Assembly: GCA_021802745.1 (NCBI GenBank)
Contig: JAJZRK010000003.1
Span: forward strand, 1-42,028
Direction of reading: 5' to 3'
DNA: 42,028 bases
From: a bacterium
GTDB taxonomy: Bacteria; Gemmatimonadota; Gemmatimonadetes; Gemmatimonadales; Gemmatimonadaceae
The translations under genes were made by a program, and so were the position numbers. The notes below the pieces were generated by a model that was given only the letters and a program-made list of their open reading frames with translations, ran no database searches and had not been told where the DNA came from. Below, one piece after another: positions 1 to 42,028 of the stretch (its first letter is position 1; every line of letters begins with the position of its first letter).

Positions 1-134
1 AAGACTATCTCCACTTGAAGATCCTGACCTGCACGCTGCCGCCACTACCCCGTACCTGAATTCTCTCCAAATTCACCCACACGAATCACCGAAGAGCCTC
101 ATTAACTTGATCGGACCGTCCCTAGAGCCCTACA

Positions 135-614
135 ATGCCCGCCCTCATCGAACCCGCCCGCGACGACGCCGACCGCGCGACCTGCGCGCGCATGATGTGC
201 GAGACCGACCCGTGGATCACGCTCGGCCGAAGCTACGAACGCTGCCTGACGGCCGTCTCCGACCCGGCACGCGAGCTGTATGTGGCGCGCGACGGCGATC
301 AGGTGGCCGGCTTCATCCTGCTCATCATGAAGGGGCAGTTCCCCGGCTACATCGCCTCGGTCTGCGTGGCGGCGTCCGCACGCGGTTCGGGGCTCGGCAC
401 CCAGCTCGTCGCGTTCGCGGAAGAGCGAATCCACCGCGAGTCGCCGAACGTCTTTCTCTGCGTGTCGTCGTTCAACACCGGCGCGCGCCGCCTCTACGAG
501 CGGCTCGGCTTCGAGTTGGTCGGCCCGCTGAAGAACTTCATCGTCGAGGGGCACGACGAACTGCTGTACCGGAAGACCATCGGGCCCTTGAGCACGTTCA
601 CGCCGAAAGTGTAG
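135..614 (+). CDS. GNAT family N-acetyltransferase
   Basis: A 159-residue protein that fits a single GNAT domain, which transfers an acetyl group from acetyl-CoA to an amine; the substrate cannot be told. The acetyl-CoA pyrophosphate loop (motif A, R/Q-x-x-G-x-G/A) is visible as RGSGLG at residues 83-88, preceded by the strand YIASVCVAASA. The motif B region SSFNTGARRLYERLGFELVG at about 111-130 is typical of the family, with the usual Tyr and RLGF. The length matches a stand-alone GNAT enzyme. The ATG at 135 is used; no good Shine-Dalgarno is visible. The gene stands alone, followed by a gap of about 310 nt before the acyl-CoA dehydrogenase gene. Family assignment is firm; the role is unknown. 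Confidence 0.9.
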   Translation: MPALIEPARDDADRATCARMMCETDPWITLGRSYERCLTAVSDPARELYVARDGDQVAGFILLIMKGQFPGYIASVCVAASARGSGLGTQLVAFAEERIHRESPNVFLCVSSFNTGARRLYERLGFELVGPLKNFIVEGHDELLYRKTIGPLSTFTPKV

Positions 615-689
615 GTTCTCCCCGCATTCCTCTTCGTCAGTCTCGTTCCCCCTCGCCTCGCCTCCATCCCCTCCTCGTTCCGCCCCAAA

Positions 690-791
690 ATGTTCGTCGG
701 TCACATCGCCGTCGCCCTCGCCGCCAAGCGCGTCGGCTGGCTGTTCTTCGCGTGCGCGTGGTGGAGCGATGCGCACCGCGAGCCTGCGTGA
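690..791 (+). pseudogene. Internally deleted remnant of a membrane-protein gene
   Basis: A 33-codon open frame. It begins MFVGHIAVALAAKR, which looks like the N-terminus of a family of bacterial integral membrane proteins with a conserved MF(V/I)GH(Y/F)xVAxAAKR opening. It then jumps directly to WLFFACAWWSDAHREPA, which looks like that family's C-terminal helix and tail (usually WWxDRHREP). The central part of roughly 200 residues is missing. I read this as a gene reduced to its two ends by an internal deletion that kept the frame. The rest of the 615-926 gap holds nothing I recognise. The family link is from memory of the motif. A genuine micro-protein is possible but less likely. Confidence 0.5.
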
Positions 792-926
792 CGCGCCCGT
801 GGCGCGGCGACGCGCCGCGCTGACCCCGGCGCAGCAGCCGGTGTAGGTTAGAGCAGTGCATGGCGGCGCTGCTTCCATGCCCCAAGACACTCGACCGCGG
901 CCTCGCGCCCGCACCAGGATCACCCC

Positions 927-2693
927 GTGTCCAAGACCCCGCATCTGGCCGATCCCGACAAGAATCCGTCGTTCACCAAGGCCATCTTCTCGGGTGAGAT
1001 CCGCGAGGACCTCATCTTCCCGTTCCCGGTGCCGAGCGACGCCGATCGCGAAGCGGCGGCCGCCATTCTCGACACGTTCCGCAGCTGGGCCAAGGAAACA
1101 GTGGACGCGCGCCAGCACGACCACGACGGCAAGTTCACGGATGCGACACGCGCCGGGATGGCCGAACTCGGGCTGATGGGACTGAACATCCCCGAGGAGT
1201 ACGGCGGATTCGGCGCGAGCGCGATGGTCTTCAACCGCATCTTCGGCGAAGTCGGCGCCACCGACCCCGCGCTCGCCGTCTACTTCGGCGCGCACCAGTC
1301 CATCGGCTGCAAGGGGATCACGCTCTTCGGCACCGAGGCGCAGAAGCAGAAGTACCTCCCCAAGTGCGCGAGCGCCGAACTCATCGCCGCCTTCTGCCTC
1401 ACCGAGCCCGGTTCTGGTTCGGATGCGCAGGCCATGCGCTCCACGGCGATCCCCAGCGCCGACGGCACGCACTATGTGCTCAACGGCACGAAGATCTGGA
1501 TCTCCAACGCCGGCTACGCGGGCCTTCTGACCGTCTTTGCCAAGGTGCCGGTGGAGGTGGACGGCAAGCAGAAGCAGCGCGTGACGGCGTTCATCGTGGA
1601 CGCGCACGCGCCCGGCGTCTCGATGGGCCAGCTCGAGCAGAAGATGGGCATCAAGGCGTCGGACACGCGCAGCTTCATCTTCGAGGACGTGAAGGTCCCC
1701 GTGGAGGACCGGCTCGGCGAGGTCGGCCACGGCTTCAAGATCGCGCTCGAAATCTTGAACTCCGGGCGGCTCGGCCTTGCGGCGGCCTCGGCGCGCGGCA
1801 CGCGCGAGATGATGCGGCACGCGCTCGAGTACGCGAAGCAGCGCGAGCAGTTCGGGCGTTCCATCGGTTCGTTCGAGATGATCCAGCGCAAGTTCGCATC
1901 GGCGGCCGCCGACTGCTACGCCGCCGACGCCGGGTGGATGGTGACGTCGGCGATGGTGGACCGCGGCGGCGTGGACTTCTCGCTCGAGACCGCCTGCTGC
2001 AAGATCTTCGCGTCGGAAGTCGCCAACCGCACGGCGCACGACGCCATGCAGATTGCGGGCGGCATCGGGTATTCCAAGGAGTACCCGTACGAGCAGTTCG
2101 TGCGCGACGCGCGCATCAACATGATCTTCGAGGGGACCAACGAGATCCTGCGCGCGCTCATCGCGCTGTCGGCGCTGCAGGAGCCCGGCGAACGCCTCAA
2201 GCAGATCGGCAAGGCCTTCAAGGACCCGCTCCGCTCCATCGGCGCCATCGGCGGCTACATCGCGGGGCGCGCCAAGCGGCAGCTCACGAAGCCCGAGTTC
2301 ATCAAGGTGCACCCGGCGCTGCACGACGAGGCCGACCAGCTGGCCGACGTCATTCACTCGCTGGCATTGGGCGTCGAAGGGCTGTTGATGAGCGAGGGCA
2401 AGGCGATCATCGAGAAGCAGTTCCACCAGGAGCGCCTCGCCAACGCGGCGATTGACATCTATATGTCCGTCTGCGCGCTGTCACGCGCGACCGCCGCGCT
2501 CGAGTCGGCGGGCGGCGATGAAGCCAAGGCCGCGCCCGACCTTGATTGCGCCCGCCTGTTCGTCGCCTCGGCGACGCGCCGCGCACGCCGCGCCGTGCGC
2601 GGGCTCACCCGCAACCAGGACGCGCGGCAGAAGGCCGTGGCGGAGCGGGCAATGGAAGGGGGGCAGCTGTGTCCGGAAGTTCCAATTGGCTGA
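927..2693 (+). CDS. Acyl-CoA dehydrogenase, very-long-chain/ACAD9 type
   Basis: A 588-residue flavoprotein predicted to catalyse the first, FAD-dependent step of fatty-acid beta-oxidation (alpha,beta-desaturation of acyl-CoA). The order is the classical N-terminal helical domain, a middle beta domain opened by LTEPGSGSDA (about residue 158), and a helical domain ending in the catalytic stretch IFEGTNEILR. In that stretch E402 occupies the position of the catalytic base in VLCAD. An additional C-terminal helical region (about 430-580) makes it longer than short- and medium-chain enzymes and fits the VLCAD/ACAD9 class. The start is GTG with AGGA about 8 nt upstream. There is no partner beta-oxidation gene beside it. 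It is followed by a repeat block and a convergent Rieske operon. Confidence 0.93.
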   Translation: MSKTPHLADPDKNPSFTKAIFSGEIREDLIFPFPVPSDADREAAAAILDTFRSWAKETVDARQHDHDGKFTDATRAGMAELGLMGLNIPEEYGGFGASAMVFNRIFGEVGATDPALAVYFGAHQSIGCKGITLFGTEAQKQKYLPKCASAELIAAFCLTEPGSGSDAQAMRSTAIPSADGTHYVLNGTKIWISNAGYAGLLTVFAKVPVEVDGKQKQRVTAFIVDAHAPGVSMGQLEQKMGIKASDTRSFIFEDVKVPVEDRLGEVGHGFKIALEILNSGRLGLAAASARGTREMMRHALEYAKQREQFGRSIGSFEMIQRKFASAAADCYAADAGWMVTSAMVDRGGVDFSLETACCKIFASEVANRTAHDAMQIAGGIGYSKEYPYEQFVRDARINMIFEGTNEILRALIALSALQEPGERLKQIGKAFKDPLRSIGAIGGYIAGRAKRQLTKPEFIKVHPALHDEADQLADVIHSLALGVEGLLMSEGKAIIEKQFHQERLANAAIDIYMSVCALSRATAALESAGGDEAKAAPDLDCARLFVASATRRARRAVRGLTRNQDARQKAVAERAMEGGQLCPEVPIG

Positions 2694-2714
2694 CATTGGA
2701 ACTGCGGGGACGGG

Positions 2715-2930
2715 GGCAGGGTGTGGTGCGGGGGGTAGGGTGTGGTGCAAGGAACGGGGGCGAACCGGTACTCAGGCTCGCCCCCTTTCTCTGCACCACA
2801 CCCCTCGCCCTGCACCACACCGCGCACCCTGCACCCCGCACCACACCCTGCCTCTGCACCACACCGCGCACCCTGCACCCTGCACCACACCCTGCCTCTG
2901 CACCACACCGCGCACCCTGCACCCCGCACC
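2715..2930. repeat. CACACC-type minisatellite with inverted copies, between convergent genes
   Basis: A low-complexity block filling the gap between the acyl-CoA dehydrogenase stop (2693) and the Rieske stop (2935). On the plus strand a 44-bp unit (TGCACCACACCGCGCACC...) occurs at 2811-2854 and 2855-2898, with a third partial copy at 2899-2930. Short copies of the same motif lie in the opposite orientation (GGGTGTGGTGC) at 2715-2729 and 2735-2749. A GGGGGCGA/TCGCCCCC pair sits between the two orientations. The block can therefore fold as a hairpin on either strand and may end transcription of both convergent genes. There is no coding potential I would accept. Confidence 0.85.
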
Positions 2931-2934
2931 GCCC

Positions 2935-3390
2935 TTACCGGTTGATCGTGACTGTCCCCGCGACCGCATCATAACTCGACACCAGCGTCCTCATGTTGGT
3001 GGTCCGCTGGCCCCCCTGCCACACACCGGTGCTCGAGAAGCGCGCGCCATGGTTGGGGCACAGGAACCCGCTGCCGTTCAGGCCCACCGTGCTGTGTTCG
3101 TGCGGACAGATGAGCGACAGCGCGACGAACGTCGCCGCACCGGTACGCACCAGCGCCACCGGCGTTCCGCTTCCGCCATCCACGCGTGCCGCACCGCCGA
3201 CATTCGCCAGCGTCGCGTACTGCGAGAGCGTCACGACGAGCGCCCCGCCGCTGGGGGTGCTCGGGCCGGTGCCGCCGATCTGTCCGTCACCGCATGCCGT
3301 TTCGAGCAGCGCGAGCGCCGTCAATGCCGCCGCGCCAAGAAAGTCGCGGCGCCGCAGGGCGCAGTCGGCAGCACAGGAGCGTTCAGTCAC
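2935..3390 (-). CDS. Small Tat-exported Rieske [2Fe-2S] protein (second of pair)
   Basis: A 151-residue protein with an N-terminal twin-arginine signal (RRRDFLG, then a hydrophobic stretch ending ALLETACG) and a Rieske domain. The cluster ligands are visible as CPHEH and, 13 residues after the first His, CPNHGARF: a C-x-H...C-x-x-H arrangement binding a [2Fe-2S] centre. It should be an extracytoplasmic electron carrier. The Cys at the end of the signal might be lipidated, but the lipobox is poor (Glu at -3). GTG at 3390 is chosen because GGAG lies about 8 nt upstream and the upstream gene ends 14 nt away. It is the last gene of a four-gene minus-strand operon. Confidence 0.85.
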   Translation of the reverse strand: MTERSCAADCALRRRDFLGAAALTALALLETACGDGQIGGTGPSTPSGGALVVTLSQYATLANVGGAARVDGGSGTPVALVRTGAATFVALSLICPHEHSTVGLNGSGFLCPNHGARFSSTGVWQGGQRTTNMRTLVSSYDAVAGTVTINR

Positions 3391-3404
3391 CGTCGGCCTC
3401 CGAG

Positions 3405-3905
3405 TTACAGGATGACGACGGCCGCCGCCCACTGCGTGGGCTCGGAGTCGGATTCGTACCACTTGTCCACGTCCACCACCACGTTGTTTCCATCCCGGCG
3501 GATGACGAGGCGGTCCATGTTCCGCGTCGCACGGCCCGAAATGAACTCGCCGGTCGGCTTGTAGCGCGACTCGTGCTTGGTGCAGTAGAAGCCGCCGGTG
3601 CCGGCGGGATCGAGCTTCAGCGCCGTGTTCTGGTGCGGGCACGACAGCGCGAACGCGTACACCTTGCCGGCGTACCGCACGAGAATCACCTCGTTCTCAT
3701 CATCGAACCGCACGCCGTCCTTGGCTGGAATCGGGTAGCGGACTTCGGTGGCCACGCGCGACAGGGCGCGGATCGGCCGCACCGCCGCCATGGCGTCGCG
3801 CGGCGCGAGACCGGCCGCCACGAGGGCAGCGGTGAAAACGGACACATCCTTCAGGAAGACGCGGCGGGCAATCGGGCAGTCGCCCGTGCAGTCGTTGGCA
3901 CTCAT
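3405..3905 (-). CDS. Tat-exported Rieske [2Fe-2S] protein (first of pair)
   Basis: A 166-residue protein. The N-terminus carries a Tat-like signal (ARRVFLKD followed by VSVFTAALVAAGLAPRDAMA). The Rieske ligands are CPHQN and CTKHESRY with 16 residues between the first His and the second Cys, the classical spacing. It is predicted to be exported folded and to carry electrons on the outer face of the cytoplasmic membrane. It is only distantly similar to the following Rieske protein, so the two look like partners rather than a recent duplication. It lies 23 nt after a membrane-protein gene and 14 nt before the second Rieske gene. The redox partner and substrate are unknown. Confidence 0.88.
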   Translation of the reverse strand: MSANDCTGDCPIARRVFLKDVSVFTAALVAAGLAPRDAMAAVRPIRALSRVATEVRYPIPAKDGVRFDDENEVILVRYAGKVYAFALSCPHQNTALKLDPAGTGGFYCTKHESRYKPTGEFISGRATRNMDRLVIRRDGNNVVVDVDKWYESDSEPTQWAAAVVIL

Positions 3906-3928
3906 CTAGTATCAGGAACCGTGAAGGG

Positions 3929-4426
3929 TCAGACGTTCACCAACAGCACGCCGCCCAGCACAACGGCGAACCAGAGCACATAACTGAAACGGGACGAGAG
4001 GCCGATGCGCGGCCACGCGGCGGGGAGCGTCGCTGGAGCGCGGCGCGCCTTTTCCTCGAGCGTCTGCAGCCAGCGTCCATTGATGAGCAGCAGCGCGAGT
4101 GCCGCCATCTTTCCCCAGAAAATCGGCGACGGCAGGTAGGCTTCGACATCCGCCGCGAGCATGAACAGGCCGGACACGGCGGCCATCGCGAGGCCGATGA
4201 TCACCGGCCGGTGCGTGGCCGACACCTCGGCCAGCAGCCGCGCACGCACCTCATCGGTGGCCGTGCGCGCCTTCCACATCGCGCGATCGGCCGAGATGGA
4301 GAGCCCGCCGCCCCCCAGCATGCCGGCCAGGTGCGTGAACAGCACGATCGCCTGCGCCGCATCGGAGCGGGAATAGAACTTGGCCCACGGCTTCGTGAGT
4401 TCGGCCAGCGTCTCAACCAGCGGCAT
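3929..4426 (-). CDS. Integral membrane protein of a Rieske operon
   Basis: A 165-residue protein with about four hydrophobic segments (around residues 25-42, 74-92, 101-116 and 147-164). I do not recognise the family with confidence. It resembles small CopD/DUF2214-like membrane proteins. A His in the first helix (FTHLAGMLGGGG) and another in the loop before the second (ATHRPVIIG) could serve as ligands, but I cannot show haem binding. It starts 1 nt after the stop of the upstream membrane-protein gene and is followed by the two Rieske genes, so it is likely the membrane part of the same electron-transfer unit. Confidence 0.7.
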   Translation of the reverse strand: MPLVETLAELTKPWAKFYSRSDAAQAIVLFTHLAGMLGGGGLSISADRAMWKARTATDEVRARLLAEVSATHRPVIIGLAMAAVSGLFMLAADVEAYLPSPIFWGKMAALALLLINGRWLQTLEEKARRAPATLPAAWPRIGLSSRFSYVLWFAVVLGGVLLVNV

Positions 4427-4427
4427 C

Positions 4428-5021
4428 TCAATCTCTCCGCAAGGGCTTCAGCATCATCAGGTAGGAGACCGTGGCCACCGACATGGACGAGATGGCCACG
4501 GTGCGATGCAGCTTGCGCTTGTCCAGCGACTCCTCGGCTTCGTCGGCAAGTACGCCCGTCGCCACGAAGCCGGCCTCGGCCAGCAGCATCAGCGCCGCGT
4601 GCGTGGTGCGCCAGCCAAGTCCACTGGACTGCTTGCGGGTCTCCCACCAGTTGAGGCCGCCCGTCAGCGTGTTGATCGTAAACAACCCGGCGATGCCGCC
4701 AGCTACGACGCCGTGGTAGTCGCGCGCCCACTGCGGCGCGGCCGCGCTCTTCTTGAAGAGCTGGTCGCCCGCGGCGTACTCGAACGCGAACATCGGCAGC
4801 ATGGCGTACGACGAGTACTTGTGGATCTTCAGCCGCGTGTGGTACGCCTCGCTCAACCGCACCGCCTTGCGCCGCACGCGCACGGTGTCGTCCTCGGGAA
4901 CATTGACGCCGACGCGCGTCGCTTCCATGCGCGGCCCTGCGTTTCGGACGCCGGGATCTTCGAGGGCTTGCACGCCGGTGCCCATCGAGAGCATCAGTGC
5001 CACTGCCGCACCCACAACCAT
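4428..5021 (-). CDS. Membrane protein with signal peptide, possible b-type cytochrome-like subunit
   Basis: A 197-residue protein beginning with a cleavable-looking signal (MVVGAAVALMLSMGTGVQA). It is followed by a soluble stretch of about 60 residues and then four hydrophobic segments. Several His residues sit at helix edges (YHTRLKIHKYSSY, TTHAALMLLAEAGF, RKLHRTVAISS), a pattern that would suit haem ligation in a b561-like bundle; this is inference. The ATG at 5021 is preferred over a TTG at 5039 because GGGGA lies 7 nt upstream of the ATG. It is the first gene of the Rieske operon: this gene, a membrane protein, Rieske, Rieske, with gaps of 1, 23 and 14 nt. Confidence 0.65.
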   Translation of the reverse strand: MVVGAAVALMLSMGTGVQALEDPGVRNAGPRMEATRVGVNVPEDDTVRVRRKAVRLSEAYHTRLKIHKYSSYAMLPMFAFEYAAGDQLFKKSAAAPQWARDYHGVVAGGIAGLFTINTLTGGLNWWETRKQSSGLGWRTTHAALMLLAEAGFVATGVLADEAEESLDKRKLHRTVAISSMSVATVSYLMMLKPLRRD

Positions 5022-5174
5022 TGGGAGTTCCCCGCTCAAGACTGAGGGTCCGCACCCGATCGTGCCTGCTGGTACCGCGCGGCCCCGGTGATGTTCCTGC
5101 CGCCAACTCCACTACGACAGCATGGAAGATAGCAACCCTCCGCCGTGACAGCGGCGTTTAGATGGACGCGCGGA

Positions 5175-5186
5175 TAAATTGCGTCT
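5175..5186 (+). promoter_or_regulatory. Candidate -10 box for a leaderless ABC-F transcript
   Basis: TAAATT at 5175-5180 is followed after 6 nt by the GTG start of the ABC-F gene. There is no Shine-Dalgarno. That spacing would put the transcription start at or next to the start codon. No convincing -35 is visible. Confidence 0.45.
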
Positions 5187-7127
<1,941 letters not shown>

Positions 7128-7142
7128 CAGGCCCCCGAAACA

Positions 7143-7180
7143 TCAGGCGGCCGGAACCCCATCGGGCCCCGGCCGCCTGA
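7143..7180. terminator. Hairpin between convergent genes
   Basis: A perfect 12-bp stem (TCAGGCGGCCGG at 7143-7154 with its complement at 7169-7180) and a 14-nt loop lie between the ABC-F stop and the TonB-receptor stop. There is no U-tract on either side, but the position suits a bidirectional terminator. Confidence 0.75.
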
Positions 7181-7195
7181 CGCCGTGCAACTACG

Positions 7196-9895
7196 CTACC
7201 AGTCGTACGTCAAGCGCGTGTAGATGAAGCGCCCGTTGTAGCCGAACGGCGTGATGCCGCCGTACGGGAAGATGCCAAAGAAGTCCGTGTTCGCGATGTT
7301 CTGCGTCGGGTACTTGTCGAGCACGTTGTCCGCGCCCACCGTCCACTTCACCTTCCACGGCGTCTGCCAGCTGAGGCTCACGTCATTGATCCACGTGGGT
7401 TTGTACGTGTTGTCCAGCGACCCGTTCGTCGCCGTGCCGCGCGAGATGACCTCGCCAAACCGCTGTCCGCGCAGCAGCGCGCTCCACGACTTCCGCGACC
7501 AGTCCAGCGACGTCACGATGTTGTTCTTGGGCTGGCCCACCTCGATGCGGCCTTGCTCGACGCGCCCGAAGAGCGCCTCGGACTGCGTGGACAGCTCAGG
7601 CGGCGTCGGCGTGACGTACGTCACCTCGTTACTGGTACCGTTGTAGCCGCCCGTCACGCGTACCGTTCCCGCGTTTCCAAGGTCGAGCCCATAGTTCGCC
7701 ACGATGTCGATGCCGTGGGTCTTGGTGTCAATGGCATTGGTGAAGTACCGCCCGCCCGACACGCCCGTCAGCCCCTTCGACGCCAGCAGCGCGTTCACCT
7801 GCGCGCCGGTGAAGTTCTCCGAGAAGACGATGCGGTCCTTGATGGTGATCTGATAGTAGTCCACCGTGAACGACAGATTCTTGGTCGGTTCGGCGGCGAA
7901 GCCGGCGCTGAGGTTGGTGGACTTCTCCGGCTTCAGGTCCTTCGCGCCCAGCACGCGGGCGATCGGGTCGTTCACCGGGAAGGTGCGCACCTCGAACGGC
8001 ACGCCGTTGATGAAGTTCGTCGCGGTGGACGAGAAGAACGACTGGTGCAGCGAGGGCGCGCGGAAGCCCGTGCTCACGGCGCCGCGCAAGTTGAAGCCCT
8101 TCGCCACCTTCAGGCGCGTGGCCAGCTTGCCCGTCGTGGTGGAGCCGAAGTCGCTGTAGTGCTCCGCGCGCGCCGCGCCCGACAGCAGCCACGCGTCGGT
8201 GATGTCGCTCTCGACGTCCGCGTAGGCCGCGACGTTCGACCGGGAGTGCGTGCCGGCGTCGTTGGGACGGAAGCCCGGGAAGACCTGCGCTCCGATGGCC
8301 GGCTGCTTGCCGGCATTCGGGCCATCGAGGATCTTCACGCCGCCATCCTTGTACGAGTTCGGCTCGCCAGCCGTGATCTCGAAGGCGTCGTTGCGGAACT
8401 CGGCGCCCACGCCCACGCGCACCGGACGGCCCGGATTGAAGTCCCGATTCAGGTCAAGGTTCGTCGTCAACTGACGGAACGCCAGCGCCCCCGCATCGAA
8501 CGACGTCGGACTCTGCGCGCCCATGGACGTGTTCAGCGAGTTCTTCACGGCAAAGCCAAAACGATTGCCGCCGTACACGGTGCTCAGGTCGTACTTCCAC
8601 TTGCCGGCATCGCCCTTGATGCCAACCGTGCCCGAAATGTCGGTGATGTCGGAGGCGATGATGGGCAGGAATCCGTCGGGCGCAATGGCGCGCACGGTGC
8701 GGTCGTCCAGCGACCGGCGCCAGAAGCCCGCCGCCTCACCGCGGCGCTCGCCGTAGCCGCCGAAGGCGTAGATCTCGCCGTTCACCGCGTCCCACGGCCG
8801 ACCAAAGTTGGCGAAGGCGGTGACGCCGTTCGTCGAGGCGTCGCCGAGGCGATGGTTGATCTGGTTGTTGTAGCGCGGATCGGAGTTCTTGGGGTTGCCC
8901 GTCAGGTATTGCAGGCGCGTGTCGGGCAGGGAGCGGTTCGTCCACCCGTGCTGGTTGGTCTCGGCGCCGAGCGTCAGGTAACCCGCCTCCAGCGGGGCAT
9001 TCCACGTCACGTTGCCCTTCCACAGCTTGCCGTCCCAGAGCGTCTTGCTCACCAGCGCCGACGGGTTCTGCCGCGGCGGGTCAAAGTGCGTCATGTTGGT
9101 GCCGGCCGTGAACTGCGCCTCGTTGGGGGAGTTGGCCTTCAGCACGATGTTGATTACGCCGGCGATCGCGTCGGAGCCGTACTGCGCCGAGGCGCCGTCG
9201 CGCAGCACCTCGATGCGTTCGATCATCGAGGCGGGAATCGCATTGAGGTCCACCGCGGCCTGGCCGCGCCCGATGGACCCGTTCACGTTCACCAGCGCAC
9301 TCGTGTGCCGGCGCTTGCCGTTGATCAGCACGAGCACCTGGTCGGCGCCGAGGCCGCGGAGGGTCGCCGGGCGCACGTGGTCGGTGCCGTCGCCGATGCT
9401 CATGCGCGGAAAGTTGAACGACGGCGCGACCGCCTGGATCATCTGCGCCGTCTCGGAGCGCCCCGTCGCCGAGATGTCGGCCGCCGGCAGCACGTCAATG
9501 GGCGCCGGGGCGTCCACCACCGTGCGTTCCTCGCTTCGGGAGCCGATCACCGCCACCGCCGAGAGCGCCGCGGCGGCGCGCGTGAGCGTGAAGTTCTGCG
9601 TCACGGTCTGGCCGGCGCGAATCGTCACGGAGTCCCTGACGAGCGCGTAGCCGATGAGCCGGGCGCGCAGTTCGTAGCGGCCGGGGCGCAGGTTGATGCG
9701 ATACGTGCCGTCGTTCTTCGCGATGGCGCCAAACTGCGTGCCGGCAACGGCCACCGACGCACCAGCGATGGGTTCTCCGGTGGCCGTCACGATCTTGCCG
9801 GTCACCACGCCGAGGGTCGTCTGCCCAGCGAGCACTCCGCTGAACGCCGATGTGAACACCAATGCCGCCGCGAGCCGGGTGATGACACGCACCAT
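7196..9895 (-). CDS. TonB-dependent outer-membrane receptor
   Basis: An 899-residue outer-membrane protein. A Sec signal (about 1-23, ending VLAGQ) is followed by a carboxypeptidase-regulatory-like domain (about 28-105; VTGKIVTATGEPIAGASVAV). A plug domain follows (about 120-250; LRGLGADQVLVLINGKRRH and IERIEVLRDGASAQYGSDAI). A long beta barrel ends YTRLTYDW, with an aromatic C-terminal residue as needed for BAM recognition. It should import a scarce ligand using TonB energy. No substrate clue or partner (SusD, ABC importer) lies nearby. The start is ATG at 9895 with a strong AGGAGGT upstream. Confidence 0.95.
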   Translation of the reverse strand: MVRVITRLAAALVFTSAFSGVLAGQTTLGVVTGKIVTATGEPIAGASVAVAGTQFGAIAKNDGTYRINLRPGRYELRARLIGYALVRDSVTIRAGQTVTQNFTLTRAAAALSAVAVIGSRSEERTVVDAPAPIDVLPAADISATGRSETAQMIQAVAPSFNFPRMSIGDGTDHVRPATLRGLGADQVLVLINGKRRHTSALVNVNGSIGRGQAAVDLNAIPASMIERIEVLRDGASAQYGSDAIAGVINIVLKANSPNEAQFTAGTNMTHFDPPRQNPSALVSKTLWDGKLWKGNVTWNAPLEAGYLTLGAETNQHGWTNRSLPDTRLQYLTGNPKNSDPRYNNQINHRLGDASTNGVTAFANFGRPWDAVNGEIYAFGGYGERRGEAAGFWRRSLDDRTVRAIAPDGFLPIIASDITDISGTVGIKGDAGKWKYDLSTVYGGNRFGFAVKNSLNTSMGAQSPTSFDAGALAFRQLTTNLDLNRDFNPGRPVRVGVGAEFRNDAFEITAGEPNSYKDGGVKILDGPNAGKQPAIGAQVFPGFRPNDAGTHSRSNVAAYADVESDITDAWLLSGAARAEHYSDFGSTTTGKLATRLKVAKGFNLRGAVSTGFRAPSLHQSFFSSTATNFINGVPFEVRTFPVNDPIARVLGAKDLKPEKSTNLSAGFAAEPTKNLSFTVDYYQITIKDRIVFSENFTGAQVNALLASKGLTGVSGGRYFTNAIDTKTHGIDIVANYGLDLGNAGTVRVTGGYNGTSNEVTYVTPTPPELSTQSEALFGRVEQGRIEVGQPKNNIVTSLDWSRKSWSALLRGQRFGEVISRGTATNGSLDNTYKPTWINDVSLSWQTPWKVKWTVGADNVLDKYPTQNIANTDFFGIFPYGGITPFGYNGRFIYTRLTYDW

Positions 9896-9960
9896 GCCTG
9901 ACCTCCTGCTTGGGGGGAAGGGAGGATCACGCGGCGCCTCGTCGCGCCGTGGTCAGCCGG

Positions 9961-9982
9961 GCGGCGTCCGGACGGACGCCGC
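9961..9982 (-). terminator. Hairpin downstream of the Cys/His-rich gene
   Basis: A perfect 9-bp stem (GCGGCGTCC with GGACGCCGC) and a GGAC or GTCC tetraloop lie 23 nt after the stop at 10006 and upstream of the TonB receptor. There is no U-tract. It could end the upstream transcript or sit in the receptor leader. Confidence 0.5.
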
Positions 9983-10005
9983 ACCGCCATCTCTATGTCA
10001 GTTGT

Positions 10006-10491
10006 CTACTGCGCGTCGGGCCGAAGCTTCTGGTACTGCTCCACCGCATATCGAAGCGCCAGCACCGCAGACGCCTTGAGCTCGTACTCGATGGCCAATT
10101 CACCGAGCTGCGCCGACGAGTGCCGGCTCATCTTGGCGGACTTCACGTTGCACGCGTGATGCCGCCGGCTGTACTCACGGCTGGCATGCCACAGGGTGTT
10201 CGCCGCGTGCCACGTGGCCTCGTCGAGGCCGTCGCGCGAGCCGGAGCCGACCGCCGCATACCGTTCGCACGACTCGCCGAGAACGCGTACGCAGAGCACC
10301 GACACCTCGATCACCGCCTCAAGCTCTTCCTCACCGCACTGCAGGTCGAGCACGCGCCCAATGCGTGCCTGTTGACGGCAGCACTCGGATGCCGAGCGGC
10401 ACAGATTGTCAGCCACGCACTGCAAGGACTGCGTTTCCTTCACGGCAAGGGCGGCACCGCCTTTCGCGGCAGTTCCTTTCGTGTTCGGCAT
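10006..10491 (-). CDS. Cys/His-rich all-helical protein of unknown function
   Basis: A 161-residue soluble protein that looks wholly helical. It holds eight Cys (25, 31, 37, 38, 52, 67, 75, 114) and a His cluster (95, 102, 111, 112, 124). It vaguely recalls four-helix-bundle copper-storage proteins, but the characteristic CxxxC repeats are absent, so I do not assign that family. There is no signal peptide. Metal or redox chemistry is a guess from residue content only. The ATG at 10491 has a weak AGG upstream. It sits between a methyltransferase gene and the TonB receptor on the same strand, with hairpins and gaps that suggest its own transcript. Confidence 0.6.
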   Translation of the reverse strand: MPNTKGTAAKGGAALAVKETQSLQCVADNLCRSASECCRQQARIGRVLDLQCGEEELEAVIEVSVLCVRVLGESCERYAAVGSGSRDGLDEATWHAANTLWHASREYSRRHHACNVKSAKMSRHSSAQLGELAIEYELKASAVLALRYAVEQYQKLRPDAQ

Positions 10492-10524
10492 ACGTCGCCT
10501 GATCCGGGGTGGGAGGGGCCTTTG

Positions 10525-10534
10525 AACAATTGTT
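10525..10534. promoter_or_regulatory. AT-rich palindrome AACAATTGTT
   Basis: A perfect 10-bp palindrome in a small AT-rich patch, 34 nt upstream of the Cys/His-rich gene. In such GC-rich DNA it stands out as a possible operator. No -10/-35 pair is clear around it. Confidence 0.3.
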
Positions 10535-10560
10535 TGAGTGCACGCTCCGAAACAAGCGCC

Positions 10561-11331
10561 CTAGCGCAACTCCCCAGCCCGGACATACAGGGGGAAGGTG
10601 ACCCGGTGCATCGTCTGCGGCAGGCCCCAGCGCTCTCCGACCGACCGGGCGAAGGCTTCCAGGCTGTCCCGCCCCCGCACCGCCAGGCAGCGCTGCACCG
10701 CCGACCAGGTTTCCACGTAGCCCAGGAAGGCCGGCAGCGTCATGTCGGCCACCAGGTCGAAAGGCGGCACGTCAAGTTCGTCAATGGGCAGGGCGATGGA
10801 ACGGTAGCCCTCGTCCACGTGGCGGCGCTCCGGCGGCCAGAAGGCGCCGACCGTCACCCGGTAGAAGAACTCCACCAGCTCATCAATGCGGGGGGAGATC
10901 TTGCACAGCGAGTAGCACCAGACCGCGAGCAGGCCGCCGGGCTGGAGGACGCGCCGGGCCTCCCCGATAAATGCGTCCACGTCCATCCAGTGGAGCGCCT
11001 GCGCCGCGGTGACGAGCTGGGCGCTCCCGGCATCGAGGCCGCTGTCGTAGGTCGCCACGCGGTACGTGACGCGTGGATGCGGCCGCGCCCGTGAGAGCTG
11101 CGCCGCACTCGGGTCGGTGGCGACGACATGGGCGAAGCGCTCGGCGAGTCCGATGGCCGCCTGGCCATTGCCGGTGCCGCAGTCCCACGCGAGCGCGGTG
11201 CCGGGCGAACGTAGCGCGAGATAATGAAACAGCACGGCCGGGTAACGCGGGCGGAACTGCGAATACGCCTGCGCATGGCCCGAGAAGTGATCGGCAAACG
11301 AGGCCGGGGCGTGAGGATCAGGGGACCGCAC
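10561..11331 (-). CDS. Class I SAM-dependent methyltransferase
   Basis: A 256-residue protein with the Rossmann methyltransferase motif I (WDCGTGNGQAAIGLAERF, about 49-66) and the acidic ribose-binding Asp in VVATDPS. The post-I and motif IV region is QLVTAAQALHWMD, followed by RRVLQPGGLLAVW. The AQALHW signature resembles the small-molecule methyltransferase group related to trans-aconitate methyltransferase; the substrate is unknown. The start is GTG at 11331, inside the upstream TolB-like gene (14-nt overlap), with GGAGGA just upstream. The two are therefore translationally coupled. Confidence 0.85.
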   Translation of the reverse strand: MRSPDPHAPASFADHFSGHAQAYSQFRPRYPAVLFHYLALRSPGTALAWDCGTGNGQAAIGLAERFAHVVATDPSAAQLSRARPHPRVTYRVATYDSGLDAGSAQLVTAAQALHWMDVDAFIGEARRVLQPGGLLAVWCYSLCKISPRIDELVEFFYRVTVGAFWPPERRHVDEGYRSIALPIDELDVPPFDLVADMTLPAFLGYVETWSAVQRCLAVRGRDSLEAFARSVGERWGLPQTMHRVTFPLYVRAGELR

Positions 11332-12226
11332 GATCCTCCGTCACCACGGCCAGCCAGTCGCCCATCGGGCTCAACGCCAGTCGCGAAATGCCACGCACCC
11401 CGTCGGCGGCCAGGTCGGCCACCACATCCCATCGTCCATCCACCCACGCCACGAGCCGCGATCCGCTGCCGGCCAGGAGCACCCCGCCCGGCGACCAGAC
11501 GTGGTAGTCCGACCGCTCCGGAGACCTGGCGATGGGCGCCGACTTCCCGGTGTGCAGATCGAGTGCGGTGATCCATGCACCGTCCGCGCCTTGCTGCACG
11601 TAGCTGATGGCGTCGCGGCCGGGAATCTTCTGCAGCGCACGCCCGATGTTGCGCGCCACCACCTCGCCGGTGCCGAGCCGCCGGTCGGCCAGTTGCAGCG
11701 TGGCGGGTGGACTGCCGCGTGTGCCGAGCGGGGCGCCCAGCACGTACAGTCCGAGGGTCACGTCACTCGCCCAGACGTGGTAGCCGACCGGCTGGATGCG
11801 CTCGAACAGCAGCGCCGGCGCTTCGTCCCCGCGCAAGGCGAACTGCCAGAGCCGCTGGGCGCTGTCCGCCTCGACGCGCACCGTCGAGAAGTGCACGCCG
11901 TCGGGCATCGGCGTCGCCGAGTACTCGCTTTCCACCGCGGTCTGCGTGAGGTTGGTGCGCTCGCGCGTGGCAAGGTCCAGGCGCCAGATGTCAGACGGTC
12001 CATCCCCTTCGATGCGCGTGTAGAGGATCGCCCGACCGTCGGCCGTGAAGGCCGGCTGGTTGTCGTAGCCCGTGCGCTGCGTGACGTTCGCCGCGCGGCC
12101 GGCGCGCGGCACGCCGCGCCCCTCCAGCGGCAGCAGCCAGATGTCGGTGGACGGGCTTCCCTGCGCCAACGGGGCGGCGAGCGGAACGGCGACGCCGGTG
12201 GCGATCAGGAGTGCGCGCAGCTTCAT
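11318..12226 (-). CDS. Secreted TolB-like beta-propeller protein (PD40 repeats)
   Basis: A 302-residue protein with a Sec signal (MKLRALLIATGVAVPLAAPLAQG). It is followed by repeats of the WD40-like PD40 type: NQPAFTADGRAILYTR, ATPMPDGVHFSTV, YHVWSPGGVLLAG and RLALSPMGDWLAVV. Such repeats form a beta propeller facing the periplasm. There is no catalytic domain, so a binding or sensing role is likely but unproven. The C-terminus overlaps the start of the methyltransferase gene by 14 nt. FAH lies 51 nt upstream on the same strand. Confidence 0.82.
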   Translation of the reverse strand: MKLRALLIATGVAVPLAAPLAQGSPSTDIWLLPLEGRGVPRAGRAANVTQRTGYDNQPAFTADGRAILYTRIEGDGPSDIWRLDLATRERTNLTQTAVESEYSATPMPDGVHFSTVRVEADSAQRLWQFALRGDEAPALLFERIQPVGYHVWASDVTLGLYVLGAPLGTRGSPPATLQLADRRLGTGEVVARNIGRALQKIPGRDAISYVQQGADGAWITALDLHTGKSAPIARSPERSDYHVWSPGGVLLAGSGSRLVAWVDGRWDVVADLAADGVRGISRLALSPMGDWLAVVTEDRAVP

Positions 12227-12277
12227 GGTCCGACTCTCATTTCGGGGGCAATCTGTGAATTTGCCTGCTCCCAGCCG

Positions 12278-13612
12278 TCAGGCAAGCGCCGGGGTGACTT
12301 CGCCCATGCACTCCCCGAACCCAATACGGCGGAAGCCCTCGCGCTCGCACCACCCGCGCAGGGTGATTTCGTCGCCGTCGTGCAGGAACGCGCGCGATTC
12401 GCCCGTCGACAGCGTCGCAGGGGTCTGCCCGCGCATCGCCAGCTCCAGCAGGCAGCCCCGTGAGGCGGCGTCCGCTCCCGACACCGTGCCGCTGGCAATC
12501 AGGTCGCCCGGCTGGAGGTTGCACCCCGCGCTGGCATGGTGCGCGAGCATCTGCGCCATGGTCCAGTACATGCCGCTGAAATCGCCGCGGCTCAGCCGCT
12601 CGGCGGGCTTGCCCGCCGCTCGCATGGCGGCGGTGCGCAGCCAGACTTCGAGCGTGATGCCGAAGCCGCCGCCCGAACGATCGGCGGCGTCAGTCAGGTA
12701 CGGGAGCGGCGCTGGGTCAGAGGCGGGGCGCACAAACGCGGGTGTGCGGAACGGTTCGAGCGCATCGAGCGTGACTACCCAGGGAGAGACGGTCGTCGCG
12801 AAGCTCTTCGAGAGGAACGGACCGAGCGGCTGGTACTCCCATTGCTGCAGGTCGCGCGCCGACCAGTCGTTCACGAGGCACAGGCCGAAGAGGTGCTCCT
12901 CGGCGCGCGCGAGCGGAATCGCATCGCCCTGCCGGTTGCCGCGCGCCACGAACGCGCCCACCTCGAGTTCGTAGTCCATGCGCGCGGTCGGCGCCACCGT
13001 GGGCGGCCCGTCCGGGCTGGCCACCACCTGGCCGCGCGGCCGGCGCACCGGCGTGCCGCTGGCAACGATGCTCGACGCCCGGCCGTGATAGCCGATGGGC
13101 ATCCACTTGTAGTTCGGCAGGAGCGGATTGTCCGGCCGGAACATCGCGCCGACGTTGGTGGCGTGATGCACCGAGGCATAGAAGTCCGTGTAGTCGCCGA
13201 TCTCGGCGGGGACGCGCATGCCGATGGAGTCCATGGAGACCACGAGGTCGGCGGCGGCCGCGCGTGCGCGCATTCCCTCGGGGGTGCCGGCGCTCAGCAG
13301 GCGGTGGGCAACGCGTCGCACGGCGCGCGCGTCGTCGCGGCCCAGCGCCATCAGCGCGTTCAGCGACCACGACTGCAGGGCGCCCCGCACCGACGGGTCC
13401 ACCGCGTTGAAATAGCCATCGCGCGCGGCCGCCAGGCAGTCGAGCACGACATCGCCAATGGCGATGCCCACGCGCGGCCGCTCCTCGAAATCGTGGCGGA
13501 AGACGCCGAACGGCAGGTTCGCGAGCGGAAAGTCGGTGTCCGGCGCATTGGCGCTCTCGACCCACGAGAGCGCGGATGGATCGTGCGTTTCGTCGAGGAG
13601 GGGCTTGGTCAC
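12278..13612 (-). CDS. fahA: Fumarylacetoacetase
   Basis: A 444-residue enzyme predicted to hydrolyse 4-fumarylacetoacetate to fumarate and acetoacetate, the last step of tyrosine/homogentisate breakdown. The N-terminal domain opens with the family-typical DFPLANLPFGVF. Active-site elements are visible. DYTDFYASVHHATNVG gives metal ligand D143 and catalytic H150, seven residues apart as in the mouse enzyme. DYELEVG supplies the two acidic ligands, and VNDWSARDLQQWEYQPLG and LSKSF supply the remaining ligand, Gln and Lys. The GTG start at 13612 overlaps the upstream stop as GTGA. No homogentisate dioxygenase or maleylacetoacetate isomerase lies in this window. Confidence 0.95.
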   Translation of the reverse strand: MTKPLLDETHDPSALSWVESANAPDTDFPLANLPFGVFRHDFEERPRVGIAIGDVVLDCLAAARDGYFNAVDPSVRGALQSWSLNALMALGRDDARAVRRVAHRLLSAGTPEGMRARAAAADLVVSMDSIGMRVPAEIGDYTDFYASVHHATNVGAMFRPDNPLLPNYKWMPIGYHGRASSIVASGTPVRRPRGQVVASPDGPPTVAPTARMDYELEVGAFVARGNRQGDAIPLARAEEHLFGLCLVNDWSARDLQQWEYQPLGPFLSKSFATTVSPWVVTLDALEPFRTPAFVRPASDPAPLPYLTDAADRSGGGFGITLEVWLRTAAMRAAGKPAERLSRGDFSGMYWTMAQMLAHHASAGCNLQPGDLIASGTVSGADAASRGCLLELAMRGQTPATLSTGESRAFLHDGDEITLRGWCEREGFRRIGFGECMGEVTPALA

Positions 13613-14475
13613 GGCAGGGGGAGGGCCGAAAGGTCGTCGAGAGGCTCCCGGAAGGAGCACGAGCCAAAACTCACCGCAAACCCGGCGCGGTCGGCGGCGA
13701 GGGTTGCCGAGGAGAGCGCCTGGCCTCGCCAGGTGACGCCCGCGTCCGAGAATTGCAGGGCACTCGCGTCACGCAACTCGAGCAACGGCACCAGGTCGGC
13801 CTCCGCCATGCCCCGCCGGGCGAACGATGCAGCGAGGAACACATTGAGATAGCCAAACATCGTGCCACGCGGGGCGTTGGCGGCATAGGTGAGCGCATAG
13901 TCGCCGCGCAGTGGATGATGCAGGCCGGCGGTGGCTTTCAGCGTGACGCCGTGGCGCGCGCACGCGGCGAGAAACCGGGCCACCTGTGCCGGCGTGGGAA
14001 AGGCATCGGCGGTGATGCCGCCCGTCCGGATCTTCGCGCGCAATCCTCGTGACGCGACCGCCGCGATCAGGGGCTCCGGGTCGTCGTGCACCGGCAACTC
14101 CACGTAGACCGTGGCGATGGAGGCAAGCGGTGTGAGCGCGTGGACGTCGTCCACGCTCGCCGCCCGCGATTCGACCGTGTCGGCGAGTGCGAGTCCTTCC
14201 ATGCGCGCATTGAATGCGCCAAGGACTTCCTCATCGGATGCCTGCGCGAGCACCGACAGGCACCACGGGGCGCTGTGCAGGTGCGGCTCCGCCGCAGCCT
14301 CGAACTCCTCGAGGCGGACGACGGGGACGACAAACCGCGCCAGCGCCCAGCCGTCGGGACTGTCCCGGTACGCCGCGTAGTTCGCAACCGCATCCGCCAT
14401 CGACAGCGCGGCCGGCGGAAAGAGCCCCGCGTAGTCAATGCGCCCCGTCAGCACCGCCCGAAGAGAACCGATCAT
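13609..14475 (-). CDS. Conserved-looking protein of unknown function, coupled to fumarylacetoacetase
   Basis: A 288-residue soluble protein with no signal or membrane segment. I do not recognise a named family. It looks like an alpha/beta barrel or sandwich, with two strong motif-like stretches: AKIRTGGITADAFPTP (about 153-168) and GVTLKATAGLHHPLRGDYAL (about 184-203). The Lys, Arg, Thr-Gly-Gly and double His there look like an active site binding an anionic substrate; that is inference. The gene overlaps the fumarylacetoacetase start by 4 nt (GTGA), suggesting a linked role, perhaps in aromatic amino-acid catabolism. The ATG at 14475 follows a heptamer repeat and has no clear ribosome site. 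Confidence 0.75.
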   Translation of the reverse strand: MIGSLRAVLTGRIDYAGLFPPAALSMADAVANYAAYRDSPDGWALARFVVPVVRLEEFEAAAEPHLHSAPWCLSVLAQASDEEVLGAFNARMEGLALADTVESRAASVDDVHALTPLASIATVYVELPVHDDPEPLIAAVASRGLRAKIRTGGITADAFPTPAQVARFLAACARHGVTLKATAGLHHPLRGDYALTYAANAPRGTMFGYLNVFLAASFARRGMAEADLVPLLELRDASALQFSDAGVTWRGQALSSATLAADRAGFAVSFGSCSFREPLDDLSALPLP

Positions 14476-14478
14476 CTA

Positions 14479-14506
14479 CCGTCCACCGTCTGCCGTCAAC
14501 CGTCAC
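14479..14506. repeat. CCGTCNN heptamer repeat, four copies
   Basis: CCGTC recurs exactly every 7 bp at 14479, 14486, 14493 and 14500, filling the gap between the S9 peptidase stop and the next minus-strand start. Only the two variable bases differ between copies. Confidence 0.8.
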
Positions 14507-14515
14507 TCACCGCAT

Positions 14516-16594
14516 TCACGGCACCGGCCCCGCCGCCAGATACTTCCCCAGCCATCCGTGGACTTCCTTGTACCAGAGCTGGCTGTTCTGCGGCTTCAGG
14601 ATCCAGTGTCCCTCGTCGGGATACACGACAATGCGCGCGTCCACGCCCTGGCGCCGCAGCGAGGTGAACATCGAGAGCCCCTCGGTATACGGCACGCGGT
14701 AGTCCAGTTCGCCGTTGATGACGAGCGTTGGGGTCTTGAAGTGCTTCGCGAAGAGGTGCGGCGAATACGTGCGGTACTGCGTGGCCATCGCCGCCGGGTT
14801 CCAGAACGGGCCGCCGTACTCCCACTCGGGGAACCAGAGTTCCTCGGTGGCGGCGTACATGTTCTCCAGGTTGAACGGCCCGGCGTGCGAGACGAGCGCC
14901 TTGAAGCGATGGGTGTGGCCGGCGATCCAGTTCACCATGTAGCCGCCGTACGAGCCGCCCGCCGCCGCCATGCGCGTGCTGTCCATCCACGGATTCGCCG
15001 TGAGCGCGGCATCGAGTCCCTTCATCAGGTCCACGTAGACCTTGCCGCCCCAGTCCTTGCTCACGCCATCGGTGAGCTTCTGTCCGTAGCCGGTGGAGCC
15101 CGTCGGGTTGACGATGACGAGCCCGTAGCCGCCCATGGCGAACAACTGGTAGTTCCAGCGGGTGCTCCACGAGTCGAGCCACGCCCCCTGCGGGCCGCCG
15201 TGCACGAGCAGGAGCACCGGGAACTTCTTCCCCGCCTCGAACTGCGGCGGCTTCATGACGAAGCCATGGATCTTCACGTTGTTGGCGCCGGTGAACCAGT
15301 AGTCCTCCAGCGGCGGCAGCGTGAACTGCGCCAGCAGTGCGTCGTTCTCGTGGGTGAACTGGCGCTGACCGCTCACGCCACTCGCGTCGAGCGTGCCGGT
15401 CCACACCTCGCCCGGGGCCGACGCCGACTCGCGAATCCATGCCACCGTGCCGTTCTTCGCGATGCTGAGCTGCGTGTTGTTGTGCTCGGTAATCACCGGC
15501 TGCGGCGCGCTGGCCTTCCCTGCCGCATCGAGCGTGACGCGGAAGTACTTGTCGCGACCGATGTCGCCGGCGAGCACGAGCAGCGTCTTGCCGTCCGGCG
15601 CCGCGACGTAGCCGTCGGCGTTGCGGTCCCACGCGGGGAGCAGCTCGCGCCCGCCCATGCCGGCGAGTTCGGCCCCCATGAGACGCCATCGGTCGGATTC
15701 AAACCCGGCGCGCTGCTGCGAGGCGTAGAACAGCCTCTGCCCGTCGGGTGACACGACCGGATTCTGGTCGGCGCCCTTGTTCGACGCGGTCATCACGCGC
15801 GGCACGCCGCCGCCGACCGGCACCGAATAGACGTTCAGGTCGGTCGTCCACGCGTCTGCCGCCCCCTGGTCCTTGGCGGTGTAGAGGGCAAACCGTCCGT
15901 CGGGGGTGATGGAGTAGCCTTCGCTTCCCCCAAACGGCCCCGGCGGCACGTCGTACCTGGCGCCGGGAATCAGGTCGCGCAGGTCGCCGCCGTCGGGTTT
16001 CACCACGAACAGGTGCGAACGCGTCCCCTCGTCGTACGCCACCCAGTGACGGAAGAGCAGGTCGTCGGCGATGTGCGCCTTGACCTTGCTCTCGCTCTTT
16101 GCCTTTTCGGTGGCGGCGTTGCACGCCTCGTTGTTGCAGGCGGGATAGACCGCCGACACAAAGGCGATATAGTTCCCCGTCGGCGACCAGACGGGGCCGC
16201 TTGCGCCGCCGGTGAGGTTCGTGAGCTGCCGTCGCTCGGCCTGGCCTCGAAGCGACTGGATCCAGAGCTGACCGCCGCTGATGTACGCCACGGAATTGCC
16301 GTCCGGCGACCAGCGCGCTTCACTCGCCATGGTCTGTGCGTCCGGAAACTGCATTGCGTTGTTGTCGCTGGCGGCCGTCAGGTAGGTGCGCGTCGTCCGC
16401 CGGTTCGCGGCCAGGTCGGTGCTGCGCACCGCGTACAGCAGCCACTTGCCGTCGGGCGAGAGCTGCGGGTCGGAGACAATCTTCGCCTGAGCGAATTCCT
16501 CGAAGGTGATCGGGCGGCGCGACTGGGCGCTGAGCGCCGGCGCCACGGCCACGAGGGCCAGCAGCGCGACGGCGAGGCGACGTTGGACGGACAT
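14516..16594 (-). CDS. Secreted S9 family prolyl oligopeptidase-type peptidase
   Basis: A 692-residue exported serine peptidase of the dipeptidyl/acylaminoacyl-peptidase group. A signal peptide (about 1-23, ending LSAQ) is followed by an N-terminal beta propeller with PD40-like repeats (VSDPQLSPDGKWLLYAV, EARWSPDGNSVAYI, GPVWSPTGNYIAFV). The alpha/beta-hydrolase domain comes last. The catalytic triad is S548 in GGSYGGY, D631 in NGELDYRVP and H663 in PDEGHW. The start is ATG at 16594 with AGGAGA upstream. It probably degrades oligopeptides outside the cytoplasmic membrane. It sits in a long minus-strand run, 34 nt after a cupin gene. Confidence 0.95.
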   Translation of the reverse strand: MSVQRRLAVALLALVAVAPALSAQSRRPITFEEFAQAKIVSDPQLSPDGKWLLYAVRSTDLAANRRTTRTYLTAASDNNAMQFPDAQTMASEARWSPDGNSVAYISGGQLWIQSLRGQAERRQLTNLTGGASGPVWSPTGNYIAFVSAVYPACNNEACNAATEKAKSESKVKAHIADDLLFRHWVAYDEGTRSHLFVVKPDGGDLRDLIPGARYDVPPGPFGGSEGYSITPDGRFALYTAKDQGAADAWTTDLNVYSVPVGGGVPRVMTASNKGADQNPVVSPDGQRLFYASQQRAGFESDRWRLMGAELAGMGGRELLPAWDRNADGYVAAPDGKTLLVLAGDIGRDKYFRVTLDAAGKASAPQPVITEHNNTQLSIAKNGTVAWIRESASAPGEVWTGTLDASGVSGQRQFTHENDALLAQFTLPPLEDYWFTGANNVKIHGFVMKPPQFEAGKKFPVLLLVHGGPQGAWLDSWSTRWNYQLFAMGGYGLVIVNPTGSTGYGQKLTDGVSKDWGGKVYVDLMKGLDAALTANPWMDSTRMAAAGGSYGGYMVNWIAGHTHRFKALVSHAGPFNLENMYAATEELWFPEWEYGGPFWNPAAMATQYRTYSPHLFAKHFKTPTLVINGELDYRVPYTEGLSMFTSLRRQGVDARIVVYPDEGHWILKPQNSQLWYKEVHGWLGKYLAAGPVP

Positions 16595-16628
16595 GCAATT
16601 CTCCTGCGGCTTGCGCGGCCGCCGGGCA

Positions 16629-17114
16629 TCAGAGGTGCGGCAAGAACTCGGGAAAGGACGCCTTCAGGCGCGCCGCCATGTCGGGGACGTCGCGCAGTAA
16701 ACGGAAATCGGAAAACTCGAAGCCCGGCGCCACCGTGCAGCCGGCCAGCGTGTACTCGCCGGTGCAGCGCACCGCCTGCCAGCAGCCAGCCGGGACAACG
16801 CGCACGGGCGCGCTTGACGCCCCCACAGGCCCCACCACCTCGGTGCGGGCGCGCGTGACCGGCGCGTCGAGCAGGTGCAGCTCGAGCGGCGCCCCTTCGT
16901 ACCAGTGCCAAATCTCGTCGGAGGCCACGCGATGCCACTTGTTCACGTCGGCGCCGCGCAGGAGGTAGAAGATGGTCGTCGCCGCCCACCGCTCGGAGCG
17001 GCCGTCATCGGTGCGCACCATGCGGCGCGAACGGAACAGCTCGCGGTAGAACCCGCCCTCGGGATGCGGGGCGAGCCCGAGCTCGCGCACCAGTGCCTCG
17101 GCACGGCCACTCAT
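16629..17114 (-). CDS. Cupin protein, DUF985 type
   Basis: A 161-residue single-domain cupin. The start HPEGGFYRELFRS, the strand ATTIFYLLRGADVNKWHRV with the metal-type His, WHWYEGAPLELHLL and VPAGCWQAV, and the end CTVAPGFEFSDFRLL are all typical of the DUF985 (cupin_5) group. Its biochemical role is not established. The ATG at 17114 overlaps the terC stop as ATGA, so the two genes are translationally coupled; this may hint at a shared metal or stress context. Confidence 0.88.
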   Translation of the reverse strand: MSGRAEALVRELGLAPHPEGGFYRELFRSRRMVRTDDGRSERWAATTIFYLLRGADVNKWHRVASDEIWHWYEGAPLELHLLDAPVTRARTEVVGPVGASSAPVRVVPAGCWQAVRCTGEYTLAGCTVAPGFEFSDFRLLRDVPDMAARLKASFPEFLPHL

Positions 17115-17848
17115 GGCGCGCTCTGGTGCAGCCGCACCGCGGACGCCCTGGCGCGCATCTTGATGTTGAGGAACTCCACCGCCACCGAGAACGCCATGGC
17201 GAAGTACGTGTAGCCCTTCGGCACGTGGTAGCCGAAGCCCTCGATGATCAGGTTGCCGCCGATCATCACGAGGAAGGCGAGGGCCAGCACCTTGATGGTC
17301 GGGTGGCGGTCCACGAACTCGGAAATCGGCGTGGACGCCCACAGCATCACGAAGAGCGCAATCACGTTGGCCGCGATCATGATGCTGACGTTCTGCACCA
17401 TCCCGACGGCGGTGATCACCGAGTCCACCGAGAAGACGATGTCCACGACCATGATCTGCGCCACGACGGCCCAGAGCGCCGCCTTCACCGTGGCCTCGTG
17501 CTGGTGTTCGACGCCCTCGAGCTTGGAGTGAATCTCGAACGTCGCCTTCCCGATCAGGAAGAGCCCGCCGACGATCAGGATGAGGTCGCGCCCGGAGATC
17601 TCGCGCCCCAGCGCCGTGAACAGGTTCCCGGTGAGTCCCATGATCCAGGTGATGCTCAGCAGGAAGGCAATGCGCGTCACCAGCGCGCCCGTCAGGCCGA
17701 GCCGCCGCGCCTTGAGCTGTTCGCCCTTCGGCAGCTTGCCCGCGAGAATCGCGATGAAGATGACGTTGTCAATGCCGAGCACGAGCTCGAGCGCGGTGAG
17801 CGTCACGAGTCCGATCCACACATTCGGATCCGCAAGCCAGTCAAGCAT
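17111..17848 (-). CDS. TerC family integral membrane protein
   Basis: A 245-residue protein with about seven membrane helices. Both TerC signatures are present: LELVLGIDNVIFIAILAG (about 20-37) and VVDIVFSVDSVITAVGMVQN (about 138-157). Their paired Asp/Asn residues probably form the ion site. TerC proteins are linked to tellurium resistance and manganese export (the Alx/MntX-like group), so a metal-efflux role is likely. The short upstream gap does not show a yybP-ykoY manganese riboswitch. It overlaps the downstream cupin gene by 4 nt. Confidence 0.9.
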   Translation of the reverse strand: MLDWLADPNVWIGLVTLTALELVLGIDNVIFIAILAGKLPKGEQLKARRLGLTGALVTRIAFLLSITWIMGLTGNLFTALGREISGRDLILIVGGLFLIGKATFEIHSKLEGVEHQHEATVKAALWAVVAQIMVVDIVFSVDSVITAVGMVQNVSIMIAANVIALFVMLWASTPISEFVDRHPTIKVLALAFLVMIGGNLIIEGFGYHVPKGYTYFAMAFSVAVEFLNIKMRARASAVRLHQSAP

Positions 17849-17891
17849 GGGGTGGAGGGGGTTTGGGAAAGGTGGCGGCGCGGCCGCTCGC

Positions 17892-17910
17892 AGACCGATC
17901 GCGCCGGTCT
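17892..17910 (-). terminator. Short hairpin after the epimerase-like gene
   Basis: A 6-bp stem (AGACCG/CGGTCT) with a 7-nt loop lies 5 nt beyond the stop at 17916 and upstream of terC. There is no U-tract, so it is weak evidence for a terminator. Confidence 0.35.
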
Positions 17911-17915
17911 CTAAG

Positions 17916-18932
17916 CTATCGCGGCTCCGGCGGGGGCGGAGCGGCGCCGCCGGTCCACGTCACGGTCCAGCGGCGCGTCGCCCCGGGTTCGATCCAGTGC
18001 GCGCCGTCCCATGCCCCGAGCGCCTCGCTGAGTGCGCCGGGAGCGCCGATGGCCGGCTCGAAGCCAAGGTTGAAGTACGGTGCCGGCTTGCGCCACGGCA
18101 GCCATGAGGTGCGTGGCAGCGGGTTCCACAGGCCGCAATTGATCCAGAGCCCCAGCGTCGGCACCTCGTCCGCGTGGAACGCGGCCGTCAGCTGCTCGCC
18201 CCCCGCCACGACATGCAGCGCCTGCTCCCCGGGCGGAAGGTCGAGATAGAGCATGCAGGCGAACGGCTGCTTCCACGCCCGCCCGGGGGCCGAGAGGTCG
18301 AGCAGCTGCCCACCGCTGCGCAGGCGCGGCCAGCGATGCTCCGCGCCGGCGCCGCCGAGATCAATGCCGTGCTCCGTCCAGATGCGCACGCGTGCGCCGT
18401 CGGGCAGCTTCAGCTGCGTGTCTCGCCCGAGCGGCAGCAGGGGATGCGCCGCCCAGAGGAACGGAATCCTGAGCTCACCGAGGTTCGTCGCCGCATACTC
18501 GCAGCGCACCTCGCCCATCGGCGTCACCACCAGGGTGCGCTCGAAACGGTACGGCAGGCGTTCGCCGTTCCAGGCCACGTGGGCGCGATGACCATCGGCG
18601 CCTGTGGTGAGCGTGAGCGACGGCTGCTGCGACCACAGCTCCCCGTGGTCGGGCAACTCCCGCCCCCCGGCTCCGCGCACCAGCGACGGCAGGGTGCACG
18701 CCTGCGTCGTCGGGAAGCATTCGTCGAAACCGCCGCTGTCGGCCGTCAGCGCATACGCGGCGCCGGCGACCGGCGAACGGAACGGCAGCTGCGCATTGCG
18801 CCAGAGCCACTGCCGGTCGCCGAACCAGAGTTCCGAGATCTTGCCGCCCAGCGCCGGCACCAGCACGGCGCGCGCATGACCGCCGCGCAGCTCAACGCTG
18901 CCGAACACCGGGGAGGACGGCGGTGCGCCCAC
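17916..18932 (-). CDS. Aldose 1-epimerase-like (galactose mutarotase fold) protein
   Basis: A 338-residue protein resembling the aldose 1-epimerase/mutarotase superfamily. LVPALGGKISELWFGDRQWLW is the typical N-terminal strand pair, GGFDECFPT a likely sugar-binding loop, and PFLWAAHPLLPL carries the conserved His. The C-terminal YFNLGFEPAIGAPGALSEAL fits as well. Which sugar it handles is unknown; some relatives are unclassified hypothetical proteins. GTG at 18932 is chosen because the upstream ispH stop lies only 4 nt away, and a longer start would run deep into ispH. No good ribosome site is seen, so coupling to ispH is likely. Confidence 0.78.
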   Translation of the reverse strand: MGAPPSSPVFGSVELRGGHARAVLVPALGGKISELWFGDRQWLWRNAQLPFRSPVAGAAYALTADSGGFDECFPTTQACTLPSLVRGAGGRELPDHGELWSQQPSLTLTTGADGHRAHVAWNGERLPYRFERTLVVTPMGEVRCEYAATNLGELRIPFLWAAHPLLPLGRDTQLKLPDGARVRIWTEHGIDLGGAGAEHRWPRLRSGGQLLDLSAPGRAWKQPFACMLYLDLPPGEQALHVVAGGEQLTAAFHADEVPTLGLWINCGLWNPLPRTSWLPWRKPAPYFNLGFEPAIGAPGALSEALGAWDGAHWIEPGATRRWTVTWTGGAAPPPPEPR

Positions 18933-18936
18933 CGGG

Positions 18937-20145
18937 TTACGTGAGGGTGCCGAGGTCAATGCCCCGCGTCGCGAAGACGCGGGCGACGGCGTCGCCAATC
19001 TTGTTGTTCGGCGTGCTCGCCCCGGCGGTCAGTCCCACCGTCACGGGGCCGCTGCCGAGCCATCCCTTCGATTCTACCTTCTCGCCCGTGATCGGATCGC
19101 GGGCCTGGATCGTGCCATCCCCCGGCACGATGCAGAGCGCATCCTCCACGTGGTAGGTGCGCACCTTCTCCGCGCAAAGCGCCGCCAGCGAAATCGTGTT
19201 GCTCGAGTTGTAGCCGCCAATCACCAGCATGATGTCGGGCGCTTCCTGCAGCAGCGCGTTCACGGCGTCCTGCCGGTCCTGCGTGGCGCTGCAGATGGTG
19301 TCGAAGGTCCGGAAGTTGGCGTTGCGGTATTCCTCGCCCTTCGCCGCCGCCATCGCCGCCCCGACAAACTCGCCGATGGCGAGCGACTCGCGCGCGAGCA
19401 TCGTCGTCTGGTTGGCGACGCCGATGCGGGCGAGATGGACGTCGGGGTCGAAGTGCGCGCTCGCCGCCTTGCCGTACTTCGCCAGGAAGGCGGCGCGGTC
19501 GCCGCGCCCCGCGATGTACTCGGTGACGTCGCGCGCCTCGTCCATGTTGCGCACCACGAGATACGTGCCGCCCGCAAACTTCACCGCCTGCGACGCCGTG
19601 GCGCGCGTCTCCTCGTGGTAGTACTTGCCGTGGATCAGCGACGTGAAGCCGTCGCGCGCGTAGGCCTCGACCCGCTTCCAGACGTTGAGCACCGAGCCGC
19701 AGGTGGTGTCCACTACCACGCACCCCTTGTCGCGCAGCGTGTGGAAGTCGCCGATCGTCACGCCGAACGCGGGAAGGATCACGACATCCTCGGCATTGAT
19801 GCCGGCATAGTCGAAGCTCCCGTCCACGGGCATGAGGATGGTGATCCCCATTTCCCGCAGGCGCTGGTTGACGTGCGGGTTGTGGATGATCTCGCCGACG
19901 AGAAAGATGCGCCGATCGGGGAACTTGTGGCGCGCCTGATAGGCGTATTCCACCGCCCGCTCCACCCCGTAGCAGAAACCGAACTCGCGGGCGAGCCGCA
20001 CCGTCAGGTCGCCGACGGTCAGCCGGTAGTCCCGCGCCCGCAGGAGGTCCACGACATGCCCCGCGTAGTCGGCCGAGAGCGTCGCCTCGACGTCCTGCTT
20101 GAGGCCGAAGCCCTTGCGGAAGTAGGTGGCGTCGGGGGCGTTCAT
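18937..20145 (-). CDS. ispH: 4-hydroxy-3-methylbut-2-enyl diphosphate reductase, long form
   Basis: A 402-residue iron-sulfur enzyme of the MEP pathway, converting HMBPP to IPP and DMAPP. The three cluster-binding Cys are C58 (EFGFCYGVERAV), C149 (VVDTTCGSV) and C285 (DTICSATQDRQ). The substrate motifs GEIIHNPHVN and the Thr/Asn residues in ANQTTM and GYNSSNT are also present. At about 400 residues, with an N-terminal extension and insert, it is the cyanobacterial/plant-like form rather than the roughly 315-residue E. coli form. The ATG at 20145 has no Shine-Dalgarno but lies 6 nt after a TAGATT box. It heads the long minus-strand run. Confidence 0.96.
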   Translation of the reverse strand: MNAPDATYFRKGFGLKQDVEATLSADYAGHVVDLLRARDYRLTVGDLTVRLAREFGFCYGVERAVEYAYQARHKFPDRRIFLVGEIIHNPHVNQRLREMGITILMPVDGSFDYAGINAEDVVILPAFGVTIGDFHTLRDKGCVVVDTTCGSVLNVWKRVEAYARDGFTSLIHGKYYHEETRATASQAVKFAGGTYLVVRNMDEARDVTEYIAGRGDRAAFLAKYGKAASAHFDPDVHLARIGVANQTTMLARESLAIGEFVGAAMAAAKGEEYRNANFRTFDTICSATQDRQDAVNALLQEAPDIMLVIGGYNSSNTISLAALCAEKVRTYHVEDALCIVPGDGTIQARDPITGEKVESKGWLGSGPVTVGLTAGASTPNNKIGDAVARVFATRGIDLGTLT

Positions 20146-20151
20146 CCCCGA

Positions 20152-20195
20152 AATCTAGTGGACACCAACGGGTTCCGGGGGCTAGTCTCTAGGGG
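20152..20195. promoter_or_regulatory. Compact divergent promoter between ispH and sthA
   Basis: Only 50 bp separate the two start codons. For sthA: TGGACA (20159-20164), 18 bp, TAGTCT (20183-20188), then 7 nt to ATG. For ispH: TAGATT on the minus strand (20157-20152), then 6 nt to ATG. The ispH -10 lies directly beside the sthA -35, so the two promoters should compete. Neither gene has a usable Shine-Dalgarno, which suggests leaderless transcripts. Confidence 0.5.
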
Positions 20196-21632
20196 ATGAC
20201 GGAGCACTTCGATCTCGTCGTGGTGGGCGCCGGCCCGGCTGGGGAAAAGGGGGCGGCGCAGGCCGCGTATTTCGGCAAGAAGGTCTGCCTCATCGAACGC
20301 GCGCCCAAGCCGGGCGGCGCCGCCGTCAACATCGGCACCATTCCGTCGAACACGCTCCGCGAGTCGGCGGTCATGCTCGCGGGGCTCCGCCGCAAGGGGC
20401 TCTACGGCGTCGAGTTCCTCGTGCAGCCCGACCTGTCGGTCGCCGACTTCATGCAGCGCGAGCGCCAGGTAATCGAGGGCGCGTGGCGCGAAATCGAGGA
20501 GAACATCGCGCGGCATGAACTCACCTCGGTGCAAGGAAGCGCGCGGTTCACGGGGCCGCAGGCGGTCGAGGTCACCCGCCACGGACGCCCGTCGCGCAGC
20601 ATCTCGGGGGACATTTTCCTCATCGCAACGGGTTCGCATCCGTGGCGGCCGGCGGGCGTCCCGTTCGACGGCAGCGTCATTCTCGACAGCGCCGGTGTCC
20701 TCACCATGCCGACCATCCCGTCGCGCCTGCTCGTCATCGGCGGCGGCACGATCGGTTGCACCTACGCCGGCATCTTCGCCGCACTCGGCGCGCAGGTCAC
20801 GCTCATCACCTCGAAGGAACGCCTGCTCGCGCAATTCGAGCACGAGGTGGGCGACGCCCTGCGCCAGGAGATGACGCGCCGCCTTGGCGTGCACGTCCAC
20901 CTCGGCGTCGAGGTGACGCGCATGGATGTGCAGGGCGGGCTCGGCTACGTGACGATCGCCGACGGCACCACGCTCGTGGCGGAGTGCGTCGTGCACTGCG
21001 CCGGGCGCGAGGGGGCGACGGAAACCCTCGGCCTCGAAAACGCCGGCGTCGCCACGAACGCCCGCGGGTTCATCACGGTGGACGACAAGTACCGGACGAG
21101 CACCACGCACATCTACGCCGCCGGCGACGTCATTGGGTACCCCGGCCGCGCCTCGACGTCCATGGAGCAGGCGCGCGTGGCCATGTGCCACGCCTTCGGC
21201 CTGCGCTACAAGCAGGCCGTGTCGTCGGTGGTTCCTTACGGCGTCTGGACGATCCCCGAGGTGGCGAGCGTGGGGCTCTCCGAGGCCGAGGCGCGCTCGC
21301 GCGGCATCGCGTGCGAGATCGGGCGGGCGGAGCTGGCGCACAACACGCGCGGCCTGATCCTCGGCGAGACCGCCGGCTTCGTGAAGCTCGTGTTCGCGCT
21401 CGAAGACCAGCGGCTGCTCGGTGCCACGATCGTCGGGGAAGGTGCGTGCGAGATCATTCACGTGCCCAGCGCGGTGCTCGCCCACGGCGGCACGCTCGAC
21501 TATTTCATCCAGGCCGTCTTCAGCTATCCCTCGCTGACCGAGGCGTTCAAGTACGCCGCGTATGACGGCCTGCAACGGGTGCAACGGCGGATTCGTGCGT
21601 CCGGCGGCCTCGCCGCGGAGTCGAAGGACTGA
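20196..21632 (+). CDS. sthA: Soluble NAD(P)+ transhydrogenase
   Basis: A 478-residue FAD protein of the pyridine-nucleotide-disulfide oxidoreductase family, predicted to exchange hydride between NADPH and NAD+. The FAD motif GAGPAG (11-16), the NAD(P) motif VIGGGTIGCTYAG (about 180) and the second FAD motif IYAAGDVIGYPG are all present. The redox-active CxxxxC is replaced by GGAAVNIGTIPSNTLRE, with no Cys at either position. That fits transhydrogenase and excludes a dihydrolipoamide dehydrogenase or mercuric-reductase role. It may balance NADPH. The gene is divergent from ispH, which uses reducing power, and convergent with a thioesterase gene 3 nt away. Confidence 0.92.
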   Translation: MTEHFDLVVVGAGPAGEKGAAQAAYFGKKVCLIERAPKPGGAAVNIGTIPSNTLRESAVMLAGLRRKGLYGVEFLVQPDLSVADFMQRERQVIEGAWREIEENIARHELTSVQGSARFTGPQAVEVTRHGRPSRSISGDIFLIATGSHPWRPAGVPFDGSVILDSAGVLTMPTIPSRLLVIGGGTIGCTYAGIFAALGAQVTLITSKERLLAQFEHEVGDALRQEMTRRLGVHVHLGVEVTRMDVQGGLGYVTIADGTTLVAECVVHCAGREGATETLGLENAGVATNARGFITVDDKYRTSTTHIYAAGDVIGYPGRASTSMEQARVAMCHAFGLRYKQAVSSVVPYGVWTIPEVASVGLSEAEARSRGIACEIGRAELAHNTRGLILGETAGFVKLVFALEDQRLLGATIVGEGACEIIHVPSAVLAHGGTLDYFIQAVFSYPSLTEAFKYAAYDGLQRVQRRIRASGGLAAESKD

Positions 21633-21635
21633 CGC

Positions 21636-22055
21636 TCAAGCGCCCTCGGTGAACGGCGCGATCTTCTCGCGCACCTCGGCCGGCAGCGGATATTTCATCA
21701 TCGTGTCCTTGTGCACGCAGACCACCGTGAGCGTGCCGGAGGCGCGGTGGGCCCGGTCGCCCTCGCGGTAGACCTCGAAGCGCATGGTGAGCGACGTCTT
21801 GCCGACGCGCGAGAACCACGACTCGATGACGACCAGCTCGTCCATCTGCGCCGGCGAGTGGAACTCCACCTGCAGCGCCTTGCGCGGCAGCCAGACCCCG
21901 CCCGTCTTGCGCAGCGTCTCGTACGGCAGCCCGCAGGCGCGGAACATCTCATGCTCCGCCACCTCGAACAGCCGGAGGTACGTGCTGTAGTGGATGATGC
22001 CGAGGGGATCGCAGTCGGACCAGCGGACGCGATCGGTGATGGAATAGCGAGGCAT
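21636..22055 (-). CDS. Acyl-CoA thioesterase, 4HBT/YbgC type
   Basis: A 139-residue hotdog-fold protein. The active-site stretch WSDCDPLGIIHYSTYLRLFE (about 10-29) carries the Asp and following Gly/His/Tyr pattern of 4-hydroxybenzoyl-CoA thioesterase/YbgC enzymes. The rest is the standard strand set (KTSLTMRFEVY, ASGTLTVVCVH). It should hydrolyse acyl-CoA thioesters; the chain preference is unknown. The ATG at 22055 starts the domain cleanly. The sequence just upstream is the pyrimidine strand of a repeat (CCCCTCCCC), so no Shine-Dalgarno exists. Its stop lies 3 nt from the sthA stop. Confidence 0.88.
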   Translation of the reverse strand: MPRYSITDRVRWSDCDPLGIIHYSTYLRLFEVAEHEMFRACGLPYETLRKTGGVWLPRKALQVEFHSPAQMDELVVIESWFSRVGKTSLTMRFEVYREGDRAHRASGTLTVVCVHKDTMMKYPLPAEVREKIAPFTEGA

Positions 22056-22170
22056 GGGGAGGGGTGCAGGGGTTAAGAAGGGGGGAGGAGTGGAGGGAGG
22101 GGGGAGGGGGGAGGAGGCCTCGGTCCTCCTCACTCCTTACTTCGCCCCTCCCTCTCTACCAAGCCCCTGC
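22056..22170. repeat. Purine/pyrimidine strand-switch inverted repeat
   Basis: GGGGAGGGGTGCAGGGG (22056-22072) pairs with CCCCTGCACTCCTCCCC (22154-22170) at 16 of 17 positions. Between them are GGGGAGG-rich sequence and then its CCTCC-rich complement. The element separates the thioesterase start from the yjjX-like stop and encodes the last residues of the latter. A related core (CAGGGGCTTGGT) appears after lon at the window end. Confidence 0.8.
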
Positions 22171-22711
22171 ACTCCTCCCCAAACCTGTCGTTGATAACCG
22201 GCGCCATCGCATACGCCAGTATCGTTTCGTATGCTTCCTGCCGGTTCACCAGCCCTTCGGTGAGGATGCCCACGGCGCCGGCCCCGTGCTTGATGTTCTG
22301 CGTGCCGATCAGCCGGTCAATCGCGTGGCCCAGCTCGACGCCATCGCGAATCAGCGCCGCGACCGCGTCGGGGAGCGGCATCGAGAGCGATCCGCCCACG
22401 TGCGCGTCCCCCGCGCGGGTGACGACGACCGCCCAGGCGCAGGTGCGCATGCCGGCGGCAGCATCCACGACGCCGCCCTCGATGCCCACGCCGAGATCGG
22501 CGTCGAGCGCGGCGCGCGCCGCACGAGCGCGGTTGGTCGCGCCCTCGATGGTCTGGGCGTCCCCGAGCGGCTGGTCGGGCACTCCCGATGCGACGGCAAT
22601 GCCGTCGACATGCGTACGCGGCTCGATCCGCTGGAGCACGGCGCGGACCGCGGCCAGCTTCACGGGATTCGTGGATCCGACGGCCACGCGGTGGATGTTG
22701 GCGAGGGGCAC
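22130..22711 (-). CDS. Inosine/xanthosine triphosphatase, YjjX/NTPase family
   Basis: A 193-residue protein that should hydrolyse non-canonical purine nucleoside triphosphates such as ITP and XTP, keeping them out of RNA and DNA. Family features are VAVGSTNPVKLAAVRAVL near the N-terminus, DQPLGDAQTIEGATNRARAA, the catalytic-type GVGIEGGVVDA, and GIELGHAI-like DGVELGHAIDRLIG followed by NIKHGAGAVGILTEGLVNRQ. The GTG at 22711 is chosen because the protein then begins just before the conserved strand; a TAAGTT box lies 7 nt upstream. The last 15 or so residues (ECRGLVEREGRSKE) are encoded by the intergenic repeat. Confidence 0.88.
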   Translation of the reverse strand: MPLANIHRVAVGSTNPVKLAAVRAVLQRIEPRTHVDGIAVASGVPDQPLGDAQTIEGATNRARAARAALDADLGVGIEGGVVDAAAGMRTCAWAVVVTRAGDAHVGGSLSMPLPDAVAALIRDGVELGHAIDRLIGTQNIKHGAGAVGILTEGLVNRQEAYETILAYAMAPVINDRFGEECRGLVEREGRSKE

Positions 22712-22732
22712 GCGGTGTAACTTAGGCGCACG
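22712..22732. promoter_or_regulatory. Symmetric bidirectional -10 box between yjjX-like and CGNR genes
   Basis: The 21-bp gap between divergent starts contains TAACTTA. It reads TAACTT on the plus strand (22718-22723, 9 nt before ATG) and TAAGTT on the minus strand (22724-22719, 7 nt before GTG). One symmetric box could open the DNA for both genes. Neither gene has a Shine-Dalgarno. Confidence 0.45.
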
Positions 22733-23371
22733 ATGCCCCGCGCGAGAACTCCGTTCGCCGCCGGCCGCCTGTGGCTCGACTTCGTCAACACCGACGAGGC
22801 GCCGCGCCACGCGCAGCCCGATGCCCTCGTCTCGTTCGACGGCTACCTCGCCTGGCTGCAAGGCGCGGGGCTGGTGGACGCCGCGCGTCGCACCGCGCTC
22901 CAGCGCCGCGCCGTCGAGCAACCCGCCAGCGCCACGGCGGCGCTGCACGAGGCCCGGCGCATTCGCGGCGCGCTGCGCCCGCTCGCCGAGCGCGGGCGGC
23001 AGGCGTCGGAGCGCGTCACGCAGGCCGCGGTGCTCGAGATCAACCGCGTGCTCGGCCGTTCCACCGGCGTGCGCCGCATCGAGCACGACCCGCGCGACGG
23101 CTCATTTACGCGCGTCTTCCTGTCGGCCGGCGATGCATTCGCCGCGCTCGTGATTCCGGTGGTCGAGAGCGCCGCCGATGCGCTCGTTACCGGCGAGCTG
23201 ACGCGCGTGCGCCGCTGCGCGGCCGAACCGCCGTGCCCGCGCGTCTTTCTCGACACCAGCCGCAGTGGGCGCCGCCGCTGGTGCGACATGCGCACCTGCG
23301 GCAACCAGGCGAAGGCCGCCCGCCACCGGTCGGCCTCGCGAACCAGCCGACGGCAGCCGGACGCGGACTAG
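22733..23371 (+). CDS. CGNR-type zinc-finger protein (ABATE domain), putative regulator
   Basis: A 212-residue protein with the N-terminal helical ABATE domain (GRLWLDFVNTDEAP; LVSFDGYLAWLQGAGLV) and a C-terminal treble-clef zinc finger. The four Cys are C162, C168, C184 and C189 in RRCAAEPPCPRVFLD and RRRWCDMRTCGNQAKAARHR. The eponymous CGNR reads CGNQ here. Such proteins are thought to be stress-linked transcription regulators. It is divergent from the NTP-sanitising gene and shares its promoter gap. It ends 28 nt before the convergent helicase stop. Confidence 0.85.
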   Translation: MPRARTPFAAGRLWLDFVNTDEAPRHAQPDALVSFDGYLAWLQGAGLVDAARRTALQRRAVEQPASATAALHEARRIRGALRPLAERGRQASERVTQAAVLEINRVLGRSTGVRRIEHDPRDGSFTRVFLSAGDAFAALVIPVVESAADALVTGELTRVRRCAAEPPCPRVFLDTSRSGRRRWCDMRTCGNQAKAARHRSASRTSRRQPDAD

Positions 23372-23399
23372 TACGACACGCAAAGGTAGCTATGTAACT

Positions 23400-26195
23400 C
23401 TATTTACCCCTTCGCTTTCCGCGGCCGGACGGGGAACCTGGACGATGCCGGCCAGCTCCGGTGACGTCGCCGCCCGACGCTCCGTTCCATGGATTCCCAC
23501 CGGCACGGTTCTGGTCGCGGCTGCCTCGCCCGCCGTTTCCGTGCCCGCCATTCCCGCGCGCTCCGTTCCCGCGCCCGCCAGATCCGCCCCGCGCCTGCCG
23601 ATTGCGATCGAAGCCACGATCCGAATTCCGGGGCCGGGCCAGCTCATCGTCGGTAAATGGATCGTCGAGCCGTTCCTGAAGTTCCGGCAGCGTCGCCGCC
23701 TTCACCGTCCCCCGCGCGCCGCGCACCACCGCGAAGCGCAGCGGGCGATCGAGCGCCGGCAGCTCTTCCTCCACCAGCGTGCGCGCGATCTTCTCGGGGA
23801 GGCGCAGGCGCGCCACTCCCGTCACGCCCGTTGGCGTTTCCTCGACCTCATAGTCAATCGGCACCGCGCGGTCGCGCACGTCCACGGCGCCCGGCAGCGC
23901 GCGCAGTCGCAGGCGTTCGTCGCGCGCCACGAAGTCGTCGGCGTCGAGCAGCGCGCGCGCCGCGCGCCACTCCTGCACGTCGCGCACGCCGGCGATGGCG
24001 CGCTCGTACCACGCGGTCAGTTCCGCGAGCCCCAGCCGCGGCGTGGCGCCACCGCTGCGCCGGTACGCCTCGCGCACCTCCTCGATGTCCTGCCGGTTCT
24101 TCTGTACCGACGCATGGTGCGCCTCGCCCCGCGCCATGGCCTCGGCGAGCACACGCCGCGCCGCGCCCTCGAGCCCCGCCGGGAACTCGTGCACCGGCTC
24201 GCGCTCGCGCGAGAGCTCGAAGCCGAAGAACGTCACCCGCCGTTCGAGCGCCAGCGGCGACTGCCTATGCTTGCCGTCGAACGTCAGCGCCGGCGCGTGC
24301 GCCGTGGCGCCGCGCCGCACCAGGTCCTTCGACAGCTGCGTCCCCTCGATCGCCGCGCGCGGCACGCCCCACTTGTCCGCGAAGTAGCGCAGCGTGCCCG
24401 CAATCGCGCCCCACGTGCCGCAGACGCTGGTCTTCGACACCCGCGCCTCGTCGCCCCACGCGGTCTGTTCGTCAATCACGAGATCGAACGGCATCACCTG
24501 CGCGAGCAGCGCGCGGAACCGCCGGTCAATCTCCGGCGACACCGCGGGCATCTTGGTGGGCAGGCTCAGCCCGGTGGCCCGATAGATGCTCGCCATCGCC
24601 AGCGCGGCATCCTCCAGCGCCTTCACCAGCACGCCGCGCCGCGCCGCCCACGTGCTCACGCTCTCGTCGAAGAGCTGCCGCGGCAGCCCATACACTTCGC
24701 CCAGGAAGCCGCAGCGCGTGAACCCCTCGGCGTAGACGTTGTACGACGTGAGGTGGTCGCTGCCGGGGACGATGAGTCCCGACAGGTCGCGATCGTCGCG
24801 CGTCATCCGGTGCAGGCTCTCGATGCTCGCCATCACCGCCACGTACGGCAGCAACTCGTCGTCGCAATGCACCAGCAGTTCGGCCCACGGGCGGTCCACC
24901 GGCATGGCCTCGACCTTCGCGCCATACGTCGTGAGCTTGCCGTTCTCGACAATGCCGCGCTCCCCGAGAAACTCGAGCGCCCGGCGATAGCTGGTCCGGT
25001 CGAGCGGCACCGGCAGGTCCAGTTCATCGGCGCGCACGCCGAGCGCGGCGCAGGTGAGCGCCACGCGCTCGCTGTCGCCGGCCAGCTGGAACTCGGGGGC
25101 GGTGGGTTGCAGCCCCTCAAAATCAATGGCGCGATCGCTCAGGATGAATACCCGCCCGCCCTTCACGCGGCCGTGCACGCGGCCGGCCATCTGCAGGATC
25201 TCGTTGGCACCGAGGTGCAATCGGGTGAGCACGTTCTTGCCGCGCTCCACGAGGTTCGTGAACCGCGTGTCGTCAATGATCACCGTGTCGAGCCCCTGCA
25301 CGTTCAGGGCGCTCTGCCCCGCCGCCGTCATCGCGAGCAGGAACGGCTTCGATTCCTGCCCCTCGAGAAACGGACGGATCACGCGAATCGGCTCGCCGCC
25401 ATGGTAGAAGGCGACGTTCATCCGCGGAAAGCGGCTCTGCACCAGTGCCGCCGCCTGCTCGACGCCGGCGCGCGTGGGCAGGAAGACGCCGACGCCGCGC
25501 CGCTCCTTGAACACGCGATTCAGGAAGCGGTCGTCGAGGAAGTCGAGCGGTTGCTTGCGCACCACCTCCACCTCGGCCGCCTTCGACGGATCGAATGCGC
25601 TGCTCTCGATCACCTCGGCGGCATTGAGATAGCGCGCATAGAAGGAGGGATCCACCGTCGCCGACAGCCAGATGTAGCGGCAGCCCACGCGCTTGCCGAG
25701 GGCCAGGCACAGCTCCAGTTCGGCCGAGGTCTGGTGAATCTCGTCCACGACCAGCGTGTCCTGCGGCCGGATGTCGCCATCCTGGAACCAGCGCCGCGCG
25801 ATGCCGGTGGTGACGATGATGACGTTCCACGTGGGCGTCTCCGGCGTCGCTTCGCGCTCGCGATTGATGACGCCCACGCGCAGGTCGTCGATGGCGAGCA
25901 TCACCTGCGCGATGGGCTTGATGCTGAGCGTCTTGCCTGTGCCGGTGCCCGCCACGATGCCAAAGCCCGGGCGGCGCCCGTCGCGAGCGCCCTCCTGCGT
26001 CAGCCGGTCGGCGAGCGCGCGCAGCCGCTCGCCCTGGCTCTTCCACAGGACTGTCTCGATGTCGAGCGTGAACGCCAGCTCGATCGTCTCGCACGCCGCG
26101 CGGGTCGGGGCAATGACGATGATGCGCCCCCCGGTCCCGCTGCGGACGAAGTGTTCGCGGTCGCGCGGGAGATACGGGTCGGTAACGGGGCGCAG
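23400..26195 (-). CDS. DEAH-type superfamily 2 helicase with RG-rich tail; no canonical start codon
   Basis: A protein of about 931 residues if translated from CTG at 26195. Walker A is AGTGTGKT (82-89), motif II is DEIH (151-154), motif III is SAT (178-180), and motif VI reads QMAGRVHGRVKGG. A long C-terminal region of unknown function ends in a Gly/Arg/Asn-rich tail (about 855-931) typical of RNA-binding proteins. The first ATG/GTG/TTG in this frame is a GTG that lies inside Walker A, so it cannot be the true start. Helicase-like sequence (GGRIIVIAPTRAACETIELA) continues upstream. The in-frame stop further upstream leaves only near-cognate codons; CTG at 26195, 8 nt after the previous stop, is my best guess. 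The alternative is a sequencing frameshift. Confidence 0.8.
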   Translation of the reverse strand: MRPVTDPYLPRDREHFVRSGTGGRIIVIAPTRAACETIELAFTLDIETVLWKSQGERLRALADRLTQEGARDGRRPGFGIVAGTGTGKTLSIKPIAQVMLAIDDLRVGVINREREATPETPTWNVIIVTTGIARRWFQDGDIRPQDTLVVDEIHQTSAELELCLALGKRVGCRYIWLSATVDPSFYARYLNAAEVIESSAFDPSKAAEVEVVRKQPLDFLDDRFLNRVFKERRGVGVFLPTRAGVEQAAALVQSRFPRMNVAFYHGGEPIRVIRPFLEGQESKPFLLAMTAAGQSALNVQGLDTVIIDDTRFTNLVERGKNVLTRLHLGANEILQMAGRVHGRVKGGRVFILSDRAIDFEGLQPTAPEFQLAGDSERVALTCAALGVRADELDLPVPLDRTSYRRALEFLGERGIVENGKLTTYGAKVEAMPVDRPWAELLVHCDDELLPYVAVMASIESLHRMTRDDRDLSGLIVPGSDHLTSYNVYAEGFTRCGFLGEVYGLPRQLFDESVSTWAARRGVLVKALEDAALAMASIYRATGLSLPTKMPAVSPEIDRRFRALLAQVMPFDLVIDEQTAWGDEARVSKTSVCGTWGAIAGTLRYFADKWGVPRAAIEGTQLSKDLVRRGATAHAPALTFDGKHRQSPLALERRVTFFGFELSREREPVHEFPAGLEGAARRVLAEAMARGEAHHASVQKNRQDIEEVREAYRRSGGATPRLGLAELTAWYERAIAGVRDVQEWRAARALLDADDFVARDERLRLRALPGAVDVRDRAVPIDYEVEETPTGVTGVARLRLPEKIARTLVEEELPALDRPLRFAVVRGARGTVKAATLPELQERLDDPFTDDELARPRNSDRGFDRNRQARGGSGGRGNGARGNGGHGNGGRGSRDQNRAGGNPWNGASGGDVTGAGRHRPGSPSGRGKRRGK

Positions 26196-26203
26196 GGGCT
26201 GGC

Positions 26204-26686
26204 TTACTGCGGCTTCTCCGGTTTGCGTGGCGCGGGCTTCGCCGTGGTGTCGGCCGTGCGGCCGCGCGGCTCGGCGCGGGCGTCGTCACGCCCGTCCTTG
26301 CGGATGCCCGGCGCGAGTTGCTGAACGGGCAGCTTTTCCGACCGCTTGGAGAAGGGGCGCATTTCCATCGGCGCATTGCGGAGTGGCGGGCCGAAGACCA
26401 CGGCGGCGTTCGACGGCCGGTTCCGGATGGCGTTCGCGCAGTCGGTGGGGGCCGGCTGCTGCGAGGCCGGCACGCCGTCAATCCACAGGCGGCACAGGCC
26501 GGCCGGGGCCTTGAACGACCCCGGCACGCGCGGCGGCGCTTCGCGCGACTCCTGCGCCGCGGCGACGGACGTCAACAGCATGACCGGAACAAGCCAGACG
26601 AAGACCTTCAGAACTGCCTCCAAAGACGGGCGATGCGCTGCCCTGTGGACGACCCAGCGCCTCACGGCGCCACCCTGCCAATTCAT
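26204..26686 (-). CDS. Small secreted protein with a Cys-pair WIDGVPASQQPAPTDC motif
   Basis: A 160-residue protein. A hydrophobic signal (AVLKVFVWLVPVMLLTSVAAAQ) is followed by a compact conserved-looking motif, GLCRLWIDGVPASQQPAPTD then C, whose two Cys could form a disulfide. A Pro/Lys/Arg-rich low-complexity tail follows. I have the impression that this motif recurs in exported proteins of Gemmatimonadota; the function is unknown. The ATG at 26686 gives a long n-region of about 25 residues. A TTG start just before EAVLKVF would give a more normal signal peptide, so the start is uncertain. It lies between pfkA and the helicase on the same strand. Confidence 0.65.
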   Translation of the reverse strand: MNWQGGAVRRWVVHRAAHRPSLEAVLKVFVWLVPVMLLTSVAAAQESREAPPRVPGSFKAPAGLCRLWIDGVPASQQPAPTDCANAIRNRPSNAAVVFGPPLRNAPMEMRPFSKRSEKLPVQQLAPGIRKDGRDDARAEPRGRTADTTAKPAPRKPEKPQ

Positions 26687-26728
26687 ACCCAGCGTACCCG
26701 CCCCTGATCCATGGCCTGGCCGCCCCGG

Positions 26729-27805
26729 CTAGTCCCCGAAGGAAATTCCGATCCGGCGCGCCGTGCGAACGATATCGTGACTCGGGTCCACGCGCTTGAG
26801 CCGCTGCAGCGCGTCCACGATCGGAATCGGCACGATGTGCGGTGTCTGGAGGGCCACCATGTGCCCCCATTTGGCGTTCGCCACAGCCTCCGTGGCCGCG
26901 CCGCCGAAGCGGGTGGCCAGCAGGCGGTCGTACCCGGTGGGCATGCCGCCGCGCTGCAGGTGACCCAGCACCAGCGACCGGCACTCCTTGCCGGTGCGCG
27001 CCTGGATGGCCCTGGCCAGGCGATCGGCCACGCCCCCCACCCGCCGCGCCTGTCCGGGCAGCGACTCGCCGAGCGTCCCCTGTTCCCCCTCGAACTGCAC
27101 GCCCTCGGCGACGACGACGACGGCGAACTTCTTGCCCTGCGCGTCGCGCTGCATGATGTGCGCGCACACGTTCTCGATATCCCACGCGATCTCGGGGATG
27201 AGGATCACGTGCGCCTGGCCCGACACGCCGGAATGCAGCGCGATGAAGCCGCAGTCGCGCCCCATCACTTCGAGCACGAGCACGCGGTCATGGCTGGATG
27301 CCGTCGTGTGGAGCTTGTCAATCGCTTCCATCGCCGTTGTCACGGCGGTGTCGAAGCCGAAGGTCGTGATCGTTCCGCTGACGTCGTTGTCAATCGTCTT
27401 CGGCACGCCGACGATGCGCGCCCCCTTCTCGAAGAGCCTCTGCGCAATGGCGAGCGAGCCGTCGCCGCCGATCGTGATGAACGCCTCGATGCCGAGGTTG
27501 CGCGCGTTGTCCATCAGCTCGTCGGAGCGGTCCACCTCGATGTAGGAGCCATCGGGCTGCTTGACGGGATAGTGGAAGGGGTTGCCGCGGTTGGTGGTGC
27601 GCAGGATGGTGCCGCCGAGGTGGGCGATGCCGCGCACCGACTCGGCGGTGAGCGGGATGACCTCGTCCTCGCCCAGCAGGCCCATGTAGCCGCGCTTGAT
27701 GCCCAGTACATGCCAGCCGCGGTCAATGGCCGACATGACGGCCGCGCGGATGACGGCATTGAGGCCGGGGGCGTCCCCGCCGCCCGTGGAGATGGCGATT
27801 CTCAT
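26729..27805 (-). CDS. pfkA: 6-phosphofructokinase, mixed ATP/PPi signature
   Basis: A 358-residue glycolytic enzyme phosphorylating fructose 6-phosphate. STGGGDAPGLNAVIR (6-20) binds the phosphate donor. TIGGDGSL (111-118) places Gly at 116, the position that is Gly in ATP-dependent and Asp in PPi-dependent enzymes. VPKTIDND (134-141) has K136, which is Gly in E. coli ATP-PFK and Lys in PPi-PFK. MGRDCGF and HLQRGGMPTGYDR complete the site. The Gly/Lys combination is that of the mixed group III family, probably ATP-dependent. The ATG at 27805 overlaps the stop of the selenoprotein-W-like gene as ATGA, so the two are coupled. Confidence 0.95.
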   Translation of the reverse strand: MRIAISTGGGDAPGLNAVIRAAVMSAIDRGWHVLGIKRGYMGLLGEDEVIPLTAESVRGIAHLGGTILRTTNRGNPFHYPVKQPDGSYIEVDRSDELMDNARNLGIEAFITIGGDGSLAIAQRLFEKGARIVGVPKTIDNDVSGTITTFGFDTAVTTAMEAIDKLHTTASSHDRVLVLEVMGRDCGFIALHSGVSGQAHVILIPEIAWDIENVCAHIMQRDAQGKKFAVVVVAEGVQFEGEQGTLGESLPGQARRVGGVADRLARAIQARTGKECRSLVLGHLQRGGMPTGYDRLLATRFGGAATEAVANAKWGHMVALQTPHIVPIPIVDALQRLKRVDPSHDIVRTARRIGISFGD

Positions 27806-28038
27806 GGCTTCGGTTGGTGAGATCGGATCAGGTTCAGCACCTCGCCCGGCAGGGCGTGGCGGCCAAGCCGCGACTTCTCGAAGACCGCCCGGCCATCCAC
27901 GGACACCTCGAAGCGTCCGCCGCCGCTGGGCTGCAGCGACACGTCCGCTCCGGGAAACTGCTCACGAATCGCGTCCGCCAGACTGGCGGCCCGGGGTTCG
28001 TAGTTTCAAACGACGCAGAACTCGATATTGACGTGCAT
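27802..28038 (-). CDS. SelW-like (Rdx family) selenoprotein with in-frame TGA (Sec11)
   Basis: A 78-residue thioredoxin-like Rdx/SelW protein if TGA at 28008-28006 is read as selenocysteine. The N-terminus MHVNIEFCVVUNYEPRAASL gives C8-V-V-U11, the CxxU redox motif of this family, followed by the family-typical NYxPRAA. After the TGA the frame stays open and family-like: EQFPGADVSLQPSGGGRFEV, VDGRAVFEKSRLGRHALPGE. It starts at ATG 28038 with AGGAGG 4 nt upstream. It ends at TGA 27804-27802, overlapping the pfkA start by 4 nt. A hairpin meeting the bacterial SECIS rules lies 22 nt after the TGA. SelW proteins act in thiol redox. Conventional gene calling would miss it. A TGA-disrupted Cys homologue is the alternative. 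Confidence 0.75.
27975..27989 (-). promoter_or_regulatory. Candidate bacterial SECIS element
   Basis: On the minus strand CCGCCA-GTC-TGGCGG forms a perfect 6-bp stem with a 3-nt loop that begins with G. The loop lies 22 nt after the in-frame TGA. Bacterial SECIS elements are known to need a short apical loop with G in its first two positions, about 16-37 nt after the UGA; this hairpin meets all three conditions. Confidence 0.65.
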
Positions 28039-28114
28039 CGCGCCTCCTGTGCCAAGCAATCTAGGGGCCGCGCCCGGGTGTGCGAAGCCTTTACGGCGCC
28101 GGGTCGCCGCGCCC

Positions 28115-28360
28115 CTACGGTGTCGGAATGCCACTCGACGCGGCCAGCTGTCGCATCAACGTGTCCTGCTTCGCGCTCACCCTGGCGAGCGAATCCACCG
28201 TGGTGGACAGGACAGCCATCTGGTCCTGCATGGCGATGATGGCGTCGGACATCTGCGCGAGCTGCTCGGCGACGGCGGCATCGGCGGCGGGCGAGCGGCA
28301 GCCCGCGGCGAGGACGAGCAACGCAAGCGCCGGGAAGCGGCGCAGTCCGGCATGACGCAT
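28115..28360 (-). CDS. Small coiled-coil lipoprotein
   Basis: An 81-residue protein. A type II signal (MRHAGLRRFPALALLVLAAG) ends in the lipobox LAAGC with C21 as the lipidation site. The mature part is a single heptad-patterned helix (AEQLAQMSDAIIAMQDQMAV, LSTTVDSLARVSAKQDTLMR), likely a coiled coil that trimerises or dimerises. It resembles Lpp- or YbgF-N-terminus-like envelope proteins only in layout. The ATG at 28360 has GGAG 7-8 nt upstream. It lies 76 nt upstream of the SelW-like gene on the same strand and is divergent from the pseudopilin. Confidence 0.75.
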   Translation of the reverse strand: MRHAGLRRFPALALLVLAAGCRSPAADAAVAEQLAQMSDAIIAMQDQMAVLSTTVDSLARVSAKQDTLMRQLAASSGIPTP

Positions 28361-28517
28361 GGCGGATCTCCGGGACGACGCGTGGGTGCCGCGCGCCGCA
28401 TGCAATCGGGGGCTTCTGCTGGCGTTCGATTGGTGATGCACACCGGCGCGATACCTCCAAGATGCGCGTACGGCGCGCCCCGCGCACGTGCGCCGACCCG
28501 CCACCTGGAGGCCCTGC

Positions 28518-28943
28518 ATGCGCCGCGCCCACACCCTCCCCGAACTCACGCTGACGCTGGCCCTGCTGGCGCTCGTCGCGGCCATGGCCGTGCCTCCGCT
28601 CGTCGAGACGACGGCGCGGTGGAAGATGCGCGCCGCCGTCACCGACCTCGTGAACGCCCTCGTGCTCGCGCGCGAGGCGGCGCTCGCCCGCGGCACCGTG
28701 GCCTCGTTCGTGGTGGACGCGGCGCGCGGCGTGGTCACGGTAACCTGCGCTGGCGACACGATCGCGCGCCGCGCCGTGGGGGCCATGCACGGGGTCACCC
28801 TCGCCGCGAGCGGCGACTCCGTGCGCTACGCCCCCGACGGACTCGCCACGGGCGTGTCCAACACCACGCTGCTCGTGGTGCGCGGCGCGCGCATTGACTC
28901 GGTGGTGGTGTCGAGGCTGGGGAGAGTGCGGTGGACGGAGTGA
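28518..28943 (+). CDS. GspH/FimT-like pseudopilin, solo
   Basis: A 141-residue type IV prepilin-like protein. A short basic leader (MRRA) is followed by HTLPELTLTLALLALVAAMAVPPLVE, with Glu at the +5 position and the long hydrophobic helix of type IV pilins. The cleavage site is unusual: Ala at -1 instead of Gly, and His at +1 instead of Phe or Met. The rest (LVLAREAALARGTVASFVVD, GDSVRYAPDGLATG) matches the GspH/FimT pattern. No other pilus or secretion gene lies nearby. The ATG at 28518 has GGAG 7 nt upstream. It ends against the inverted repeat shared with the convergent DEAD-box gene. Confidence 0.8.
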   Translation: MRRAHTLPELTLTLALLALVAAMAVPPLVETTARWKMRAAVTDLVNALVLAREAALARGTVASFVVDAARGVVTVTCAGDTIARRAVGAMHGVTLAASGDSVRYAPDGLATGVSNTTLLVVRGARIDSVVVSRLGRVRWTE

Positions 28944-29083
28944 AGGAGAGAGAAACAACAGAGAGACAACAGAAAGACAACAGAGAAACAACAGAGGCCC
29001 GCAAGCCAGGTGGCAGCGGACCTCAGGTCGTCCCTTCTGTTGTCTCTCTGTTGTTTGTCTGTTGTCTCTCTGTTGTCTCTCTT
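28943..29083. repeat. Long ACAACAGAGA inverted repeat between convergent genes
   Basis: The left arm (about 28943-28996) is built of ACAACAGAGAG-like units on the plus strand. The right arm (about 29032-29083) is its near-perfect inverse (TCTCTGTTGT units). The arms pair over about 50 bp with only a few mismatches, leaving a loop of about 35 nt. It fills the gap between the pseudopilin stop (28943) and the DEAD-box helicase stop (29092) and would form a very strong hairpin in RNA from either direction. Confidence 0.85.
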
Positions 29084-29103
29084 CGGAACCGCTAGGTTCC
29101 GAA
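29082..29103 (-). terminator. Perfect hairpin enclosing the DEAD-box stop codon
   Basis: TTCGGAACC (29082-29090) pairs perfectly with GGTTCCGAA (29095-29103) around a 4-nt loop that includes the TAG stop of the helicase gene. It merges with the large ACAACAGAGA inverted repeat and could protect or end the mRNA. Confidence 0.6.
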
Positions 29104-30396
29104 ATCGTATCCCGTCACCGACCGCCGCGGGATCTCCTGCCCGATCGTGCGCTCGATGGTTTTCACCATCGCGATCTCGTCGGAGGACATGAACGTGTAC
29201 GCGTCGCCCGTCTGCGCGGCGCGTCCGGTGCGCCCGATGCGGTGGACGTAGTCCTCCGCCTGCTGGGGCACGTCGTAATTGATCACGTGCGAGATGCCCG
29301 AGATGTCGAGGCCGCGCTGCGCGATGTCGGTGGCCACCAGCACGCGCGTCTTGCCCTCCTTGAAGCGCGCCAGCGCCGACTCGCGCTGCGACTGCGACTT
29401 GTCGGCATGCAGCGCGTCGGCGTCAATGCCCACGTGCTCGAGGTGGCGCACCACGCGGTCGGCCCCCTGCTTGGTGCGCGTGAAGACGAGCACCGAGTCC
29501 ATGGCGACTTCCTTCAGGAGTTCGGCGAGCAGCTCGGCCTTCCGCTGCCGCGGCACCGGATAGACGTAGTGCTGCACCGTCGTCGCCGCACTCGAGCGGC
29601 GCCCCACCTGCACCACGACCGGCTTGCGCAGGTACTTGCGGGCCAGCGCCTCCACCTCGGGCGGCATCGTGGCGCTGAACAGCAGCGTCTGCCGATAGGG
29701 ATGGATGGTCGCCACGATCCGCTGGATCTGCGGCGCAAACCCCATGTCGAGCATCCGGTCGGCCTCGTCGAGCACCAGCACCTCGAGTTCGTCGAAGTTG
29801 ACGTTCTGCTTCTCGAGGTGGTCAATGAGCCGCCCGGGTGTGGCCACGACGACATCCACGCCGTCGCGCAGCGCGGCCAGCTGAATGTCGTATCCGACGC
29901 CGCCGTACACGGAGACCACCGTGAGCCCCGCATACTTGCCGTACTTGCGGAACGCTTCCTCCACCTGCTGGCACAGCTCGCGCGTGGGCGTCAGGATGAG
30001 GGCGCGCGTGCGATGCGGGCCGCCGAGGAGCCGCTCGATGATGGGAATCGAGAAGCCGGCCGTCTTGCCCGTGCCGGTCTGCGCGAGGCCCATCAGGTCG
30101 CGCCCCTTAAGCGCGAGGGGAATCGCCTGCCGCTGGATGGGCGTCGGGAGCGAGTAGCCCGCGTCTGCAATCGCGCGCAGCACGGTCTCGTGCAGGCCGA
30201 GCTCCGCGAATCCGCCGCCATCGGCCGCGCTCGCCGCCGCCTCGGCGTGCGCGAGGCTCACATGCGCGGGCTCGGCGGCCACAGGCTGCTTGTCCTTTAC
30301 CTTCGCGGGGCTGCCGGTGCGTGATGCCGCCCGGCCCTTCCCGCGCGCGCCACCGTGGGGCGCGGGTTCCTTCTTCTTCGGCTTGTCCGTGGTCAC
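29092..30396 (-). CDS. DEAD-box ATP-dependent RNA helicase, RhlE-like
   Basis: A 434-residue RNA helicase. A basic, low-complexity N-terminal tail (about 1-60) precedes a complete core: the Q-motif region PTPIQRQAIP (84-93), AQTGTGKT (105-112), PTRELC, GG, ATPGR, DEAD, SAT, the TKQGADRVV and ATDIAQRGLDI motifs, and HRIGRTGR. It probably remodels rRNA or mRNA. Two GTG codons are possible; the one at 30396 is preferred because it lies exactly 6 nt after TAGCTT, the spacing seen for other leaderless candidates here, while the GTG at 30399 has only 3 nt. The end is wrapped in a hairpin. Confidence 0.93.
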   Translation of the reverse strand: MTTDKPKKKEPAPHGGARGKGRAASRTGSPAKVKDKQPVAAEPAHVSLAHAEAAASAADGGGFAELGLHETVLRAIADAGYSLPTPIQRQAIPLALKGRDLMGLAQTGTGKTAGFSIPIIERLLGGPHRTRALILTPTRELCQQVEEAFRKYGKYAGLTVVSVYGGVGYDIQLAALRDGVDVVVATPGRLIDHLEKQNVNFDELEVLVLDEADRMLDMGFAPQIQRIVATIHPYRQTLLFSATMPPEVEALARKYLRKPVVVQVGRRSSAATTVQHYVYPVPRQRKAELLAELLKEVAMDSVLVFTRTKQGADRVVRHLEHVGIDADALHADKSQSQRESALARFKEGKTRVLVATDIAQRGLDISGISHVINYDVPQQAEDYVHRIGRTGRAAQTGDAYTFMSSDEIAMVKTIERTIGQEIPRRSVTGYDFGT

Positions 30397-30402
30397 CACC
30401 GC

Positions 30403-30408
30403 AAGCTA
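30403..30408 (-). promoter_or_regulatory. Candidate -10 box overlapping the hydrolase stop codon
   Basis: TAGCTT on the minus strand (30408-30403) begins with the TAG stop codon of the upstream alpha/beta-hydrolase gene and sits 6 nt before the preferred GTG of the DEAD-box gene. No Shine-Dalgarno is visible. Confidence 0.35.
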
Positions 30409-31305
30409 ATGGACGCCAACGGCACCCGCCAAGCGCGCGCCGCCCAGGAACGCCGTCAGCAGGCGGGCCACCTCCTCGCGCGCTTCCACCTGCGGCAGGT
30501 GTCCGATGCGCGGCAGCATCACCAGGCGTCCGCCGGGGATGAGGGCGACGCGCGCCGCCACATCGCACGGCCGCACCACCCGGTCGTGCGTCCCGAACAG
30601 CACCAGCGTGCCGGCCGGAAGCCGCGCCAGTTCCGCGTTGGTGTGCAGGCGGAAGTCGAACTCCTTGGCCGTGCGCAGCAGCGCCCGATAGATGTCGCGC
30701 TGCGCGTACGGGGCAAGCAGCTCCTCCTCGTCGCGCGCCGTCCACGTTCCGCCGGGTCCATACACGTCGCCCAGCACGAGATGGGCGGCGGCGCGCGAGG
30801 CGAACGGGCGCGCGAGCGGCGCCAGCACATCGGCGACGAAACACAGCAGGTGCACGCGCGGCGGTACGAGCCCGAATCCGGCGGGCGAGAGCAAGGCAAG
30901 TCGCTCCATGCGCGCCGGCTGCTGCCACGCCATCTCCGCCGCGATCGCACCGCCCATCGAGTGACCGATGACCGGGGCGCGTGCCACCCCGAGCGCGTCG
31001 AGCAGGAGCCAGAGCCGGCGGGCAAACGCGGCGCGTGTGTACTCGCCGCGGGCGAAGACGAGCTGGCTGAATCCGTGTCCGGGCAGGTCGGGGGCCAGCA
31101 CATGGTACCCCGCGCCGGCCAGCGACGGCAGCAGGTGGCGCCACTGGTACGACGATGCTCCGTATCCGTGCACGAGCAGCACGGACGGAGCAGCCGCGGC
31201 GCCGCTCTCCACGAGCCGGAGTTGCGTCCCGTCGGCGAGCACGACGTCGCGCGCCGTGCACCCGGCATAGCCCTCCGGAAAACACGAGGGCCGGGTCACC
31301 CGCAC
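30406..31305 (-). CDS. Alpha/beta-fold hydrolase (Ser nucleophile)
   Basis: A 299-residue hydrolase. The oxyanion strand is LLVHGYGASSYQW (about 43-55), the nucleophile elbow GHSMGG has S116, and the probable acid and base are D241 (FGTHDRVV) and H269 (PRIGHLPQVE). A cap region lies around 140-220. It resembles MhpC-type carbon-carbon hydrolases and esterases, but the substrate is unknown. The GTG at 31305 is used; a second GTG six bases downstream is possible. It lies between the unknown helical protein (34-nt gap) and the DEAD-box gene on the same strand. Confidence 0.88.
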   Translation of the reverse strand: MRVTRPSCFPEGYAGCTARDVVLADGTQLRLVESGAAAAPSVLLVHGYGASSYQWRHLLPSLAGAGYHVLAPDLPGHGFSQLVFARGEYTRAAFARRLWLLLDALGVARAPVIGHSMGGAIAAEMAWQQPARMERLALLSPAGFGLVPPRVHLLCFVADVLAPLARPFASRAAAHLVLGDVYGPGGTWTARDEEELLAPYAQRDIYRALLRTAKEFDFRLHTNAELARLPAGTLVLFGTHDRVVRPCDVAARVALIPGGRLVMLPRIGHLPQVEAREEVARLLTAFLGGARLAGAVGVH

Positions 31306-31339
31306 CGGTCCCCCGTGCGAACGAACCGGCCCGACGGCG

Positions 31340-32473
31340 TCACACGAGTTCGATGGGGCGGCCCGAAAGCCGGGCGATCAGCCCAATGCGGAACGTGACG
31401 TCGGTCCACCGCTCCTCACCCGCCGCGTGCGTCTCGAGCGGGAAGAACGGCCAGACGAACGGATTCGTCGTCTTCGGCGTCGCCATTCCCTTGTGCGGAT
31501 GCCAGACACCGTCCCGGCCGCAGTCATCCACGAAACGGTCGAACATCTTCGACCAATTCTCGTTGCGCCGCAGGAAATTCAGCCGCGCCATCGTCTCCAG
31601 CCAGGCGAGCGCCATCGGGATGTCGGCATCCACGGCGTTGCGGTGCGGCAGCATGTCGCCCAGCACGAAGAGCGGCACGTGCAGCTGCTTGCGACCCACG
31701 ATCTGGATGGCTTCCTGCCTCGGCAGCGGCCGCGTCAGGTACTCGTAGAGCGTCTCCATCGCCGTGTAGTACTCGCTGCGGAAGAGCGGCATGTGCGCGA
31801 GCATCTGCAGGGCATACAGCGACGGCGGCGCGGCCTCCGCGGCGAGGAACTGCTGGTTGCCGACGCGAATCCACGGCTTCTGCCCAAGCGGCGAGTCGAG
31901 GAAGTCAATGATCCGTTCGAGCGTGCGGCGCGCGATGCCGCGGACGCGGGGATCCGACTCGAACCCCGCCTGCGCGAGCGTCGCGCCGGCCGCCTCGCGC
32001 AACAGCTGGCGATGGTGCGCGGCGACTTCCGGTTCCAGCGATTTGCCCGCTTTGGGCTGGAACTCATAGAGCTGCGCTTCGTCCTCATCCTCCGCGAGCA
32101 GCCGGAACAGCGAACGCCGCGCCTGATTGATCGCCGGCGAATCCTTGTCACAGCCGAACTCGAGGAGGCGCCGGACGGCATTGATGCTGCCGAGGCCATC
32201 AAGACCGCTCTTCGACGGCAGCGAGAGCATCGCGTTGTTCCACGTTCCGTCGTACGACTGCCGGATCGCAATCTCCACCGCCGGGCGATGGAAATACGGC
32301 GTGTTTGCGTACGCCGCCGGCAGCTGGTCGGCAATCTTCGCCACTTCGACGACCGACCGATACTGAATCGGCAACGCGGCGTTGTCCAAGATCCAGCCCA
32401 GTGGAAAGACCACTGGCGCCGGCGGGGGAGGCGGCGGAAAGAGGGGAACGGTTGGAACCACCGGTACAGTCAC
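31340..32473 (-). CDS. All-helical protein of unknown function with Pro-rich N-terminus
   Basis: A 377-residue protein. A Pro-rich opening (VPVVPTVPLFPPPPPPAPV) is followed by an almost wholly helical body. Segments such as DGTWNNAMLSLPSK, INQARRSLFRLLAED, RVRGIARRTLERIIDFLDSP and HPHKGMATPKTTNPFVWPFF recall the alpha/alpha barrels of prenyltransferases and terpene cyclases. The DxDD or QW motifs are absent, so I do not assign that function. There is no signal peptide or membrane segment. The GTG at 32473 has CGGAG 8 nt upstream, and a TATAGT box lies about 80 nt upstream. It is the first gene of a run with a hydrolase and the DEAD-box helicase. Confidence 0.72.
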   Translation of the reverse strand: MTVPVVPTVPLFPPPPPPAPVVFPLGWILDNAALPIQYRSVVEVAKIADQLPAAYANTPYFHRPAVEIAIRQSYDGTWNNAMLSLPSKSGLDGLGSINAVRRLLEFGCDKDSPAINQARRSLFRLLAEDEDEAQLYEFQPKAGKSLEPEVAAHHRQLLREAAGATLAQAGFESDPRVRGIARRTLERIIDFLDSPLGQKPWIRVGNQQFLAAEAAPPSLYALQMLAHMPLFRSEYYTAMETLYEYLTRPLPRQEAIQIVGRKQLHVPLFVLGDMLPHRNAVDADIPMALAWLETMARLNFLRRNENWSKMFDRFVDDCGRDGVWHPHKGMATPKTTNPFVWPFFPLETHAAGEERWTDVTFRIGLIARLSGRPIELV

Positions 32474-32552
32474 CGCGGAAACTCCGTGCTAACTTGTTGG
32501 CGCTATTGGACATAAAAGCATTCTGCCGCCATGTCCGGCCAAAGATTGCGTA

Positions 32553-32558
32553 ACTATA
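32553..32558 (-). promoter_or_regulatory. Candidate -10 box TATAGT for the helical protein gene
   Basis: TATAGT on the minus strand, in the AT-rich divergent gap 32474-32638, would give a leader of about 70 nt with a normal GGAG ribosome site. No good -35 is seen. Confidence 0.35.
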
Positions 32559-32638
32559 CGCCTTTTGACACAAAACGCTAGACCAATCCGCGTACTTGGC
32601 GGCTTGAAAGCAGGCGCGCCCCATGGAGTATTCCGGGG

Positions 32639-33454
32639 ATGCGTGGAGAATTCCTCGACCTGGCTGGCCATCGCCTGTACTACTACGCCGCCGGATCGCG
32701 CGGGGCCGGGGAGCCGGTGCTCTTTCTGCACGGATTTCCGACGTCTTCGTATCTCTGGAACGACGTCGTGCGCGGCATGCCCCCGGGACACCGCCTCATC
32801 GTGCTCGACCAGCTCGGGTACGGGCGCAGCGACCGGCCAGAGGACGCCGCCGTGACCGTGTCGGCGCATGCGCGGCGCGCGCTCGAGGTGCTCGACACGC
32901 TCAACGTCCCGAACGCCTGCCTCGTCGGCCATGACCTGGGCGGCGCGGTCGCGCAGTGGATTGCCTGCCACGCGCCGGAACGCGTCACGCGCCTGATGCT
33001 GATCAGCAGCGTCGGACTCGACGGGTGGCCGCGCTGGCGCACGCGCGTCGCGCGCGCACTCACCGCCACCGTACGGCTGCTTCCGGCACCGCTGCTTGCC
33101 GGCGAGGCGTACGCCTCGCTGCTGCCCGGCTTCGCCGACCGCGACGAGGGCCGGCACGCGCTGGATCATTTCCTGCGTCCCTTCGCGCACCCCGCCGGCG
33201 GCGCGGCCCTGCTCGCGCATCTCGCGGAACAGCGTGACCGCGAGACCGCCGCGCTCGACCTCGGGGCGGTGCGTGCGCCCACCGCCATCGTGCACGGCGC
33301 GCGTGACCCGTTCGTGGCCGTGACGCTCGCGCGCCGCCTCCAGCGGGCGATTGCCGGCGCCACCCTCGACGTCATTCGCGACGGCGCACACTTCCTTCCG
33401 CTCGAAGTCCCCGACCGGGTCGCGTCGGCGGTGGGTGCGCTGCTCGCGCGCTGA
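32639..33454 (+). CDS. Alpha/beta-fold hydrolase with Asp nucleophile (haloalkane dehalogenase/epoxide hydrolase type)
   Basis: A 271-residue hydrolase. The oxyanion region is FLHGFPTSSYLW (29-40). The nucleophile elbow reads GHDLGG, with D99 in place of Ser as in haloalkane dehalogenases and epoxide hydrolases. D223 (HGARDPFV) and H251 (RDGAHFLPLE) complete the triad. It probably opens epoxides or cleaves carbon-halogen bonds; the exact substrate is not readable. The ATG at 32639 has GGAG about 10 nt upstream. Its TGA abuts the TGA of the convergent plug-like gene with no base between them (TGATCA). Confidence 0.88.
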   Translation: MRGEFLDLAGHRLYYYAAGSRGAGEPVLFLHGFPTSSYLWNDVVRGMPPGHRLIVLDQLGYGRSDRPEDAAVTVSAHARRALEVLDTLNVPNACLVGHDLGGAVAQWIACHAPERVTRLMLISSVGLDGWPRWRTRVARALTATVRLLPAPLLAGEAYASLLPGFADRDEGRHALDHFLRPFAHPAGGAALLAHLAEQRDRETAALDLGAVRAPTAIVHGARDPFVAVTLARRLQRAIAGATLDVIRDGAHFLPLEVPDRVASAVGALLAR

Positions 33455-34258
33455 TCAGCGGCGGTTCGTCCAGAGCAGGATGATGAGGCAGGCCTGCGGA
33501 TCGTCGTACTGCGCGGGAATCGAGCCGCGCCCCCGGTAGATCTCGACGCCCCACAGCTGGTCGGGCTGATACTCGCCGAGCACCCTGAAGCGGCCGGTGA
33601 AGGTCGTCTCCATCTTGATGCCGTCCACGAAGAGGACCCCCTTCGATGCGCCGGTGCTGACGCCGCAGCGGCTCACGTTCAGCTGGTCGTATCCCATCTC
33701 CTCCGTCACGGCGATGCCCGGGGACCTCGTGAGCAGGCGCGCCACGCGCGCCTCCCGCGCATTCTCGATCTCCACCCGGTCGAGGAACGTGCCGAAGCCC
33801 AGGCGGCGCCGGTCAAGGAACGGGTCGAGCCAGCTCGGCCGGAAGTTGCGGAGCGCTTTCGTCGAGTCGAGCACCACGACCCCGGGAAGTGCAAGCGCTG
33901 TGCGGTCCATCGTGATGGTGCCATCCCACACATCGCCCGCATTCACCGCCAGCCGGAAGCGGAGTGGCACGAAGCCGATCTTGCGCACGATCACGTCGTG
34001 CCGGCCGGGGGGCACGGGGTCGAATTCGAACCGTCCCTTGCGATCGGTGACGGCCTTGAGCGAATCGGCGAGCACGATCTCCACATCTTCAAGCGCCTTC
34101 TTGTCGGGGCCGACGATCCGGCCAACCACGATCGCGGGCGGCGCCGACACGCCCACCTTGGTCGCCGGGTGCTGGGCAAGCGCGGGGCGCGCGCCCACGC
34201 ACGTCGCAAGACCGGCAGCGACCGCGCAGATCATCCAGGGCCGGCGACCGATCGTCAT
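33455..34258 (-). CDS. Secreted carboxypeptidase-regulatory plus plug-like protein, paralogue 2
   Basis: A 267-residue exported protein. A signal peptide (MTIGRRPWMICAVAAGLA... ARPALAQ, about 1-29) is followed by a carboxypeptidase-regulatory-like beta sandwich (about 40-115; VVGRIVGPDKKALEDVEIVL and TDRKGRFEFDPVPPGRHDV). A TonB-receptor plug-like region ends WGVEIYRGRGSIPAQYDD. There is no beta barrel. Two Cys (SRCGVS and QACLIILLWTNRR) match the paralogue and may form a disulfide. The ATG at 34258 overlaps the paralogue stop as ATGA. Such proteins may bind or modulate envelope partners; the function is unknown. Confidence 0.82.
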   Translation of the reverse strand: MTIGRRPWMICAVAAGLATCVGARPALAQHPATKVGVSAPPAIVVGRIVGPDKKALEDVEIVLADSLKAVTDRKGRFEFDPVPPGRHDVIVRKIGFVPLRFRLAVNAGDVWDGTITMDRTALALPGVVVLDSTKALRNFRPSWLDPFLDRRRLGFGTFLDRVEIENAREARVARLLTRSPGIAVTEEMGYDQLNVSRCGVSTGASKGVLFVDGIKMETTFTGRFRVLGEYQPDQLWGVEIYRGRGSIPAQYDDPQACLIILLWTNRR

Positions 34259-35055
34259 CGGCGGTTCGTCCAGAGCAGCACGACGAGGCAAGCCTGGAGA
34301 TCATCGTAGCCGGGCGGGATCGTGTTGCGTCCCTTGTAGACCTCCACGCCCCAGAGGCGCTCCGGCGGATAGTCGCGGAACGTCGCGAAGCGTCCCGTCG
34401 TGGACACCTCGGTCTTCACGCCGTCCACGAAAACGATCCCCGGGCTGTTGGTTCCGAAGCCGTTGGCGCAGCGATTGACGTTCAGTTCGTCCCAGCCCAT
34501 CCCCGCCCGGGCAAGCACCCCGGGTGCCGTCGCGACGAGCTTGCCGGTGTTGAACGCGTGCGCGTTCTCGATGTCCATGCGGTCGAGGAAGGTGCCGAGG
34601 CCGGCGCGCCGTCGTTCGAGGAAGCCGTCAATCCATCGCGGCCGATAGTTCTTGAGCGCCGCCGAATCGAGCACCACCACTTCGGGAAGCGGCTGCACCG
34701 ACCGCTGCATGGTGATGGTGCCATCCCACAGGTCGCCCGGCGTGACGGCGACGCGGAACCGCACGGGGGCGAAGCCGATCTTGCGCACGAGCACGTCGCG
34801 CGTGCCGGCCGGCGCCGGGTCAAACGTGAAGCGCCCCTTGCGGTCGGTGACCGTGCGCAGCGCGTCGCCGAAGAACACCTCGGCTTCTTCCACCGCCTTC
34901 TTGTCGGGGCCAAGTATGCGGCCGGTGACAATGGCCGGCGGCGCCGTGACCTCGACTTTCGCGGGCACATCCTGCGCCGCGAGCGGGGCGGCCGCGAGGC
35001 CGGCGGCGAGCAGGGCGAGCACGAGGGGGCGAGGCGCGGCAATCGCGAGTGGCAT
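34255..35055 (-). CDS. Secreted carboxypeptidase-regulatory plus plug-like protein, paralogue 1
   Basis: A 266-residue paralogue of the next gene, aligning along its whole length with similar block spacing. The signal peptide (MPLAIAAPRPLVLALLAAGL... APLAAQ) precedes the beta-sandwich domain (VTGRILGPDKKAVEEAEVFF, TDRKGRFTFDPAPAGTRDV) and the plug-like part (FVDGVKTEVSTTGRF, WGVEVYKGRNTIPPGYDD). It ends ACLVVLLWTNRR, with its partner Cys in NRCANG. The ATG at 35055 aligns with the paralogue start; an ATG at 35082 would add nine residues. It lies 71 nt after the second kinase gene on the same strand, so it may be co-transcribed with the kinases. Confidence 0.82.
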   Translation of the reverse strand: MPLAIAAPRPLVLALLAAGLAAAPLAAQDVPAKVEVTAPPAIVTGRILGPDKKAVEEAEVFFGDALRTVTDRKGRFTFDPAPAGTRDVLVRKIGFAPVRFRVAVTPGDLWDGTITMQRSVQPLPEVVVLDSAALKNYRPRWIDGFLERRRAGLGTFLDRMDIENAHAFNTGKLVATAPGVLARAGMGWDELNVNRCANGFGTNSPGIVFVDGVKTEVSTTGRFATFRDYPPERLWGVEVYKGRNTIPPGYDDLQACLVVLLWTNRR

Positions 35056-35126
35056 GATGAAGTCCGGTGAAGCCCTGACCATGGTACCAGTTGGGTGCAC
35101 GGCAGTTCCAGAATTCCGGAGCTGCA

Positions 35127-37135
<2,009 letters not shown>

Positions 37136-37139
<4 letters not shown>

Positions 37140-39088
37140 GGACGTCCCATCGCGCTGGCGCGCGGGCGCAGGCGCGCCATCTCGTCGGCCACGTAGACGG
37201 CGCTGTCCACCTCGCGCGCCAGCTGCATCGCCTGCTCGGCCACGGTGGTGACGTGCTGGTAGGTCTGGGCGCCGGTCTTCAGGCGCAGCACATCGAAGCG
37301 CATGTTCTTCAGCGCCAGCGAACAGCTGTCGAGCCGGGCGCCGAGCGATTCGCGGCGGCGGTCCACGTCGGCCACGGTGCGCCGCTGCCGCTTGAGCAGG
37401 GCGAGGCGGCGCACGCGCCCCTCGCTCGCGGCCACGTCCAGTGGATTGGCCGCGGCCTCGAGCGCCGTGATTTCCCGCTCGGTCGCCACGGCCGAGGTGC
37501 CCTGGGCCGTGCGCTCGAGGTCGGCCAGCTGCGCGGCGAGCGCGAGCACCGTGTCAGCCAGCGTCGTCGCGCTCGTCACCACATCGGGAATGCGCGCGCG
37601 GTCGCCGCGCGACATGCTCTCAACGAGCCGGATGATCTCGTCGCGGTCCACGAGCGCATCGCGCGCGGCGGCCGCATGCGGCCCGCTCCCCAGCGCCGCC
37701 GCGTCGCGCGCCGACAGCGCGGCGGGCGCCGCCGGCGAGCGCAGCAGGTCGGGCCGCGCCGCGCGCAGCCGGTGGCGGGTGCGCACCCGCTCCCGCGTCT
37801 TGCGGTCGAAGAGCGAGCGCACGTCCTCGCCCCATTCGGCGAACACGTCGCCCACCATCCGTTCGCGCGGCTGGCGGAAGACGTCGTGCCAGTCGTACCC
37901 GTCGCTCCAGAGCTTGGCGTACTTGTACGCGATGCTGATGCCCCAGAATGCGGTGACGAACAGCATGTTCGGCCCGCCGACGACGTTCACGAAGAGGAGC
38001 GCACCGTTCACCCAGATGAAGGGGGCGATGCGGCGGCGGAAATCCACCACCATGGGCGCGTTCCACCGGGCGAGCTCGTCGGGCGTCGGCAGGCGCTCGC
38101 CATCCGGCAGGCTGGTCAGCGGCTGCGGCGTGAAGGCCGCCGAGTTGCCGGTGGACGCGCCCGGGTAGGGCGTCGGCGCCTGTGGATATGCGCTCCCCGC
38201 GCTCACCGGCAGCGCGGGCACGGGCCCGCCCTCGAGTGCCGACTTCAGCTCCCCCGCCGACTGGATGCGGTTGGCCGGATCCTTCTCGAGCAGGAGCATC
38301 ACGATGCACGCCAGGTCGGTGGGCACGCTCGCCCGCTGCTCAATGGGCACCGGCCGCTCGGAGAGGTGCTTCACGAGCAGCGCCGGCGTGCTGGTCGCGT
38401 TGAACGGCAGGTCGCCGCACAGCATCTGATACGCGACGACGCCGAGCGAGTACAGGTCGCTGCGGCCGTCCACGTCGCGGTCGCCGGCCGACTGCTCCGG
38501 GCTCATGAAGGCCGGCGTGCCGATGGCGATGCCGGTGGCGGTCAGGCGCGCCTCGCCGCCCTCGCTGATGGCGCGCGCGATGCCGAAGTCGGTGACCATC
38601 GGGCGCTGCGACTGCGCGTCGAGCAGGATGTTGTCGGGCTTGATGTCGCGATGCACGACCTTGTGCGCGTGGGCGTAGGCGAGCGCATCGGCCACGTCAC
38701 GGAGGATGCGCCGCACTTCATCGGGCGGCATCGGGCCGCGCTCGTGAATGCGCTTCGCGAGGTTGTCGCCGTCCACGAAGCCCATGACGAAGAAGACCAG
38801 GCCGCCCTTCTCGTCCACCGCGTAGATGGGGACGATGTTCGGATGGCTGAGCTGCGCCGCCGTCTCCGCCTCGCGCAGGAACCGCGACCGGATCTCCGAG
38901 CGGAACGCCAGTTCCGGCGGCAGCAGCTTCACGGCCACCGAGCGCTTCAGCCGCCGGTCGCGCGCCTTGAAGACAATCCCCATGCCGCCGCGCCCGATCT
39001 CCTTGTCGAGTTCGTACGCGCTGTCGAGCACGCTCGCGATATGCGAGCGCAATTCGGCTTCGGACCTGGACAGGAGGGAGTCTTCCAC
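37136..39088 (-). CDS. Membrane-linked Ser/Thr protein kinase, first of tandem pair
   Basis: A 650-residue paralogue of the downstream kinase. Kinase features are GRGGMGIVF (32-40), K54 in VAVKLLPP, HRDIKPDN with D148, and DFG with D167. A Pro/Ser/Thr-rich linker (about 290-330) leads to a hairpin of two hydrophobic segments (about 355-390). A C-terminal coiled coil (about 520-640; LLKRQRRTVADVDRRRESLG) resembles that of its partner. There is no extracytoplasmic sensor, so input probably comes through the membrane hairpin or the coiled coil; co-assembly of the two is plausible. GTG at 39088 is chosen because it matches the paralogue start. A TTG at 39136 is possible. No good ribosome site is visible. 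Confidence 0.9.
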
Positions 39089-39397
39089 GGGGGTGGGGAA
39101 AGGTATGAAACACGACGCCAGCGCGCGAGACGGCAACCGGGCGGAACCGGCATTTCCACCCGCAATTCTGCCACCGCACGCGGCGCCCGTTTTGTCAGCT
39201 TCCCTACGTCACCGAGGCAGGAGAAAGTTGCAGGACCCGCCGTTATGTCGTATCTCAGCGTCAGGGGTATCACGAGGGATCGGCGCCCGCGTCTCACGGC
39301 GCTGCAACGTGGTGCGTGGTACGCCAGTTGCTGTATGTGAGAACGGTTTGCACTCCCTGAGCCCCCCGTTCGGGCGCCCCGGCGCCCAGGATCCTTG
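39089..39397. other. Divergent intergenic region between the kinase pair and lon
   Basis: About 310 bp without a gene I can support. It must hold the lon and kinase promoters, but no clear -35/-10 pair stands out. I looked for CIRCE (TTAGCACTC inverted repeat) and HAIR (CTTGAGT inverted repeat) heat-shock operators and found neither. A GGGCGCC/GGCGCCC inverted repeat (39372-39387) sits directly against the lon AGGA ribosome site. Confidence 0.6.
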
Positions 39398-41962
39398 ATG
39401 AGCACTCGACAGACACTTCCCGTCCTTCCGCTGCGCGGGACAGTCATCTTCCCCGGCCTGACGGCGCCCATCGCGGCGGGCCGCCCCGGCACGCTGCGCG
39501 CCATCGAGGCCGCCCTCAAGGGCGACCGGCTGGTCTTCGCCGTGGCGCAGAAGGACAACACCGACGAACCCAACCCCGAGATCCTCTACTCGATGGGCGT
39601 GGTCGCCCGCATCGGGCAGATTCAGCGCGGCCTCGGCGGCGTCCAGCTCCTGCTGCAAGGCGAACTGCGCGCCACCTCCCTGCAGTACACGATGGCCGAG
39701 GGCTACCTGTCCGCCGTGGTGACGCACGTCGAGGAGCAGGCGCCGCTGGACGAGAAGGATCCGGCGTTCGAGGCGCTGTACAAGGAAATTCGCGAGCGCG
39801 CCGGCGAGCTGGGCGAGCGTCGCGGCCTCCCCGAGGAAGTCGTCCACCAGGTGCTCGACTCGGTCACCGAGCCGGGGCGCTTCGCCGATCTCGTCGCTGG
39901 CTACCTCGAACTGACGGTGCCGGAGAAGCAGGGCCTGCTCGAGAACCTCTCGGTGGAGGACCGGCTGCGCCGCGTGCTCGTGATGGTGCAGCGGCACATC
40001 TCGCTGCTCGAGGCGCAGGAGGACATCAAGAGCCAGGTGCAGGAGGAGCTGGGCGAACGCCAGCGCGAGATGTTCCTGCGCGAGCAGATGCGGGCGATCC
40101 AGAAGGAGCTGGGCGACGACGACAGCTCCAAGGAGATCGAGGAGTTGCGCGCCAAGCTGATGAAGCTCGAGCTGCCCAACGAGGCGCGCACCGAGGTGGA
40201 GCGCGAACTCGGGCGCCTCGAACGCTCCGGCCGCGAGTCCATGGAAGCGCAGGTCATCCGCACGTACCTCGAGTGGATCGCCGAGCTGCCGTGGAGCAAG
40301 CGCTCCGACGACCAGCTCGACCTCAACCACGCCATCACGGTGCTCGACGAGGATCACTACGGCCTGAAGGACGTGAAGGACCGCGTGATCGAGTTCCTCG
40401 CCGTGCGGCAACTGCGCGCGCGGCAGCTGAGCGACGAGATGGACCGGACGGGCGAGTTTCCGGTCGCCAAGCTGAAGGAGAAGAAGGAGGACGCCACCCC
40501 GTTGCTTCCGCGGGCGTCCGGCGAGGTTGATCGCACCATCACCGACAAGCGCGAGGCAAAGGCACGCGCCATGGCGAAGGGACCGATCCTGCTCTTCAGC
40601 GGACCGCCCGGCGTCGGCAAGACCTCCATCGCCAAGTCCATCGCCCGGGCGCTCGGCCGCGAGTACGTGCGCGTCTCGCTGGGCGGCGCGCGCGACGAAG
40701 CCGACATTCGCGGCCATCGCCGCACCTACGTGGGCGCCATGCCCGGCCGCGTGATCCAGGGGATGAAGCAGGCAGGCACCAAGAACCCCGTCTTCCTGCT
40801 CGACGAAGTGGACAAGCTCGGCGTCTCGTTCCAGGGCGACCCGTCGGCCGCCCTGCTCGAGGTGCTCGACCCCGCGCAGAACGACACGTTCACCGATCAC
40901 TACCTCGGCGTGCCGTTCGACCTGAGCGAAGTGCTGTTCATCGCGACGGCCAACTTCGTGCAGAACATCCCGGGGCCGCTGCGCGACCGCATGGAAGAGG
41001 TCGAGTTCTCCGGCTACACCGAGCGCGAGAAGGCGGAGATCGCCAAGGCCTACCTCATCCCGCGCCAGCTGGAGGAGAACGGCCTCGCGGTGAAGAAGGT
41101 GAAGCTCGAGGACTCGGCGATCATGCAGCTGATCACGAACTACACGCGCGAGAGCGGTGTGCGGCAGCTCGAGCGCGAGATCGGCAAGGTGGCCCGCAAG
41201 GTGGCGCGCCGCATCGCGTCCGGCGCGGAGCACACGATGATCGAGGGCGACGGCGTCATCACCGCCGACGAGGTGCGCGAACTCCTCGGCCGTCCGCGCG
41301 TGCGCCCCGAAAAGGCGGCGGCGCAGCACGAGGTGGGCGTGGCCACCGGCATGTACTACTCGCCGATGGGCGGCGACATCATGTTCGTCGAGGCGTCCAC
41401 GCGCCCGCTGACGATGCCGGGCAGCACCGGCGGGACCGCCGAAGGCGGCAGCGGCGTGCCCGTGTCGCTCATCCTCACCGGTCAGCTTGGCGACGTCATG
41501 AAGGAATCGGCGCGTGCTGCCTTCTCCTTCGTCACCAAGAACGCGGAACTGCTTGGGATTCCGCGCGCCCGGCTTGGCGCGCTCGAGACGCACATCCACG
41601 TGCCGCAGGGGGCGATCCCCAAGGACGGGCCCTCGGCGGGCGTGTCAATCGCCACGGCGCTCGCCAGCGAACTCAGCGGCCGCCCCGTGCGCCGGGACCT
41701 CGCCATGACGGGCGAAATCACGCTGCGCGGCCGTGTGCTGCCGATCGGCGGCGTGAAGGAGAAGGTGCTCGGCGCGCTGCGCGCCGGCATCACGCACATC
41801 ATCCTGCCGAAGGACAACGAAGCGGACATGGAAGACGTGCCCGAGGAGGCACGCGGGCAGTTGACGTTCCATTTCGTCGAGACGCTGCAGGACGTGCTGC
41901 AACTGGCTCTCGTGAAGGAGCCGGAGAATGCCGAGAAGGAACGGGAGCTAGTCGGGGTCTGA
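39398..41962 (+). CDS. lon: ATP-dependent Lon protease
   Basis: An 854-residue LonA-type AAA+ protease that degrades misfolded and regulatory proteins in the cytoplasm. The N-terminal substrate-binding domain (LPVLPLRGTVIFPGLTAPIA, about 6-200) is followed by a coiled-coil region (LGERQREMFLREQMRAIQKE). The AAA+ module has Walker A GPPGVGKT (402-409) and Walker B VFLLDEVDKLG. The S16 protease domain has the dyad S746 (PKDGPSAG) and K789 (GGVKEKVLG), spaced 43 residues apart as in E. coli Lon. The ATG at 39398 follows AGGA by 6 nt; a TTG one codon earlier is unlikely. It is slightly longer than usual, with a Gly-rich insert near STGGTAEGGSG. Confidence 0.97.
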   Translation: MSTRQTLPVLPLRGTVIFPGLTAPIAAGRPGTLRAIEAALKGDRLVFAVAQKDNTDEPNPEILYSMGVVARIGQIQRGLGGVQLLLQGELRATSLQYTMAEGYLSAVVTHVEEQAPLDEKDPAFEALYKEIRERAGELGERRGLPEEVVHQVLDSVTEPGRFADLVAGYLELTVPEKQGLLENLSVEDRLRRVLVMVQRHISLLEAQEDIKSQVQEELGERQREMFLREQMRAIQKELGDDDSSKEIEELRAKLMKLELPNEARTEVERELGRLERSGRESMEAQVIRTYLEWIAELPWSKRSDDQLDLNHAITVLDEDHYGLKDVKDRVIEFLAVRQLRARQLSDEMDRTGEFPVAKLKEKKEDATPLLPRASGEVDRTITDKREAKARAMAKGPILLFSGPPGVGKTSIAKSIARALGREYVRVSLGGARDEADIRGHRRTYVGAMPGRVIQGMKQAGTKNPVFLLDEVDKLGVSFQGDPSAALLEVLDPAQNDTFTDHYLGVPFDLSEVLFIATANFVQNIPGPLRDRMEEVEFSGYTEREKAEIAKAYLIPRQLEENGLAVKKVKLEDSAIMQLITNYTRESGVRQLEREIGKVARKVARRIASGAEHTMIEGDGVITADEVRELLGRPRVRPEKAAAQHEVGVATGMYYSPMGGDIMFVEASTRPLTMPGSTGGTAEGGSGVPVSLILTGQLGDVMKESARAAFSFVTKNAELLGIPRARLGALETHIHVPQGAIPKDGPSAGVSIATALASELSGRPVRRDLAMTGEITLRGRVLPIGGVKEKVLGALRAGITHIILPKDNEADMEDVPEEARGQLTFHFVETLQDVLQLALVKEPENAEKERELVGV

Positions 41963-42028
41963 GATGGAGAGGAGGTGGGGTACAGGGGCTTGGTGAGGGG
42001 GAGGAGTGGAGGAATGAGAGAGGGGGGA
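41963..42028. repeat. Purine-rich repeat after lon (partial at window edge)
   Basis: A G/A-rich stretch (GAGGAGG, GGGGGAGGAGTGGAGG) containing CAGGGGCTTGGT, the same 12-mer found in the minus-strand reading of the 22056-22190 element. Only the purine arm is inside the window; a pyrimidine arm may follow. Confidence 0.6.

Follow-up and report, generated by a model that had tools for sequence, protein, structure and literature searches.

A probable SelW-like selenoprotein gene beside pfkA in Gemmatimonadota

Background

Selenoproteins of the SelW-like family are already known from bacteria, as a sequence-only reading of the DNA studied here had noted. Excerpted tables list 10 of them in PMC1794560 and 427 in the GOS data of PMC2398784, and few homologues with cysteine (Cys) in place of selenocysteine (Sec) are reported from Sec-using organisms (PMC1794560, as excerpted). 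In the excerpts of PMC1794560, PMC2398784, PMC1088965 and PMC9312934, these proteins share several properties with the gene described below, namely membership of the same family (PF10262), a CxxU motif, a hairpin downstream of the Sec codon and a G in the apical loop of that hairpin. The same excerpts name neither Gemmatimonadota nor a linkage to pfkA, and the role of bacterial SelW is called unclear in that of PMC1088965. Such genes have also escaped annotation, as is reported for SelW genes of epsilonproteobacteria in the excerpt of PMC4607533.

For Gemmatimonadota the record is sparse. The term "Gemmatimonad" is absent from the main texts of PMC5029168, PMC13188914, PMC12013277, PMC2398784, PMC5330540 and PMC9312934, and the excerpt of PMC3281104 mentions Gemmatimonadetes solely for their SELO homologues. 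In the open-licence literature, supplements aside, titles and the beginnings of abstracts yielded no report of a SelW-like selenoprotein in this phylum; similarly, no report of selenocysteine or selenoprotein W in an operon with phosphofructokinase was found in the open-licence literature. Here we describe an rdx (selW-like) gene from a Gemmatimonadota bacterium, which is a new addition to the bacterial SelW-like selenoproteins already known, and compare it with its relatives in the same class.

Results

The window, i.e. the whole stretch of DNA analysed, comprises 42,028 nucleotides (contig JAJZRK010000003.1). The features of interest are the following:

28043..28048, minus strand: AGGAGG, Shine-Dalgarno-like motif of rdx, upstream of ATG 28038
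27802..28038, minus strand: rdx/selW-like gene of 78 codons and a stop, codon 11 being an in-frame TGA
28006..28017, minus strand: putative CxxU redox motif Cys8-Val-Val-Sec11
28006..28008, minus strand: putative Sec codon TGA (codon 11), the U of CVVU; TGA in 28 of 28 sequences, window included
27963..28002, minus strand: bSECIS-like hairpin with its inner helix at 27991..27973 and a GUC apical loop at 27983..27981 (closing pair A-U)
26729..27805, minus strand: pfkA (6-phosphofructokinase), with a 4-nt overlap between its ATG and the stop of rdx

The earlier reading had pointed to a minus-strand frame running from ATG 28038 to 27802, preceded by AGGAGG and overlapping pfkA by 4 nt, and the sequence bears out every one of these elements, the terminal TGA of rdx (27804..27802) overlapping the ATG of pfkA (27805..27803) as ATGA. 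Translation of the frame agrees with it in meeting a single in-frame TGA (28008..28006) and no other interruption; with UGA read as Sec, the product would be 78 amino acids long, beginning MHVNIEFCVVUNYEPRAASLADAIREQF. This product matches the Pfam family Rdx (PF10262) with 69.8 bits (cut-off 22.6) over residues 2-72 and profile positions 1-73 of 74, homology being present on either side of the TGA as had been claimed, and on this sequence evidence the match is far beyond chance. Likewise, the TGA falls exactly at the proposed CxxU/CxxC position: codon 11 completes CVVU and aligns with CxxC homologues, and positions 8 and 11 do not vary across a 25-row alignment that renders Sec as C and includes two Cys proteins. 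The product also exceeds the curated cut-off of NCBIfam NF041051, SelTWH_Campy (90.7 versus 88 bits), although that model is named for relatives in Campylobacter, a member of another phylum, and so slim a margin is not proof of an equivalog. The downstream product is a phosphofructokinase (337.9 bits, Pfam).

Just upstream of rdx, a small open reading frame (28115-28360, minus strand) has a lipoprotein-like start (LLVLAAGC) and no Pfam match. Neither a consensus promoter nor a terminator was found at 27780-28400, and the window has no Rfam match at gathering scores.

A structural model built from the 25-row alignment has a mean pLDDT of 91.2, and its top PDB matches are the SelW-related entries 2fa8 and 2obk, with thioredoxins ranking lower. 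Query-normalised TM-scores reach 0.86-0.90 for the listed chains of 2fa8, 2obk, 3dex and 2p0g, and identity is 23-39% across the top 21 structural matches. The rdx product is thus predicted to have the thioredoxin-like fold of these bacterial Rdx structures, of which 2fa8 has Cys in place of Sec. In the model, CxxU begins where the first strand (E2-8) ends and extends into the loop that leads to the first helix (H14-27). The loop between first strand and first helix is where thioredoxin-like proteins carry their redox motif.

Relatives were gathered by a PfkA search of a one-genome-per-species collection, which returned 56 loci. We used 46 of them (L001-L045 and L054; at least 71% identity), 44 titled Gemmatimonadota at one rank or another and two (L001 and L025) titled only as bacterium; the other ten (L046-L053, L055 and L056), with 48-55% identity and none titled Gemmatimonadota, were dropped. 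The closest relative (L001) is 96% identical in PfkA, and two syntenic blocks exceeding 4 kb match the window at 82-84% DNA identity. A relative of rdx adjoins pfkA in 27 of the 46 loci, and its codon 11 is TGA in all 27. Whole-genome searches gave the same division, an Rdx match with one internal TGA occurring in each of 27 genomes and none in the remaining 19. One genome (G036) holds a second Rdx-like match with its own in-frame TGA (C151:14099-14251; 22.2 bits against the cut-off of 22.6), perhaps a divergent paralogue.

At class level, 181 of 394 sampled genomes have an Rdx match. Among the matches listed, 30 loci were fetched, 25 of which have the TGA with similar flanks and five no in-frame stop. 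Three of these five (L097, L098 and L107) encode distant CxxC proteins sharing 32-38% with the window protein, and the other two (L099 and L100) do not align to it at E 0.001. A Cys-coding form of the motif, searched as a degenerate pattern, had no match in the 394 class genomes; the same pattern with TGA, as a positive control, matched 23 of the 27 gene-bearing genomes, and the pattern is a fair though incomplete probe. TGC or TGT, which the earlier reading had expected in close relatives if the TGA were an error or a fresh mutation, was looked for, and TGA was found in all 27 near relatives. The earlier reading had also called such a gene, coupled to phosphofructokinase, unexpected in this lineage; the gene is no oddity of one strain but an old class trait, often lying directly before pfkA.

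Downstream of the TGA, the loop G26 and the C24-G30 pair of the bSECIS-like hairpin are invariant over 53 sequences. Codons 12-26 diverge less at synonymous sites (pS 0.366) than codons 2-10 (0.568) or codons 27-70 (0.611). All 28 near sequences have AGT or GGT as the loop codon, although in their pfkA genes AGT accounts for 5.9% of Ser and GGT for 8.7% of Gly codons. At the 25 distant loci the loop codon is GGT (12), AGT (7), AGG (5) or CGG (1), i.e. the G is retained and the U variable. The loop resembles the SECIS of E. coli fdhF in that GGTCTG occurs in fdhF and at the loop of nine of the 28 near sequences; unlike it, the other 19 read AGTCTG or AGTTTG. The loop of the window lies about 3 nt further from the UGA than in E. 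coli fdhF, given what we take to be the position of the fdhF Sec codon.

The inner helix is 93.5% paired over 52 distinct rows. Over 53 rows it has 13 two-sided changed cells, against a mean of 2.7 in shuffled alignments (reached by none of 500 shuffles); these changes fall in only two of the eight pairs, a spread that 91 of 500 shuffles reach. Sliding the helix by -1 gives more two-sided cells than the true helix (18, in one pair), yet only 41.8% pairing. In the 28-row set covariation is weak (four two-sided cells), RNAalifold predicts a different short structure without a compensated pair, and six single-sequence z-scores lie between -0.86 and -2.82. Since the covariation results are mixed, synonymous constraint and the fixed loop codon outweigh them as evidence for a SECIS.

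The earlier reading had proposed that a lack of Sec machinery would speak against it, and the relatives were examined on this point. Of the 27 gene-bearing genomes, 26 have at least one of selA, selB, selC and selD over cut-off, compared with none of the 19 others. The individual genes divide in the same way: SelA in 24, SelB in 23, SelD in 22 and selC, i.e. tRNA-Sec(tca), in 21 of the 27, each against 0 of 19 (one-sided Fisher P 4e-10 to 4e-8 for selA, selB and selC; all counts ignore kinship). The selC search scored 72 of several hundred first-look candidates per genome, and rescoring with 111 candidates gave nothing new, either in the six gene-bearing genomes that lack selC or in the 19 others. 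Eight Rfam tRNA-Sec matches over cut-off in genomes without rdx are all tRNA-Ser according to ARAGORN and were discounted.

The exceptions are few, and they are metagenome-assembled genomes (MAGs). G003 carries the TGA gene without selA, selB, selC or selD reaching cut-off; in G008 the only Sec gene is a SelD fragment at a contig end; and G001, the closest relative, carries selA and selB while lacking a true selC and any selD above cut-off. Together, selC and selD are missing from five genomes (G001, G003, G022, G045 and G046). As the two genes are neighbours in relatives (e.g. G015:C95, selD 8225-9145 and selC 9262-9354), loss of a single contig is the likely cause of their joint absence. For the genome of the window itself, these relatives suggest that it, too, has the Sec machinery.

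Across the class, a SelA match (E 0.001) accompanies 171 of the 181 Rdx-bearing genomes, six of these matches being weak (E 3e-16 to 8e-4); one of the ten genomes without it (G075) has a CxxC Rdx. Conversely, 119 of the 394 genomes have a SelA match and no Rdx match, and in these other selenoproteins probably keep the Sec trait. Two further genes carry candidate Sec codons. One in-frame TGA is found in selD of eight of the 22 genomes over cut-off (G002, G004, G005, G006, G007, G035, G036 and G044), so that, to go by its sequence, SelD is probably a selenoprotein too in some members of the lineage. Matches resembling formate dehydrogenase alpha, with one in-frame TGA, occur in 14 of the 27 rdx-bearing genomes, two of them weak (164-166 bits). 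We accordingly rejected the idea that rdx is the sole reason for the Sec trait, given the TGAs in selD and formate dehydrogenase alpha and the 119 genomes with SelA alone. Of these three genes, rdx alone has retained its TGA in all near relatives in which the gene is present.

With regard to gene order, rdx precedes a co-directional pfkA in 26 of the 27 near loci, the two being divergent in L007, and a 4-nt overlap is present in 13 of 28 (window included). At the distant TGA loci, pfkA (PfkA 55-61% identity) follows directly downstream on the same strand in at least 14 of 25, a lower bound because some flanks are short (in L112 about 300 bases downstream); this recurrence indicates that the linkage is old. 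The two genes are probably expressed together, co-transcription being the reading suggested by this arrangement.

Discussion

We regard rdx as almost certainly a genuine bacterial Rdx/SelW selenoprotein gene. Ribosomes would initiate at ATG 28038; SelB with Sec-tRNA-Sec, bound to the hairpin just 3' of the UGA, would insert selenocysteine at codon 11; and translation would proceed past the UGA to 27802. The product would be a 78-residue protein of thioredoxin-like fold whose CxxU supplies a selenol-thiol pair; it would most likely act as a small oxidoreductase and is probably co-expressed with PfkA. Sec insertion is proposed here from the codon, the hairpin and the Sec genes of relatives.

Three other accounts of the TGA have to be weighed. 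Taken alone, the window has a stop codon at a position compatible with Cys, which could reflect a fresh nonsense mutation or a misread TGC or TGT in a pseudogene or faulty sequence. A codon fixed in all 27 relatives, which come from separate assemblies, and in 25 more distant loci is not expected of an error, nor is purifying selection on both sides of it (pN/pS 0.44 before the TGA, 0.17 and 0.37 after), and the pattern for a Cys form had no match in the 394 genomes; we therefore hold this account to be exceedingly improbable. Public records would rather suggest that translation starts downstream of the TGA and yields a short protein, for 16 of 17 database relatives (P0002 and P0004-P0018) are only 43-65 amino acids long, and the nine of them whose sequences were inspected (P0002 and P0004-P0011) all begin after the TGA. 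Against such a start, which we consider very unlikely, stand the position of AGGAGG at the upstream ATG and the purifying selection on codons 2-10; moreover, the short form would be missing both CxxU and the initial strand of the predicted fold. The short records starting past the TGA are better read as the sign that the full-length gene has been overlooked in annotation, as the sequence-only reading had supposed.

The remaining database protein of this group (P0003) shows Trp where the others have TGA, which may reflect either a pipeline that renders TGA as Trp or a real TGG. It could also hint that UGA is read here as another amino acid, such as Trp, through a code change or a suppressor tRNA. 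TGA is, however, the terminal stop of rdx itself in 20 of 28 sequences and is thus not generally reassigned, while presence of the gene tracks the Sec machinery and the position matches that of CxxC homologues, so that reassignment appears no more credible to us than sequence error. The selenoprotein reading of rdx is the one that we retain.

Besides co-expression, the overlap of rdx and pfkA makes it possible that, where it occurs (13 of 28), translation of pfkA depends on prior read-through of the Sec codon; if true, phosphofructokinase, and through it glycolytic flux, would be tuned by the supply of selenium. We consider this dependence improbable. Anti-Shine-Dalgarno energies were compared at 46 pfkA starts (13 overlapping rdx, 14 non-overlapping and 19 without rdx; window included, L007 left out), and overlapping starts differed neither from non-overlapping ones (Mann-Whitney P 0.70) nor from those without rdx (P 0.86). 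A Shine-Dalgarno motif is missing at 45 of the 47 pfkA starts tabulated, with or without rdx, and the two that have it (L009 and L011) are overlapping cases. Selenium-dependent coupling through loss of pfkA's own Shine-Dalgarno motif is thus unsupported, energies being alike and the motif scarce in all groups. Furthermore, recoding is put at 30-40% in vivo in the excerpt of PMC4513850, which would, we infer, make it costly for pfkA to rely strictly on read-through.

Conclusions

A SelW-like selenoprotein can now be placed in much of one Gemmatimonadota class, and small selenoproteins of this type are truncated in public records. The old neighbourhood of rdx and pfkA offers a lead on the role of SelW in bacteria and on whether selenium status bears on sugar metabolism.
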